Shown here one piece after another: positions 1 through 51,306 of a DNA stretch of 51,306 nucleotides. Origin of the DNA: a bacterium (GTDB taxonomy: Bacteria; CLD3; SB21). A program made the translations under genes and the position numbers. Numbering within the stretch: the stretch's first letter is position 1; each line of letters opens with the position of its first letter. The stretch spans positions 1 to 51,306 of the forward strand of contig JAIBAF010000003.1 of assembly GCA_019695335.1 (NCBI GenBank). Direction: 5' to 3'. Below the pieces are notes generated by a model that saw only the letters and a list, made by a program, of their open reading frames with translations, had not been told where the DNA came from and ran no database searches.

Positions 1-818
1 GGGTAATTCTCCAAGCTTTTTACGAAACCTTCAATGGAAATAAATCCCTGCCGGAGAGCCGCTTCCTCTATACTTCCGATCATCAGGCCTTGCCGCTGTT
101 CGATTGATCCGATAAAATTATTTGCTTCTAACAGTGCTTGGGGAGTACCGGTATCAAGCCACGCAATGCCGCGGCCAATTTTTTCAACCTTGAGTTTTTG
201 CTGATTGAGATAAATGCGGTTCAAATCAGTAATTTCGAGTTCACCGCGAGCAGAGGGTTTTAGGTTTTTGGCGTGTGTCACAACATGGTTGTCATAGACA
301 TAAAGGCCCGGAACCGCATAGTTGGATTTTGGCATTTTCGGTTTTTCTTCGATGGATAACACACGGCCGTGTTCGTCAAATTCTACGACGCCATAACGTT
401 CAGGATCGTGTACAATATATCCAAAAACTGTAGCTCCATCCGTTGTATTCTGTATAGCCCGTTTAAAAAAATCAAGAGGACCGTAAAATAAATTATCACC
501 TAAAATCAAAGACACGCGATCCGAGCCTATGAATTTTTCACCAATAATAAAAGCTTGTGCAAGGCCTTCCGGCTTGGGTTGCTGAGCATATTCGAATTGT
601 AGTCCCATGTGGGAACCGTCACCCAAAAGCCTTTTAAAGCTATCGGCATCTTCGGGCGTAGTGATGATCAAAATTTCTTTGATCCCGCCTAAAATCAATG
701 TAGATAGGGGATAATAGATCATTGGCTTATTGTAAACATACATGAGCTGTTTACTATAAACTTTACTAATAGGAAACAAGCGGCTTCCGGCGCCACCAGC
801 TAAGATAATGCCTTTCAT
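1..818 (-). CDS. rfbA: Glucose-1-phosphate thymidylyltransferase, RfbA-like (3' end cut by window edge)
   Basis: Makes dTDP-glucose from glucose-1-phosphate and dTTP, the first step toward dTDP-rhamnose and related deoxysugars for surface polysaccharide. The translation starts [16 protein letters not shown], the nucleotidyltransferase signature loop. It continues with [30 protein letters not shown] and ELEITDLN, all typical of RfbA/RmlA. About 272 codons are visible and the family is usually about 290 residues, so only a short C-terminal part is missing. The ATG overlaps the stop of the upstream SGNH gene as ATGA, so it is the last visible gene of a polysaccharide operon. The alternative is another sugar-nucleotide pyrophosphorylase, but the motif run fits RfbA best. 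Confidence 0.9.
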
Positions 819-1912
819 TCTGATCTTCGTTTCGTTAGTAATTGATGAGTGTCAATATAATTTTTGATAGCCACAGCCGCTAAATGATGTCCATTGCGAT
901 TCCAATGTCCGTCACCTTTAATTACAAGGTTGTTCCAATCATTCGTTTTAGCGTAGTCTTTAAAAACCGGAAGCAAATTAAGAACATCAAGGTTATTTTC
1001 TATGCCAAATTTTTCAAGTTGATCAAACGGGCGTTGGTTAGTCCATTGTGCAAAGCTGCCACCGTAATAAGTATGGTGAGGAATAATAACCACCAAAGTT
1101 TTGGCACCATGTTTTTCACATTGTCTTTTAATCTCCAGCAGGATCTTTCTTAAAAGCTGCCATCCTTCATGCTGTGAATCATATTCAGGCAAAGGATCAA
1201 ATCGACGTGAAATATAATTAAATTTTTCAACTAAAAAAGCGATAAAGCGGCTATGCTTCTGCCAAAATCCTATTACACGATTTTCTCCTGCGTCATCTGA
1301 AACAGTGAGAGAGGAGTCAGGTCGAGTAATTGGAAAATTAGTTACTATTAGAGAATCTCCATTGGATTGCAAAAATGGGCGATTGATTGAATCCAAGTTC
1401 CTGCCAATATTGGTTATAAATAAACCAACGATAACTAAATCGGGCTGATAGTTAAAACCTTCGGTTTTTAAATACAACAATTGTTGAGCGGTGCCATAAC
1501 CGCTTACGCCCATGTTAATTATTTCTGTTGAATCCAACATGCTTTCTAACATATTGCTATAACGATCATTTTCACTGACTCCATGTCCGAACGTAAAAGA
1601 ATCTCCGACAATTACAATTCGAGCATTAGAATTCCTTTCGTAAGAATACTCATGAGCATTTCTGGTCCCTTGAGCGTTAATTTTATATTCAGCCGAATCA
1701 TTACCAATATAATGCATAACTCTGACATTGGGCCGGTGTCGCCAACCCAGTAAGGGGTCGTATTCATCTTTGAGTTTTGCTGTACGCCTGTTTTCAGGTA
1801 TTGACAATGGCGGTTTAGGTTTGTAAAAGAATCGGACAAGAAGCTCACCGCCAGCAAAAAAAATAAGTATCGAAAAAACGATTTTAACAAAGAATGATAG
1901 AAAGTTTTTCAT
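815..1912 (-). CDS. Membrane-anchored SGNH/GDSL-family hydrolase
   Basis: Probably an esterase or acyltransferase acting on surface glycans; the substrate is unknown. The N-terminus (residues 5-28) is a hydrophobic anchor. The SGNH block I is [10 protein letters not shown] with nucleophile Ser105. A Gly block follows in [12 protein letters not shown]. The C-terminal catalytic Asp and His are in [11 protein letters not shown] (D334, H336). The length of 365 residues suits the AlgX/DltD-like membrane SGNH proteins found in exopolysaccharide clusters. It lies 14 nt after a glycosyltransferase and overlaps rfbA by 4 nt, so a role in decorating the polysaccharide made by this operon is inferred. 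The fold and catalytic residues are seen; the reaction is not. Confidence 0.8.
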
Positions 1913-1926
1913 TTGATTCCGATAAG

Positions 1927-3078
1927 TTAGACTATTGCTGAGAAAATCTTATCAAGACGTTCAACAGTCATTCGAATGTCGTGATTTTTTAGGGCATAGT
2001 TTCTTGCATTGCGGCCCATCGTTTTTCGTAACTCTTCATTTTCAATCAGCAGGTTAACGTCAGCAGTCATTCGTTCGAATGACTTTGAATGAAATCCCAT
2101 CTGATTTTTTTCAATAACACCGTCCGGATCACAATGCAATGTTACTACCGGTGTTTCACGCATCCAAGCCTGAATATACGTATTAGGAAATCCTTCGCGT
2201 CCCGGTAAGGTGGTGTTGACAAAAATACTGGCTTTTGAGAACCACATATTCGATTCATCCCAACTCAAAGGACCAATATAACGGATGTTATTTAACCCAT
2301 TCATTCGATTTTGAATTTCCTGCCAGTAATTCTTGTGTGGCATCGTTCCAGCTATAATAAACTCAGCACGAGTAATTTGCAACTGCCGTGCAAGGTCAAC
2401 GAAAAGTTCTAATTGTTTTCTTCTTCCAGTATTTGCAACCCAGAGAATATAAAACCGCTCATTTTTTTGAAACGGTGGTCCTGGCACTTCTTGGCTGGAA
2501 TTGACAATAGTTGCTTGTTTGTTATACAACGATTCAAAGCCTGCAAGCTGATAAGTGTTTTGAGCTATAATCGTATTCGATTTAATAACAGTTTGTTGGA
2601 AAAAATAATCTGATAATTTTGCATGGATATATAAAGGGACGATTTTGAACGGATTGAGTTTGTTTTTCTTAAATTCGGTTGTATTAAATTCTTTTACCAG
2701 ATCATTATCTTCAGCGCAATGGTATAGTATCTTACATTGGTTTTGTTCGGCAAACCAATAGGGAATAGGTGAAGAGGTGAATCGTGATCGACCGCGCTGA
2801 TATATACAGTCAGGCTTAATTTTCTTTAAAGTGTTCATTAAATCCTTACGAAAGAACGAAAACAAGCTTTTCCGCTGTATCCAATGAATTTCAATATTTT
2901 CGTAATTGCTAGCGGTATTAACTTTCGACGGGTCTGAAGTTTCTGCGATAAAACTTACATTCCATTTTTTTTGTGCAAGATATTTGCCAATCAAAAAAGT
3001 TTGTATTTCAACCCCCCCAACTCGTTCTGAAATAAAATTAGTGACAATAAAACATATCTTTTTTTGCTCTTTGGACAA
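1927..3078 (-). CDS. Glycosyltransferase family 4 protein
   Basis: A retaining, GT-B fold glycosyltransferase that would add a sugar from a nucleotide donor to a growing surface glycan at the inner membrane face. The N-terminal half starts with ICFIVTNFISERVGGVEIQT, the usual glycine-rich acceptor region. The C-terminal half has ILWVANTGRRKQLELFVDLA and a donor-site segment REGFPNTYIQAW. The second acidic residue of the usual E-x7-E motif is Gln here. It is a tandem paralogue of the next upstream gene (8 nt gap), with the same EGxPNxxxQAW signature, so the two arose by duplication or belong to one subfamily. Donor and acceptor cannot be read from sequence. Confidence 0.85.
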   Translation of the reverse strand: MSKEQKKICFIVTNFISERVGGVEIQTFLIGKYLAQKKWNVSFIAETSDPSKVNTASNYENIEIHWIQRKSLFSFFRKDLMNTLKKIKPDCIYQRGRSRFTSSPIPYWFAEQNQCKILYHCAEDNDLVKEFNTTEFKKNKLNPFKIVPLYIHAKLSDYFFQQTVIKSNTIIAQNTYQLAGFESLYNKQATIVNSSQEVPGPPFQKNERFYILWVANTGRRKQLELFVDLARQLQITRAEFIIAGTMPHKNYWQEIQNRMNGLNNIRYIGPLSWDESNMWFSKASIFVNTTLPGREGFPNTYIQAWMRETPVVTLHCDPDGVIEKNQMGFHSKSFERMTADVNLLIENEELRKTMGRNARNYALKNHDIRMTVERLDKIFSAIV

Positions 3079-3086
3079 CTAAACAC

Positions 3087-4223
3087 TCAATTTTTGATAA
3101 GATTTTCAATTTGATCGGTTATGCTTTCCAATCCAAATTCATTTCGAGCATAACGGATTGCGTTATTGCTCATCACGTTCCAGTTTTCTGTAGCCTTTAA
3201 CCATTGCTGCAGTATATTTTTGATGTCAGGAATAGAGTTTGAAACATGCCCTAATTGTTGTGATGTAATGATCGAATCCGGATTACAAAAAAAACTTATC
3301 GTTACTGTGCCGGACAACCATGCTTGCACAAAAGCATTGGGGAGGCCTTCATATCCATCTTCCGTCGTATTGACTAAAACATGTGCTTGTGCAATGATTT
3401 CCTGGCTTTTTTCAAAGGGAATAACACCAAGGAACTTTAATTTTTTAGTTTTTTGTAAATATTTTTCAATCAAAGTGTGGTATTTTTGGTCGACTATTTG
3501 TCCGGCCATCCAAAATTCGCAATCTAAATCTTGACATATTTCAGCAAGTTGCAAAAATAATTCAGGTCTTTTAATTGGCTTGATACTGCCGATCCATAGC
3601 ACTTTAAAAGGGAATGATCGCTGAGCGCTTATCGGAATAGGGTGTCCGGATTTAATGACAATTGAATCACGCTCGAAATTAGTCTTAAGTTGTTCGCTTT
3701 GATATACAGTTTGAACGATAATCCGGTCAGCATTTTCGATGCCGTATTCGCACATCCAATCGTTTATTTTGGCTTCAGTCTTTAAAAGAAATCTTTTTAG
3801 AAAAAAACGGTTTTTCCTGTTAAGCTGGGCGATGTATTTTCCTCTTTGAACTCCGGTTTCCCCTGCACTGGCCCAGATAAAATTTGTTTTACTACGTTTA
3901 CAATAGCGAGCGGTTATGCCGGTTAATATATCCCGGCCCCTTTGATAATAAAACGAAGCATTAACTTTTTGGAGCCGCTTTAAAATTTTAAAATAATTTA
4001 AAATAGGAACAAATTTTCTTTGTGGAAGCCAATGAACAAATAATCCTTCATGGATTTCATCAGCTTCTTTTTTACTATCCTTTGTATAAGCGATAAAATG
4101 GACTTCCCATTTCCGTTTCGATAATTCCTTGCCCAGCAGATAAGTTTGTACCATTGGGCCGGTAATAGTCGCTTGAGAATCGGATATAAAAGAATCGCAT
4201 ACAAAACAAATTCGTTTGTTCAC
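3087..4223 (-). CDS. Glycosyltransferase family 4 protein
   Basis: Second GT4 enzyme of the polysaccharide operon, 378 residues. It begins ICFVCDSFISDSQATITGPM and contains the GT-B C-terminal elements KVLWIGSIKPIKRPELFLQL, LKFLGVIPFEKS and EDGYEGLPNAFVQAW. Like its neighbour it has Gln at the second acidic position of the E-x7-E donor motif. Its start codon overlaps the stop of the PASTA gene by four bases (4220-4223), which indicates translational coupling. It has no signal peptide or membrane helix, so it should be cytoplasmic or peripheral. It probably works in sequence with the 1927-3078 enzyme; the linkage formed is unknown. Confidence 0.85.
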   Translation of the reverse strand: MNKRICFVCDSFISDSQATITGPMVQTYLLGKELSKRKWEVHFIAYTKDSKKEADEIHEGLFVHWLPQRKFVPILNYFKILKRLQKVNASFYYQRGRDILTGITARYCKRSKTNFIWASAGETGVQRGKYIAQLNRKNRFFLKRFLLKTEAKINDWMCEYGIENADRIIVQTVYQSEQLKTNFERDSIVIKSGHPIPISAQRSFPFKVLWIGSIKPIKRPELFLQLAEICQDLDCEFWMAGQIVDQKYHTLIEKYLQKTKKLKFLGVIPFEKSQEIIAQAHVLVNTTEDGYEGLPNAFVQAWLSGTVTISFFCNPDSIITSQQLGHVSNSIPDIKNILQQWLKATENWNVMSNNAIRYARNEFGLESITDQIENLIKN

Positions 4224-4948
4224 TCATCGTCCTTATCGATTGAACTCACAACCAAATCGATTGCAGTTTGAGGGGCAACTACTTGTGAAGAGTCCAGTGA
4301 TTGTGAGATTATGGTACCGGGTAAAAGATCATTATGGTATTTTTTCGTAACTTTACCCAAGCTCAGTCCGGATTCAACAATCATGGTTTTAGCCTCTAAA
4401 AGAGTTTTAGAGATCATATACGGAACGTGTGCTTCCGTAAGAGTGCTGCCAAGACTTACGATGAGGTCTACAGAACTTCCGCTTCGGATTTTACTGTTGG
4501 AAGATATGGACTGATCGATGACGACACCTGCCGGAAACTCAGGCGATGGTTGGTGCGTAATATTTCCGACCTTGAGTCCGATGGATTCCAGCGTGAACGA
4601 GGCATCTCTTAAAGTTGTCAATTTTACTGAAGGGACCGTCACCATTAATTCATCCTGGCTGAGAATCAAACGTACAACGCGACCTGATTTAACGATTGCA
4701 CCGGGTTCCGGGCTTTGGTTGAGAACAAGATTCTTTGGAAGAGTAGGTTCAAAGCGGTATTTAACTGATAAAGTCAGACCAGCTTTCTCGAGTAATTTTT
4801 GAGCGTCACTAAACTCGAGTTTAACGACGGAAGGTACAGCCACATCTTTTTCAAAATGAACGTATGACGGCATAATCACTTTATCAGCTAAAATGATTAA
4901 AATAACAGAGTAAATGGCTACCGTCAAGGCGGCTTTTAGCGATCTCAC
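4220..4948 (-). CDS. PASTA-domain protein with single membrane anchor
   Basis: PASTA domains bind muropeptides or beta-lactam-like ligands and normally sit outside the membrane on Ser/Thr kinases or penicillin-binding proteins. Here there is one N-terminal transmembrane segment (about residues 7-28) followed only by three PASTA repeats, roughly 37-106, 107-172 and 173-237. Each carries the VPxVxxxxxxxAxxxLxxxGL pattern and a PGxVxxQSP-like turn. No kinase or transpeptidase domain is present in it or beside it. It is the first gene of the minus-strand operon and overlaps the first GT4 by 4 nt. This suggests the operon is tied to cell-wall growth, perhaps as a sensor or scaffold; that is inference. 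Confidence 0.82.
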   Translation of the reverse strand: MRSLKAALTVAIYSVILIILADKVIMPSYVHFEKDVAVPSVVKLEFSDAQKLLEKAGLTLSVKYRFEPTLPKNLVLNQSPEPGAIVKSGRVVRLILSQDELMVTVPSVKLTTLRDASFTLESIGLKVGNITHQPSPEFPAGVVIDQSISSNSKIRSGSSVDLIVSLGSTLTEAHVPYMISKTLLEAKTMIVESGLSLGKVTKKYHNDLLPGTIISQSLDSSQVVAPQTAIDLVVSSIDKDDE

Positions 4949-5003
4949 ATCAAGTAAACTTGGGATGAAAAAATAAAAAATAATAAGCTAAATTCAGCGC
5001 GTG

Positions 5004-5032
5004 AATATATTTAATGAACGTGATAAAATCAA
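5004..5032 (-). promoter_or_regulatory. Sigma-70 promoter for the PASTA-GT4-GT4-SGNH-rfbA operon
   Basis: On the minus strand the sequence reads TTGATT (5032-5027), 17 nt, then TATATT (5009-5004). This lies 56 nt upstream of the PASTA start at 4948. Spacing is ideal and both hexamers match the consensus in five or four positions. It is divergent from the promoter at 5082-5110. Confidence 0.6.
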
Positions 5033-5081
5033 GCCTGATTTCAACTCATTAACTACTGTTTTATAAAAGGATGCAATTAAT

Positions 5082-5110
5082 TTGACAATCGGACGAATGT
5101 TTAGTAAGAT
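5082..5110 (+). promoter_or_regulatory. Sigma-70 promoter for the receiver-histidine kinase gene
   Basis: TTGACA (5082-5087), a 17-nt spacer and TAAGAT (5105-5110) lie 20 nt before the ATG at 5131. The -35 box is a perfect consensus. The leader is short but leaves room for the GGTGAAG ribosome-binding site at about 5121-5127. Confidence 0.68.
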
Positions 5111-5130
5111 TTACATAGTTTGGTGAAGTT

Positions 5131-6279
5131 ATGAGCGAAAAAAATTTATCAAATAAACAGTATCACGTTTTGGTTGTTGATGACGAAGAACTGAATGTTC
5201 GGTTTCTTTCGACTTATCTTTCGCGTAAAGGTTATATCGTATCGACAGCGCAAACAGGGCAACAAGCCTTGGATCAAATCAAAGAACAGATGCCGGATGT
5301 TGTGTTGCTGGACGTGATGATGCCTGAAATGGACGGATTTGAAGTTTGCCGGCAGTTGCGTGAAGATTCCTTGACGCATATGCTACCCGTAATTATGGTT
5401 ACAGCATTGAGCAGTGTGGAAGATGAAGTGCGGGCGCTGGATTCAGGTGCAGATGATTTTTTACCAAAACCTATCAATAATCTCGAATTGCTGGCGCGTT
5501 TACGATCATTACTGCGAATCAAATCCCTCCATGATCAATTGAAAGACAGTAAAAATGAACTGGAAGAGAAAAATAAAAGGTTGGTGGAATTACAAGGATT
5601 GCGGGATTCATTAACTCAAATGATCGTACACGATCTTAAAAATCCATTAACTGGGATTATGGGCTGTGCGGAATTATTGATGATGACCAAAGACAGTTTA
5701 TCTGAAAAACAAATTGTGATTGTAAAAAAAATCGATGAGAGCGCCACGACCATTTTAAATATGATCTCGGATATGCTTGATATTAGCCGGATGGAGGAGA
5801 ACAAACTCGTACTGCATAAACAATTGTTCAGTATAACGGAAGTTTTGCAAGCCAATATCGAAGAGTTCAGTATCATGATGCAGAAAAATAATATTACCGC
5901 CGAAATCAGTTCGAACGGATCATTACCGCTTGTCAACGCCGATAAAGATTTAATCAATCGCGTTGTGGCCAATCTTCTTCATAATGCCGTCAAACACAGT
6001 CACCCTCAGGGAAGAATCATTCTCACTACTCACCATGATCATGATTCAAAAAAGGTTACAATTTCGATTGAAGATTTTGGTGAGGGCATACCGGCAGAAT
6101 ACCATGAAAAAATATTCGAAAAATTTTCGCAAGCCGACTTGAAAAAATACGGATTAAAAACCGATCGCGGTTTAGGTCTGGCATTTTGTAAATTGGCCGT
6201 TGAAGCACACGGTGGTCAAATTCGTGTCGAAAGCCGTCTGCATCAAGGAAGCAAATTTATTTTCAACATTCCCGTATAA
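5131..6279 (+). CDS. Response-regulator receiver plus histidine kinase hybrid
   Basis: A soluble two-component protein with the receiver at the N-terminus and the kinase at the C-terminus. The receiver (about 12-128) has the acidic pair D17/D18, phosphoacceptor D61 in LLDVMMPEMDGF, and the conserved Lys at K113 in LPKPINN. A coiled linker follows at 135-160. The HisKA motif is MIVHDLKNPLTG with H167, and the HATPase has NLLHNAVKH (N box), EDFGEGIP and GLGLAFCKLAVEAHGG. There are no membrane segments, so the input comes through phosphorylation of the receiver. It is monocistronic or leads the short unit that follows at 6365. Its receiver-linker junction (LELLARLRSLLRIKSLHDQL) closely resembles that of the 9957 kinase, which suggests paralogy. 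Confidence 0.92.
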   Translation: MSEKNLSNKQYHVLVVDDEELNVRFLSTYLSRKGYIVSTAQTGQQALDQIKEQMPDVVLLDVMMPEMDGFEVCRQLREDSLTHMLPVIMVTALSSVEDEVRALDSGADDFLPKPINNLELLARLRSLLRIKSLHDQLKDSKNELEEKNKRLVELQGLRDSLTQMIVHDLKNPLTGIMGCAELLMMTKDSLSEKQIVIVKKIDESATTILNMISDMLDISRMEENKLVLHKQLFSITEVLQANIEEFSIMMQKNNITAEISSNGSLPLVNADKDLINRVVANLLHNAVKHSHPQGRIILTTHHDHDSKKVTISIEDFGEGIPAEYHEKIFEKFSQADLKKYGLKTDRGLGLAFCKLAVEAHGGQIRVESRLHQGSKFIFNIPV

Positions 6280-6364
6280 TTCCTCATAAAACTCTATCAA
6301 AACATTTTCTGGATTTATCTCTTTCGATTGACTATACTTCGATCAGAAAATTAAAAAAGAATTT

Positions 6365-6709
6365 ATGATCGCAGTTATTGAAGATGATTTAATGTTTCGT
6401 TCGAAATTGAGTGCGACGGCAAAAGCCAAACGCACTGAAATTCAATTTCTTTCAGGATCTATTGAGTTCAATTTTGAGGAAATTAAATTTTTACAGCCAT
6501 CAAAAGTTATTCTTGATTTGAATGCAACAAAGCTTGAACCTCTCAAGCTATTGCAGAAACTCAAATCGGTTCCCGATACATCAGCAATTCCTGTCATTGC
6601 ATTTTTGTCGCATGTGCAAACAGATTTGTATGTTGCAGCGCAAACAGCAGGATGCGATAGTATACTGTCACGGTCGAAATTTGTACAAGAACTGGAAATA
6701 TTGTTATGA
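6365..6709 (+). CDS. Small receiver-like protein
   Basis: A 114-residue single-domain protein with the outline of a CheY-type receiver. It has an acidic start MIAVIEDD, a candidate phosphoacceptor Asp in VILDLNA (about residue 51), and a PVIAFLSH strand at the usual Thr/Ser position. The conserved Lys-Pro after the last strand is not evident; SRSKF stands there. Phosphorylation is therefore uncertain. It overlaps comF by four nt (6706-6709) and follows a receiver-kinase hybrid, so it could be the partner of that kinase or a divergent pseudo-receiver. The leader has no strong ribosome-binding site. Confidence 0.65.
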   Translation: MIAVIEDDLMFRSKLSATAKAKRTEIQFLSGSIEFNFEEIKFLQPSKVILDLNATKLEPLKLLQKLKSVPDTSAIPVIAFLSHVQTDLYVAAQTAGCDSILSRSKFVQELEILL

Positions 6710-7395
6710 TGAATCCATCGGTTTTTTTTAGGAACGTCATTCAGAACTTGCTTGAATTTATTTATCCGCCGTTATGCGTTGTTTGCGACGGTCAGATCGA
6801 TGCAAATGATACATTGATCTGCAGTCAGTGTTGGAGCGGACTGAAGAGCGTTAAAGGGCCTGTAGAATACGGCATTCTTGAACGTTCGCACATCGATGAA
6901 ATTCGATCAGGCTTTTATTATGACAACATTCTGCAATCGATTATTCACTATTTAAAATATAATCAGGCGCCGGGCCTTGCAAAAAAGATGGCCGAACTCG
7001 TTGCGCCAAATCTGGTCAATCATCCGGAATGGGCGCGTGCGGATGCACTAATTCCAATTCCATTGCACAAAGCAAAAGCCCGCGAGCGGGGGTACAATCA
7101 AGCCGAAGTCATTGCGCGACATCTTTCAAAACTTACCGGCATACCATTTTGGCCGGATGCCCTGATCCGAAAGTCTAATACAGTTTCGCAGACCAAAATG
7201 AAAAATGCTCAGGACCGAATTGAAAACATGAAAAATGTTTTCGAAATACGTTGTTCAGTACGAGAAAAACGCCTGATTTTGATCGATGATGTAATTACTA
7301 CCGGCGCCACGGCTAATGCTTGTGCACAAGTTTTAAAACATGAAGGCGCACATTCTGTATACGTTCTATCGGTGGCTCGGCCGATTTTTGATTGA
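6706..7395 (+). CDS. comF: ComF-family phosphoribosyltransferase-like protein
   Basis: ComF proteins are needed for DNA uptake in naturally competent bacteria and have an orotate-phosphoribosyltransferase-type domain. The N-terminus carries a four-Cys zinc motif, CVVCDG and CSQCW (about residues 22-45). A conserved DALIPIPLHKAKARERGYNQ segment follows, and the PRPP loop is LILIDDVITTGATANAC. The length of 229 residues is typical. It starts inside the stop of the receiver-like gene and the nitrilase gene follows 7 nt after it. No other competence genes are in the window, so the role is from family knowledge only. Confidence 0.88.
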   Translation: MMNPSVFFRNVIQNLLEFIYPPLCVVCDGQIDANDTLICSQCWSGLKSVKGPVEYGILERSHIDEIRSGFYYDNILQSIIHYLKYNQAPGLAKKMAELVAPNLVNHPEWARADALIPIPLHKAKARERGYNQAEVIARHLSKLTGIPFWPDALIRKSNTVSQTKMKNAQDRIENMKNVFEIRCSVREKRLILIDDVITTGATANACAQVLKHEGAHSVYVLSVARPIFD

Positions 7396-7402
7396 AATAA
7401 TT

Positions 7403-8161
7403 ATGGACATTCGAATAGTTCTATATCAACAAAAGCTCATTGGGAAAATTTTACCTGAAGATTTTAATGCCATTAAGAACATGCATCCGGATTTCGTGTG
7501 TCTTCCGGAATATTTTTTTATCAAAGAGGGATTCGGACATGTGGAACAAGCCCGATTTGCCGAAGAAAATATCGAAGCTATTTCAAAATTATCAATTGAG
7601 CTGGACTCAGTTTTGATTGGGGGAAGCATTGTTGAGAAAATAGAAGATCGTTATTTTAATGTTTCATATATATTCGATCGTGGTCTGAAAATCGGACGAT
7701 ATTGCAAAGTGCATCTTTTTAAAGGTGAGTTGCATTCCAATCTTACGCCCGGCCATGATTTTAGAGCCTTTGATATCCAGGGCATACGCGTGGGACTGTT
7801 GATTTGTGCTGACGTATTATATCCGGAATCATTTGCAGCAATGAATAATTTTCAATGTGATATTGTTTTTGTACCGACGACATCACCGAAGAAAACCGAA
7901 ACGCTGGCGGATAAATTGGAACGGGATGAAATTATTTTCGTAAAAGGTGCCCAAACGGCTGAAGCTTATATAGCTAAATGTTGTGCTGTAGGAAGTATTT
8001 TTAATTCACCGATTCAAGCAAGGAGCTTGATCGCGTCACCGGAAACTATCATGCAACGAGCGGGTTTGGAAGAAGAGGAAAAACCGCTCATAATATCTCA
8101 AACGTTGTCCATTGACTGGATACGCAATTATAAAATGGGAGCAGGTAAAGAAACAGTATGA
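7403..8161 (+). CDS. Carbon-nitrogen hydrolase (nitrilase superfamily)
   Basis: An amidase-type enzyme that cleaves non-peptide C-N bonds. The Glu-Lys-Cys triad is visible: E36 in CLPEYFF, K102 in CKVHLF and C135 in LLICADVLYPE. I place the start at the ATG at 7403, giving 252 residues. The longer reading from 7340 would run through the comF end and add an unrelated N-terminal stretch. The protein is cytoplasmic. It overlaps the lipid kinase by four nt (8158-8161), so the two are translationally coupled. The substrate is unknown; it is a little shorter than biosynthetic nitrilases such as AguB. Confidence 0.83.
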   Translation: MDIRIVLYQQKLIGKILPEDFNAIKNMHPDFVCLPEYFFIKEGFGHVEQARFAEENIEAISKLSIELDSVLIGGSIVEKIEDRYFNVSYIFDRGLKIGRYCKVHLFKGELHSNLTPGHDFRAFDIQGIRVGLLICADVLYPESFAAMNNFQCDIVFVPTTSPKKTETLADKLERDEIIFVKGAQTAEAYIAKCCAVGSIFNSPIQARSLIASPETIMQRAGLEEEEKPLIISQTLSIDWIRNYKMGAGKETV

Positions 8162-9048
8162 AAATTGGTTTTGTGGTTAATCCTAAGGCGGGCGTTACCA
8201 AAAGTGCGTATCAGGAGATTCAGGAGTTCTCTAAAAAGTTAATTCGTGAAAAGCATCAGATAGACATAAAAGTAACGCAAGGACGTGGCGATGCAACGAT
8301 GATTGCCCGGGAATGGGCCAATCAAAAATTTGATCTTGTGGCCTCGGTGGGCGGTGACGGAACGGCCAATGAAACCGCGCAAGGACTGATTGATTCCGAT
8401 ACGGCGTTCACTATTATCCCGTATGGTTCGGGAAATGGTTTAGCTCGCGGGTTGTCGATTCCGCTCAACCGCGAATTAGCCGTTCATGCCATGGGTGCTT
8501 TTACAACCAAACTCATCGATGTAGGCGAGGTAATCGATCGTGATCAACAACGATTATTTTTTGGATTTTCAGGAACAGGTTATGACGCGTTTATTGGCAA
8601 ATTGTTTAATGAACGTCACGGACGACGCGGTTTAATGAGGTATGTATACTTGTCTTTGACCGCTTATAATAAATTTAAGCCTGTTTCAATGACTCTTAAA
8701 CTTAACGATCAGGAAATTGCCTGTGAGCCATTTGTTTTAGCAATTGCCAATACTAATGAATATGGCAACGGAGCCATCATTGCTCCCAGAGCGATTCCGG
8801 ACGACGGTTATTTTGAAGTATGTTTATTGCAGGAAATGACTTTTTTAAAAGGCGTTCTTCATGGTTGGAGGCTTTTTAATGGGTCAATTGCTGAATTGCC
8901 TGGAGCTTTAATGCTAAGGGCGCAGGAACTTGAAATTATTCCAAGTGAAAAAATTTATTACCATCTTGACGGCGAGGCACAAGAAACAAGCGGACCACTT
9001 AAATTTCGCATTTTGCCCAAACGAATTAGAGTAATGGTTCCGGCTTAA
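8158..9048 (+). CDS. Diacylglycerol/lipid kinase family protein (YegS/BmrU-like)
   Basis: Phosphorylates a lipid such as diacylglycerol, or a related substrate, using ATP. Diagnostic motifs are FVVNPKAG at the N-terminus, SVGGDGTANETAQGL (about residues 63-77, the nucleotide-binding GGDGT loop), IIPYGSGNGLARGL and DDGYFEVCLL. The length of 296 residues is standard for the YegS/DgkB family. It begins at the ATGA overlap with the nitrilase gene and ends the operon; a promoter for the next gene follows at 9058. Which lipid it uses cannot be decided. Confidence 0.9.
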   Translation: MKIGFVVNPKAGVTKSAYQEIQEFSKKLIREKHQIDIKVTQGRGDATMIAREWANQKFDLVASVGGDGTANETAQGLIDSDTAFTIIPYGSGNGLARGLSIPLNRELAVHAMGAFTTKLIDVGEVIDRDQQRLFFGFSGTGYDAFIGKLFNERHGRRGLMRYVYLSLTAYNKFKPVSMTLKLNDQEIACEPFVLAIANTNEYGNGAIIAPRAIPDDGYFEVCLLQEMTFLKGVLHGWRLFNGSIAELPGALMLRAQELEIIPSEKIYYHLDGEAQETSGPLKFRILPKRIRVMVPA

Positions 9049-9057
9049 GAATATAAC

Positions 9058-9086
9058 TTGACTCTAAGACCTTAAAAAACTAATTT
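9058..9086 (+). promoter_or_regulatory. Sigma-70 promoter for the Crp/Fnr gene
   Basis: TTGACT (9058-9063), a 17-nt spacer and TAATTT (9081-9086) stand 44 nt before the ATG at 9131. This is the only convincing hexamer pair in the 82-nt gap. Confidence 0.6.
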
Positions 9087-9130
9087 TTCACCGAGAGTGG
9101 AAACCTTAGCATTTAGTTTCTCTTCATACT

Positions 9131-9835
9131 ATGAGCGAGCAGAATAATAATTCGGTCAACAAAGTCGATTTCTTGAAAAAAGTTCCGATCTTTAGCGAAC
9201 TTGCACGTAAAGACTTAGAGCGCATTGCTCAGGTAGCTCATTCGCGAAAATATTATCGAGATAACGTCATACTCATCGAGGAAGAAACCGGTCAGACATT
9301 GTTCATTGTTATGAACGGCCAGGTCAAAATTTCGCGTGTGAGTGAGGACGGGCGAGAGGTTATTCTGGCCGTGATGGGTGAGGGCGATTTTTTTGGTGAA
9401 TTGTCTTTATTGGATGGCCAATCCCGTTCAGCCAATGTCACGGTTTTAAAAGATTCTGAAATGCTGCTTATTCATCGCGACGATTTTTTACGATTACTTA
9501 ACGAATTTCCACAAATCGCCATTAACCTGTTACGCGAATTAGCGGGCCGATTAAGAAAATCGGATGCACAGATCAAAAGCCTTTCGTTAAAAAACGCTAC
9601 CGGTAAAGTAACGGCCACGATTTTAAGACTCGCGGAAGACATCGGAGTGTTTTCGGATAAGCAATTGGAAATATCTAATCTTCCTACTCAGCAAGACTTG
9701 GCTAATATGGCCGGAACCAGTCGCGAAACTATTTCTCGTGTGATTCAAAAACTCATTAATCGTAAAGAAGTTTGTAAAGAAGGTAATAAACTGATCATTT
9801 TAGATTACGAACGCTTCAGAAAAGAATACTCGTAA
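9131..9835 (+). CDS. Crp/Fnr-family transcriptional regulator
   Basis: A DNA-binding regulator of 234 residues. The N-terminal cyclic-nucleotide-type beta-roll (about 13-130) has LFIVMNGQVKISR and GDFFGELSLLDGQSRSANV, the phosphate-binding cassette region. A long dimerisation helix follows, then a winged helix-turn-helix with LPTQQDLANMAGTSRETISR (about 184-203). No Cys cluster for an iron-sulfur centre is present, so it is not a canonical oxygen-sensing FNR. Cyclic AMP binding is possible since the cassette is well kept. It is a single-gene unit between its own promoter and the terminator at 9858-9892. Confidence 0.92.
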   Translation: MSEQNNNSVNKVDFLKKVPIFSELARKDLERIAQVAHSRKYYRDNVILIEEETGQTLFIVMNGQVKISRVSEDGREVILAVMGEGDFFGELSLLDGQSRSANVTVLKDSEMLLIHRDDFLRLLNEFPQIAINLLRELAGRLRKSDAQIKSLSLKNATGKVTATILRLAEDIGVFSDKQLEISNLPTQQDLANMAGTSRETISRVIQKLINRKEVCKEGNKLIILDYERFRKEYS

Positions 9836-9857
9836 TTTTATTCAATGAAAAATTTCC

Positions 9858-9892
9858 ATAAAAGCCAATCTCGATAAGGGATTGGCTTTTAT
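9858..9892 (+). terminator. Rho-independent terminator after the Crp/Fnr gene
   Basis: A perfect 13-bp inverted repeat (9858-9870 and 9880-9892) around a 9-nt loop, with AAAAGCC/GGCTTTT arms and a T-rich right flank. It separates the regulator from the hybrid kinase. Confidence 0.8.
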
Positions 9893-9956
9893 ATTTAATG
9901 GATTTTATGATCAGATTCGTATATATTGAGCCACAATTTTCAGAAATTGCAAATCC

Positions 9957-12059
9957 ATGAATTTTAGACCCAAAATTTTGGTATGTGAGCCCAATCCACA
10001 GACCATGGTTACGTTGACCACCATCCTCACGCACAACAATTATTCAATGGAAAAAGCCTATGATGGGCATGAGGTGTTGGATAAAATAAAAACACTTCAT
10101 TACGATCTGGCACTTGTCTCAGCAGACATGCCGGGAATTGATGGTTTTCAGGTGTGCAGGCTTTTGAAAGAAAGCGAACAAACCCGTCATATTCCGGCCA
10201 TGATCATAGCCTCGATGAGCGATCATGTGACACGCAATCGGGCTATCGAGTCCGGTGCGGAAGAGTTTATTACTACGCCGATTAATCGGGTCGAATTGCT
10301 GGCTCGCGTGGTTACCTTGCTTCGAATTAAAAATTTGCACGACACGCTTCAGCGTCAGATTCAGGAAAAAGAAGACGAACGGAAAAAATTGGCTCAAAAA
10401 ACCAATGAACTTCGGATTCTGTCTGAAATTGCCCGGGTCGTTATTTCCGTGAAAGACCGGCAAAGTGCAATGAATGAAATTGTCAATCATATTCGCAATG
10501 CATTTGCCGTCGAAGGCGTTCTGCTTGCCATAAGACATGAAACAGCATGGGTTGTTGAATCGCTTTCGGACAATCTTTCGCAATTGCATTCAGGACAGAT
10601 CATCGATAAAACCGTTACCATTTTCGATTATGTTTTGCAAAATGAAAAGCCTGTCATTGTCAACAACGTATTGACTGATGAGCGCTTTTCGCCTTTGCTT
10701 ACCCGTTTTACGGGTTTTATGATCAAAACCGCTTTATGTTCGCCGATTTTCGTTCGCGGCTCACTCATTGGCGTGTTGGTTATTTTTAATAAGAAAGATT
10801 TATCGTTATTTGAAACCGCTGATTTGACTTTACTGATGACCTTGTCGGGACAAATTGCGCTTGCCATCGAAAACATGCAGCTTTTTGACCGACTGTCCAG
10901 TTACAATAAAAATTTGCAGGAACAAATCAGCGTTTCAACACAAGCCTTGCTTGATTTGAAAAATTTTAATGAAAGTATTATTCAGAATATCAGTTCCGGG
11001 CTTATTACAGTGGACTTTTCAGGGAAAATTGTATTTGCCAATCGTGCAGGCGCAGGTATTCTTGGATACAACGAGATTGAATTGCTGGATAAGAATCTTA
11101 CCGATATTATTGGCTCCAAAGCGGCTCAGACTATTCTACAGCCGCATGAAGGCGATACGAGCGTTGGAGCGGAAATATTGATTCAAACAAAGCAGGCCAA
11201 AGATATCTACATCGGGTATACTACCAGCTTTCGTTATGATCCGGAAAAGAAAATGGTCGGATATATTCTTAGTTTCCGCGATATTACTCAAATAAAGGAA
11301 ATGCGTTCGACGATTTTGAAAATGGACCGGCTGGTTTCTTTAGGCATGCTGACGAGCGGTATTGCGCATGAAATTCGTAATCCGCTTGCGGGTATTAAAA
11401 CTATGGCGCAAGCTCTTGAAAAAGAACTCGGGCCCGAGGATACGCGGTTGGAGTATGTCAGCCGGATTATCAAACAGATCAATCGATTAAACGAGTTACT
11501 TAAAGCTTTTTTTACGTATGCCAAACCGGTACGCCCCGAAAAGCAATACTGCAATCTGGCTGACATTGTTAAAGAAGTTCGTGAACTAACCCGGCAACGT
11601 TGTGAAAATGAAAAGATCAACGTGGAAGAATTTTACGATCCATATATTTCAAAATTATTTGTAGATGAAAATCAGATCGAGCAGGTGTTGATCAATTTGA
11701 TCATCAACGCCATTGACGCGATGAAACACGGCGGTGTATTAACTGTTGAGGCACAAAATGCTAAACGTGCTTTGCCGCCGCGTTTTGCCGAAGCGCGTGA
11801 GATGATCGAAATAAAAATTTCCGATACCGGTATGGGAATTTCAAAAGAAAACCTGAAATCTATTTTTGATCCGTTTTTCACTACTAAACAAAACGGCGTC
11901 GGATTAGGATTATCTATTGTTTACCGAATTATACATGAACATGGCGGGGAAGTGCTGGTCGATAGTGTTGAAAAAAAAGGAACGACATTTACTATTTTAC
12001 TGCCGCTGCATGATCAATTGCATCATGTAGACATTGACAGGCGGATATCCATGACGTAA
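9957..12059 (+). CDS. Hybrid histidine kinase: degenerate receiver-GAF-PAS-HisKA-HATPase
   Basis: A soluble 700-residue sensor kinase. The N-terminal receiver fold (1-125) has lost its chemistry: the acidic pair is CEPNP, the phosphoacceptor site is Ser55 (LVSADMPGIDGF), and the Lys site is Thr107 (ITTPINR). A coiled coil (about 126-150) leads to a GAF domain (about 155-300), then a PAS domain starting near 340 (IIQNISSGLITVDFSG). HisKA has SGIAHEIRNPLAG with H471. HATPase boxes are NLIINAIDAMKHGG, SDTGMGIS and GVGLGLSIVYRIIHEHGGE. It is followed 18 nt later by a receiver regulator, its likely phosphotransfer partner. Inputs are probably a GAF/PAS small-molecule signal and a protein contact through the dead receiver. 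Confidence 0.92.
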   Translation: MNFRPKILVCEPNPQTMVTLTTILTHNNYSMEKAYDGHEVLDKIKTLHYDLALVSADMPGIDGFQVCRLLKESEQTRHIPAMIIASMSDHVTRNRAIESGAEEFITTPINRVELLARVVTLLRIKNLHDTLQRQIQEKEDERKKLAQKTNELRILSEIARVVISVKDRQSAMNEIVNHIRNAFAVEGVLLAIRHETAWVVESLSDNLSQLHSGQIIDKTVTIFDYVLQNEKPVIVNNVLTDERFSPLLTRFTGFMIKTALCSPIFVRGSLIGVLVIFNKKDLSLFETADLTLLMTLSGQIALAIENMQLFDRLSSYNKNLQEQISVSTQALLDLKNFNESIIQNISSGLITVDFSGKIVFANRAGAGILGYNEIELLDKNLTDIIGSKAAQTILQPHEGDTSVGAEILIQTKQAKDIYIGYTTSFRYDPEKKMVGYILSFRDITQIKEMRSTILKMDRLVSLGMLTSGIAHEIRNPLAGIKTMAQALEKELGPEDTRLEYVSRIIKQINRLNELLKAFFTYAKPVRPEKQYCNLADIVKEVRELTRQRCENEKINVEEFYDPYISKLFVDENQIEQVLINLIINAIDAMKHGGVLTVEAQNAKRALPPRFAEAREMIEIKISDTGMGISKENLKSIFDPFFTTKQNGVGLGLSIVYRIIHEHGGEVLVDSVEKKGTTFTILLPLHDQLHHVDIDRRISMT

Positions 12060-12077
12060 TTAAATTCCAGGATTACT

Positions 12078-13169
12078 ATGAAGAAAAAAGTTTTGGTAGT
12101 TGATGACGAAGAAGATTTGACGTGGAGTATTTCAAAAAATCTGGCTAAGGACAAAGACATTTACGAGATCGTTTGTGTCAATAACGGCCAGGAAGCGTTG
12201 AACGTTTTGTCGCAAGTTCCGGTCGACTTAGTTGTCAGCGATATTAAAATGCCTGGCATTACCGGGCTTGATCTGCTCATGAAGATCAAAGAAACATATT
12301 CGAGCACCAAAGTCATAATTATGACGGCATTTGGTTCAGCGGATGTACAAAAAGAAGCTACTGCTCGTGGTTCATTGTATTACATCGAAAAGCCTTTTGA
12401 AATTGAAGACTTGCGGACATTAATTAATAAAGCCATTGCAGATAAAAAAGGTTTCGATGGCAAAGTGACAGATTTTCAACTGTCAGATCTGATTCAAATG
12501 AACGTATTGGGAAGAATGATAGCTGCGCTCGTTGTAACAAAGGATAACGAACGTGGTACGATTTACTTTGCCGAAGGCAATATTGTCCACGCGGAATGCG
12601 GATCCATTGTTGGCGATGAAGCCTTTTATAAAATACTTTCATGGGAAGACGGTAAATTTGAATTTCGTAAAGGAGAACGGTCCGATCAGGAATCGATTAC
12701 GCGAGGCTGGCAGAGTTTGCTTTTGGAAGGAATGCGACGAAAAGACGAAGTCAATCCGGAATCGAAAACCCAAATGAAAGAAGTTTCACGGCAGGAAAGC
12801 TTAGAGAAAATCAAAGGCTGTTTGGGAGAATTTATCAAATTGAAAGGCATTGATTTGATATCTATCGTCGACGGTTCAGGCTTTTCGCGCGCCTCGTTGC
12901 AAAATGACAAAAAAGAAGACGTGTTGGATATTACAAGTTTACCGGGAATCATCACTCCTGGATTGGAATATCTGAACAAATGTAATGTCGATGTAAAAGG
13001 CAATGGCCTTCGTATTGTTACAATTGAATACAACAGTAAAACCCTAATTTTTTCACCTCTGCCATCGGGAGTTGAATGGTTGTTTATCGTGTGTGAGCCT
13101 GAAGTGAACTTAGGGGCTGTTCGCATGGCGATAAAAAAACAAGTGCCGATTCTCGCAGATATTTTATAG
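12078..13169 (+). CDS. Response regulator: receiver-DUF4388 (PATAN)-roadblock/LC7-like
   Basis: The receiver (1-120) is intact: acidic cluster DDEED at 9-13, phosphoacceptor D55 in VVSDIKMPG, and K105 in IEKPFEIE. The middle (about 124-215) fits DUF4388/PATAN: LSDLIQMNVLGRMIAALVV, GTIYFAEGNIVHAECG, GDEAFYKILSW and GKFEFR. The C-terminal third (about 245-360) looks like a roadblock/LC7 module, LISIVDGSGFSRASL to SGVEWLFIVCEP, the type used to control small GTPases. No DNA-binding domain is present, so the output is protein-protein. It is the probable target of the 9957 kinase just upstream. The roadblock call is less certain than the other two. Confidence 0.85.
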   Translation: MKKKVLVVDDEEDLTWSISKNLAKDKDIYEIVCVNNGQEALNVLSQVPVDLVVSDIKMPGITGLDLLMKIKETYSSTKVIIMTAFGSADVQKEATARGSLYYIEKPFEIEDLRTLINKAIADKKGFDGKVTDFQLSDLIQMNVLGRMIAALVVTKDNERGTIYFAEGNIVHAECGSIVGDEAFYKILSWEDGKFEFRKGERSDQESITRGWQSLLLEGMRRKDEVNPESKTQMKEVSRQESLEKIKGCLGEFIKLKGIDLISIVDGSGFSRASLQNDKKEDVLDITSLPGIITPGLEYLNKCNVDVKGNGLRIVTIEYNSKTLIFSPLPSGVEWLFIVCEPEVNLGAVRMAIKKQVPILADIL

Positions 13170-13177
13170 GATACTTG

Positions 13178-14023
13178 ATGGTTCTCGATCAAACTGATTT
13201 CGTCGATTTGCATATGCATTCCGTTCATTCGGACGGACAATTGCCGATTCGTTCTATTATTGATTTTGCGGCAGGCGCCGGATTACGGGCGATTGCCATT
13301 ACCGATCATGACACGGTAGAGGGCGTTGATGAAGCGATGCAGCTAGGCCGTGAAAAAGGACTTGAAATAATTTCGGGTGTTGAACTTAGTGCAACGATTG
13401 AAAACAGAGACATTCATATTTTGGGTTATTTGTTTAATCATTCGGATAAACATTTTTTGGATCGTATCAGTCATTTTAAAGATGAGCGTTATAAACGGGC
13501 TGAAAAGATGGTGCGCAAACTGAACAATGCCGGAGTTCATTTACAAATGGATTCTGTAATGGAATTTGCGGGCCAAGCGGCTGTGGGACGTCCGCACATT
13601 GCCGATGCAATGGTGAAACACGGATTTGCCGAATCCATCGAAGTTGCTTTTCGTGATTATATCGGCTACGGCGGGATTGCATACGAAGATAAATTTAATA
13701 TTACACCGGAAGAGGCCATTCGCATTATAACAGACGCTGGTGGTCTTTCATTTTTGGCGCATCCTTCACTTAATTTGAAGCAAAAATATTTATACCAAGT
13801 GATTCGATCAGGAATTCATGGAATCGAAACCATTCATCCGAATCATTCAGAAAGCTCGTCAAGTTATTATAAGCGAATTGCTATGCAGCATGCTTTGCTT
13901 GAATCCGGCGGATCGGATTGCCATGGCCGTAACGGTGAAATCAATATCGGGAAATATCGAGTGCCTTATAGGGTAATTGAAGCAATGAAAGAAAAGTTGA
14001 ACAAGAAAACGGGGGGTCGATGA
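13178..14023 (+). CDS. PHP-domain phosphoesterase (YciV/TrpH/RNase AM-like)
   Basis: A metal-dependent phosphoesterase. The PHP active-site set is complete: HMHSVHSDG near the N-terminus, AITDHDTVEG, GVELSA, DIHILGYLF, FLAHPSL and a terminal GGSDCHG. Characterised members degrade 3',5'-bisphosphonucleotides such as pAp or act as 5'-3' exoribonucleases. The ATG at 13178 is preferred over the TTG at 13175 because AGGA at 13168-13171 is then better spaced. It gives 281 residues. Its last four bases overlap the start of the RelA-like gene, so the pair is translationally coupled. That coupling suggests a substrate linked to the neighbour's product, which is inference. Confidence 0.88.
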   Translation: MVLDQTDFVDLHMHSVHSDGQLPIRSIIDFAAGAGLRAIAITDHDTVEGVDEAMQLGREKGLEIISGVELSATIENRDIHILGYLFNHSDKHFLDRISHFKDERYKRAEKMVRKLNNAGVHLQMDSVMEFAGQAAVGRPHIADAMVKHGFAESIEVAFRDYIGYGGIAYEDKFNITPEEAIRIITDAGGLSFLAHPSLNLKQKYLYQVIRSGIHGIETIHPNHSESSSSYYKRIAMQHALLESGGSDCHGRNGEINIGKYRVPYRVIEAMKEKLNKKTGGR

Positions 14024-15126
14024 GTCATACGGCCACGATACCTCAATTTCATAATGCTTATACCCATCTATCCGACAGAGAAGCGCATTACATCAGCCAG
14101 ATGACGATCAGCGATCTGGAGGCTATTCGATTGGTTTTGGAGGGTAATTCGGTCATTGACTGGTTCCGACTTGATTTTTCTTCAGACGAACAAATCGAAT
14201 TATTTCTTAGAGTCAACGGTTATGACGCTAATCAAACCCATGATCTTAAGCGCATCGACCGGCTTCGTCGGGAAGCTATTGCGTATCTGGATTTAAATTA
14301 CCCGCACCGGCTGCCGCCGGAATTACGCGAAAACGAAATTCCAATTCATAAATTATTTTATTGGGCATCGGGATCTTACAAACGCTCGAAAATTCAAATG
14401 TTTGCTTGCATGGTTTTAAAAATCATGCATACGCTCAATCATATCGATGCGCGGGAACTTATGCATAGTTGTGAATTTCGCGCATCGGAGTTGTACACGG
14501 CCGTCGAACGTAAAGTTGAAAATGCGATCGTGACTATGCAAAACGAAGGCTTCCATATTGTTGATTTTTACGGAAGCCATAAAGATAAATTCAGTATGAT
14601 AACAAAGCTTATTTCCAAGAAAGAAAATCATGCGGCGGCCATTTATGATAGAATACGATTTCGTATCATTACTTTAACGGTGTCGGACATTTTACCTATG
14701 CTATACTATCTTGGGCGAACAATTTGCCCATTTAATTATGTAATTCCGGGGAGTTCACATAACAGCCTGATTCCTTATCCTGACTTGCTTTCCCATTTTT
14801 CGCGATTTGAGCATTATGCTTCATATTTACGAAAGACGACGTCATTATCAGGTGCTGCGAAAAATAATTCCAACCAATTTTCAGATCCAGGCTACAAAGT
14901 CATTAATATTGTTAGCGACGTGCCGATAAGGGTCGATGAGTTGTTGTATACGCCGGATTTTGCTGAACTCGGAAGGATTATTTTCGTGCCGGTCGAGTTT
15001 CAGATTATGGATCAGGAGACGTATCACAGTAACGAAGCAGGCAACAGCAACCACAAAAAATATAAACAACGACAATCCGAAGCCGTTAATATCCGCTTGG
15101 GAATCCATCTTACTGACCACTTCTAA
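14020..15126 (+). CDS. Divergent RelA/SpoT-like nucleotidyltransferase protein (TIGR04552-like)
   Basis: Not a standard annotated enzyme. The C-terminal half follows the order of a RelA/SpoT synthetase domain: YGSHKDKFSMITKLISKK (about 194-211, basic ATP-binding stretch), IYDRIRFRII (208-217, cf. DLIGIRVI), a degenerate GYQSLH site as GYKVINIVSD (301-310), and VEFQIMDQETYHSNEAGNS (325-343) followed by HKKYK (345-349, cf. EIQIRT...AEyG.AAHwkYK). The acidic residue of E-x-Q-I is kept. The first 150 residues have no HD hydrolase motif. I recall an unnamed family, TIGR04552, with this length and look, but could not check. Predicted to transfer pyrophosphate or act on nucleotides; activity is uncertain because the GYQSLH site is altered. 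Coupled to the PHP gene. Confidence 0.62.
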   Translation: MSHTATIPQFHNAYTHLSDREAHYISQMTISDLEAIRLVLEGNSVIDWFRLDFSSDEQIELFLRVNGYDANQTHDLKRIDRLRREAIAYLDLNYPHRLPPELRENEIPIHKLFYWASGSYKRSKIQMFACMVLKIMHTLNHIDARELMHSCEFRASELYTAVERKVENAIVTMQNEGFHIVDFYGSHKDKFSMITKLISKKENHAAAIYDRIRFRIITLTVSDILPMLYYLGRTICPFNYVIPGSSHNSLIPYPDLLSHFSRFEHYASYLRKTTSLSGAAKNNSNQFSDPGYKVINIVSDVPIRVDELLYTPDFAELGRIIFVPVEFQIMDQETYHSNEAGNSNHKKYKQRQSEAVNIRLGIHLTDHF

Positions 15127-15138
15127 CGCTATTTCTCC

Positions 15139-15852
15139 ATGCGCATTTCTGCCATTGTTCCTGTCCTGAATGAAGAATCTGTTATCGATTCGTTTCTGCA
15201 ATGGCATATGAATTTAAACGAAATAGACGAATGGATTGTAGTGGATGGGGGAAGTAACGATCGAACACTTGAACGAGTTGATGCATTTCAAAAACAATGT
15301 GCAAAGATCAAATTAATATCAGGCGAGCAGTTACGAGGTCGTGCAAAACAAATGAATGCAGGAGCTTTATCAGCCAATGGCGAGGTTTTATTGTTTTTAC
15401 ATGTTGACTGCAAATTGGATCGACTTGCTCCCGCAGTTTTGAAAAATGCAATGGGTCACGAGCATTTAATCGGCGGGGGGTTTTATAAAAAATATGAAAA
15501 TGAAACCGTATTATTGAAAATTTATCGCTCAATCATGAATGTTCTTCGAACTCAGTGGCTGAGAAATTTAGTCGGGACAAATGGGATTTTTGTCAGGAAA
15601 AATATTTTTGAAAAAATCGGCGGTTATCCGGATACCCCGATCTTGGAAGACATGCTTTTATGTGATCGTATGAAATCAGCTGGAAAATTGGCCATGATCA
15701 AACCCTATATAATTGTTTCATCACGTAGATATTTTAAAGATGGCGTTCTTCGGAGAATTGTAATGGCCTTAAAAATTTTGTTCTTGTTCCGAATTATGAA
15801 AATATCACCCGATCAATTAAAATCGTATTATCTGAAAACAGTTAAGGAGTAG
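15139..15852 (+). CDS. Glycosyltransferase family 2 (TIGR04283-like)
   Basis: An inverting GT-A enzyme of 237 residues. It starts with ISAIVPVLNEE, then DEWIVVDGGSNDRT, RGRAKQMNAGALSANGEVLL and LFLHVDCKLD (the DxD metal site region). This matches the rSAM/selenodomain-associated transferase 2 family (TIGR04283), including GGGFY, VGTNGIFVRK and PILEDMLLCDRMKSAG. Family members in some cyanobacteria are linked to arsenosugar synthesis. The partner TIGR04282 gene that often lies beside it is not in this window. It is 12 nt after the RelA-like gene and 3 nt before the HAD gene, inside one plus-strand unit. Confidence 0.87.
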   Translation: MRISAIVPVLNEESVIDSFLQWHMNLNEIDEWIVVDGGSNDRTLERVDAFQKQCAKIKLISGEQLRGRAKQMNAGALSANGEVLLFLHVDCKLDRLAPAVLKNAMGHEHLIGGGFYKKYENETVLLKIYRSIMNVLRTQWLRNLVGTNGIFVRKNIFEKIGGYPDTPILEDMLLCDRMKSAGKLAMIKPYIIVSSRRYFKDGVLRRIVMALKILFLFRIMKISPDQLKSYYLKTVKE

Positions 15853-15855
15853 TGT

Positions 15856-16509
15856 TTGTCAGTATTGCATAACATTGATACAATTTTATTTGATTTTGAC
15901 GGCGTAGTCATTCAAAGTATTGAAGATCATTACAAATCGTGGAATCAAGCCTTTGCTCGTTTTGGGGTAACGGTTCAATGGAACGATTTTGCCGTGTTAG
16001 AAGGGCAAAGTTTATATACCATTGCATCCCAATTATGCAAGCTTTATAACATTTCTCAAGCCGAACATCGGGCCATTGGCGTCGAAAAAAATGCCCTATA
16101 TTTGACCACAGCAACCATTCGTTTTTATGACGATATTTTTCCGGCGTTGGAATATTTACGCCTACAAAAAAAAAGCATTGGTTTAGTTACCGGAGCACAT
16201 CGCGATCGCTTTGATCAGACGGTCGGCATGGATTTTAAAAATAAATTTGACGTCATCATTACAGCCGATGATGTTACACGTACGAAACCTGACCCGGAGC
16301 CTTATTTACTTGCTGCTACAAAACTAAACAAACTTCCGGCTAGTTGTTTGGTAATCGAAAATGCTCCACTTGGAATAGAGGCCGCTAAAAATGCAGGTAT
16401 GCTATGTTTTGCGTTGACGACAACTTTGCCGGCAGAATTTTTGAGTAAAGCAGACTGGATTGGAAAAAGCGTAACCGATGTCATTCAATTGATAAAAAAA
16501 TGTCAGTGA
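15856..16509 (+). CDS. HAD-superfamily hydrolase, beta-phosphoglucomutase-like subfamily
   Basis: A phosphatase or phosphomutase of 217 residues. HAD motif I is LFDFDGVVIQS with nucleophile Asp, motif II is GLVTGAHRD, and the later motifs include RTKPDPEPYLLAATKL and VIENAPLGIEAAKNAGM. The cap domain lies between motifs I and II and is of the small helical C1 type. The start is a TTG at 15856: the AAGGAG at 15844-15849 is spaced 6 nt from it and the gene directly abuts the GT2 stop. It overlaps the methyltransferase by 10 nt. The substrate is unknown; a sugar phosphate is the usual case. Confidence 0.88.
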   Translation: MSVLHNIDTILFDFDGVVIQSIEDHYKSWNQAFARFGVTVQWNDFAVLEGQSLYTIASQLCKLYNISQAEHRAIGVEKNALYLTTATIRFYDDIFPALEYLRLQKKSIGLVTGAHRDRFDQTVGMDFKNKFDVIITADDVTRTKPDPEPYLLAATKLNKLPASCLVIENAPLGIEAAKNAGMLCFALTTTLPAEFLSKADWIGKSVTDVIQLIKKCQ

Positions 16510-17240
16510 CCAACGTAAATCCATACTCAAAATTGGCAGCCATTTATGACGGTATGATGGAACAGGTGGATTACCATCTTTGGGCGCATTATATTGATTC
16601 ACTGCTCAAGTCATTCGGACATGACGTTAAAGAAGTCTGCGAATTGGCTTGCGGAACGGGTTCGCTGGCAATTGAACTTTCTAAATATGGGTATCAATTA
16701 ACTTGTTCCGATCAATCGGCCGATATGATCGATTGTGCCAGCGCTAAAGTTTCAAAAAAAAATAGAAACATTTCGTTTTTTATCAGCGATATGTGTAATT
16801 TTAAATCTGATCGGAATTTTGACGCTGTTATTTGCATTTATGACAGCATTAATTATTTAATGGACGAAATTAGTTTGAAGTCTTTTTTTATGAATGCCCA
16901 TCGGTTATTGAAAAAAAATGCAATAATGATTTTTGATGCCTGTACGGAAATCAATTCACTTGAAAATTTTGATAAGCGGTATGAAAACGACCGTCATCAC
17001 CACTATGTGCGCCGCAGCCGGTATTTAAAAAATGACCGCATCCAGGAAAATGAAATTGAAATTACAAGAGGCAATAAAAAATACATAGAAGTCCATCGAC
17101 AGAAAATTTATCCACTGGAAGTTTTCAAACGTATTCTTCAGACGTTGCCGTTCGAAATATTGGCTCAGTATTCCAATTTCTCGTACGATCCCGGTACAGA
17201 ATCTTCTGAACGCGTTCATTTTGTATTGAAAGCGAAATAG
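16500..17240 (+). CDS. Class I SAM-dependent methyltransferase
   Basis: A 246-residue Rossmann-fold methyltransferase. SAM motif I is VCELACGTGSLAIELS (about 42-57), followed by LTCSDQSADMIDCA (motif II acidic residue) and NFDAVICIYDSINYLMD (motif IV). The C-terminal part has a beta-rich segment YIEVHRQKIYPLEVFKRIL seen in small-molecule methyltransferases. It begins 10 nt inside the HAD gene and ends 2 nt before the nucleoside phosphorylase. There is no good ribosome-binding site, so it probably relies on coupling. The methyl acceptor is not predictable. Confidence 0.88.
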   Translation: MSVTNVNPYSKLAAIYDGMMEQVDYHLWAHYIDSLLKSFGHDVKEVCELACGTGSLAIELSKYGYQLTCSDQSADMIDCASAKVSKKNRNISFFISDMCNFKSDRNFDAVICIYDSINYLMDEISLKSFFMNAHRLLKKNAIMIFDACTEINSLENFDKRYENDRHHHYVRRSRYLKNDRIQENEIEITRGNKKYIEVHRQKIYPLEVFKRILQTLPFEILAQYSNFSYDPGTESSERVHFVLKAK

Positions 17241-17242
17241 GC

Positions 17243-18568
17243 ATGATAGGTTATGAAATTATAGCCAAAAAACGCGATCGTCATGAATTAAATCGTGAAG
17301 AAATTTACGGGTTGATTCAAGCTTACTCTTCCGGAAAAATTCCTGATTATCAGATGTCGGCATTTTTAATGGCAACTTACTTGAATGGAATGAGTTTTCG
17401 CGAAATTACTGACTTGACATTGGCTATGCGTGATTCCGGCATCGTACTGGATTTGTCAGATATTTCAGGAGTCAAAATTGATAAACATAGTACTGGCGGC
17501 GTAGGGGATAAAATTTCAATCATACTTGCACCGCTTGCAGCCTCGATGGGTGTAACGGTTCCGATGATCAGCGGCCGGGGCCTGGGGCATACGGGCGGGA
17601 CTTTAGACAAGCTGCAATCTATTCCGGGTTTTGATATTTTTATTTCTACGGATCGGTTTCGTTCAATTTTGAAAGCCATTGGCGTCAGTATGATCGGACA
17701 GACAGAAGAAATTGCGCCGGCTGATCGCAAGCTTTATGCATTGCGTGACGTGACAGGAACCGTTGAATCGATACCGCTGATCTCGGCCAGTATCATGAGT
17801 AAAAAGTTGGCTGAAGGCATTGACGCGTTGATACTGGATGTTAAGGTCGGCAACGGCGCCTTTATGAAAACACTCGATCGCGCAGTTGATTTGGCTCAAC
17901 ATTTAGTGATGATTGGAGAAGGTGCCGGTAAACATACGATCGCATTACTTACAAATATGGATGAACCATTAGGCTTTGCAATCGGTAATTGGCTTGAAGT
18001 TGTAGAATCTATTGATGTTTTAAATGGAAAAGGTCCATCTGATATTCGCGAATTATCGGTTATTCTTGCGGCTAATATGCTGACTATTGCCGATCGGAAA
18101 ATTTCATACGACACTGCGTATAACCTTGCATCTGAAAATCTGAACAACGGGAAAGCTTTTACAAAATTGATAGAATTGGTTCAACACCATAACGGGGATT
18201 CCAGTTTGATTCAAAATCCCGAAAAATATCCAAAAGCAATTTTCAAGAAAGATGTATTCGCTCAGAATGATGGATTTGTAGTATCAATGAATACACATGC
18301 AATCGGAATGACGGGAATTTTGATCGGAGCAGGCCGACTGACGAAGGAAGATTCTATTGACTATACAGCCGGAATAATGCTTCACAAAAAAGTTGGCGAT
18401 CCGGTAAAGAAAAATGAACTGCTCGCGACGATTTTTACTGAGCGCGAAGCCAGCCTTGAAGAAGCTTCGCATAAATTGCTTGACGCGTACCGAATTGATT
18501 TTAATGCACCGGACAAACAACCGCTTATTCTTGGAGTTTTAGATAAAAACGGATTTCGATCAATATAA
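17243..18568 (+). CDS. Pyrimidine-nucleoside (thymidine) phosphorylase
   Basis: Splits thymidine, deoxyuridine or uridine with phosphate to give the base and (deoxy)ribose-1-phosphate, part of nucleoside salvage. It has the DeoA/Pdp signature KHSTGGVGDKISIILAPLAA and SGRGLGHTGGTLDKLQSIPG, plus LRDVTGTVESIPLISASIMS and LDVKVGNGAFMK. The length of 441 residues is that of the family. The substrate range (DeoA-type thymidine-specific versus broader Pdp type) is not decided, so no symbol is given. It is the last gene of the unit that starts at the hybrid kinase; a new promoter follows at 18589. Confidence 0.93.
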   Translation: MIGYEIIAKKRDRHELNREEIYGLIQAYSSGKIPDYQMSAFLMATYLNGMSFREITDLTLAMRDSGIVLDLSDISGVKIDKHSTGGVGDKISIILAPLAASMGVTVPMISGRGLGHTGGTLDKLQSIPGFDIFISTDRFRSILKAIGVSMIGQTEEIAPADRKLYALRDVTGTVESIPLISASIMSKKLAEGIDALILDVKVGNGAFMKTLDRAVDLAQHLVMIGEGAGKHTIALLTNMDEPLGFAIGNWLEVVESIDVLNGKGPSDIRELSVILAANMLTIADRKISYDTAYNLASENLNNGKAFTKLIELVQHHNGDSSLIQNPEKYPKAIFKKDVFAQNDGFVVSMNTHAIGMTGILIGAGRLTKEDSIDYTAGIMLHKKVGDPVKKNELLATIFTEREASLEEASHKLLDAYRIDFNAPDKQPLILGVLDKNGFRSI

Positions 18569-18588
18569 AGCATACGAATTTAATACTT

Positions 18589-18615
18589 TGAAACAATCGT
18601 TTCATACTTAACGTA
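18589..18615 (+). promoter_or_regulatory. ECF-type (sigma-W-like) promoter before the ECF sigma gene
   Basis: TGAAAC (18589-18594), 17 nt, then CGTA (18612-18615). This matches the published Bacillus subtilis ECF sigma-W consensus pattern TGAAAC-N16/17-CGTA. The -35 box also forms a small inverted repeat with GTTTCA at 18599-18604. It ends 18 nt before the ATG at 18634, so the mRNA leader would be very short. It would make the ECF factor autoregulated. Confidence 0.5.
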
Positions 18616-18633
18616 ACACTACCGGCTTGATTT

Positions 18634-19371
18634 ATGGCAAAGAGAAAGGCGAAAGTATCTAAGACTTCCGCGGGTAAGAAAAAGAAAACCAAACGTTCTT
18701 TGACAACCGTTTCTAAACCGCAACCGGTTATTCGTACTCCTGAAATGGATGCTGCGGAACAACAGCGTTTGCAGGCAGAAAAAAGAGAAAAACAAAAGAA
18801 AGAAGATTTTGAGTTGATTGGCCGTGCTATTGCCGGTAATCAACAGGCTTATAAAGATTTAATGCAACGTTATCAGTCGCAAATTTTCAGTCTGATGTAT
18901 CGAATGGTTCATTCGACAACCGAAGCTGAAGATTTGGTTCAGGAAGCATTTATGAAAGCCTTTGGTTCATTGCCGAACTTTAATTATGAATATGCTTTCA
19001 GCACGTGGCTGTATAAAATTGCAACGAATAACTGCATCGATCATTTAAGGAAGAAAAAATTGCAGACGTTTTCAATTGATACACCGGTTACTTACAAGGA
19101 TAGTACATACAATATCGAAATTCCGGATTTGACGTATTATCCCGAGAAAGAAATGATGCGCAACGAACGGAATTCTATTATTAAAGTTGCGATTGATGCA
19201 TTACCTGAGAAGTATAAGACAGTGATCTATTTGCGGCATACGGACGAGTTGTCCTACGAAGAAATTTCGGAATTATTAAAAATTCCTATCGGAACGGTCA
19301 AGGCGCGTATTTTCAGGGCGCGAGAAATGCTAAATAAATTCCTGAAAGGTAAAGTTGAAAAAGGTTCGTAA
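18634..19371 (+). CDS. ECF-family RNA polymerase sigma factor with Lys-rich N-terminal extension
   Basis: A 245-residue extracytoplasmic-function sigma factor. Region 2 has AGNQQAYKDLMQRYQSQIFS, TEAEDLVQEAFMKAF and AFSTWLYKIATNNCIDHLRK (about 68-143). Region 4 has ALPEKYKTVIYLRHTDELSY and EEISELLKIPIGTVKARIFR (about 190-230). Before region 2 there is an unusual extension of about 60 residues: 11 of the first 21 residues are Lys or Arg, followed by a charged helical stretch. No anti-sigma factor is adjacent; the next genes are a toast-rack protein and a TPR protein. The extension could bind nucleic acid or act in regulation, but that is a guess. Confidence 0.92.
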   Translation: MAKRKAKVSKTSAGKKKKTKRSLTTVSKPQPVIRTPEMDAAEQQRLQAEKREKQKKEDFELIGRAIAGNQQAYKDLMQRYQSQIFSLMYRMVHSTTEAEDLVQEAFMKAFGSLPNFNYEYAFSTWLYKIATNNCIDHLRKKKLQTFSIDTPVTYKDSTYNIEIPDLTYYPEKEMMRNERNSIIKVAIDALPEKYKTVIYLRHTDELSYEEISELLKIPIGTVKARIFRAREMLNKFLKGKVEKGS

Positions 19372-19373
19372 GT

Positions 19374-20222
19374 ATGAAGTTGGCTAATATGAAGGTATGG
19401 GCTACGATATTTTTCTCCGGATCGGTGATCACTCTTGTATCGCAATCGAATATCGAAAGCCGTAACCGTGAAGACGAAAAAGAATTGAAAGTGAAAGTCG
19501 AATACGCTGCGGGCGATTTCTCCGTACGCAAAGTTCAGGAAGATAAGTTGTATATCATTCAATCCAAATCAGAAAAAACTTCAATTGCTCCAAAAGCATC
19601 TTATTATAAAAGCGGTAGTACCGGATTCTTAAATTTAGAAATGGATCAAAATACTTCCGTCGACATGTTTGATTTTGGTAAACAAAACTGGTCTCTTGAA
19701 TTTTCGGACAAAATCCCAATGTCTTATAATTTTGAATTAGGCGCATGCAACGGTGAGTTTGATTTTACGGGTCTCCGCGTGCAAGATCTTACATTGTCGA
19801 TGGGCGCCAGTAAAGCTAACGTTTATTTTCGTGCTCCCAATAAAGATCAGATCTATCTTATGAAAATAGAAGCCGGCGCTTCTAAAATGATGATGAGCGG
19901 GCTATGTAACGCAAATTTCGAAAGGATGGAATTTGAAGGCGGCGTGGGTTCATATATCCTCGATTTTTCAGGCGAATTAAAAAGGGATGCAAGAGCTAAT
20001 ATTACCGTCGGACTTGGAAAAGTCACTATTAAAGTTTCCCGTAACACTAATGTAAAGCTTCGTACAGATGAATCGTTTTTTTCGACTTGTAATATCAGCG
20101 ATACTGATTTTGAGAAAAAACAAGATGGATTGTATGTATCCCGTAATTTTAATTCCGAAATACCGGTTTTGGACTTACGTGTAGAAGCGGGTCTCGGCAA
20201 AGTAAATGTCGTGATGGAGTAA
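19374..20222 (+). CDS. Toast-rack/LiaF-like beta-repeat secreted protein
   Basis: A 282-residue protein with an N-terminal signal or anchor (MKLANMKVWATIFFSGSVIT). The rest resembles the toast-rack fold of LiaF-type and DUF4097-like adhesin proteins: short beta repeats such as LEFSDKIPMSYNFELGACNG, LTLSMGASKANVYF, MKIEAGASKMMMSG and LRVEAGLGKVNVVME, with many GA/GxG turns. It lies 2 nt after the ECF sigma gene, so they share a transcript. In Bacillus, LiaF holds down an envelope-stress two-component system. Here it may sense or buffer envelope damage for the sigma factor; no transmembrane domain able to bind sigma is visible beyond the N-terminal segment. Confidence 0.65.
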   Translation: MKLANMKVWATIFFSGSVITLVSQSNIESRNREDEKELKVKVEYAAGDFSVRKVQEDKLYIIQSKSEKTSIAPKASYYKSGSTGFLNLEMDQNTSVDMFDFGKQNWSLEFSDKIPMSYNFELGACNGEFDFTGLRVQDLTLSMGASKANVYFRAPNKDQIYLMKIEAGASKMMMSGLCNANFERMEFEGGVGSYILDFSGELKRDARANITVGLGKVTIKVSRNTNVKLRTDESFFSTCNISDTDFEKKQDGLYVSRNFNSEIPVLDLRVEAGLGKVNVVME

Positions 20223-20227
20223 CGTTA

Positions 20228-22066
20228 GTGAACGGCAAAATTAAATATCTTTGCCTTTTTTTAGGTTTATTGAGCATTACCGCTTTTGGCCAAAACAATA
20301 GTTACAAATTTGAAACAGCCAAAAATTTTGAAAAAGACGGCCAATATGATAAAGCCCTTTCGATTTACGAAGAGTTATATAAAAGCGATTCGACTAATTT
20401 TGATTTGATTTCTCGCCTTAAAAGCCTCTATAAGATCACTAATAATCATTCTTCACGAATTAATGTTATCAGTCGTCAATTGTCCGGCGATTCTCTAAAT
20501 GTAGCGCTAATTGCCGAATTAGCGGATGCGTATTATCGTAATAAAAATATTGAATACGCCAGAGTATTGGTCAATAAAGCGGTCCAGTTGTCCGGAAAAT
20601 CGGTATCCAGTTATCGCATGATTGCAGCGATGATGATCGAAAATCGTTGGTTTGACGAAGTAGAGCGTGTTTATCAATATGCCCGAAAGTCGATGGGACA
20701 AGAAGATTTGTTTGTAATTGAAATGGCTAAATTGCATATGTATCGTGGCGATTATTATAGTGCAACCAAAGAGCTATTCAAATATTATCGGATGAATGTC
20801 GGTACATTCTCATATTTGCAAACACAACTCAACCAATTTCCTGATACTGAAAAAGACAATGCTTCTGTTATCAAAGCAATAAAAGAAGAGTTGATTGATC
20901 AACCTAAGGATCGTTCGATTCAGAAGCTTTTAATTGAATCGTATTTAAAAAATAAAAATTACGATTTAGCTTTTGAACAGTGCAAACAGTTAGATCGATT
21001 GACCGGTAACGACGGAATTGAAGTATTGAATTTTGCCAATTTAACTTTTCAGAGTGAGGCTTATGATGTTGCACAAAAAGCCTTTATTTATTTTCTGGCG
21101 CTCTATCCGAATTCACCTCAAGCCGAAATCGGCTTAGCCAGATGTTTTGAAAAAATGGATAATTCCATTCGGCATGCATACGATATTGCCGATACGGTTT
21201 CAAAAGTGAAGGAATCGGCTTTTTCCAATGAGGCCGTTAAAATGTATCGTACTGTTGTTAAAAAATATCCATCAACCGAATGGAGTGCAGAAGCTTATTT
21301 CCGAATTGGAGAAATTTATATTGACCGGTTTCAGGATGTCGATGAAGCGCTGAATCAATTTAAAGCTGTTCTTTCGGATTATTCGGCCACACCTTTACGT
21401 TATGATGCAATATTTAGAATTGCTGAATGTTTGATTGTACGTGGCAAATTAAATGATGCGATGGATCAGTATTCAGTTGTGAGAATGGAAGTCAAAGGTG
21501 GCGAGGTCAAAGATCGCGCTGATTTTATGATTGGAGTAACATTGTTTTATAAGCAAGACTTCGATTCATGTCGCAATCTGATGAAATTACTGGCTCGGCG
21601 GCAAGATGGCGTTTTTGTCAATGATGCATTGACTTATTTGCTTCTGATTCAAGACGGTAATAAAGCTAAAGAAGAACTCAAGGATTATTCACGAGCGGTG
21701 CTGTTCGAAAAGCAGCGAAAATATTCTGAATCAATGACCATTTTAAGAAGTTTGATCGAAAATAATCCCAAGTCGCCGTTAGCGGATGATGCAATGCTCA
21801 AAACAGGAGAATTATTTGTTAAAACTGGGGATTATGACAAAGCGATCGTGGTGTTCAATAATGTTGCTGACTATATGACGACAAGCCCGCTTACGGATCT
21901 GGCCTTGATGAAAGCAGGTGAGGTGTATGAATATAATTTAAAAGATTTATTTCAAGCAGTCAAAACTTACAAAGGAGTATTGACACGGTTTCCTCGTAGT
22001 ATTTATTCTGTTCAGGCGCGTAAAAAAGTTCGCGAGCTTGAACAAAAAATCCAAAAATCATCCTAA
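20228..22066 (+). CDS. Secreted tetratricopeptide-repeat protein
   Basis: A 612-residue protein starting with a signal peptide ending at about residue 21 (LSITAFGQ). The start is GTG at 20228, supported by GGAG at 20216-20219. TPR-like units run through most of the length, including FEKDGQYDKALSIYEELYKS, AEAYFRIGEIYIDRF, VDEALNQFKAVLSDY and DAMLKTGELFVKTGDYDKAI. It belongs to the family of outer-membrane or periplasmic TPR scaffolds similar to YbgF or BamD-like proteins, but no lipobox is visible. Third gene of the ECF operon, 5 nt after the toast-rack gene. Probably a protein-binding scaffold in the periplasm. Confidence 0.85.
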   Translation: MNGKIKYLCLFLGLLSITAFGQNNSYKFETAKNFEKDGQYDKALSIYEELYKSDSTNFDLISRLKSLYKITNNHSSRINVISRQLSGDSLNVALIAELADAYYRNKNIEYARVLVNKAVQLSGKSVSSYRMIAAMMIENRWFDEVERVYQYARKSMGQEDLFVIEMAKLHMYRGDYYSATKELFKYYRMNVGTFSYLQTQLNQFPDTEKDNASVIKAIKEELIDQPKDRSIQKLLIESYLKNKNYDLAFEQCKQLDRLTGNDGIEVLNFANLTFQSEAYDVAQKAFIYFLALYPNSPQAEIGLARCFEKMDNSIRHAYDIADTVSKVKESAFSNEAVKMYRTVVKKYPSTEWSAEAYFRIGEIYIDRFQDVDEALNQFKAVLSDYSATPLRYDAIFRIAECLIVRGKLNDAMDQYSVVRMEVKGGEVKDRADFMIGVTLFYKQDFDSCRNLMKLLARRQDGVFVNDALTYLLLIQDGNKAKEELKDYSRAVLFEKQRKYSESMTILRSLIENNPKSPLADDAMLKTGELFVKTGDYDKAIVVFNNVADYMTTSPLTDLALMKAGEVYEYNLKDLFQAVKTYKGVLTRFPRSIYSVQARKKVRELEQKIQKSS

Positions 22067-22081
22067 CTACTGCTGTAAACA

Positions 22082-23152
22082 CTAACTTCCTGACTTTTTC
22101 GATTCTTCCAATTTTTCTTTGGCCATATCGAGCCTAAGCTTCACTTCATCAGAAGGCATTGTTCTCATGGACTTAGTTAAGTATTTAACGGCAGCCTCAT
22201 AGTTTTTCTTTTTGAAATAACCCCAACCTAAAATGTCTGTGGATTCAATATTGTTAGGGGCTAATTCATCAGCCGCTTTAGCCAATGTGATGCCCCAATC
22301 ATAATCAATATCTTTGTCAATCAACGCCCATGCAACTAAGTTGTAATTGGTAATTTTTTTACCTTGAGTATCATTTATTATCGAATTCAAAACCTCTTTT
22401 GCTTTCTCCTCATCTCCGTTTTTCCACAATGCTGCAGCATAATTTACACGCGAAGCTTTATCTTTATTGTCGTATTTTAAAAGTTCGCCATAATAATTGA
22501 CCGCTTTACTGTAATTACCCAACGCAAAATATAGTTCACCTAAATTGTATAGCGTCTTAATATCATCAGACTTGTACTGTAAAGCTTTTTGAAATTGTGC
22601 AACACTTTTTCCTGCTTCTTCTTTTGAATTGTACAGGAAGCCCAGCAGAGAATGAAGTTCAAATGTACTGACACCTGCTTTTTCAGCCATTTCCATTTCA
22701 CTGATAGCATCGTCGGTATTATTTTGTTCATCTGCCATGAGCCCCTTGACATAATGAGCGTAACCATTATTTGGATTGCTATTAAAGGCTTTGTCAATAT
22801 ATGTATTTGCTTGATTGAACATGGCTTCTTTCATCTTCATATTGTTGGAAGATTTATGTTTTAAGCCAGCCTTGACATAGGCCTCAGCGGCTTTAGCTGC
22901 GGCATCCGAAAAACTATCGTCCAGTTCAAGTGCTTTTAAATAAAAATCCAAAGCTTTTTCAATATCACGTTTTTCCATAGCTTCATCGCCCTGGTTCAGA
23001 AACGCGATCGATTGTTTGGGTACACCTTTGTACGGATTCGGTTTAATATATTGAATGGATACTACGATAGCGACGATCACGACAATGGCAATTCCACCGA
23101 TTACAATTTTGTTCTTCCAAAGAGGAATAGCCGTAGGCTGAGTTTTAGACAT
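22082..23152 (-). CDS. Membrane-anchored tetratricopeptide-repeat protein
   Basis: A 356-residue protein with one N-terminal transmembrane segment (about 15-32, IVIGGIAIVVIVAIVVSI) followed by TPR units: AFLNQGDEAMEKRDIEKALD, DIKTLYNLGELYFALGNYSK and STDILGWGYFKKKNYEAAVK. It therefore sits in the inner membrane with a large TPR domain facing out or in. It is convergent with the TPR gene ending at 22066 (15-nt gap, no terminator seen) and is 32 nt downstream of polA, so it may be co-transcribed with polA. Function unknown beyond scaffolding. Confidence 0.82.
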   Translation of the reverse strand: MSKTQPTAIPLWKNKIVIGGIAIVVIVAIVVSIQYIKPNPYKGVPKQSIAFLNQGDEAMEKRDIEKALDFYLKALELDDSFSDAAAKAAEAYVKAGLKHKSSNNMKMKEAMFNQANTYIDKAFNSNPNNGYAHYVKGLMADEQNNTDDAISEMEMAEKAGVSTFELHSLLGFLYNSKEEAGKSVAQFQKALQYKSDDIKTLYNLGELYFALGNYSKAVNYYGELLKYDNKDKASRVNYAAALWKNGDEEKAKEVLNSIINDTQGKKITNYNLVAWALIDKDIDYDWGITLAKAADELAPNNIESTDILGWGYFKKKNYEAAVKYLTKSMRTMPSDEVKLRLDMAKEKLEESKKSGS

Positions 23153-23184
23153 TGTAAAATGCTCCCTGTGAGTTGTATGTAATA

Positions 23185-25917
23185 TTATTTTGTTTCTAGC
23201 CAGTTTTCACCGACACCGATATCAATTTTAAGCGGGGCCTGAAGTTTTACGGCATTCTCCATTTTTTCTCGGACAAGTTCTTGCAGGTCTTTAACTTCTT
23301 CTTTAGGTGTCTCAAAAACCAATTCGTCATGAACTTGTAAAATCATTTTAGCTTTGAATTTATCCTTTGTCATCGCTTTATGTACTTCAATCATGGCGAT
23401 TTTGATTAGTTCGGCGGCCGTACCTTGAATGGGGGTATTGGTCGCTGCGCGTTCAGCAAATTGCCGGACGGTATAATTTTTACTTTGTAAATCGGGAAGA
23501 TACCGCCTACGACCGAACATTGTGGTCACAAACCCGTTTTCACGTCCATCTTTTAAAATGGATTCTATAAACATTTTCACTTTTGGGTATGTTATGAAAT
23601 AATTGTCAATAAATTGCTTTGCTTCGGCATTTGAAATGCCAATCCGGCTGGACAATCCAAATGCAGAAATTCCATAAATGATGCCGAAATTAATATCTTT
23701 CGCTTTCCTGCGCAAGTCTTTTGTAACTTCATTTTTGGGTACTTTGAATACCAGTGATGCCGTGCTGGTGTGAATATCCTCGTCGTTGGCAAAGGCTTCA
23801 ATCAAATGTGCATCGCCGGACATGTGCGCCAGAACGCGTAATTCAATCTGTGAATAATCCGCCGACAGCAGCAGCCAGTCTTTATGCTGTGGAGTGAAAG
23901 CTTTACGAATTTCACGACCCACATCGGTGCGAATCGGAATATTTTGAAAATTGGGATTGCTCGACGAAAGCCGTCCGGTTGATGCAATGGTCTGACTAAA
24001 AGTCGAATGGATACGGTTGGTTTTAGGATTGAGAAGCGGCGGTAAACCGTCAATATAAGTGGATTTTAATTTTGTTAACTGGCGATAATTTAAAATCGCA
24101 TCAACAATAGGTAAACTTTTATACATTTCCAAAATTTTTACATCCGTAGCGTATTGTCCGGTTTTGCCTGTTCGTTTAGGTTTTTCGATCCCAGCTAATT
24201 TGTGAACATTCAATTTTTCAAATAAGATATCACCTAATTGTTGCGGTGAATTGAGATTAAATTCTATACCGGCTTCCTTGTAAATAATTTTTTCAAGATT
24301 CTTTATTTCGCCGGCAAATTCCGTCGACATGTCTTTGAGGATACCCATATTAAGCCAGACGCCATGATATTCCATATCCGACAGTACTTGAATGAGAGGA
24401 ATTTCAATATCGTAGAAAATTTTATCGGATTGAATTTGTTTAAGGTTTTTCTCCAGAATGTCATGAAGCTGTAAAGTAAAATCGGCATCCTCGCAAGCGT
24501 ATTTTGTCAGTTTTTCGACAGGTACATCTTTCATGCTGATTTGATTTTTTCCGGAACCAATTAAGTCGCTGGTTGGAATTTTTTTATAATCAAGGTATTC
24601 CAATGCAAGAGCATCGATGCTGAGTGGTTTTTCAGAATTGATCAGGTGGGAAGCAATCATCGTATCGAATGAGGCGCCTCGTAAATCAATACCAAGGTTT
24701 TTAACAACCAAAATATCAAATTTGATATTTTGGCCGAATTTTAAAATGGATGAGTTTTCCAAGACCGGTTTAAAAGCAGATATAATATCCTTAATCTCCA
24801 GATTACCGTTTGTCGGAACGAAATAGGCATGGCCGGGATTGAAAGCTACAGAAATGCCTACCAGTTCAGTATTCATAGGATCCGTACCTGTAGTCTCAGT
24901 ATCAAAAGAGAAATGCTTGACCTGTTCTAATTCCTGGATCAATTCAAAAAGAGCTGATTTGGAATCGATTAAACGGTAGAGATGTTTCTCAGTTTGAAGA
25001 CTTTTTTTGGTAGTTTCTACAGGTGAAGATGTTGAAAAAAGATCCGTATTCGCTTCAGTGAATTTTTTCAATAAGGATTTAAATTCGAGTGTTTTAAAAA
25101 GTTCAATCAATAAGTCATAATCTGGTTGTTTGGATTTGAGTGAATGAAAATCGTTGGTAATTGGAACGTGGATGTCAATAGTAGCAAGCTCTTTCGAAAG
25201 AAAGGCATCTTCGCGATGAGACTGTAAGTTTTCTTTTATTTTGCCCTTAATGCTTTCAATTTGATTAAATAAATTTTCGATAGAACCATGTTCCTGAATT
25301 AACTTGGTTGCTGTTTTTTCTCCGATACCTTTTACACCGGGAATATTATCGGCGGTATCGCCCATTAGACCCAAAATATCAGTTACCTGATTAGGCAAAA
25401 CACCAAATTTTTCTTTTACGCCATTGATATCGACGACTTCAACATCGCCGCCTTTTTTAAAAGGATTGTACATCTTGATTTTGTCTGAGATCAATTGCAT
25501 GAAGTCTTTATCAGCAGTTACCATCATAGCGTCAACGCCGTTTTGGGCTGCCTTTATTGAAAGTGTACCGATAATATCATCCGCTTCATACCCATGCAAT
25601 TCAATCACCGGTACTCCCATTGCTTCGGTAACTTGTTTTAAGCGAGGAAGCTGCGGAAGCATGTCTTCAGGCATTTTTTGGCGAGTAGCTTTATAAGAAG
25701 AAAATTTTTTATGCCTGAAAGTTGGTTCAGCTGTATCAAAAACAGCTGCAATGTAATCAGGCTTTTCGTCCTGAAGGATTTTGATCAAAGTATTAGTGAA
25801 CCCAAAAACAGCGCTGGTATTTTCACCTTTAGAATTTTTTAATGGGTTATTGATTAAAGCAAAATAGGCTCGATAGGCGAGTGCCATACCGTCAAGCAAA
25901 AATAGGCGTTCAGCCAT
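23185..25917 (-). CDS. polA: DNA polymerase I
   Basis: A 910-residue, three-domain repair and Okazaki-fragment polymerase. The 5' nuclease domain (1-about 290) has LFLLDGMALAYRAYFAL, GYEADDIIG, TADKDFMQLI and GDTADNIPGVKGIGEKTA. The 3'-5' exonuclease keeps its acidic residues: FSFDTETTGTDP (Exo I), KFGQNIKFDIL (Exo II) and YACEDADFTLQL (Exo III), so proofreading should be active. The polymerase has motif A SADYSQIELRVLAHMSGD, the O-helix RRKAKDINFGIIYG and motif C LQVHDELVFE. Phe is kept at the dideoxynucleotide-discriminating position of the O-helix. No clear promoter was found upstream. Confidence 0.97.
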   Translation of the reverse strand: MAERLFLLDGMALAYRAYFALINNPLKNSKGENTSAVFGFTNTLIKILQDEKPDYIAAVFDTAEPTFRHKKFSSYKATRQKMPEDMLPQLPRLKQVTEAMGVPVIELHGYEADDIIGTLSIKAAQNGVDAMMVTADKDFMQLISDKIKMYNPFKKGGDVEVVDINGVKEKFGVLPNQVTDILGLMGDTADNIPGVKGIGEKTATKLIQEHGSIENLFNQIESIKGKIKENLQSHREDAFLSKELATIDIHVPITNDFHSLKSKQPDYDLLIELFKTLEFKSLLKKFTEANTDLFSTSSPVETTKKSLQTEKHLYRLIDSKSALFELIQELEQVKHFSFDTETTGTDPMNTELVGISVAFNPGHAYFVPTNGNLEIKDIISAFKPVLENSSILKFGQNIKFDILVVKNLGIDLRGASFDTMIASHLINSEKPLSIDALALEYLDYKKIPTSDLIGSGKNQISMKDVPVEKLTKYACEDADFTLQLHDILEKNLKQIQSDKIFYDIEIPLIQVLSDMEYHGVWLNMGILKDMSTEFAGEIKNLEKIIYKEAGIEFNLNSPQQLGDILFEKLNVHKLAGIEKPKRTGKTGQYATDVKILEMYKSLPIVDAILNYRQLTKLKSTYIDGLPPLLNPKTNRIHSTFSQTIASTGRLSSSNPNFQNIPIRTDVGREIRKAFTPQHKDWLLLSADYSQIELRVLAHMSGDAHLIEAFANDEDIHTSTASLVFKVPKNEVTKDLRRKAKDINFGIIYGISAFGLSSRIGISNAEAKQFIDNYFITYPKVKMFIESILKDGRENGFVTTMFGRRRYLPDLQSKNYTVRQFAERAATNTPIQGTAAELIKIAMIEVHKAMTKDKFKAKMILQVHDELVFETPKEEVKDLQELVREKMENAVKLQAPLKIDIGVGENWLETK

Positions 25918-26117
25918 ACGTATAAAAACTTTTAAAAAGTAAAAAAATTGTAAAATTGTGGCGAGAAATTACGATCAGGTGAGTAGAAATACAAGTTATT
26001 TTTGCCGAATACAACAAATTATAATTGAATTTCGACCGAAGTTGATGTTTTTTTGTATAAACAGTTTGCCCAGAGGGGCTTATTATTTTATTTAACATTT
26101 TTATTAGGAGGTTGAGT

Positions 26118-26495
26118 ATGAAAAGGATGATAATCACAGTTGCTCTGATGCTATTTGTAGCACAAATGGCTAATGCGCAGATAAAAGTAGATGAGATGAA
26201 ACTTGGTACAGGCGTTGAAAATAAAGATATCGTGGGCGAAGCCACATCTTTTGCATCGACGACAGAAAAGGTTTATTGCTGGATGAAGCTTTCAGGTGGA
26301 AGTCAGGGTTCCTCTGTTACTGTAAAATGGTATCTCAATGATAGTCCTGCCGGGGAAGTACCCCTAGAAATCAATGGCACGCCTTGGAGAACGTATTCCT
26401 TCAAAACAATCAATGGCGTTAAAGGTAACTGGAAAGTCGAAGTTGTCGACGCTTCCGGCAATGTATTGCAAACAGCTACGTTCGTTACAGAATAA
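26118..26495 (+). CDS. DUF2914-domain secreted protein
   Basis: A 125-residue small secreted protein. The signal peptide is MKRMIITVALMLFVAQMANA. The mature domain fits DUF2914: EKVYCWMKLSGGSQGSSV, TVKWYLNDSPAGEVPLEING and WKVEVVDASGNVLQTATF. The ATG at 26118 is chosen over TTG at 26112 because a perfect AGGAGG (26106-26111) then sits 6 nt upstream. Its own terminator follows at 26519, so it is monocistronic and probably well expressed. It is divergent from polA with a 200-nt gap. The domain has no known activity; a periplasmic binding or structural role is possible. Confidence 0.82.
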   Translation: MKRMIITVALMLFVAQMANAQIKVDEMKLGTGVENKDIVGEATSFASTTEKVYCWMKLSGGSQGSSVTVKWYLNDSPAGEVPLEINGTPWRTYSFKTINGVKGNWKVEVVDASGNVLQTATFVTE

Positions 26496-26518
26496 TTTTT
26501 TTATCATAACGATTCGCT

Positions 26519-26554
26519 AAAAGCAGGAATGAAAATCATTCCTGCTTTTTTTTT
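26519..26554 (+). terminator. Rho-independent terminator after the DUF2914 gene
   Basis: A perfect 14-bp stem (26519-26532 with 26536-26549), a three-A loop and a run of nine T residues (26546-26554). Very strong. Confidence 0.93.
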
Positions 26555-26631
26555 GCAATAATAATTGAAATTTAAAAATTAATTCCACATTATTTCATAA
26601 CCAAATTTTTTGAAATTTACTTGAAGTTGTT

Positions 26632-27915
26632 ATGAAACTACACACAAAAATTTTGCTTGGGCTGGTATTTGGATTAATCGCCGGTATTATTGTCAACCAG
26701 ATTTTAGGAGTTAGCGGTAATTCTCACGCTGGGCTTGAAACGTTTATTGCGAATGTTACGGATCCGATCGGACAAATTTTTCTGCGATTGTTATTTATGA
26801 TCGTGGTTCCATTGGTATTTGCTTCGTTGGCACTAGGAGTGGCCAATTTGGGCGATTTGCGATCGGTCGGACGAATAGGAATACGCACTTTAGGTTTTTT
26901 TATTGTATTAACCACGTTAGCCGTAATCCTTGGTCTGATCTTAATTGTCACATTTGAACCGGGTAAGAATTTTGATGCAGGCATGCAGAGCCAATTAATG
27001 TCTATTTATGGTGAAAATACTTCACAAGTTATCCAGAAGAGCAAAGAGATTCAATTTTCAGTGATGACGTTCGTAGACATGGCTTTGCCCAGGAACATAT
27101 TGAGAGCATTTATTGAAATGCAGATGCTGCCCATCATTATTGTTGCTTTATTGTTTGGCATCATGATGACCAAATTCGATACGCCTGTTTTAGGCTCAAC
27201 ACAACGAGGGTTGACAGCGTTAAATGACTTCTCAATACGAATTGTCGATATGGCAATGAAAATAGCGCCCTATGCCGTACCATGTCTTGTATTCGGTATT
27301 GCCTCTCGCTTCGGCGTTGCAATATTGAAACCTCTTGGCTTGTATGTAGCATTGGTTTTTTCAGCTTATTTCATCCACACAATTATGATATATTCAATAT
27401 TATTGCGCACAATTGCATCAATCAATCCTTGGGCGTTTTTCAAAGCCATAAAATCAATTTTAATTACAGCTTTTTCAACGAGTTCGAGTAATGCAACGTT
27501 GCCAACGACTATCCGAGTTACTGAAGAAAATCTAAGCGTTACTCCTAATATAGCCGGGTTTGTGCTTCCATTAGGAGCAACGGTTAATATGAATGGAACG
27601 GCTCTGTATGAAGGTATGACGGTTTTATTTTTAGCAGAAGTGTTTGGTGTTGAGTTGACTATTGCACAGCAAGCTCTGGTAGTAGTTATGGCCGTTTTGA
27701 CTGCAATCGGCACTGCCGGAATTCCTGGGGGATCATTGCCGTTAATCGTTTTGGTCATGCAATCAGTCGGTGTGCCTCCGGAAGGAATCGGAATTATATT
27801 AGGAGTTGATCGGATATTAGATATGGGGCGTACAACTGTTAATGTTACCGGTGATGTCGTTACCGCTGCATGTATTGCAAAATTGGAAGGACAGCCGGCA
27901 AAGATCAATACATGA
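26632..27915 (+). CDS. Dicarboxylate/amino acid:cation symporter (GltP/DctA-like)
   Basis: A multi-pass inner-membrane transporter of 427 residues that brings in glutamate, aspartate or C4-dicarboxylates with Na+ or H+. Family signatures are the Ser-rich hairpin STSSSNATLPTT, LPLGATVNMNGTALYEG, GIPGGSLPLIVLVMQSVG and DRILDMGRTTVNVTGDVVTA. The metal/substrate motif reads NMNGT where the family usual is NMDGT, which could change cation coupling or substrate preference. About eight membrane segments plus two hairpins fit. It follows the terminator at 26519-26554 and is 68 nt before ccmE. No clear promoter was recognised. Confidence 0.93.
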   Translation: MKLHTKILLGLVFGLIAGIIVNQILGVSGNSHAGLETFIANVTDPIGQIFLRLLFMIVVPLVFASLALGVANLGDLRSVGRIGIRTLGFFIVLTTLAVILGLILIVTFEPGKNFDAGMQSQLMSIYGENTSQVIQKSKEIQFSVMTFVDMALPRNILRAFIEMQMLPIIIVALLFGIMMTKFDTPVLGSTQRGLTALNDFSIRIVDMAMKIAPYAVPCLVFGIASRFGVAILKPLGLYVALVFSAYFIHTIMIYSILLRTIASINPWAFFKAIKSILITAFSTSSSNATLPTTIRVTEENLSVTPNIAGFVLPLGATVNMNGTALYEGMTVLFLAEVFGVELTIAQQALVVVMAVLTAIGTAGIPGGSLPLIVLVMQSVGVPPEGIGIILGVDRILDMGRTTVNVTGDVVTAACIAKLEGQPAKINT

Positions 27916-27950
27916 CGGAAATCATTTTGATTTATGCCGTTCGCGCCGTA

Positions 27951-27972
27951 TATTAGAAACAGTTATTAGAAA
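27951..27972 (+). repeat. Tandem 9-bp direct repeat in the ccmE leader
   Basis: TATTAGAAA occurs twice, at 27951-27959 and 27964-27972, with a 13-nt period, just before ccmE. The second copy runs into the AAAGGA ribosome-binding site (27970-27975). It could be chance, a regulator site or a slipped duplication. Confidence 0.5.
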
Positions 27973-27983
27973 GGATTTTTAGC

Positions 27984-28394
27984 ATGGGTAAAAAAAATCT
28001 TAAAGTCATCATCGGTGTTGCGCTCGTAGCAGGCGTTTTGGGTTTTTTAAGCTACAGCGGCTTTGATGAAGGGAAATCATACTATAAATTTGTAGACGAA
28101 CTGAAGGCCATGGGGGACGGAGCTTATGGCAAAAAACTGAAAGTACACGGTAACGTCGTGCCGGGAAGCATCAAAAGAGAAAATGGCAATCTGGAATTTA
28201 TGCTTACTCGTAACGGTGCAACTATTCCGGTCAAATATGTTGGCAAGGACCCAGTGCCGGATACCTTTAAAGATGATTGCGAAGCTGTCATAGACGGTCG
28301 ATATCACAAAGACGGAACATTTGAAGGTACCCAAATTCAAGCGAAATGTGCATCGAAATATGAAGTGGATTATAACGATCTGAAAAAATCATAA
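27984..28394 (+). CDS. ccmE: Cytochrome c maturation heme chaperone CcmE, Cys (CxxxY) type
   Basis: CcmE carries heme covalently on the periplasmic side and hands it to the cytochrome c synthetase. It has one N-terminal anchor (about 7-26), then an OB-like beta domain with KLKVHGNVVPGSIKRENGNL and IPVKYVGKDPVPDTFKDDCE. The heme-attachment site is IQAKCASKYE with C122 and Y126, so the usual HxxxY His is replaced by Cys, as described for Desulfovibrio and archaeal variants. No ccmABCDF genes are within the window. The length of 136 residues is normal. Followed by a terminator at 28426. Confidence 0.87.
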   Translation: MGKKNLKVIIGVALVAGVLGFLSYSGFDEGKSYYKFVDELKAMGDGAYGKKLKVHGNVVPGSIKRENGNLEFMLTRNGATIPVKYVGKDPVPDTFKDDCEAVIDGRYHKDGTFEGTQIQAKCASKYEVDYNDLKKS

Positions 28395-28425
28395 TTCAAA
28401 AATAATAAAATAATATAGATTTATT

Positions 28426-28454
28426 AAATCCCAGGCCGATGGACTGGGATTTTT
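28426..28454 (+). terminator. Rho-independent terminator after ccmE
   Basis: A 9-bp stem AAATCCCAG/CTGGGATTT (28426-28434 and 28444-28452), 9-nt loop, followed by a short T run. It lies 16 nt before the next ATG. Confidence 0.75.
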
Positions 28455-28469
28455 GTTTTAAAAGCCTTT

Positions 28470-31223
28470 ATGACTGTTCAAAATAAAATTACTGCATTAA
28501 TGCTATCAATTGTTGTTTTAATGTCGTTGGCGCTTTATACGATGAATAACCTTGATCATAAGCGCTTTACATACATTCGCCGGAACAGAGCGAATGAAAA
28601 GCTACAACTTTTGAATCATGCTATCGAATTAAAACAAAAGTCATTAGAGTTATTTGTTTATGATTATTCATATTGGGACGACATGTATGAATTCACTAAA
28701 ACTCAAAAAATAGAATGGGCTAAGCAAAATATTGATGCCGTACTTACCAGTTTTAATCTTCAAGGTGTGTGGATTTATGGAAACAAAGGTGAATTAATAT
28801 ACTCAATCTCAAGGCTCGACTACCCACTTAAGTATTTGCCTGTAAAAAAAGAAACGTTTGATATTTTTTTTCAACAAAATCACTTTTCTCATTTTTTCGT
28901 TTGGACAAAAGACGGTCTTCTTGAAATCAGGGGAGCGCCTATCCAGCCCAGCGCTGACAATAAACGTGTAACAGAACCGGCTGGCGTTTTTTTTGCCGGA
29001 AGGTTGTGGAGTGATAATTATTTATCGGAATTTTCTGCACTATTAAATAGCAATGTTGAGTTAACTATCGACGAAACGAGTCAACCGGCGACTTATGATA
29101 CTCTCACCTATATTCAGGTGTCTAGCACGTTAAAAGGCTGGGACGGCCAATCAATCGCCAGAATCATTTCTACTAATAAATCAGAAATGATGACTGAGAT
29201 AATTCGATTATCCAACTTTCAATACTGGATTTTAGTAGGTTTTTCAGTGCTTATAATGTTGCCATTGTATTTCTTGCTTTCCAGATGGGTTTCACGCCCT
29301 CTGCAAAACATTTCAACAGTTTTGGCGCAAGAAAAAACTGATTCGCTGAATAATTTGATTAACCAAACTAATGAATTCGGAAATATTTCACGATTAATAA
29401 AGTATTCTTTTGAGCAGAAACAAAATTTACAAGAAGAAATCGTAAGGAGAAAAAGCGTCGAAAACGTGTTACAGCAATCAGAGAAGGATTATCGTAATTT
29501 ATTCGAGAATGCTGGAAATGCGATTACGATTATTGGTGTTGGCACGATGAATATTCTTGCTGTCAATCATCGCGCTTGCGAAATCTATGGCTATACTCAA
29601 GATGAATTATTTAATGCACCATTTGTTAAGTTATGGTCTCAATCGGCAGAAATGGAATCGCTACGAAACAAAGTGTTGGAAAGTATTCATGCTATTAGTT
29701 TGGAATCAGTTCATCGAAAAAAAGACGGAACATCAATTTTGTTTGATATTAACGCCAGACAAATTGAATACCGGGCAGTGCAAGCCATTTTATGTATTCA
29801 CCATGATATCAGCCAACGAAAGTTAATTGAGGAATTTTCCCTCTCTCATAATATTTTAAACCAAGTTGGTAATCTCGTTATTGTGAGCAATGAAAAAGCT
29901 GAAATTATTTATGTTAATCGCGCTCTTGTCAAAACACTTGGCTATCATCCCCGTGAAGTCCTTGGCGACCTTTGGTGGCATGTTACGCGAGAAACTTCAG
30001 AAGCGGCTATCGCTGAAAAAGAAAATATAAAAAAAATTGTTAAAGGAGAAATGCCGGTAAGCGCAACGTCTTATGAGCGATGGATTCGGCATAAAAATGG
30101 TAGTTTGCGTTGTATTTCATGGCATGATGCGTTGACGTCTGACCATCTTTTAATTGGAGTCGGTCATGACGTTACGGAGCGTGTAATCGCTGAACTAGAG
30201 TTAATTGAAAGTGAAAAAAGATACCGGCTTCTTTTTGAAAGTATTGCGACGGCGACATTCATTTATAATACCGATACAAAAGCTTTTTTAGCCGTTAATA
30301 AAGCGTCATTGGATCTATATGGATACTCAAGGGAGGAATTTCTATCGATGAAACTGAATGATCTGATGACTTACGACTATACTGGGCCAGAGTCAGAGCA
30401 TGAGATGCATGTGGGTCGTCATCAGTTAAAAAGTGGGCGTATTATTGAGGTTGAGCTGATGAGATACGAATTGGTTTTTGATCACCACAAAGCATGCCTG
30501 GTTTTAGTTTCTGATCTTTCAGAAAAAAGAAAAATTGAGTTGGCTGAGATTAAACTAAGAAATCAAAAAATTCGATTGGCGTCGGTTATAAGTGCAATAG
30601 AGGAGGAACGTCGTCGTATTTCCAAAGAATTGCATGACGGCATTGGTCAGCTTTTATCCGCCATTCGGCGCAATATGGAATTATCGGAAAAATCTAGAAA
30701 CGAATCTGACGAAATGCATTTGACTGAACAAAATAAAATTTTATTAGACAATGCACTGGTGGAGACAAAATTAATTGCATACAATCTGATGCCAAGGGTT
30801 CTCGAAGATTTTGGCCTGTATACGGCTATTGAAAGTCTTTTACGACAGATGTTTTCAAAAAATGAAGTCAAAATCGATTTCCAAATTTTTAATTTGGATA
30901 AACGATTATCGCATCCGATTGAATTAGGGGTTTATAGGGTTATTCAGGAGGCGCTCAATAATATTGTAAAACACTCAAAGGCAACCGAAGTATCATTTCA
31001 AATGGTAGGTCATTCAAGTTCTGTAGTGATTACGATAGAAGATAATGGTCAAGGATTCAGTTTGCGTGAAGTTAAACGACGAGAGACGCGAGGGATGGGA
31101 TTAGTCAGTATGCGTGAGCGTATTGAATTTCTCAATGGAAAATTTCATATTGACTCCTCAATTGGCCATGGTACATCTCTCGTTATGGAAATTCCAATTC
31201 CAACGGAGGAAGTAAATGAATAA
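28470..31223 (+). CDS. CHASE4-PAS(x3) sensor histidine kinase, NarL-type (HisKA_3)
   Basis: A 917-residue membrane sensor kinase. It has two transmembrane segments (about 7-25 and 250-270) around an extracytoplasmic CHASE4 domain with the signature YDYSYWDDMYEF. A HAMP-like or linker stretch and then PAS domains follow, at about 340-455 (DYRNLFENAGNAITIIGVGT), 460-575 and 580-690 (RYRLLFESIATATFIYNTD). The dimerisation domain is HisKA_3, EEERRRISKELHDGIGQLLS with H722, and HATPase has IEDNGQGFSLREV and GMGLVSMRERIEFLNG. It overlaps the response regulator gene by 8 nt. The ligand is unknown; CHASE4 often senses small extracellular molecules. Confidence 0.93.
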   Translation: MTVQNKITALMLSIVVLMSLALYTMNNLDHKRFTYIRRNRANEKLQLLNHAIELKQKSLELFVYDYSYWDDMYEFTKTQKIEWAKQNIDAVLTSFNLQGVWIYGNKGELIYSISRLDYPLKYLPVKKETFDIFFQQNHFSHFFVWTKDGLLEIRGAPIQPSADNKRVTEPAGVFFAGRLWSDNYLSEFSALLNSNVELTIDETSQPATYDTLTYIQVSSTLKGWDGQSIARIISTNKSEMMTEIIRLSNFQYWILVGFSVLIMLPLYFLLSRWVSRPLQNISTVLAQEKTDSLNNLINQTNEFGNISRLIKYSFEQKQNLQEEIVRRKSVENVLQQSEKDYRNLFENAGNAITIIGVGTMNILAVNHRACEIYGYTQDELFNAPFVKLWSQSAEMESLRNKVLESIHAISLESVHRKKDGTSILFDINARQIEYRAVQAILCIHHDISQRKLIEEFSLSHNILNQVGNLVIVSNEKAEIIYVNRALVKTLGYHPREVLGDLWWHVTRETSEAAIAEKENIKKIVKGEMPVSATSYERWIRHKNGSLRCISWHDALTSDHLLIGVGHDVTERVIAELELIESEKRYRLLFESIATATFIYNTDTKAFLAVNKASLDLYGYSREEFLSMKLNDLMTYDYTGPESEHEMHVGRHQLKSGRIIEVELMRYELVFDHHKACLVLVSDLSEKRKIELAEIKLRNQKIRLASVISAIEEERRRISKELHDGIGQLLSAIRRNMELSEKSRNESDEMHLTEQNKILLDNALVETKLIAYNLMPRVLEDFGLYTAIESLLRQMFSKNEVKIDFQIFNLDKRLSHPIELGVYRVIQEALNNIVKHSKATEVSFQMVGHSSSVVITIEDNGQGFSLREVKRRETRGMGLVSMRERIEFLNGKFHIDSSIGHGTSLVMEIPIPTEEVNE

Positions 31224-31872
31224 AATTACAATTTTATTGGCTGACGATCATCCGATCGTGCGGAGCGGGCTCCGTTCCTTATTGAGTAGTCAACCTGAAT
31301 TTGAAATCATAGGCGAAGCAGAAAATGGAGAAGAAGCCATTGAAGCGATAAAACGATTGAAACCGGCCATTGCTTTACTAGATATCTCAATGCCAAAATT
31401 ATCCGGAACGGAAGCTGCCAAAATCATTTCGCAAAAATACTCTCATACGAAGGTGATTATTCTTACGATGATTGAAGAAGAAGCCTATATCGGCAAAGTC
31501 ATTGAAGCCGGCGCCTACGCATATTTGCTAAAAGATTCTGGGAATGATGAAATCATCAAAGCCATTCATCGGGTAGTTCAAGGTGAGAAATATTTCAGCC
31601 AAAGCGCTTATGATCTGATAGGACGTCAGTTTTCAAAAAAAAATATTAAAAGCAAAGATGTAGAAAATGACAATGTAATTAACACACTCACTGCACGTGA
31701 AAAAGAAATTCTTGGCTTAATTGCAGAAGGATTAAATTCTCAGCAAATAGCCAAAAAACTTTTTTTAAGTCCGCGAACGATTGAAACGCATCGTTCGAAT
31801 CTGATGCACAAACTCCGCATTCATACCGCTACCGGCCTTGTTCGTTTTGCTATCGAGAATAAGATCGTGTGA
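31216..31872 (+). CDS. NarL/FixJ-family response regulator
   Basis: A 218-residue transcription factor. The receiver has LLADDHPIVRSGLRSLL (D10/D11) and LLDISMP with phosphoacceptor D56. The C-terminal LuxR-type helix-turn-helix is LTAREKEILGLIAEGLNSQQ, IAKKLFLSPRTIETHRSNLM (about 155-200). It is the cognate partner of the CHASE4-PAS kinase, whose gene overlaps its start by 8 nt. It should bind DNA as a dimer once phosphorylated by that kinase. Its targets are unknown; the nearest downstream gene is the giant repeat protein 205 nt away. Confidence 0.94.
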   Translation: MNKITILLADDHPIVRSGLRSLLSSQPEFEIIGEAENGEEAIEAIKRLKPAIALLDISMPKLSGTEAAKIISQKYSHTKVIILTMIEEEAYIGKVIEAGAYAYLLKDSGNDEIIKAIHRVVQGEKYFSQSAYDLIGRQFSKKNIKSKDVENDNVINTLTAREKEILGLIAEGLNSQQIAKKLFLSPRTIETHRSNLMHKLRIHTATGLVRFAIENKIV

Positions 31873-32077
31873 TTCCAATCTCTACGTAGTTTTACTTAAT
31901 AAAATCCGCTTTAATTAAATACGCATTTCACTGGATTGATACCGCCCACATCCTCGTCTATCTTAGCTGAAGTTGACCCGATGACCCTAATTTCTCTCGA
32001 GTCATAATTCTTGTCGTTAGTTATTTTCCATTGAATAGACAGGCGAGTCAAATAAATAACAATCAATAACATACTAA

Positions 32078-35000
32078 ATGATTAGTTTAATGAAGTATTT
32101 ACTGATATTTGTTGGCGTTTTGTTTTTGCTGGTTGAATCGGATTCTTTATGGGCGCTTGGGCAGCCCAATGTTTCCGTAACGCCGTCTCAAACAAACAAT
32201 TTTGGACAATATACCATCACCAGCTCGACGGGCAATGGTAATACCAATTTAATTGCGAATACGGATAGCATCATCATTTTTTTCGGAAGTGCCACGACTT
32301 TACCTTCAAGCATTGATCCAACGTACATTACTGTCAATAATACCGCAGCCAACGCCGTATCGATATATCCAACGTCCTCTAACCGAATTGCCATTCTGAC
32401 ACCGGTCAATATTGCAAAAAATGGCGGTACTATTACAATTGTGATTTCGGCATTGGCGGAAATTGTTAATCCGGCTTCGGCGGGCAACTACACTCTTCAA
32501 ATCGAAACCACAACAGAGAGAGGATTAATTACTTCAACTAATTATTCAATTTCTGCGTCTTCTTCAACTGTATCACAACCTGCCGTAACGCCTAATCCTT
32601 CGGTTGAGAATTTGTCAGCTGCTTACACGGTTGCATTCAATGTTGGAAGCGGTGGACTTTTGACAACCGGTGTTAGCACTATTACAATCGGCTTTCCGAC
32701 CGCTACCGGAATTCCTAACGGGGGTCTGTCGGGTGTTACCGTTAACGGAACAACTGCAAACGCTTCAGCCAATAATGATACGGTAGTCATCATTGCTCCG
32801 TTAAATGTATCCAATAATGAAGCTGTGTCGGTTGTTTTCAGCCTTGGCACGGGATTGAGCAATCCAACATCCGGTACTTACAATCTCAGCGTTAAAACCA
32901 GTTCTGAGAATACTTACGTCTCATCGGCTAACTATACTATTTCATCATCAAATTCTTTATCGGTTACTGCCGTTACGTTATCACCGACGGTGGTTAATGC
33001 ACAAGCACAATATTCGCTCGATTTTGTGACAAGTTCGACCGGAAGCTTGACAGCAAATACGGATAGCATCGTATTTATCTTTCAACCCAATGCATTTTTG
33101 CCGGCGCTGATCGTCAATTCAAATATTACAATTACGAGCGGGGGATTCAGCGATATTGCAGCAGGTATTGCCATCCAGAAATCTAATTCAGCCGACGATG
33201 ATACATTATTTATTAAAACTCCAATTTCTATAGGAAATTCTTCATCCGTAACTTTGAATATTGCATCCACGGCTGGCATTCTCAATCCTTCGGTTTTAGG
33301 AAATTACTATCTGCGTCTTATGACCAGCAAAGACAGGACACCGGTGTCCTCAAGCGCTTATGCTGTGACTAATACGAGTACCACAGTCTCTCAATCCATT
33401 GTGACTCCGACTTTAACAACTGCCAGTGCGAAATCACCTTATCGCATTGATTTTAATCTGGGAGCGAATGGTCGGTTAAATCCAGGCACGAGTACAATCA
33501 CTTTGACTTTCGCTTCAGGTTACACATTAAGTACGACTGCGTCCGATTATGATTCAACTTATATATCGGTAGCCAGTGGAGCTTTTATTCAAATTCCAAC
33601 CACGAATATTGCGCCGAATAATACTGCAAAGACTATTCAATTTACAATTCCGTCGAGCGTAATCTCACACAACAATGATAACATTGTATTGATTGTAAAA
33701 AGAAGGGTTGGGGCACAGCCCATTACCAATCCAACTGCGGGCAATTATAACTTGGGTGTCAAAACTAGCGTTGAAGCCTCTAATATTAATTCTGCTACTT
33801 ATAACATCGGCGGAACTTCTATTGCTCTTACTGGTATTACATTGTCGAATTCAACTGTAAATAGTAATTCAACATACACGTTTAGTTTCACTGGTAATAA
33901 CTTAAACGGATCCGGAGGCTCGCCTGATGTTATCACAATTACTTTTCCTGAAGGCACTGTTTTACCCGCCACAATTGCTGCGACTAACATAACTTTAAAC
34001 GGTGCTCAGCCAGCAAGCGCTAGCATTAATACATCAACTCGGACTGTTACCGTAACTGTTCAAAATGGTAATGTTTCGAGCCCATTTACGCTGGTACTGG
34101 GATCGACCACAGCCGTTATTTCTAATCCAACGGTTCCAAGTACATCATTTTACAAAGTTACGATGTATACTTCACAAAATCTTGCCCCGGTTACATCGAC
34201 GGCCTATACGATTGCCGGGCATAGTACATCTGTAACGGCAGTAAGTGCTACAGCTAGTCCGTCAGTACAAAATGCCACTAGCAGTATTTATACAGTCACT
34301 TTCACGACATCTTCAACAGGAAAACTCGCCGGTGGAACTGCATCGGGGTCAAGCAGCATCACAATTGCTTTTGGCTCCCGCACAAGAATTCCGTCAAGCA
34401 TCACGGCATCGAGTGTAAAAGTCAATTCAAATGCTTGCCAAACAGTTACCGTATTGACTAGCGGTGACAGCGGTAAAATTAAAATCAATATACCTGATGG
34501 GTTGACTATCGACAACAATACTGCAGTATCCGTCGTATTTGATACATCAGCACGACTGGACAATCGAAATCCATTCGGGACCAGTACGATTGTCGTTAAA
34601 ACGTCATCGGATACGACTAATGCATCCGGGACATATACAATTACACTAACTCAGTTGCTGGCAGTCACTTCTGTTGTACCATCACCATCCAGAATTAATG
34701 CAGCCAGCGGATATTCGATTAAGTTTACCACAGGTTCAAGCGGCGCCTTGAATCAAGGTGATACGATTCGAATTGCTTTTCCTTCCAATACTTTCGTTCC
34801 GTCCAGCATCAATAAAAATGATTTAACGGTAAACGGCATTAATCCATTGGTCAATCCGACTGTAATTGGCGATACGATCAAAGTCAATGTTCCCCAGGCT
34901 GGCGGCATTGCAAATTTAACGAATGTAACGATACTTATTAATAGCGCGGCTGGTATTTTGAATCCGACTACGATTGGAACCTACACCCTTCAGGTGCGTA

Positions 35001-36940
35001 CACAAGCTGAACAAGCGTACGTTGTTTCTCCGACGTATTCAATTACTTCAGGAATTAGTAGTGTTACCACGCCTTCCGTCAGTGTTACTAATCCACGACT
35101 CGCGACGGTATCGCCATATACTGTAAGTTTTAATGTTGGTGCCAATGGCAGGCTAATTGCCGGAAGCAGTACCGTTACTATTACATTTAATGCCAGTACT
35201 ACCGTCAGCGCCACCAATACGAATTATGACAGTACTTATATTACAGTTGATGGCGTAGCTACTCAGATTCCTACAGGTTCTATTTCAATAAGCGGCCAAT
35301 CGGTAACTATGACAATTCCAACAGGTATTTCTATTGATAATAACGACGCAGTGGTGATTACGATTAATCGTATCGGTGCTACGGATCCGGTTACCAATCC
35401 TGGAATCCAGGGAAGTTATACTTTGACAGTGAGAACAAGTGTTGAAACGACCGACGTGACGTCAGGCGCTTATAGTATTTCCAATGTTGCGGCTGTCGCG
35501 ACTATACGAACACATATCACTCCGGATACTGTAAATGCAGCTTCTGTTGATACAATACGGTTTACTGTAGGAAGCACCGGAGCGCTCACGGCCAATAGCG
35601 GAACAATCACTATAACCTTTCCTAGTAATACTTATATTCCTTCATCGATTAATACTTCCAATGTAAGAGTGGCCAGTCAAACCAATAATACTTTTACCAA
35701 TGCATTTGCCGTGAGCACCAATCCATTGTTACGTTCAGTCACTATAACAACTCCGGTTGTGGTCAGCAACAATGATTCAGTTCGGGTTGCTTTTCTAACA
35801 GGGGCAGGGATTGAGAACCCATCGGTTTATGGCGATTATACGTTGAATGTACATACGAGCGCTCAACCGATTGACGGAACAAGCTCTGCTTACACATTGA
35901 AACCAACTGTTTCGACTATATCTAATGTGGCATTATCGGTCACGCCGAATGATACAAGTCAATTTGGACGTTATACGTGGTCATTCAAAACCGGAATGCG
36001 CGGTCGGTTAGTTTCTGGCATCAGTACTATTACGATGATCATTCCATACGATGCGACGTTTACTCAAGGAACTCCGGCGGCTTCAAAAGTGACTGTCAAT
36101 TCAATTGCTGCGGGAAGTGTTAGTCTCAAACAAGGTGTGCTTACCAACGCCGACACACTGGTCGTGACGGTCCCAACGACGGTGACTATCGGTAATTTAG
36201 CGAATGTAACCGTTATTATTGACTCGTCGGCTGGCCTCCGTAACGTCAGCTTTCGAACGGTTTCGACTTATAGTATTTTCACCAGCGTTGAAACTTCCAT
36301 TACGGGAACCGATGTAACATTACCCGTTGAATTAGCTTATTTCAGAACGGAGCAATCTGGTAATGAAATTTTAATAAATTGGAGAACTGAAAGTGAAATT
36401 GAAAACGCATATTGGTTAATCCAAAAAGCAGAAGTCATGACTGAAAATGTTAGCGCAGCCAATCTTGATTTTAAAACGATTGCAACGATAAAAGGACAGG
36501 GGACAAAAACGAATGCAACAGATTATTCATTGAGTGATCGTGATGCACAAGTTGGTAAATCTTATGCTTACAGAATTGCTGATATTTCATACGGTGGTGT
36601 TATAGTATATCATGAAATACAATATGTAACTTTTGTTCAGCCGAAAAAATTCAGTCTGTATCAAAATTATCCTAATCCGTTCAATCCTGTAACAAAAATC
36701 AAATTTGATTTGCCGTATTTAGCCAACGTTAAAATTAAAGTATACAATATCCTTGGACAAGAAGTTGCGGAATTGATTAATAAAGAAATGCCTGCCGGAT
36801 TTCACACATTGGAATGGAATGGTCGAAATGATCGCAATGATATTGTGTCGAGCGGCGTCTATCTTTACCGCATTGTCGCCAATACTTCGGATGGAAAGCA
36901 TAAGTTTAGCTCGACGAAGAAAATGATGCTGATTAAATGA
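32078..36940 (+). CDS. Giant repetitive surface protein with T9SS C-terminal sorting domain
   Basis: A 1620-residue secreted protein. The signal peptide runs from Met5 (MKYLLIFVGVLFLLVES), so translation may start at 32078 or 32090; neither has a strong ribosome-binding site. About ten Ig-like beta repeats of roughly 135-145 residues cover residues 27-1410. Each has a motif like STITITFP, a PSSI turn, NPxxxGxYxLxVxTS and a closing YxI. A linker LPVELAYFRTEQ leads to a fibronectin-like region with INWRTESEIENAYW. The last 100 residues are a type A T9SS sorting domain: FSLYQNYPNPFNPVTKIKFD, VYNILGQEVAEL and SSGVYLYRIVA. Likely a stalk or adhesin at the cell surface, needing type IX machinery elsewhere in the genome. 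Confidence 0.93.
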   Translation: MISLMKYLLIFVGVLFLLVESDSLWALGQPNVSVTPSQTNNFGQYTITSSTGNGNTNLIANTDSIIIFFGSATTLPSSIDPTYITVNNTAANAVSIYPTSSNRIAILTPVNIAKNGGTITIVISALAEIVNPASAGNYTLQIETTTERGLITSTNYSISASSSTVSQPAVTPNPSVENLSAAYTVAFNVGSGGLLTTGVSTITIGFPTATGIPNGGLSGVTVNGTTANASANNDTVVIIAPLNVSNNEAVSVVFSLGTGLSNPTSGTYNLSVKTSSENTYVSSANYTISSSNSLSVTAVTLSPTVVNAQAQYSLDFVTSSTGSLTANTDSIVFIFQPNAFLPALIVNSNITITSGGFSDIAAGIAIQKSNSADDDTLFIKTPISIGNSSSVTLNIASTAGILNPSVLGNYYLRLMTSKDRTPVSSSAYAVTNTSTTVSQSIVTPTLTTASAKSPYRIDFNLGANGRLNPGTSTITLTFASGYTLSTTASDYDSTYISVASGAFIQIPTTNIAPNNTAKTIQFTIPSSVISHNNDNIVLIVKRRVGAQPITNPTAGNYNLGVKTSVEASNINSATYNIGGTSIALTGITLSNSTVNSNSTYTFSFTGNNLNGSGGSPDVITITFPEGTVLPATIAATNITLNGAQPASASINTSTRTVTVTVQNGNVSSPFTLVLGSTTAVISNPTVPSTSFYKVTMYTSQNLAPVTSTAYTIAGHSTSVTAVSATASPSVQNATSSIYTVTFTTSSTGKLAGGTASGSSSITIAFGSRTRIPSSITASSVKVNSNACQTVTVLTSGDSGKIKINIPDGLTIDNNTAVSVVFDTSARLDNRNPFGTSTIVVKTSSDTTNASGTYTITLTQLLAVTSVVPSPSRINAASGYSIKFTTGSSGALNQGDTIRIAFPSNTFVPSSINKNDLTVNGINPLVNPTVIGDTIKVNVPQAGGIANLTNVTILINSAAGILNPTTIGTYTLQVRTQAEQAYVVSPTYSITSGISSVTTPSVSVTNPRLATVSPYTVSFNVGANGRLIAGSSTVTITFNASTTVSATNTNYDSTYITVDGVATQIPTGSISISGQSVTMTIPTGISIDNNDAVVITINRIGATDPVTNPGIQGSYTLTVRTSVETTDVTSGAYSISNVAAVATIRTHITPDTVNAASVDTIRFTVGSTGALTANSGTITITFPSNTYIPSSINTSNVRVASQTNNTFTNAFAVSTNPLLRSVTITTPVVVSNNDSVRVAFLTGAGIENPSVYGDYTLNVHTSAQPIDGTSSAYTLKPTVSTISNVALSVTPNDTSQFGRYTWSFKTGMRGRLVSGISTITMIIPYDATFTQGTPAASKVTVNSIAAGSVSLKQGVLTNADTLVVTVPTTVTIGNLANVTVIIDSSAGLRNVSFRTVSTYSIFTSVETSITGTDVTLPVELAYFRTEQSGNEILINWRTESEIENAYWLIQKAEVMTENVSAANLDFKTIATIKGQGTKTNATDYSLSDRDAQVGKSYAYRIADISYGGVIVYHEIQYVTFVQPKKFSLYQNYPNPFNPVTKIKFDLPYLANVKIKVYNILGQEVAELINKEMPAGFHTLEWNGRNDRNDIVSSGVYLYRIVANTSDGKHKFSSTKKMMLIK
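32159..36310 (+). repeat. Ten diverged tandem repeat units inside the surface protein gene
   Basis: Repeat units of about 400-435 nt start near 32159, 32567, 32954, 33377, 33821, 34225, 34655, 35057, 35490 and 35909. At protein level the units alternate between two subtypes. One has VNA before the first strand (33/54/70/90-type odd units), the other has a TGxxRL or GANGRL turn (even units). Boundaries are approximate. The units are well diverged, so this is an old expansion. Confidence 0.8.
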
Positions 36941-36970
36941 GTATTCGTGGTGAACTAAGAGCGGTAGGAT

Positions 36971-37504
36971 TTACTTTTTTATCATTTCAGGATGTTGTTT
37001 GACATATTCCGTCCAGCTTTTTATAGAGGATCGTGGTGATTTCATCCTATGTGCATGGCATACGGCAAGTCCTAATGCATCTGATTCATCCAGCGAAGGT
37101 TCACGACTTAATTGTAACAGTTTACTAACCATAAATCGAACCTGTACCTTAGAAGCATTCCCATTGCCTACGACGGCCATTTTCATTTCTTTGGGGGAGT
37201 ATTCATTGATTTTCAAATTGTGATGAACGCCTGCAAGTATTGCAATACCGCGTGCGTGGCCCAATTTCAGAGCCGATTTAACGTTTTGATGAACAAAAAC
37301 GTTCTCAATAGCCAGCTCTTTGGGCTTATATTTTTTAATGAGCCGATCAAGATTGTTATATATTTCATTCAGTTTCAGGGGGAGAGAGAGGTTGGCCGGA
37401 AGTTCAAGATATCCACTGGCTAAATAGGAGAGTCGATTTTTTTCATAAGAAATAATTCCAAAACCAAGTAATTGTGTACCGGGATCGATGCCAAGAATAA
37501 TCAT
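36971..37504 (-). CDS. ruvC: Holliday junction resolvase RuvC
   Basis: Cuts Holliday junctions during recombination and works with RuvAB. The catalytic acidic residues are visible: D7 in MIILGIDPGTQLLGFG, E in LAIENVFVHQNVKSALKLGH, and the C-terminal pair in LDESDALGLAVCHAHRM. The length of 177 residues is normal. It is the last gene of a minus-strand set, 4 nt after the lipoprotein gene. It is convergent with the T9SS gene across a 30-nt gap. No ruvA or ruvB is in the window, so it is split from its helicase partners here. Confidence 0.95.
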   Translation of the reverse strand: MIILGIDPGTQLLGFGIISYEKNRLSYLASGYLELPANLSLPLKLNEIYNNLDRLIKKYKPKELAIENVFVHQNVKSALKLGHARGIAILAGVHHNLKINEYSPKEMKMAVVGNGNASKVQVRFMVSKLLQLSREPSLDESDALGLAVCHAHRMKSPRSSIKSWTEYVKQHPEMIKK

Positions 37505-37508
37505 TGAA

Positions 37509-37877
37509 TCACAAAACTCGAGTGTACGTTTGAGTGACTGTTTGCTGATTGCTGAAGAATTGAAGAACTAATCTCAGGGCATTTAATTCAACAATATTAA
37601 AAGTAAATTCTTCATTTTCATTGAAAAAATACAACACATTGTCCTCAATCCTAAAAAGAAAAGTCTCATCCACTGGATTATCATTACTTGTGTTCACAAC
37701 ATGAACTGAAAAATTGCTGTTAAATACTAAATTGATTGTCGAGTTTGACTCAATATTATAGAATGCCCATTGACCGATAATCAAAGTTTCTTTTCGAGTG
37801 TCATTGCTGTCAACCAATGCTTCACGGCAACCGGCTGACAAAAAGCAGAGAGTAATAAAAAAGATTTTCTTCGTCAT
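37509..37877 (-). CDS. Small predicted lipoprotein
   Basis: A 122-residue protein with a lipoprotein signal: MTKKIFFITLCFLSAGC, with Cys17 after the LSAG lipobox. The mature part is about 105 residues, beta-rich, with IIGQWAFYNIESNSTINLVF and a generic lipocalin-like or DUF-type pattern (GxW early in the domain). I do not recognise a specific family. It is coupled by an ATGA overlap (37874-37877) to the DUF2520 gene and followed by ruvC. Confidence 0.7.
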   Translation of the reverse strand: MTKKIFFITLCFLSAGCREALVDSNDTRKETLIIGQWAFYNIESNSTINLVFNSNFSVHVVNTSNDNPVDETFLFRIEDNVLYFFNENEEFTFNIVELNALRLVLQFFSNQQTVTQTYTRVL

Positions 37878-38707
37878 GACTTATTTAAAGTAATTTTTAA
37901 ACAAATATCAGTTAAATATCTATATAGTCTTGCAATTTCATGTGATTTCTTAGATAAAATCTTAATGTGAGACCGTATGGTTGTTATATCTTTGCGCGAG
38001 GCCGGTCCCGTAAGTGAAGACACCGTTCCATGCGCTTGTACATTAGCAATGGTTGCTTGCATTAATGGTAATACTACTGCCAGTGTTTGTTTTTCATTCC
38101 AATCTAAGTTATTGTATAATTTTTGAATTTCGTACAGTAAAGCCACCACAAAATTAGAAGCCATAATTCCACCGATGTGATATAAAGATTTATAGCTTTT
38201 TGGAACTAAAATGGTTTTGGCTTTAATTTGCCTGACGAAGTGGTTTATATTTTTTAACGCTTTTTTTTCTCCTTCAATTCCAAAATAAGTATTTTCACGC
38301 ATTTTTTTTCTGCGAGTTGATCGCAACAAGAACGTTTGCATGGGATGCATCGATGCGATCGTCACATCAGCATGGGCGTTAGATTTTGCCGGTTGTAAAA
38401 TGTCTGATGTCAAGCTGCCGGAAGTATGAACCATTGTAACGGAATTTGATCTGAAAGCAACATGGGATACTTCTTTTGCTATTTTTTTCAATGATATATC
38501 GGAGGCGGCTGTAATCACAAAATTACAATCATCGAGTAATTGATAATTCGTACCAAATTTTTTAATTCCAATGCGTTTGGCCAAACGCTGTGCATGCGAT
38601 TTATTACGGCTCACGATGGCTTTAATCGAAAGGCCGCTCAAAAGTATGGCATCGGCGATTCCATACGCAACAGCGCCGGCTCCGATCAGCCCGATTTTCA
38701 AATTCAT
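37874..38707 (-). CDS. Rossmann-like protein with DUF2520 domain
   Basis: A putative NAD(P)-dependent oxidoreductase of 277 residues from the ATG at 38707, where MNLKIGLIGAGAVAYGIADA gives the GxGxxG dinucleotide-binding loop. The longer start at 38773 only adds an implausible leader. The N-terminal Rossmann domain runs to about residue 130 (MVHTSGSLTSDIL, ASMHPMQTF). The C-terminal DUF2520 helical domain has KSLYHIGGIMASNFVVALLY. The family resembles ProC/KARI-like reductases; the substrate is unknown. It is first in the minus-strand set with the lipoprotein and ruvC. Confidence 0.85.
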   Translation of the reverse strand: MNLKIGLIGAGAVAYGIADAILLSGLSIKAIVSRNKSHAQRLAKRIGIKKFGTNYQLLDDCNFVITAASDISLKKIAKEVSHVAFRSNSVTMVHTSGSLTSDILQPAKSNAHADVTIASMHPMQTFLLRSTRRKKMRENTYFGIEGEKKALKNINHFVRQIKAKTILVPKSYKSLYHIGGIMASNFVVALLYEIQKLYNNLDWNEKQTLAVVLPLMQATIANVQAHGTVSSLTGPASRKDITTIRSHIKILSKKSHEIARLYRYLTDICLKITLNKS

Positions 38708-38737
38708 AGTTTCATGTAACGACAAAAGTTCATTCAA

Positions 38738-38766
38738 AACATAGAGAAGATGTGACTGAAACGCAA
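38738..38766 (-). promoter_or_regulatory. Candidate sigma-70 promoter for the DUF2520-lipoprotein-ruvC unit
   Basis: On the minus strand, TTGCGT (38766-38761), 17 nt, then TATGTT (38743-38738), 31 nt upstream of the ATG at 38707. Match to consensus is moderate. Confidence 0.42.
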
Positions 38767-38872
38767 GTCTCAATTAGGGGCATATTGAAATCGATTCAGA
38801 TTATGCTTGATTTCTCATAACGAATTGGCTAACTTTTTTACACTAAAAATTATATTGGAGAACGCAGAGTCC

Positions 38873-39106
38873 ATGCCTCAAGAACCTTTTTCGATGTACA
38901 ATGAAGGCGTAAACGAAGATTTCCGTCATATCGCTGAAACGTATTTCAGTAATTATATCATAGATTGGTGTAATCAAAATCACGTTGATGATCGGTCCAG
39001 AGAATATATCATCAAAGTTCTTTCGGATTATTCCCTTTTCTTTTTTGACAGCATTATGCACGACCTGATTGATTCGGAACCTCCCGAACATGAAATGAAA
39101 AACTAA
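38873..39106 (+). CDS. Small acidic hypothetical protein
   Basis: I place the start at the ATG at 38873, giving 77 residues; the TTG at 38807 would add a poor leader. It is acidic, with a helical middle (FRHIAETYFSNYIIDWCNQN) and a tail EPPEHEMKN. No family is recognised. Its stop overlaps the DUF2203 start by one base, so the two are co-expressed. Probably a small cytoplasmic protein. Confidence 0.6.
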   Translation: MPQEPFSMYNEGVNEDFRHIAETYFSNYIIDWCNQNHVDDRSREYIIKVLSDYSLFFFDSIMHDLIDSEPPEHEMKN

Positions 39107-39501
39107 TGCCTCAGTATCTGCACAATCGTCATTTTACCGTTGACGAAGCACGATCTGTTCTTAAATCCATTAGACCGAAAATCGAAGAAATGTTGCAGTT
39201 GAGGGCGCGGCTTACTGAATTAAATTATGATATATATAAACATGCTTACTTTGGTGGACGCGGTCCCAACGGATCACGGTATCATCCTGATGAGTTAGAA
39301 GCATTGGTTTGTATTTTACGCGATCTTGAACTCAAAGGCGTTTTAATAAAAAGTATCGAGGAGGGTTTGATCGATTTTCCACATGTCCGAGAGAACGGAG
39401 AAGAGGTTTATTTATGCTGGAAAATCGGAGAGGAGAACATCGACTACTGGCATTCTATTGCCGACGGATTTCAAGGACGCAGGTCGATTGACCATCTGTA
39501 A
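39106..39501 (+). CDS. DUF2203-domain protein
   Basis: A 131-residue cytoplasmic protein that fits DUF2203: HFTVDEARSVLKSIRPKIEE near the start, RDLELKGVLIKSIEEGLIDF in the middle and VYLCWKIGEENIDYWHSIAD at the end. The function of the family is not known. It overlaps the small acidic protein gene by one base and is 108 nt before the HD hydrolase gene. Confidence 0.85.
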   Translation: MPQYLHNRHFTVDEARSVLKSIRPKIEEMLQLRARLTELNYDIYKHAYFGGRGPNGSRYHPDELEALVCILRDLELKGVLIKSIEEGLIDFPHVRENGEEVYLCWKIGEENIDYWHSIADGFQGRRSIDHL

Positions 39502-39609
39502 CTACCTTTCCTCGTTCTGTCAAATCTAATAGTACCAAAATTACGGCGCATCTTTTGACGTTCTGGCCCTAACTGAACGTTAAAAAATATTTTAAAGGCA
39601 TCAGCCATC

Positions 39610-40272
39610 GTGGAGTCCAAAAAAAGTAAATCCGGCGGTAAAACGACGGTCGTTATGACGTCGCGTCGAGACGCGGATCTTTTTGATAAATTTGCCGATC
39701 TTGATTACCTCGAAAAAAAATTTGACGAGTACGTTGCACGGTACAAATTATCCAAACGAGAAAAATTTCTCATTCTCAAGGCATTTGACTTTGCCAAATT
39801 AGCTCATAATGGGCAATTACGTGACGAAGGTGTGCCCTATATCAGCCATCCGATCCGTGTAGCTAATATTTTAATGGATGAAGTCGCCGTGATGAAAGGT
39901 GATATGATCTGTGCGGCATTACTCCATGATGTTATTGAAGATTGTGATATTACTCTGCGCGAATTAAAAAATAATTTCAACGATCGCATTGCTCAGATGG
40001 TTAAAACATTGAGCAAAGATCCGTCTCTTGAAAACCATAAAAAAGTTTATTATGAAACGATCGTCAAATCCGATGATGAGGTTAAACTCATTAAAGTATG
40101 TGATCGCCTGGATAATTTAAGATCATTGCGTTTTTCACATAATAAAACTCGTATCCGCCGCTATATCCGTGAAACCGAAAAAAAATATTTACCGCTAGCC
40201 GAAGCAAAAAGTTCCTATATTTTCAGGGAAATGAAACATGAAGTTGTTGTGCTCAAAGGCCGCTTGAAATAG
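39610..40272 (+). CDS. SpoT-type HD hydrolase, stand-alone (small alarmone hydrolase-like)
   Basis: A 220-residue protein with only the (p)ppGpp hydrolase domain of RelA/SpoT. The metal-binding motifs are complete: H66 in AHNGQLRDEGVPYISHPIRV (with H80), H106/D107 in LLHDVIEDCDI, and D165 in KVCDRLDNLRSL. There is no synthetase, TGS or ACT domain. The first 25 residues are Lys/Ser-rich. Start is GTG at 39610 or the ATG at 39655; neither has a strong ribosome-binding site. It would remove 3'-pyrophosphate from (p)ppGpp or a related nucleotide. The nearest RelA-like gene is 24 kb away at 14020. Confidence 0.86.
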   Translation: MESKKSKSGGKTTVVMTSRRDADLFDKFADLDYLEKKFDEYVARYKLSKREKFLILKAFDFAKLAHNGQLRDEGVPYISHPIRVANILMDEVAVMKGDMICAALLHDVIEDCDITLRELKNNFNDRIAQMVKTLSKDPSLENHKKVYYETIVKSDDEVKLIKVCDRLDNLRSLRFSHNKTRIRRYIRETEKKYLPLAEAKSSYIFREMKHEVVVLKGRLK

Positions 40273-40328
40273 TTTCCTTATTTTCATTTGCTTGATTCCT
40301 TCCTTTTTCTCCGCATGCTTCTGTCCGC

Positions 40329-40357
40329 TTGATTTAGAATATTTTAAAAAGTATATT
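40329..40357 (+). promoter_or_regulatory. Sigma-70 promoter for the apgM unit
   Basis: TTGATT (40329-40334), a 17-nt spacer and TATATT (40352-40357) stand 34 nt before the ATG at 40392. It is the same hexamer pair as the promoter at 5004-5032. Confidence 0.6.
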
Positions 40358-40391
40358 TTCCAGCTTGATCCATTAATTCTGGGGAATTTTT

Positions 40392-41609
40392 ATGACACAC
40401 AATGAACTCATCAAAAGTTTGATCCAAAAAACTGATTCAAAAATTATCCTGATAGTTATGGATGGTCTTGGCGGTATTCGGACGAAAGAACATCGCAAAA
40501 CCGAATTAGAATCAGCTAATATTCCAAATATGAATCAACTGGCCAAAGAATCCGTTTGCGGACGTATTATGCCGGTTTCATATGGTATTACGCCTGGGAG
40601 CGGGCCTGCGCATTTTTCATTATTTGGTTATAATCCGACCGATAATAATATCCAAATTGGTCGTGGTGTGCTGGAAGCGCTCGGTTTAGATATGAAACTG
40701 CAAGCCGGCGATGTTGCAACACGGTGTAATTTTGCTACGATAGATGGGAACGGACTTCTAACGGATAGGCGCGCCGGAAGGATTCCAACCGAAGAATGTG
40801 TTCGCCTCTGTGAACTCTTAAAAAAAAATATCCAAAAAATAGATGATGTTGAAGTCATTATTAAAGCGGGCGAGCAATACCGTTTTGTTGTCGTTTTTCG
40901 AGGAAAAAATCTCGACGGATATATCGATGATACGGACCCGCAAGTTACAGGTGTCAAATCGCTTCACGCCAATCCGCGTTCCGAATCATCGAAGCGCATG
41001 GCACAAATTGCGGATAAATTTATTGCTCTGGCCGGTCAAGTTTTAAAAAGTGAGCCTAAAGCCAATGCTGTTTTGATGCGGGGATTTTCAGTACTGCCGC
41101 ACGTGCCCAGCATGAAAGAACGATACGATCTAACTGCTGCATGTATTGCAAGCTATCCATTGTATCGCGGTGTAGCTAGCGTAGTGGGGATGGATGTTTT
41201 GACTACTGGAATGGAAATCAAAGACGAATTTGAAACGTTAAAAACTCATTGGTCCCAATACGATTTTTTCTTTTTGCATGTTAAAAAGACGGATTCGTAC
41301 GGAGAAGACGGAAATCCGGAAGGTAAAATCAAAATTATGGAAGAGGTCGATCGCTTTATTCCGATGGTTCTTGATCTCAAACCCGATGTCATAATGATAA
41401 CCGGCGACCATTCAACGCCTCCTCCGATGAAAAGCCATAGTTGGCATCCGGTGCCATTCTTATTGCATTCAAAAGTGTGTGGAATCGATGATGCCGGCGC
41501 TTTTAATGAATTAGAATGCACCAAAGGCCAACTCAGTAATTTTCCTTCATACTATATTATGGAAATGGCCCTGGCCAATGCCGGTAAACTGAAAAAATTT
41601 GGAGCCTGA
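40392..41609 (+). CDS. apgM: Archaeal-type 2,3-bisphosphoglycerate-independent phosphoglycerate mutase
   Basis: Interconverts 3- and 2-phosphoglycerate in glycolysis and gluconeogenesis. It belongs to the alkaline-phosphatase-fold family of ApgM: IIMDGLGGI-like start (IVMDGLGGIRTKEHRKTE), GITPGSGPAHFSLFGYNPTD with the catalytic Ser region, IQIGRGVLEALGLDMKL, TRCNFATIDGNGLLTDRRAG, and metal-binding FFFLHVKKTDSYGEDG, ITGDHSTPPPMKSHSWHPVP. At 405 residues it is shorter than the bacterial GpmI (about 510), as expected for the archaeal type. It has its own promoter and precedes the CHAD gene by 41 nt. Confidence 0.94.
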   Translation: MTHNELIKSLIQKTDSKIILIVMDGLGGIRTKEHRKTELESANIPNMNQLAKESVCGRIMPVSYGITPGSGPAHFSLFGYNPTDNNIQIGRGVLEALGLDMKLQAGDVATRCNFATIDGNGLLTDRRAGRIPTEECVRLCELLKKNIQKIDDVEVIIKAGEQYRFVVVFRGKNLDGYIDDTDPQVTGVKSLHANPRSESSKRMAQIADKFIALAGQVLKSEPKANAVLMRGFSVLPHVPSMKERYDLTAACIASYPLYRGVASVVGMDVLTTGMEIKDEFETLKTHWSQYDFFFLHVKKTDSYGEDGNPEGKIKIMEEVDRFIPMVLDLKPDVIMITGDHSTPPPMKSHSWHPVPFLLHSKVCGIDDAGAFNELECTKGQLSNFPSYYIMEMALANAGKLKKFGA

Positions 41610-41650
41610 TAACGGGATTAACCTGGAAAATAAGCCATATCACTGCAACA

Positions 41651-42625
41651 ATGCCAGTAGATGCAGGTGCTAGCGCAATTTTGACGACTCGGTTTCAACA
41701 ATGGAAATTGCAGTTTGAACGTATCAAGCGCCGTCAGACTTTAAGCGCTGTTCATGATTTCAGAGTAGCAACCCGAAGATTGCGTGCGGCAATAACCATC
41801 TTTTCTCCTTATCTTAACAAACATTCGTCGGTGCCTTTTGATCAGTTTAAAAAATTTGCACGTCTGTGCGGTATAGCACGCGATCTGGATGTTACAATTG
41901 AACATATTGCAGCGTATCTTCCTAAAATCAGTATCCGTGAACAAAAAGGAGTCCAGTATTTTTTAGAAAGTTACCGCACAAAACGTCGGCAAGAGGGACT
42001 CAAAATTACTGATCAATTTTCCAATGCAAATATTGATCTCATTGAAAATGTTTTTAACGAAACTATTAAGCTGTCGATCATGACGGCGCCGGAATTACCT
42101 GATTTACGCGCACTTTCACGACAGGTAATCGGATCAAAGATAATGGCTGTGTATGAATTTGATGTTGTATGCAGGCGTCCGCTAGAGATCAGTGCATTGC
42201 ACGAGATGAGAATAGCAGTCAAACATCTGCGCTATGTTTTGGAAGTATTCGATAATTGTTTTGATAAAAAGCTCCGTCCTTTTATTGATACGTGTAAGCT
42301 TTTGCAGGATCAATTAGGTTCTATTCATGACGGAGATGTTATGATTGAAGCGTTGCGGTCAGCGATAAAGAAATTTTCTAAATCTCATTTGAATACATGG
42401 CTGTCGTTGATCCAAACAGTTGAAACAATTGATGAAACAAAAATATTGATCGATTCATACAAGCAAATCAAAGTGCAAGATGTCATTCCCGGCCTCATCA
42501 AGCTGTCGGTCCTTCGTATGAATGAACGTGTTCACGCTTACAATAATTTTATAAAATTTTGGAGCCAATATTCTATCGGATTCAAGGAAGAACTTCAGAA
42601 TAATATTGAGAACGGATTGTCATGA
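41651..42625 (+). CDS. CHAD-domain protein
   Basis: CHAD (conserved histidine alpha-helical domain) proteins bind polyphosphate. The 324-residue, nearly all-helical protein has the two expected half-repeats, VHDFRVATRRLRAAITIF (about 34-51, H35) and LHEMRIAVKHLRYVLEVF (about 185-202). Both have the H-x2-R pattern and basic runs. There is no CYTH phosphatase domain; it is a stand-alone CHAD. It overlaps sixA by four nt (42622-42625) and ppx comes next, which points to polyphosphate granule or phosphate control. Cytoplasmic. Confidence 0.9.
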   Translation: MPVDAGASAILTTRFQQWKLQFERIKRRQTLSAVHDFRVATRRLRAAITIFSPYLNKHSSVPFDQFKKFARLCGIARDLDVTIEHIAAYLPKISIREQKGVQYFLESYRTKRRQEGLKITDQFSNANIDLIENVFNETIKLSIMTAPELPDLRALSRQVIGSKIMAVYEFDVVCRRPLEISALHEMRIAVKHLRYVLEVFDNCFDKKLRPFIDTCKLLQDQLGSIHDGDVMIEALRSAIKKFSKSHLNTWLSLIQTVETIDETKILIDSYKQIKVQDVIPGLIKLSVLRMNERVHAYNNFIKFWSQYSIGFKEELQNNIENGLS

Positions 42626-43119
42626 ATATTTACCTGTTACGGCATGGAATTGCTGCAGACATCGGACCAGGAATCAAATCAGATTTTGAAAGACCCCTTA
42701 CTGAAGAAGGCAATAAAGAAATGCGCCTTGAGGCAAAAGGAATGAAAAATCTTGGAATTCAGTTTACGAAAATTTTGGCAAGTCCGTTGATTCGAGCCAA
42801 ACAAACAGCAGAAGTCGTGACTGAAATTCTTGATTGCAGAGGAAAGCTTCAGGAATGCAAAGCATTGGGCATTCCGGCTTCACGTAGTCATTTACTTGAT
42901 GATTTGAAACAGTTTAATTTTGAGGATGAAATCCTTTTGGTTGGACACGAACCTGAAATGGGATATCTGGCTGGATTTTTCATCGGTAATCTTAAATTGC
43001 GTCTTCCATTCAAAAAAGGAAGCTTATGTAAAATTGAAATTTCGCATCTCCAACCCAGCCCGATGGGTGAAATAAAATGGTTTCTGACTCCGAAACAATT
43101 AAAACTGATAGGTAAGTAA
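42622..43119 (+). CDS. sixA: SixA-like phosphohistidine phosphatase
   Basis: A 165-residue histidine-phosphatase (phosphoglycerate-mutase superfamily) protein. The catalytic motif is YLLRHGIAADIG with the RHG signature, a second Arg in SPLIRAKQTAEVV, and the late His in LLVGHEPEMGYLAG. SixA removes phosphate from histidine on HPt or PTS proteins in E. coli. It starts in the CHAD stop and its own stop overlaps the ppx ATG (TAATG), so the three genes form one tightly coupled unit. Confidence 0.9.
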   Translation: MNIYLLRHGIAADIGPGIKSDFERPLTEEGNKEMRLEAKGMKNLGIQFTKILASPLIRAKQTAEVVTEILDCRGKLQECKALGIPASRSHLLDDLKQFNFEDEILLVGHEPEMGYLAGFFIGNLKLRLPFKKGSLCKIEISHLQPSPMGEIKWFLTPKQLKLIGK

Positions 43120-44696
43120 TGAATTTGGCCAGCCGTTTAATAACACATCGGAAAAAAAATAATACCTACTTGGCCGCCATCGATATTGGAACAAATTCTT
43201 TTCATTTAGTGGTTGTAGAAATTTTGGCTGACGGCAAATTCAAGATTATTGACCGGGCAAAAGAAAATGTCCGGCTTGGTCATGGCGGCAAAGATATGAA
43301 ATTAATTTCACCTGAAGCCATGCAGCGTGGCGTTGCGGCATTGAAGCGTTATGCCGGGATTGCGCAGTCTTTCAATGCGCCAATTCGGGCTGTGGCTACA
43401 AGTGCGGTGAGGGAAGCGCTGAACCAGGCGGAATTCGTCAAACGCATTCACGATGCCACCGGAATCGATGTCGAAATCGTATCGGGCGTCGAAGAAGCAC
43501 GGTTGATCTATCTTGGAATTTTGCAGGCATTACCGGTATTCGATAACCAAATTTTGATGATCGATATTGGCGGCGGGAGCGTGGAATATCTTATTGGCAA
43601 ACGCGGAGAAGCAGTGTTGTCGAACAGTCTGAAATTAGGACATATCCGGCTGACTGAGCGTTTTTTTAAGCGCGATAGTTTACGTGAAAAAGATATTGAA
43701 ACTTGCCGGGAACACATACGTGGATTTCTATCATCATTGAGCCGTGAAATGCGCGCATACAAATATGATTTTGCCATTGGAAGTTCTGGAACTATACAAA
43801 ATGTTGCCAATATGATTAAAGGCTTGCGTGGTGAAATTTTGAACACGCAATTAAACAATTTTTCGTTTACACGTGATGAATTGTCAGAAATTGTAAAAAT
43901 GATCCTGAAGGCAAAAACACCTAAAGATCGATTAAAAATTCGAGGGCTTGATCCGAAAAGAGCCGACGTGATCGTTGCCGGTGCGATGGTGTTAGAAGAA
44001 TCGTTTAAGGCTCTGCGAATTAAGCGCCTTACAGTGTCCGAGTTTGCACTGAGAGAAGGCATCATTTATGATTATTTACAAAATCGAATTTATCAAGGTG
44101 ATCATGCACATCATTTAGCAAATATTCGTTATAAAAGTGTTCAACGTTTATCGGAGCTTTTTCACAATGACGCCAAACATGCTGAACATACCGTACGCAT
44201 TGCTTTGTCACTATTCGATCAATTAAAATCTCTCCATAAACTGGGAGAACGAGAACGAGAATTCCTGGAGTATGCGACCATTTTGCACGAGATAGGTTTT
44301 TTCGTATCGCACGCACAGCACCATCGACACTCGTATTACCTGATTCGCAATTCTGAGCTTTCAGGTTTTACTGATCACGAAAAAGAGATCATAGCGAACA
44401 TCGCGCGTTATCACCGAAAAAGCCATCCGAAAACCAAACATGAGGGGTTTGCAGCGCTTGCTCCAAAAGATCAATTGCTTGTGAGAAAACTTTCAGGCCT
44501 GCTCCGCATAGCCGATGGGCTGGACAGAACTCACAATGGCGTTGTTGCTTCCGTTAAATGTAAAATTGAGCCAAGAAGGGTAATTTTGATAGTACGATCG
44601 GGGGTTAATTTGGAATTGGAAATGTGGGCGGTAAATATGAAAAAAGGGCTATTCGAGGAAGTGTTTCATAAGCAAATCATTCTCAAATCATATTAA
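43119..44696 (+). CDS. ppx: Ppx/GppA-family exopolyphosphatase or pppGpp phosphatase
   Basis: A 525-residue enzyme that removes terminal phosphate from polyphosphate and/or converts pppGpp to ppGpp. The N-terminal ASKHA domain has AIDIGTNSFHLVVVEI (phosphate 1), ATSAVREALNQAEFV and MIDIGGGSVEYLIG (phosphate 2). The C-terminal third (about 345-525) is an HD-like helical domain: DAKHAEHTVRIALSLFDQL, TILHEIGFFVSHAQHHRHSY and NIARYHRKSHPK. It follows CHAD and SixA with one-base overlap. Its last bases overlap the 3' end of the convergent PLD gene by 4 nt. Confidence 0.92.
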   Translation: MNLASRLITHRKKNNTYLAAIDIGTNSFHLVVVEILADGKFKIIDRAKENVRLGHGGKDMKLISPEAMQRGVAALKRYAGIAQSFNAPIRAVATSAVREALNQAEFVKRIHDATGIDVEIVSGVEEARLIYLGILQALPVFDNQILMIDIGGGSVEYLIGKRGEAVLSNSLKLGHIRLTERFFKRDSLREKDIETCREHIRGFLSSLSREMRAYKYDFAIGSSGTIQNVANMIKGLRGEILNTQLNNFSFTRDELSEIVKMILKAKTPKDRLKIRGLDPKRADVIVAGAMVLEESFKALRIKRLTVSEFALREGIIYDYLQNRIYQGDHAHHLANIRYKSVQRLSELFHNDAKHAEHTVRIALSLFDQLKSLHKLGEREREFLEYATILHEIGFFVSHAQHHRHSYYLIRNSELSGFTDHEKEIIANIARYHRKSHPKTKHEGFAALAPKDQLLVRKLSGLLRIADGLDRTHNGVVASVKCKIEPRRVILIVRSGVNLELEMWAVNMKKGLFEEVFHKQIILKSY

Positions 44697-45991
44697 TCTT
44701 CAATATTACCGTCATCCATCTCATCTGATGCTTTAATAGATTTTGAACTATCTTTGGCGCGGATGAACCTTGCATAGAACTCCTGCAGATATTGATTCAC
44801 AATCTTCCGATCTCTTATAATAAGAAAATTATCATCGTTAACTTCATTGGCATTCTTGCTAAAATTTAACGATCCCGTAATGACGATCGGAATATCATTG
44901 GTATCGGGATTCTCAGCGTCGATCAATATATATTTATGATGTAAATGACGGTCTTCGACGGCCAGATAGGCCTCGGCCTTTTTTTCCCATGGTTTTTTTG
45001 ATTTCTCGTTTTGTGTCATTGCAGAATACAAGCTCCAATACTGCTTGCCCAACGACGGCTCAAACACGGCCTTAAGATCAAGGCCTTTCTTATCAAATTT
45101 TTCTTTGATCGCCTCATCGATTTCAATTCCCGTACTAAATGAAAATGCACAAATTTTAATGTCATGTTGCGTTTCTTTGGTAACCAGATCAGCCAATAAA
45201 TCGAGAAAACTGGTTTTTCCTGCTTTCAAATTCATCGGTGTAAAATACGCATCGATCATAGTGCCATTGAGCGTAATTCGATTACTGGAAACTTTGTTTT
45301 TGTATTGATGAAATCTGGCAGCACTGGTATCCGGTACCGATGATGAACCGCCCCACATGATCTCAAATTCTTCAGTATAAATTTTCGCCAAGGCCCGGCT
45401 TTGAACTTGAATCATATTTTGCATGCTTACGAGGCCGGTAATAGTGAAATTATAAGAACCTGTAATAACGACATCATCTGTCGAATCGGGTGAAAGATAA
45501 TCGGCGATGAGGAATTTATGATGCATTTGAGCACGGTGTCCTTTGTAATAGTTGGCTTTGGATTGTACCCACGGCCAACCGGCATCGCTCATGATTGGAA
45601 TTTTATATCGTTTCTCTAATAATTGCCGCGCCGTTTTCCACAATTCGGAATTATTTTTTGGAGCAGCTTCATCATCAAATATGATTCGCACTCGTACGCC
45701 ACGTTCATGGGCTCTGCACAAAGCTACAACTATATTCAAACTGTTTAATTCGTAAGAAGTCAGGTCAATACTTTGGTGAGCCGCATTGATCACATCGATT
45801 ACGCGTTGCTCAAGGTTTTCATTACCGTTTGCCAAATTACCGGGGAATGAGTACGCACTATCAATCGTTCCGTTAAAAAAAACAAACGCTTTATTATTTA
45901 ATGAAGTGGTGGGATGTAAGTTATACTGAATTTGTCCAAACGTGTGGCTTGAAAATAGAATTAAGCAGAAAAATTTGAATAAGTTTATCAT
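44693..45991 (-). CDS. Secreted phospholipase D-like (PLDc) protein
   Basis: A 432-residue phosphodiesterase-type protein exported by a signal peptide (MINLFKFFCLILFSSHTFGQ). It has two HKD motifs, HHKFLIAD and HHKYILID, each followed by an Asn motif, GSYNFT and GSLNFSKNA. Family members cleave or transfer phosphodiesters in phospholipids or nucleic acid. The substrate here is unknown. It is divergent from dnaK with a 320-nt gap and converges on ppx (4-nt overlap). The C-terminal tail is acidic (SDEMDDGNIED). Confidence 0.9.
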   Translation of the reverse strand: MINLFKFFCLILFSSHTFGQIQYNLHPTTSLNNKAFVFFNGTIDSAYSFPGNLANGNENLEQRVIDVINAAHQSIDLTSYELNSLNIVVALCRAHERGVRVRIIFDDEAAPKNNSELWKTARQLLEKRYKIPIMSDAGWPWVQSKANYYKGHRAQMHHKFLIADYLSPDSTDDVVITGSYNFTITGLVSMQNMIQVQSRALAKIYTEEFEIMWGGSSSVPDTSAARFHQYKNKVSSNRITLNGTMIDAYFTPMNLKAGKTSFLDLLADLVTKETQHDIKICAFSFSTGIEIDEAIKEKFDKKGLDLKAVFEPSLGKQYWSLYSAMTQNEKSKKPWEKKAEAYLAVEDRHLHHKYILIDAENPDTNDIPIVITGSLNFSKNANEVNDDNFLIIRDRKIVNQYLQEFYARFIRAKDSSKSIKASDEMDDGNIED

Positions 45992-46311
45992 GGTGAATTA
46001 TAGTGAATTTTTTCGGTATCGGTAATCTATATAAAATTTGAAAATAAGCAAGCAGATTTACTTCACTGCCAAAATAATCAATTCAAGACATTTTGTCCGT
46101 ATTAAAATTTATTTTATGACAATTTTGCATTGCTTCAAAGTTTTGCAAATTTTAAACTAAATAAAAACAATTGTGACTTAATGTTTTATATCGGTATGTC
46201 ATTTGCTAAATTGGGTCGTGTGATGGAGTGCAAATACAAAATCAATTTTAAGTAATTTAATATAAAAATATGCCGTATGTAATACGGTGCTCTTATTAAG
46301 GAGGAAACAAC
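45992..46311. promoter_or_regulatory. 320-nt intergenic region between the PLD gene and dnaK
   Basis: An AT-rich region without a gene. A candidate promoter for dnaK is TTGCTT (46130-46135), 17 nt, TAAACT (46153-46158). A perfect 6-bp inverted repeat, CCGTAT-GTA-ATACGG (46273-46287), lies 24 nt before the ATG. AAGGAGG (46298-46304) is the ribosome-binding site. There is no canonical CIRCE element (TTAGCACTC-N9-GAGTGCTAA); only a GAGTGCAAA half-site at 46226-46234. Confidence 0.55.
46273..46287. repeat. Inverted repeat before dnaK (possible operator or leader hairpin)
   Basis: CCGTAT, three-base spacer GTA, ATACGG: a perfect 6-bp palindrome 24 nt upstream of the dnaK ATG, between the candidate promoter and the ribosome-binding site. 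It could be an operator for a stress repressor or an RNA hairpin. Confidence 0.55.
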
Positions 46312-48225
46312 ATGGCAAAAGGAAAAGTAATCGGAATTGACTTGGGAACGACCAATTCATGCGTGGCGATTATGGAGGGAGGTCAACCGGTCGTAATTGC
46401 AAATTCTGAAGGCGGACGTACGACGCCGTCCATCGTGGCTTTTACAAAAGCCGGTGAACGCGTTATCGGAAATCCCGCTAAGCGTCAATCGATCACCAAC
46501 CCGAAAAATACAATTTTTTCGATCAAGCGTTTTATGGGACGGCGATTTGATGAAGTAACGGAAGAACGTAAAAAAGTCCCGTACGAAGTAATTTCCGGCG
46601 ATAATAATGTCGCGCGGGTAAAGATTACGGATCAAGTGTTTTCACCGCCGGAAATTTCAGCGATGGTTCTTCAAAAAATGAAACAAACTGCTGAAGATTA
46701 TTTGGGACAAAAAGTTACAGATGCCGTAATTACCGTTCCTGCTTATTTTAACGATGCACAGCGCCAAGCAACAAAAGATGCCGGCAAAATTGCCGGGCTT
46801 AATGTGTTGCGTATTCTCAATGAGCCTACGGCAGCTGCGCTGGCATATGGTCTCGATAAAAAATCAAATGAAAAAATTGCCGTGTATGACTTGGGCGGCG
46901 GTACTTTTGATATTTCGATTCTTGAAATCGGCGACGGAGTGTTTGAAGTATTATCGACGAACGGTGATACGCACTTGGGAGGCGATGATTTCGACGAACG
47001 TGTTATCAACTGGATGGCCGACGAATTCCGTTCAGCTGAAAGCATTGATCTTCGCAAAGATCCCATGGCACTTCAACGTTTGAAGGATGCCGCTGAAAAG
47101 GCTAAAATCGAATTGTCCAGTTCCATGCAAACGCAAATTAATTTGCCGTATATTACTGCCGTAGACAGCATTCCGAAGCATCTCGATCTGACACTGACGC
47201 GTGCGAAATTCGAACAAATTTGCGACGATCTTATTCAGCGAACGATAGGGCCGGTTGAACAAGCAATGAAGGATGCCGGATTAAAATATTCTGAAATCGA
47301 TGAAGTGATTTTAGTCGGGGGTTCTACTCGTACTCCGAAGATCCAGGAATTGGTACAAAAACTTTTTGGCAAAGAGCCGCATAAAGGTGTCAATCCGGAT
47401 GAAGTAGTTGCAGTTGGCGCAGCCATTCAAGGTGCGGTTTTAGCAGGAGAAGTCAAGGACGTTCTCTTATTAGATGTAACACCGTTGTCATTAGGTATCG
47501 AAACTTTGGGCGGCGTATTTACAACGATGATTCCGCGTAACACAACCATTCCGACAAAAAAGAGTGAAATTTTCTCGACAGCGGCGGATAGTCAAACGGC
47601 CGTTACGATTCGTGTCGGACAAGGTGAACGGCAAATGTTTGCCGATAATCGCGAAATCGGACGATTTGAATTGATCGGCATTCCTCCGGCTCCGCGTGGC
47701 GTACCGCAAATTGAAGTGACGTTTGATATTGATGCCAACGGTATTTTACACGTGTTGGCCAAAGACAAGGCAACCGGAAAAGAACAGAGTATCCGGATCG
47801 AATCGTCTTCAGGTCTCAACAATGACGAAATTGAACGGATGGTTAATCAGGCGAAAGAACACGCGGAAGAAGACCGTAAACGTCGTGAAAAAATTGATGT
47901 CAAGAATCAGGCGGAAAATCTTGCTTATCAGACCGAGAAAAATATCAAAGAATTCGGCGATAAAGTTGATGCCGATTCCAAGAGCAAATTGGAAGGTGAA
48001 GTTCAGAAATTGAAAGATGCGATCGCTACGGACAATACTGATACCATCAAGGCAGCAACGGAATCGTTATCGAAGGTATGGAACGATGTTTCTGCGAAAA
48101 TGTATCAAGCCGGTGCCGGCGCGCAGCAAGAACAGGCTACAGGCGGGAATGAAACCAATACTCAACAGGGACAAAAAGTCGAAGAAGCTGATTATGAAGT
48201 CGTTGATGACAAAGATAAAAAATAA
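46312..48225 (+). CDS. dnaK: Molecular chaperone DnaK (Hsp70)
   Basis: ATP-driven chaperone of 637 residues. It has [68 protein letters not shown] and the linker region [19 protein letters not shown] before the substrate-binding domain. The tail is Gln/Gly-rich and ends in [14 protein letters not shown]. It has a strong AAGGAGG ribosome-binding site. Downstream are FmdB, HtpX, an LSm-like protein, a CbpA-type J protein and HtrA. No grpE, dnaJ (zinc type) or hrcA is in the window. Confidence 0.98.
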
Positions 48226-48236
48226 GAGGTGATGCG

Positions 48237-48455
48237 ATGCCGACGTACGACTATAAATGTCCGAAAGGGCACGAATTTGAGGAATTCCAAAGCATCAACT
48301 CAGAGCCCGTGGCAAATTGCCCGACGTGTGGCGAAAAAGCCTCACGAATTATTGGATCGGGCGGCGGCTTGATGTTTAAAGGAAGCGGATTCTACATCAC
48401 CGATTACAAAAATAACAACAACGGGAAGAAAGACTCGAAAAAAAAACCTGAGTAA
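48237..48455 (+). CDS. FmdB-family zinc-ribbon regulatory protein
   Basis: A 72-residue protein fitting the FmdB/CxxC zinc-ribbon family: MPTYDYKCPKGHEFEEFQ then ANCPTCGEKASRIIGSGGGL and GSGFYITDYKN. The first half-site reads CPKGH, with His rather than a second Cys; the second half-site is the usual CPTC. The family is often small, of unknown or regulatory function. It lies 11 nt after dnaK and shares its transcript; a stem-loop sits at its stop codon. Confidence 0.88.
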   Translation: MPTYDYKCPKGHEFEEFQSINSEPVANCPTCGEKASRIIGSGGGLMFKGSGFYITDYKNNNNGKKDSKKKPE

Positions 48456-48463
48456 CACTCGGG
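48447..48463 (+). other. Stem-loop at the fmdB stop codon
   Basis: CCTGAGT (48447-48453), AAC loop, ACTCGGG (48457-48463): 7 bp with one G-U pair, spanning the stop. There is no T run, so it is more likely an attenuator or processing hairpin than a full terminator. Confidence 0.4.
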
Positions 48464-48489
48464 TGCTCATTTAACAAAAAGGTTATTCG

Positions 48490-49368
48490 ATGTTTTTGAA
48501 CACATTCAAAACTATGTTCTTTTTGACGCTCTTGACACTGTTATTGATGCTGATCGGCAGCATGGTTGGCGGACAGAGCGGCGCTCTCATCGCTTTGGTG
48601 ATTGCCGGAGTGATGAATTTTGTAAGTTATTGGTTCAGCGATAAAATTGTTCTTAAAATGTACGGCGCTCAGGAAATCACGTATAACGATGCGCCGCGAT
48701 TATTCAATATAGTTCAGCGGCTCGCACAGAATGCACAATTACCGATGCCGCGTGTATACATCATTCCGTCTGACACCCCCAACGCCTTTGCGACAGGGCG
48801 TAATCCGGAAAACGGCGTCGTAGCGGTGACGCAAGGTATCGTCAATCGTTTGAGCGAAGATGAATTAGCCGGTGTCATCGGGCATGAATTGGCGCACATT
48901 AAGAATCGCGACATCCTGATCAGCACAGTCGTAGCGACGATAGCCGGTGCCATTGCATATATCGCTCAGATGGCACAGTGGGCGGCAATCTTCGGCGGAT
49001 TCGGGAGAAGTTCGGATGACGACGAACGAGGCGGCAGCTTTATTTCAACATTGTTTCTGGCAATTTTAGCGCCGATTCTTGCGACAATAATTCAACTTGC
49101 TGTGTCACGTTCGCGTGAATTTCTTGCGGATCGCGTGGGTGCGGAAATAAGCGGACAGCCAATGTCTTTGGCCAATGCGCTGATCAAACTTGAAAACGCC
49201 AACCATCGTTTGCCGATGGAATCAAATCAGGCAACAGCGCACATGTTTATTATTAGTCCATTAACCGGCGGCGGTCTCATGAGTTTATTCCGTACGCATC
49301 CGACGACAGAGCAACGCGTGTCGCGCTTGAAAGAGTTTGCGGCTGAACAGGGTCTGTTGGCTTATTAA
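48490..49368 (+). CDS. htpX: HtpX-like membrane zinc metalloprotease
   Basis: An inner-membrane M48 protease of 292 residues that degrades misfolded membrane proteins. Two N-terminal membrane segments (about 7-26 and 30-45) come first. The zinc site is [16 protein letters not shown] (HExxH), with a third ligand in [34 protein letters not shown] is another family signature. A further pair of membrane segments lies in the middle. It is in the proteostasis cluster between the fmdB and LSm-like genes. Confidence 0.94.
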
Positions 49369-49381
49369 ACAAAAGTTAAGT

Positions 49382-49579
49382 ATGTCCCGAACAGAAGTTT
49401 TAAAAAGTTTGATTGGAAAGAAGATCAGGATTGTTTTGAAAAATAATCATCATATCGACGGTGTCTTGAGTAAAGTTGAAGAACATTTATTAACGTTCAA
49501 CAATGGAGAAACACTGATTCCCGATCACATTGAAAATTTTTTTGTCATTTCCGATGACTCAATTGGTAAAATACGATGA
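49382..49579 (+). CDS. Small LSm/Hfq-like protein (tentative)
   Basis: A 65-residue protein from the ATG at 49382; the longer reading from 49337 would run inside htpX. The pattern [40 protein letters not shown] and ENFFVISDD has the strand order and length of an Sm fold: a short N-terminal helix and a bent five-strand barrel. It lacks a classical Hfq or RNP signature, so RNA binding is unproven. It is coupled to the J-protein gene (ATGA overlap 49576-49579) and is 13 nt after htpX. Confidence 0.6.
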
Positions 49580-50466
49580 ATAAGGATTATTACAACATAT
49601 TGGGTGTGACGGAATCAGCGAGTGAAGAGGAAATCAAAACGGCGTACAAGAAGCTGGCAAAAAAATTTCATCCGGATAAAAATCCCGGTAATAAAACGGC
49701 TGAAGATAAATTCAAAGAAATGTCTGAAGCCTACAATGTGTTGAGTGATCCGGCAAAACGGAAACAATACGACGCAATGCGTCGATATAGCTCGCGAAAA
49801 GGCCATCAGTATGACAATTATCAAACGGATTTCACAGACTTCGATCTTAAAGAATTTATGAAAAATTTTAATATGGGCGGTTCGAAGCCCCGTGAAAGTT
49901 TTGCAGACTTATTGGATGAGATGTTTTTTGGAAGCTCCCCCAAAGCTGAATCACGAACTTCATCCCGCGATATGCATGTCGAGCTTACTATTCCGTTTGA
50001 GAAATCGATTCACGGGGGAGATGTTGACTTTACTTTGGCCAACGGAACCCGTCAGCCATTGCGCGTACGATTACCCGAAGGTGTTGCTGACGGAGAAAAT
50101 GTTCGTATAAAAAATCCGGCTTATCATGCTGACGGAGCTATCGTCATAACAGTTCGGGTTCAACCTGACAATTTTTTTACGCGTAAAGGGCTGGATGTTT
50201 ATTGCGAAATCCCGGCAAATTATGCTCAGCTTGTTTTGGGAAGTACCATGCGCATTCGAACGGTCTACGATACAAAAATTGATGTTAAGATTCCTCCCGG
50301 AACGCAAAGCGGAACGATGTTGAAATTGCCGGGGATAGGCGTTCGCTCTCCTAAAGGTACGGGCGACATGTATGTTATGGTTTCTGTTGCAGTTCCTAAA
50401 AATTTGACGAAGAAGCAAAGAGAGTTACTGGAAGAATTTGCGAAAGCATCGGAAATGAAGTGGTAG
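49576..50466 (+). CDS. cbpA: CbpA-like J-domain co-chaperone
   Basis: A 296-residue DnaK partner that stimulates its ATPase. The J domain (about 1-70) has the HPD motif at 32-34 in [12 protein letters not shown] Gly/Phe-type linker is followed by the C-terminal substrate-binding domains: [40 protein letters not shown] and [20 protein letters not shown]. The Cys-rich zinc finger of DnaJ is absent, so this is the CbpA/DnaJ2 class. It starts in the LSm-like gene stop and is followed by htrA after 119 nt. Confidence 0.92.
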
Positions 50467-50543
50467 TTTTATTTGTAAAGAATGTAAAAAAAATTTGACA
50501 TTGGGTTAACAAAAAACATTTTAAAATCGATTTCGTAAAATAA

Positions 50544-50565
50544 TGACAAACAACTAAATTTGTCA
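50544..50565. repeat. Inverted repeat upstream of htrA
   Basis: TGACAAA (50544-50550), 8-nt spacer, TTTGTCA (50559-50565): a perfect 7-bp inverted repeat 20 nt before the htrA ATG. A third TTGTCA copy overlaps the start region (50580-50585). A TTGACA at 50495-50500 has no well-spaced -10. Possible stress operator or leader hairpin. Confidence 0.5.
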
Positions 50566-50585
50566 GAAAATTTTGGAGGTTGTCA

Positions 50586-51306
50586 ATGTTAGCAGCAAAA
50601 TCATCCCGCGTATTGGTCAGTGTTATTTTAATTCTGATTGGCGTGATTGCCGGCATCTTATTGACGGCGAATTTCAATATGATTCACAGCGGCCGTGCCA
50701 GCGCTGATTCAGAACGACGTACGCAATTAGAAGAAAAAATGGCGGCGATGAAAGATTTTGGAGAAGGTTTTTCAACGGTCGCTGAATATGTGACGCCAAG
50801 CGTCGTAACCGTAGAAACTGAAAAGACCGTGAAAGTCAATTACTCGCCGTTTGGCAATGAAGATCCTTTTGGTGATTTTTTTGGCGGTGATGATCTTTTT
50901 AAACGCTTTTTTGGATCTCCCCGCGGCGGACAACAACAACAAGAGCAGAAATTGCAGGGCTTGGGCTCCGGCGTAATTGTGAGTGAAGACGGATACGTTC
51001 TGACTAATAATCACGTTATTGCCGAAGCGGATAAAATTACCGTCACCTTGTCTGGTGGAAAATCTTATCAAGGAAAACTGATCGGCCGCGATCCAAGAAC
51101 CGATATTGCGGTTGTGAAAATCGATGAAAAAGGTTTGCCTGCAATCAAAATGGCCAATTCCGACAATGTCAAAGTCGGACAATGGGCGATTGCTGTAGGT
51201 AATCCGTTTAGTAAGTCGTTAAGTCAGACTGTAACAGCCGGTATTATCAGCGGTATGTCTCGTTCGTCGGTGGGTTTGGATACGGACGTAGATTTTCTCC
51301 AGACAG
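50586..51306 (+). CDS. htrA: DegP/HtrA-family periplasmic serine protease (3' end cut by window edge)
   Basis: A trypsin-like protease and chaperone of the envelope. The start at 50586 has GGAGG (50575-50579) at 6 nt. An N-terminal membrane segment (about 9-28, LVSVILILIGVIAGILLTAN) leads to the protease domain. Catalytic His is in LTNNHVIAEADK and catalytic Asp in DIAVVKID; the Ser motif lies beyond the window end. An insert rich in Phe and Gly/Asp (FGNEDPFGDFFGGDDLF) is the LA loop region. About 240 residues are visible of the usual 450-500, and PDZ domains are not seen. Last gene of the proteostasis cluster. Confidence 0.92.
   Translation, partial: MLAAKSSRVLVSVILILIGVIAGILLTANFNMIHSGRASADSERRTQLEEKMAAMKDFGEGFSTVAEYVTPSVVTVETEKTVKVNYSPFGNEDPFGDFFGGDDLFKRFFGSPRGGQQQQEQKLQGLGSGVIVSEDGYVLTNNHVIAEADKITVTLSGGKSYQGKLIGRDPRTDIAVVKIDEKGLPAIKMANSDNVKVGQWAIAVGNPFSKSLSQTVTAGIISGMSRSSVGLDTDVDFLQT

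Follow-up and report, generated by a model that had tools for sequence, protein, structure and literature searches.

The active site of enzymes with the RSH fold has been described for RelP in complex with AMPCPP (PMC5794853). In RelP, Lys80, Ser84 and Lys88 bind phosphate, Asp107 and Glu174 are Mg ligands, Arg78 and Arg112 stack on the adenine, His190 contacts the ribose, and Tyr151 stacks on the guanine. Two protein families that will be compared with these enzymes here, TIGR04552 and TIGR04562, are described in NCBIfam only as families without a function. In the open-licence literature, no paper was found that treats either of them as an alarmone synthetase; TIGR04552 was found only as a mutated gene (PMC9888234), and TIGR04562 was not found. 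Bdellovibrio carries a TIGR04552 member, and when Bdellovibrio sp. NC01 was evolved on a single prey, a one-base deletion (frameshift) in this gene exceeded 75% in one line out of six (PMC9888234). The gene is therefore dispensable there. Its loss may be favoured, and hitchhiking is possible as well.

The window analysed here is the whole stretch of 51,306 nucleotides (positions 1 to 51,306 of contig JAIBAF010000003.1). On its forward strand, a gene for a PHP-domain phosphoesterase (13178..14023; 281 aa from the ATG at 13178, with an alternative TTG start at 13175) is followed by a gene for a protein of 368 aa (14020..15126). The start of the second gene lies within the stop of the first, as the initial annotation had it: the two share an ATGA overlap (14020..14023), composed of the ATG at 14020-14022 and the TGA at 14021-14023. 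That annotation saw in the pair a divergent RelA/SpoT-like nucleotidyltransferase coupled to a matching phosphatase. Below, the two parts of this idea are considered separately.

A Divergent RSH-Fold Protein

The 368-aa protein has a divergent form of the RSH fold and belongs to a family that is catalogued without a function. It matches TIGR04552 at 7.8e-89 (298 bits, cut-off 125) and TIGR04562 at 8.9e-85 (285 bits, cut-off 140), in both cases over residues 31-360. The relation to RSH enzymes is barely visible from the single sequence, for which PF04607 (RelA_SpoT) gives a weak match (9.8e-5, 23 bits, cut-off 27) and a PDB search gives none. It was raised far above chance by a family alignment of 59 relatives. 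With this alignment, hmmsearch of the PDB found YwaC/RelP as the best match (1e-4), then RelSeq (3e-4), and hhalign against seven bifunctional RSH proteins gave E 3e-7 and 93%, with the motifs in register from motif 1 through the C-terminal H..YK. PF04607 matches 35 of the 59 family members at E <= 0.01 (best 1.4e-8), and its cut-off is reached by distant members in genomes G367 and G378.

Structure prediction agrees with the profile searches. The AlphaFold (AF2) model of the protein has a pLDDT of 87.2 and a pTM of 0.86, and all 50 matches listed by Foldseek are RSH/SAS enzymes (prob 0.95-1.00, E from 4e-5). By target length, no TM-score among the matches listed exceeds 0.56, a modest value, and the rmsd is large, which is probably caused by a long insert and an extra domain. 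Taken together, the PDB profile search, hhalign, the AF2 model and Foldseek delimit a RelA/SpoT-type synthetase domain at residues 179-360 (14554..15099). Neither an HD domain nor a TGS/ACT regulatory region was found in NCBIfam and Pfam profile searches. The initial reading of a divergent RelA/SpoT-like nucleotidyltransferase that lacks the HD domain is thus borne out: profile-profile comparison and structure prediction both returned the RSH synthetase fold and not an unrelated one.

The extra domain comprises residues 1-150 (14020..14469). It is all-helical and family-specific, as judged from conservation and the AlphaFold model, with a mean column identity of 46% in a set of 16 relatives. 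The conserved residues C130, K134, H137 and H141 are spaced along a single long helix (124-150). Modelled alone, the domain reached a pLDDT of 71, and with this moderate model as the query, no match to PDB folds was found below E 1.6. The N-terminus of about 150 residues, noted at the outset as unfamiliar, indeed matched no known fold.

Conserved and Altered Parts of the Active Site

Residue roles were taken from the RelP-AMPCPP structure (PMC5794853) and the register from the RSH alignment. The RelP correspondences are a sequence alignment, not superposed coordinates, with RelP numbers carried over through motif spacing. Motif 1 of the window protein reads G-S-H-K188-x3-S192-x3-K196-L-I-S-K200-K (14572..14622) where RSH enzymes have GRPKH..S...K, and it aligns K188, S192 and K196 with Lys80, Ser84 and Lys88 of RelP. 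D210, the predicted Mg ligand, and R215 (14647..14664) align with Asp107 and Arg112. The G-loop, N285-Q-F-S288-D-P-G-Y292-K-V-I-N-I (14872..14910), provides Y292 as the counterpart of Tyr151. The final stretch, E326-F-Q328-I-M-D331 ... G341 ... H345-K-K-Y348-K349 (14995..15066), places E326 at Glu174 and H345 at His190. These positions are well conserved among the 59 sequences: K196 is present in all of them, E326 in 58, K188, D210, Q328 and Y348 in 57 each, S192 in 56, and R215 and H345 in 55 each. Position 292 is Tyr in 53 sequences and Phe in the other six. The acidic Mg-ligand pair together with K..S..K (D210, E326, K188, S192, K196) is kept in at least 56 of 59.

Other parts of the site have changed. 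The Arg of GRPK, which corresponds to RelP Arg78 and RelSeq Arg241, is Ser in the window protein. None of the 51 core members has Arg at this position (they have Ser, Gly, Asn or Cys), and of the eight distant rows just two do. The adenine-stacking arginine pair is consequently incomplete, with the Arg112 counterpart (R215) kept and the Arg78 counterpart gone. RelP Arg91 has no clear one-to-one counterpart; K200, which is conserved in 54 of 59 sequences, lies nearby. The family G-loop reads FSGxxYRVxNF where RSH has PNGYQSLHT, and it is preceded by a long insert. After the G-loop Tyr, SLH of RSH has become V-x-N in core members. The altered GYQSLH that had been pointed out is read here as PGYKVIN, with the Tyr retained. 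In addition, QIR of RSH is replaced by QIx followed by a near-invariant Asp, and the RSH His312 position is mostly Asn in the family. The simplest reading, in which catalysis is read from the conserved residues, would be an intact phosphate and metal chemistry combined with a changed donor-base site and a changed G-loop.

One GTDB family (f59) contains two members (L078, 5995-7035, and L087, 5932-6972) in which K188 and S192 are gone, as are parts of both the G-loop and the end motif. By their sequences, these are probably catalytically dead versions.

Distribution and Inheritance

All seven genomes of the window's GTDB family carry TIGR04552, and the two sister-family genomes examined do not. 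In the phylum to which genome G036 belongs, probably Myxococcota, 114 of 146 genomes have a match above the cut-off, and 108 of the 126 good genomes have one at E <= 0.001. In a broad sample of 386 genomes, 20 have a match above the TIGR04562 cut-off. A genome almost always has just one copy. A tree built from 60 sequences groups the members of each GTDB family represented more than once into a single clade, the 32 changes being the minimum possible. The gene is chromosomal, single-copy, vertically inherited and near-universal in one phylum (probably Myxococcota).

No plasmid match to the TIGR04552 protein was found, viral contigs searched with the window protein contained no relative, and PADLOC and PHROGs gave no match. 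An apparent phage homologue in Microcystis phage MaAM05 (2e-14) was rejected, as its neighbours are secD/secF, glyS, mtgA, gatD and acpS. This record (L138; MW495066.1, 115543-132607) has the appearance of a bacterial contig that was submitted under a phage name. It carries a TIGR04552 relative and possibly comes from a bacterium associated with Microcystis.

The carriers tested also have a long Rel-type gene. A strong PF04607 match in a long frame (about 720-810 codons) occurs in all 16 of them, the window's genome and 15 others, and the long gene of the window's genome was confirmed as a full RelA/SpoT protein (locus L013). Three carriers have further RelA_SpoT-domain genes (G061:C112:19052-19453, G239:C26:5232-5591 and G398:C97:3134-3505, in frames of 365, 233 and 518 codons, respectively), possibly other small alarmone synthetases.

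The PHP Protein and Its Neighbourhood

The upstream gene encodes a complete PHP phosphoesterase, as first described, with a PF02811 match at 4e-14 and metal-ligand motifs recognised by eye (DLHMHS, ITDHD, GVE, GRPH, LAHP, GGSDCHG). The nearest solved structures in the PDB are 3e0f (3e-34), 9etk, 7ug9 and 2yb1. By sequence, the protein is placed in the superfamily of 3',5'-nucleoside bisphosphate phosphatase and RNase RNM. It scores 169 bits against the phosphatase model NF041577 (cut-off 400) and 163 bits against the RNase RNM model (cut-off 375), and because both scores are below the equivalog cut-offs, its substrate is left unassigned. An action on 3',5'-bisphosphonucleotides, as suggested for PHP enzymes of this type, is therefore possible but is not assigned.

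The two genes are part of a collinear block (8158-20222) whose first half contains a lipid kinase, a Crp-like regulator, a sensor kinase, a response regulator with DUF4388 (12078..13169), PHP and TIGR04552. The second half continues with a TIGR04283-type glycosyltransferase (15139..15852), which begins 12 nt downstream of the 368-aa gene, a HAD hydrolase (15856-16509) that overlaps a SAM methyltransferase (16500-17240), a pyrimidine-nucleoside (thymidine) phosphorylase (17243..18568), an ECF sigma factor and a LiaF-like protein. The neighbours with individual coordinates are all on the forward strand. The glycosyltransferase is a borderline match to TIGR04283, annotated as an arsenosugar biosynthesis glycosyltransferase (182.6 bits, cut-off 182).

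PHP lies directly upstream of TIGR04552 in seven of seven genomes of the window's family. Gene order in this family is the same throughout the block (up to twelve genes, lipid kinase through LiaF-like gene) on every contig that reaches far enough, and the PHP pair is therefore no more informative than any other adjacent pair. The window, G001 and G003 have the ATGA overlap, the spacing is about 34-44 nt in G004 and G005, and the start of the second gene is ambiguous in G002; listed by locus, the overlap occurs at L001 and L112 and is absent at L002 and L113. An apparent PHP-TIGR04552 fusion in G006 (a 673-aa frame at locus L003) was rejected, since its two parts are joined by a run of N (about 5893-5991), a scaffold gap; automatic annotation could report this false frame as a fusion. 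The sister family (f2) was considered as a test of co-gain and proved uninformative, as PHP, TIGR04552 and any clear orthologue of the neighbouring regulator are all absent from it.

Beyond the window's family, 53 loci from 31 families were inspected over up to 6 kb on either side of TIGR04552, and no PHP relative was found at any of them. Two TIGR04552 genomes, G419 and G245, contain no relative of the window PHP anywhere at E <= 0.001. In probable Myxococcota loci, the recurring neighbours are TPR-like, zinc-ribbon and Ffh-like proteins (named by eye), common to 5-7 families, the Ffh-like one usually on the opposite strand. The neighbour clustering, run in high-GC genomes with a codon-usage filter against antisense frames, found no neighbour common to more than seven GTDB families as a possible antitoxin. 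The PHP gene is probably a neighbour in a family-specific operon and no required partner, its link to TIGR04552 being an accident of one lineage's operon. The coupling proposed initially is thus lost in relatives outside the family, and even inside it some genomes lack the overlap.

Proposed Function and Alternative Explanations

We lean, with some reservation, towards the 368-aa protein being a divergent RSH-fold pyrophosphokinase that acts as alarmone synthetases do. An NTP and Mg2+ would be bound through K188, S192, K196, D210, R215, E326 and H345, the acceptor base would be stacked on Y292, and pyrophosphate would be transferred to a 3'-OH. The donor, the acceptor or the regulation may differ from those of Rel and RelP/Q; this is suggested because the first adenine-stacking Arg is lost, the G-loop is changed, and a long insert and a helical N-terminal domain are present. 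Several points weigh against this explanation, namely, the lost Arg78 counterpart, the His312 position that is mostly Asn, the altered QIR, the modest TM-scores, the frameshift sweep in Bdellovibrio and the degenerate f59 pair. A wider proposal is more speculative and, in our estimate, distinctly less probable. TIGR04552/TIGR04562 might be an unrecognised ancient housekeeping RSH branch, a pyrophosphokinase with its own donor and acceptor specificity and a sensor domain. It would work alongside Rel throughout one phylum (probably Myxococcota), and also in predators such as Bdellovibrio, and would make an as yet undescribed nucleotide signal or RNA modification.

The same altered residues could be read as those of a catalytically inactive RSH-like protein, whose fold binds a nucleotide or alarmone while the N-terminal domain relays the signal. 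The family-wide loss of the GRPK arginine and of His312, the degenerate members in f59 and the long Rel-type gene in all carriers tested all fit such a protein, but both Mg ligands and the Lys/Ser/Lys set that binds phosphate rank with the best-conserved positions of the family, which would be unusual for a dead enzyme, and we regard this explanation as unlikely. Still less probable is a related fold with another chemistry, for example, transfer of a nucleotidyl (NMP) group to a protein, an RNA or a small molecule. The altered donor-base site and G-loop, the long insert and the unique N-terminal domain would be compatible with it, but the phosphate- and metal-binding set closely resembles that of pyrophosphokinases.

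The explanations that involve PHP depend on its adjacency. In a private nucleotide-signal pair of the window's own family, the RSH-like protein would make a 3'-phosphorylated nucleotide and PHP would degrade it; the constant adjacency in that family, the overlap in three of its loci (window, G001, G003) and the pNp phosphatases among the PHP relatives speak for such a pair. Yet the neighbours on both sides are equally well conserved, the adjacency disappears in the 31 other families, two TIGR04552 genomes have no PHP of the window type, and PHP itself is under the pNp-phosphatase cut-off, which makes this as improbable as the change of chemistry. A toxSAS-type toxin with PHP as its enzymatic antitoxin, the other form in which the pairing was first proposed, would account for adjacent, overlapping genes and an RSH fold without an HD domain. 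Against it stand single-copy vertical inheritance, the missing PHP partner at all 53 other loci, the lack of PADLOC and PHROGs matches and of a plasmid or credible phage copy, and the lack of a possible antitoxin among neighbours common to more than seven GTDB families; it appears very improbable. Both pairing explanations are disfavoured, toxSAS strongly, because the PHP link is confined to the collinear block of one family.

If the preferred pyrophosphokinase is active, it would add a second RSH-type enzyme to the core set of a phylum (probably Myxococcota) in which development depends on starvation signalling. Surveys that use the PF04607 cut-off would miss most TIGR04552/TIGR04562 members, and the conserved residues define the mutants to examine. 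The locus also illustrates how little an overlap of operon genes in a single genome says about whether they form a functional pair, since the adjacency is gone outside one bacterial family.

Comparison with Known Systems

Within NCBIfam, the window protein is a full-length member above both curated cut-offs, and its near-equal scores to TIGR04552 and TIGR04562 place it between the two described subfamilies. The PHP protein has the fold and metal motifs of 3',5'-nucleoside bisphosphate phosphatase and RNase RNM, with 3e0f, 2yb1 and 7ug9 as relatives, but remains under both equivalog cut-offs. In comparison with toxSAS pairs (FaRel2, CapRel), the window protein shares an RSH fold without HD, whereas the TIGR04552 gene has no cross-family antitoxin partner, is inherited vertically and is near-universal in one phylum; the patchy, mobile distribution of toxSAS was not seen in the genome census, the plasmid and phage searches or the tree. 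The window protein shares the order of its synthetase motifs with the long RSH enzymes (Rel/RelA/SpoT; hhalign E 3e-7), but it has no counterpart of their HD hydrolase domain and TGS/ZFD/ACT regulatory region, and it coexists with a long RSH in the same genome (L013). With RelP/RelQ (SAS2/SAS1; PDB 6fgx, 6ewz, 5ded), the window protein shares the synthetase fold and counterparts of Lys80, Ser84, Lys88, Asp107, Arg112, Tyr151, Glu174 and His190. It differs from them in the absence of Arg78, in a G-loop with VxN in place of SLH, in the long insert before this loop and in the additional N-terminal domain of about 150 aa.

Follow-up and report, generated by a model that had tools for sequence, protein, structure and literature searches.

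A compact module of an ECF sigma factor and an exported toast-rack protein, with a candidate [T/C]GNAAC-N16/17-CGTA promoter and no linked anti-sigma gene

The window, i.e. the complete stretch of 51,306 nt that was analysed (contig JAIBAF010000003.1, positions 1 to 51,306), contains a putative promoter followed by three closely spaced genes. Open reading frames were called mechanically, and the features are the following:

18589..18594, + strand: TGAAAC, -35 element of the candidate ECF promoter (exact match; GNAAC in 41/43 module loci)
18612..18615, + strand: CGTA, -10 element of the candidate ECF promoter (exact match; conserved in relatives and module loci)
18634..19371, + strand: ECF sigma factor, 245 aa (Pfam/NCBIfam; B. 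subtilis SigW 5wuq)
19374..20222, + strand: exported toast-rack protein, 282 aa, with signal peptide (Toast_rack_N, 1.8e-5; AlphaFold2 model; match to 4qrk)
20228..22066, + strand: exported TPR protein, 612 aa, third gene of the operon (TPR_6, 1.1e-26; signal peptide)

The two promoter elements are separated by 17 nt and the ATG of the sigma gene (18634) lies 18 nt past CGTA, so that the coordinates confirm the original prediction of a TGAAAC-N17-CGTA motif at that distance from an ECF sigma gene. Only 2 nt separate the sigma stop codon from the toast-rack gene, and 5 nt the latter from the TPR gene. Upstream, a gene of the pyrimidine nucleoside phosphorylase family (17243-18568) lies on the same strand and ends 20 nt before the motif, and read-through from that gene is therefore possible; downstream, the neighbouring gene (22082-23152, - strand) is convergent with the operon. 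Elsewhere in the window, positions 14020-15126 encode a protein of 368 aa with a sub-threshold match to RelA_SpoT (9.8e-5, 23 vs 27 bits).

The sigma factor consists of regions 2 and 4 only, joined by a short linker, as expected of an ECF (Sigma70_r2, residues 76-142, 1.8e-21; Sigma70_r4_2, residues 183-233, 1.5e-16; both above the Pfam cut-offs), and the GNAAC / CGTA elements found in 41/43 loci likewise correspond to those of an ECF promoter. Its best solved homologue is SigW of B. subtilis (5wuq, 4e-38) and its best NCBIfam model is SigW as well, yet the scores stay under the curated cut-offs (182.4 vs 209 and 159.6 vs 243.1 bits) and a zf-HC2 partner of the RsiW type is absent, so that the protein does not qualify as a SigW equivalog. 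It further differs from SigW in a lysine-rich N-terminal extension of ~50 aa, which is preserved within the family, together with the start; in relatives this start lies 7-18 nt after CGTA, directly behind the promoter.

In the case of the second gene, the original prediction of a LiaF-like toast-rack protein held for the toast-rack part, as Toast_rack_N (PF17115) passes its Pfam cut-off (25.3 vs 22 bits), but not for the likeness to LiaF, as LiaF-like_C remains under its own (21.9 vs 29 bits) and the protein has only a signal peptide where LiaF has an N-terminal multi-helix membrane domain. An AlphaFold2 model based on 29 homologues (pLDDT 88.5, pTM 0.84) displays the beta-helix fold of the toast-rack, with a solved toast-rack, 4qrk, as the best match in the PDB (2.5e-16, TM 0.49/0.62). 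According to a hydropathy calculation, all 29 homologues (29/29) have an N-terminal hydrophobic stretch resembling a signal peptide, preceded by a short stretch; no likely further membrane segment was found in these 29 and few residues would be cytosolic. The third gene does encode a TPR protein, as had been proposed, but its orthologue adjoins the module at only three of 80 loci (L037-L039), and this linkage is restricted to the family of the source bacterium.

A match of the motif to the sigma-W consensus of Bacillus had been put forward as well. It does match the published SigW consensus, TGAAACN16,17CGTA (PMC2375139), but AAC at -35 and CGT at -10 constitute the general ECF promoter pattern and autoregulation is predicted for ~55% of ECFs (PMC8103513), and for that reason neither the likeness nor autoregulation is remarkable by itself. 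The likeness is thus mostly the general ECF pattern and points to no special relation with sigma-W. Within the window the motif occurs once, against 0.17 occurrences expected from shuffled sequence, and both boxes are kept in five members of the family, where the identity of the spacer falls to as little as 7/17.

To follow the module across species we scanned one genome per species, which yielded 80 sigma loci, 43 of them with a toast-rack gene (from Calditrichota, KSB1 and Ignavibacteriota/Bacteroidota MAGs) and 37 without. NGNAAC-N16/17-CGTA was found before the sigma gene or between the sigma and toast-rack genes in 41/43 loci, against ~1.1 predicted by the background of the loci themselves, although these loci are related and were selected by similarity and should not be counted as independent events. 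The reversed pattern was found in 2 of the 43 and the motif on the wrong strand in 1, and none of the 37 loci that lack the toast-rack gene has the motif before sigma. The spacing is strict: 16 in 25 loci and 17 in 16, and 0 or 1 locus for any other value from 12 to 22. No tetramer is nearly as common at the -10 spacing as CGTA (41 loci); the runner-up (14) is a shifted copy of CGTA itself.

The position of the motif follows the gene arrangement. In loci whose two genes are closely coupled (the source bacterium's family, Calditrichota and KSB1) the promoter precedes sigma; in the Ignavibacteriota/Bacteroidota MAGs the genes are separated by a gap, in most cases of 45-100 nt, and the promoter lies inside that gap. 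This amounts to 12 loci with the motif before sigma and 29 with the motif between the genes, some of the matches falling just inside mechanically called toast-rack starts. Since 41/43 loci carry the motif in one of these two positions, the conserved circuit would be that from sigma to the toast-rack gene, and strict spacing together with the switch in position speaks against an explanation by common descent of the DNA alone. The best supported reading is that autoregulation represents one of two arrangements, with the toast-rack gene as the probable constant target. The autoregulation that had been proposed is consequently strongly implied for the source lineage but does not define the module, as 29/41 loci have the promoter before the toast-rack gene and not before sigma. 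The two genes are the only ones conserved on their strand, with neighbours mostly on the opposite one, and in the sigma tree the toast-rack partners occur in two deep clades that are separated by clades lacking the partner.

A frequency no higher than chance had been named as a finding that would speak against the motif. The raw count over the genome shows no excess (22 matches vs 23 for the reversed pattern) and, being equal to the control, is uninformative; we therefore dropped it in favour of position and conservation. When one classification rule was applied to motif and control matches alike, 12/22 motif matches were found in promoter position, i.e. in intergenic DNA directly ahead of a gene, vs 1/23 control matches (Fisher p = 2e-4). 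In the distant genome that harbours locus L081 the enrichment was weak (7/15 vs 2/12, p = 0.11, with a control that was scrambled rather than strictly reversed).

A regulon, as originally suggested, is thus likely: several of the sites are kept before orthologous genes of other species and genera, with the exact motif recurring in G001, G003, G004 and G005 (orthology judged from protein starts) and with spacers that are 5/16 to 11/16 identical between unlinked orthologue pairs. The motif is retained before orthologues of a DUF4097 toast-rack protein, an alpha/beta hydrolase with TPRs, a DUF4386 membrane protein, an AraC regulator, an ArsR regulator and a TlpA-like protein, and, in three genera, before an exported protein without Pfam match; a gene for an aspartyl-protease/PDZ protein is also among the unlinked genes preceded by this promoter type. 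The DUF4097 protein is a second exported toast-rack, with repeats of the DDGSG type (L015, G000:C1:123991-124017; L186 in G001), and the exported protein without Pfam match, a repeat protein of ~480 aa, is situated behind the motif at L036, L216, L179, L232 and L242.

An identical sequence of 26 nt, TGAAACTTTTTATATTGGAAACCGTA, precedes TetR-type genes in two genera (L020, G000:C4:71948-71973; L225, G004:C25:27715-27740), and the regulators behind it differ between the two; the site might serve a repressor and not be a sigma promoter. In four genomes (L026, G000:C17:23257-23282; L194; L223; L185) TGAAAC-N16-CGTA occurs at an ArsR-type gene, where the motif overlaps AT-rich repeats resembling an ArsR operator. 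The regulon candidates before ArsR and TetR genes could be operators of those repressors.

As the original prediction stated, the operon has no standard anti-sigma factor. An anti-sigma gene normally shares a transcript with its sigma gene (PMC8103513), and an adjacent cognate gene is the mark of a canonical ECF system, but no linked candidate was encountered in the window or in the 43 loci. A zinc-motif pattern loose enough to recover the genome's own known zf-HC2 example returned, among the neighbours in the 43 loci, a single non-credible ORF (L051). That example, the only zf-HC2 anti-sigma-like protein of the genome, is short and soluble and is encoded on contig C118 beside another ECF (L006, L274).

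Might the motif have arisen by chance or serve as an operator instead of a sigma promoter? The genome-wide total does not exceed the reversed control, and at the window locus a perfect inverted repeat, TGAAAC-N4-GTTTCA, overlaps the -35 element. When its conservation was checked in other genera, however, the repeat was absent and both boxes remained, and we rejected it as an operator; moreover, the motif is conserved across phyla at two spacings only. We consider such an explanation highly improbable, and the comparisons support the view that the window motif behaves like a genuine sigma-dependent promoter. It had also been suggested that the toast-rack protein might bind the sigma factor, and one may extend this to an anti-sigma factor of a novel type or to feedback on sigma from the outside. 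Its close linkage to sigma in two deep clades would fit, as would the fact that toast-rack domains elsewhere belong to envelope-stress signalling systems (PMC11237479). Nevertheless, the signal peptide and the near absence of a cytosolic part leave no space in the cytoplasm for a domain that would bind sigma, so that the protein cannot be a classical anti-sigma factor, and in 29 loci it has its own promoter and is not read together with sigma from that promoter. This role is therefore very unlikely, and the toast-rack protein is, judged by these features, a predicted target of sigma and not a classical anti-sigma factor.

A less distant alternative accepts the promoter and regards the toast-rack gene as an ordinary target, but takes the sigma factor to be canonical and kept in check by an anti-sigma factor whose gene lies in another part of the genome. 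Anti-sigma genes can in principle be unlinked, our search covered linkage and the zf-HC2 family, and anti-sigma domains that lack the zinc motif are hard to spot; on the other hand, co-transcription is the rule for such genes, none of the 43 loci has a linked candidate and the sole zf-HC2 protein adjoins a different ECF. This possibility deserves to be kept in mind but is not the one we favour. Similarly tentative is the view that sigma and toast-rack make up an old envelope-response module of two genes, distributed across several phyla, that would have no anti-sigma factor at all and whose state would depend on expression, on the N-terminal extension in those sigma factors that have one, or on feedback exerted by the exported toast-rack.

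The reading that we prefer, with a probability of roughly 0.75, is that of a compact module of an ECF sigma factor and a toast-rack protein, in which sigma reads [T/C]GNAAC-N16/17-CGTA and the toast-rack is the conserved exported output. In such a module sigma would direct RNA polymerase to promoters of this type, as we infer from the linkage and from the similarity to SigW, although these elements might also be readable by other ECF-like sigma factors of the genome. The window promoter would drive the sigma gene and, via it, the genes for the exported toast-rack and TPR proteins, which implies a putative positive feedback loop in the source lineage; the same promoter type would drive unlinked genes, many of them for exported or membrane proteins. 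The toast-rack would be an effector of the envelope and act extracytoplasmically, and the exported targets suggest a role in envelope stress. Sigma would most likely be held off by its own level, namely by expression control, read-through from the upstream operon and turnover, or else by an unlinked regulator.

Compared to SigW/RsiW of Bacillus, whose sigma is the closest solved homologue and whose promoter matches (PMC2375139), the window operon has an exported toast-rack as partner in place of an RsiW-like anti-sigma gene. ECF sigma factors that have no anti-sigma gene beside them are already known, and the module shares this property with such non-canonical ECFs; the part consulted of a review on them lists STPK, TetR, PadR, two-component systems and ABC transporters, among others, as partners and does not name the toast-rack (PMC8999054). 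The toast-rack domain and the envelope link are shared with LiaF/LiaG, VraT and other PSP/Lia contexts (PMC11237479), but the window protein lacks the LiaI-LiaF-TM or PspC membrane domain and is exported by a signal peptide. Ravi et al., who argue that the toast-rack is intracellular, mention one four-gene toast-rack context, with DUF2089, in which a sigma factor shares the operon (PMC11237479); beyond that one sentence, none of the literature consulted connects the toast-rack to an ECF sigma.

The analysis thereby provides an uncharacterised ECF lineage, from phyla that are mostly uncultured, with a defined candidate promoter, a probable constant linked target and regulon candidates, and it would cast toast-rack proteins, so far discussed as intracellular partners in PSP/Lia systems, as exported proteins under the control of an ECF sigma factor. 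It also raises the question how the sigma factor stays off without a linked anti-sigma factor.

Follow-up and report, generated by a model that had tools for sequence, protein, structure and literature searches.

The window analysed here, i.e. the whole stretch of 51,306 nucleotides, contains three adjoining forward-strand genes, each with an ATG start: a gene for a CHAD protein (positions 41651-42625; 324 aa), a gene for a SixA-type histidine phosphatase (42622-43119; 165 aa), and a gene for a long Ppx/GppA phosphatase that consists of an ASKHA domain and an HD-like domain III (43119-44696; 525 aa). The initial annotation described these genes as coupled, and this description is correct: the reading frames are intact and co-directional, and they overlap by 4 bases between CHAD and SixA and by 1 base between SixA and Ppx. 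Upstream of CHAD, across a gap of 41 bases, lies a forward-strand gene for an apgM-type cofactor-independent phosphoglycerate mutase (40392-41609; NF003160, 579 bits against a cut-off of 468). This gene, which the initial annotation did not mention, is the first in a conserved run that we write as apgM-(CHAD)-SixA-Ppx. Just upstream of apgM is a gene matching the Pfam family HD_4, which resembles RelA/SpoT-type HD hydrolases (39610-40272). We infer that the genes from apgM to Ppx are co-transcribed; the counts of promoters and terminators predicted around the locus were the same as in shuffled sequence. On the reverse strand, a gene for a PLD-like protein (44693-45991; PF13091, 7.3e-40) converges on Ppx. 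It is probably a syntenic flank rather than a functional part of the cluster. The possibility that it is a disguised PPK was rejected, as no PPK family in Pfam matched it.

The CHAD protein matches PF05235 over residues 9-236 (1.6e-35; 123.6 bits against a curated cut-off of 25.6). The Pfam search gave no second domain beside it, in agreement with its earlier description as a stand-alone CHAD protein, and the gene is single copy in the window genome at E <= 0.001. When residues are counted by hand on the alignment, H35, R38, R42 and R77 correspond to His253, Arg256, Arg260 and Arg296 of CtCHAD, and R194/Y195 to Arg418/Tyr419. Alanine mutants of these CtCHAD residues are reported, in the portion of PMC6537752 used here, to reduce polyphosphate (polyP) affinity by 6- to 150-fold. 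From these aligned contact residues, the window CHAD is predicted to be a polyP binder.

The SixA-type assignment likewise stands, since the protein scores 81.5 bits with the TIGR00249 equivalog model, above its cut-off of 74.5, and matches His_Phos_1 at 9.2e-9. This gene is also single copy in the window genome (E <= 0.001). Alignment with E. coli SixA (1ujb) locates the RHG nucleophile motif (R7 H8), the second Arg (R58) and the second His (H109), all of which are invariant in the 14 of 14 aligned relatives. Judged by its sequence, the protein is catalytically complete and is predicted to be a phosphohistidine phosphatase.

The third gene belongs to the Ppx/GppA family, as first annotated, with matches to Ppx-GppA PF02541 (2.8e-73) and the domain III family PF21447 (2.2e-35); PF01966 was also matched. 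Its score with the exo_poly_only model TIGR03706 is below the cut-off (287.8 versus 307), and it falls far below the equivalog cut-offs (251.8 versus 864 for the PPX model PRK10854), with a nearly equal score of 253.2 for the GppA model. Because both the PPX-type and the GppA equivalog cut-offs are missed, we name it Ppx/GppA only, and by score it could be a GppA. The nearest solved structure is the exopolyphosphatase 8jgo (2.2e-76). The catalytic Glu in the motif VSGVEEA aligns with that of 8jgo, and the same Glu is Ala in 8jgt. A second, shorter Ppx is encoded on another contig of the window genome.

Conservation was examined in a phylum set of nine genomes including the window's own, seven of which belong to its family and two (G001 and G002) to another family of the class. 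In all seven family genomes, SixA is directly followed by Ppx, both lie downstream of apgM, and the PLD-like gene converges on Ppx. The CHAD gene lies between apgM and SixA in only three of them, namely the window genome, G003 and G004. The remaining four have the cluster without CHAD, and encode elsewhere a different CHAD that is 16-25% identical to those of the other three genomes. Between the window and G004, identity is 28% for the cluster CHAD, 54% for SixA and 61% for Ppx; CHAD therefore either evolves fast or is replaced. The initial annotation had proposed the trio as a fixed unit worth naming. This proposal does not hold, since the three genes are together in 3/7 family genomes and, elsewhere, at 5/60 stand-alone CHAD loci. 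The stable core of the cluster in this family is SixA-Ppx, and CHAD is optional.

Outside the family, G001 has the order SixA-PPK1-Ppx-NUDIX, with a 4-base overlap between SixA and PPK1. Near the cluster lie a double PPK2 and a gene with a VTC domain; a search of this genome for a CHAD gene found none. Searches of G002 for CHAD, SixA, PPK1 and PPK2 found none of them, and it has a short Ppx only. Across the nine genomes, SixA is present in all eight that have PPK1 and is absent from the one that does not. The window genome itself has one PPK1, outside the cluster on contig C10, and one PPK2 elsewhere.

A second sample consisted of 296 genomes from the phylum of the Ignavibacteria metagenome-assembled genome G009, of which 129 had a CHAD match. 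From these 129 genomes we read 60 loci with a stand-alone CHAD, together with the 20 loci that scored highest, nearly all of the latter being long CHADs. Note that some of the sampled regions end at contig ends, that the CHAD was not recovered by the profile model in 2 of the 60, and that the CHADs of L093, L097 and L099 are split by stops and were entered as pieces. SixA was found within 200 bases of CHAD at 6 of the 60 stand-alone loci, against about 0.23 expected by chance, a rough figure that ignores relatedness and assumes roughly 1.4 SixA genes per genome. Ppx lay within 2.5 kb of CHAD at 6/60, and all three genes were together, in several orders, at five loci (L093, L095, L098, L101 and L104), with PPK1 at one of them. 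Within 2.5 kb of CHAD, 11 of the 20 top-scoring loci carry PPK1, one carries SixA and none carries Ppx.

The same 296 genomes were also searched with SixA, and 40 regions beyond the CHAD-derived ones were read in rank order, with a few skipped. This search recovered, independently via SixA, a sixth genome with CHAD, SixA and Ppx together (L199), and a region with PPK1 about 2.7 kb from SixA (L223); in the other 38 regions, no CHAD, Ppx or PPK1 was seen. An additional SixA, located away from the polyP clusters, is encoded in four genomes of the sample (G129, G064, G260 and G252). A plasmid search matched five Thermus records, three of which were read. The arrangements found were Ppx-SixA-CHAD, SixA-CHAD followed downstream by Ppx and PPK1, and PPK1-SixA with Ppx; all three plasmids carry PPK1 and Ppx nearby, the PPK1 including a gene annotated as 'phospholipase D-like'. 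A matched SixA from Ilyobacter had no polyP neighbours. In several phyla, SixA-type phosphatases are thus found repeatedly in the company of CHAD, Ppx and PPK1, which bears out polyP metabolism as the common theme that the initial annotation had seen in these genes. Among 16 checked genomes with a polyP-linked SixA, PPK1 was present in 14, CHAD in 15 and PPK2 in 15; co-occurrence therefore singles out no SixA target.

At two of these loci (L199 and L093), SixA is separated from Ppx by a tandem pair of PF02223 genes, with the Walker A motif GSGKSTQ in one and GVGRSTQ in the other. For both, the solved structure 2plr from Sulfolobus tokodaii, titled 'Probable thymidylate kinase', is the best match by a wide margin (201 bits versus 54 for the next match, and 135 versus 51). 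The two genomes, G129 and G249, each have a separate weak tmk-like match. PPK1 was undetected in both, and they are the only two of the seven genomes with CHAD and SixA (stand-alone CHADs of the G009-phylum sample) of which this is true. The pair was considered as the missing polyP synthase of these genomes, an idea weakened by the fact that both carry PPK2. In a plasmid search with the thymidylate-kinase-like protein, all matches were below 60% identity, and the annotated ones among the matches listed were tmk or dTMP kinase.

Taken together, we regard the locus as very probably a cluster for polyP turnover. As a whole explanation, we lean towards a polyP-turnover operon, apgM-(CHAD)-SixA-Ppx, in which SixA would damp synthesis while Ppx degrades. 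In this operon, CHAD would hold polyP chains in a basic pore, as suggested by the presence of contact residues proven elsewhere, and Ppx, going by the function of its family, would free phosphate from the chain ends. SixA would act in the same pathway, most likely by dephosphorylating a phosphohistidine enzyme of polyP/NTP exchange. Against the whole explanation, four of the seven family clusters lack CHAD, the G001 genome lacks it altogether, and the third gene might be a GppA.

The first candidate target of SixA would be PPK1, whose phosphohistidine intermediate it might remove; synthesis would thereby be damped during degradation by Ppx. This enzyme comes first because PPK1, too, works via a phosphohistidine and E. 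coli SixA acts on that of Ndk; the 4 bases shared by SixA and PPK1 in G001 add to its candidacy. Known targets of E. coli SixA include NPr and Ndk, according to the parts used of PMC6282199, PMC12934123 and PMC7948535, and the second of these describes the removal by SixA of the catalytic phosphohistidine intermediate of Ndk. By this analogy, phosphohistidine control of polyP flux, as proposed in the initial annotation, is plausible. That PPK1 is the main target is nevertheless rather doubtful: PPK1 lies outside the cluster in the window genome and was undetected in the cluster-bearing G129 and G249, and Sulfolobales have SixA, PPX and CHAD although the portion of PMC10892726 used here describes the enzyme that makes their polyP as unidentified. 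The candidate substrates are the PPK1 phosphohistidine, a polyP-contacting histidine of CHAD, Ndk, and polyP itself. None of them is constant, because the G001 cluster occurs without a CHAD gene and those of G129 and G249 without a detected PPK1. To our knowledge, how cells switch between polyP synthesis and breakdown is poorly understood; if SixA does strip the catalytic phosphohistidine of PPK1, as E. coli SixA does for Ndk, it would switch synthesis off directly.

Other histidine phosphatases hydrolyse non-protein substrates, and the SixA-like enzyme might itself hydrolyse polyP ends, short-chain polyP, or a nucleotide or metabolite. This is unlikely, even though what the clusters have in common is the polyP theme and not any one protein partner. 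The residues that would help to bind a polyanion are the lysines of a segment K131 K132 G133 (KKG), which is present in all 14 aligned polyP-linked SixAs; E. coli SixA has no lysines at these positions in the 1ujb alignment. At the aligned columns, KKG occurs in 18/19 polyP-linked SixAs versus 6/40 unlinked ones, where the SixA of L223 (KKS) is entered among the unlinked in spite of its PPK1; a looser count, with KKG anywhere after residue 100, gives 8/40 for the unlinked. However, the window protein passes the SixA equivalog cut-off, and the link between KKG and the clusters is inseparable from ancestry: on the SixA tree the linked label needs 4 changes, whereas shuffles average 16, and a test of independence from ancestry left one usable pair on supported branches. 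In addition, five of the seven best SixA matches in the G009-phylum sample were already inside the query alignment, and of the two independent ones, L101 and L199, the latter turned out to be linked. KKG as a signature of polyP-linked SixAs is thus kept as a lead only.

In a sharper form of the idea in the initial annotation, SixA would instead act on CHAD, stripping one of its histidines of phosphoryl (or polyphosphoryl) groups and so freeing the protein to bind or release polyP. This is quite unlikely. The idea of CHAD histidines as phosphoacceptors dates from 2002 (Iyer & Aravind 2002, cited in PMC6537752). H35 and H184 are invariant in 10/10 aligned CHADs, and CHAD and SixA overlap or almost touch in the window, at L098, L101, L104 and L106, and on two Thermus plasmids. 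Against this, SixA-PPK1-Ppx occurs in G001, whose genome lacks CHAD, four of the seven family clusters are also without CHAD, and no SixA was detected at 54/60 stand-alone CHAD loci; a phosphorylated CHAD was also not met in the portions of the literature used here. A wider reading, to which we give similarly little credence, is that the KKG-type SixAs of polyP clusters form a functional class that resets phospho- or polyphosphoryl-histidine. PPK1 would be the target where it serves as synthase; elsewhere these SixAs would act on CHAD, at its polyP-contacting histidine, or on a different kinase, of which the thymidylate-kinase-like pair would be an example. If this were true, phosphohistidine would be a general control point of polyP flux in bacteria and archaea.

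Alternatively, the third gene might encode a pppGpp phosphatase of the GppA type, with the stretch being in part an alarmone operon, given the HD_4 gene just upstream of apgM and the almost equal scores with the GppA and PPX models. This is very unlikely: HD_4 adjoins apgM only in the window genome and G003 among the seven family genomes, the nearest solved structures are exopolyphosphatases, and the company of CHAD and PPK1 elsewhere points to polyP. Finally, it is highly improbable that the neighbours reflect inherited synteny only, with no functional coupling, since unrelated lineages repeatedly group CHAD, SixA, Ppx and PPK1 in differing orders and SixA stands beside CHAD far above the rough chance expectation, although apgM and the PLD-like gene, which have no evident polyP role, are equally conserved beside SixA-Ppx in the family.

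The preferred reading, a polyP-turnover operon, can be compared with several known systems. The window SixA shares with E. coli SixA the fold family, the catalytic residues and the TIGR00249 assignment, and differs from it in the KKG segment. The Thermus plasmids NZ_AP025618.1 and NC_019387.1 resemble the window in that Ppx, SixA and CHAD are adjacent or near, with the same 4-base overlap between SixA and CHAD; their clusters differ in gene order, in having PPK1 inside, and in being plasmid-borne. The phosphate islands of HIMB59, with PPK-SixA-PPX, also place SixA beside or near an exopolyphosphatase, but include PPK and pst/pho genes, and CHAD is unmentioned in the portion of PMC10734472 used here. 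In Streptomyces, the ppk-pptA(CHAD)-nudix operon is co-transcribed and, like the window, combines a stand-alone CHAD with a polyP enzyme, but this enzyme is PPK, accompanied by a nudix hydrolase, with no SixA or Ppx in the operon as described in the part used of PMC8003754. That 2021 paper proposes the Streptomyces CHAD protein as an accessory to exopolyphosphatases, and its section 2.7 lists PPX, NUDIX and histidine phosphatases among the genes commonest downstream of ppk. The Sulfolobales group has CHAD, SixA and PPX in common with the window, placed in one conserved neighbourhood according to the Figure 2 legend of PMC10892726; it is archaeal and includes dTMP kinase and ProC, unlike the window, which carries apgM and lacks a kinase gene. 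As far as the portions used of these sources go, the CHAD/SixA/Ppx grouping is therefore already in print in substance (PMC10892726; PMC8003754; Iyer & Aravind 2002, cited in PMC6537752). The window locus is one more version of this known polyP gene grouping, and it adds a lineage in which the conserved core is SixA-Ppx rather than the trio with CHAD.

The SixA-type histidine phosphatase of the window (gene at 42622-43119) carries a KKG segment at residues 131-133, which is common to nearly all SixAs encoded in a cluster with CHAD, Ppx or PPK1 and is absent from E. coli SixA; this segment may serve as a marker of SixA substrate class. A RelA/SpoT-type HD domain protein of 220 aa is encoded two genes upstream of CHAD (window 39610-40272), making an alarmone link possible, and its gene adjoins apgM only in the window's genus. 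Further upstream, a repetitive protein of 1620 aa (window 32078-36940) contains in its C-terminal part a 'YPNPFNP' segment, which we presume to resemble type IX secretion sorting signals.

Genome G001, from another family of the class, has a dense polyphosphate region (C15:44000-60000), where SixA-PPK1-Ppx-NUDIX, a double PPK2 and a VTC-domain gene lie within ~10 kb. On Thermus plasmid NZ_AP025618.1, the gene annotated 'phospholipase D-like' (L055:2645-4462) matches PPK1 domains and is a misannotated polyphosphate kinase.

In two CHAD-SixA-Ppx loci of another phylum, the SixA-Ppx interval contains two tandem thymidylate-kinase-like genes (L199:785-2402 in G249; L093:2324-3740, minus strand, in G129), to which 2plr is closest and the second of which has Arg for Lys in its Walker A motif. 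PPK1 was not detected in either genome; PPK2 is present in both. The pair is possibly a polyphosphate- or SixA-linked kinase. In Sulfolobales, the equivalent set of genes includes a dTMP kinase (PMC10892726).
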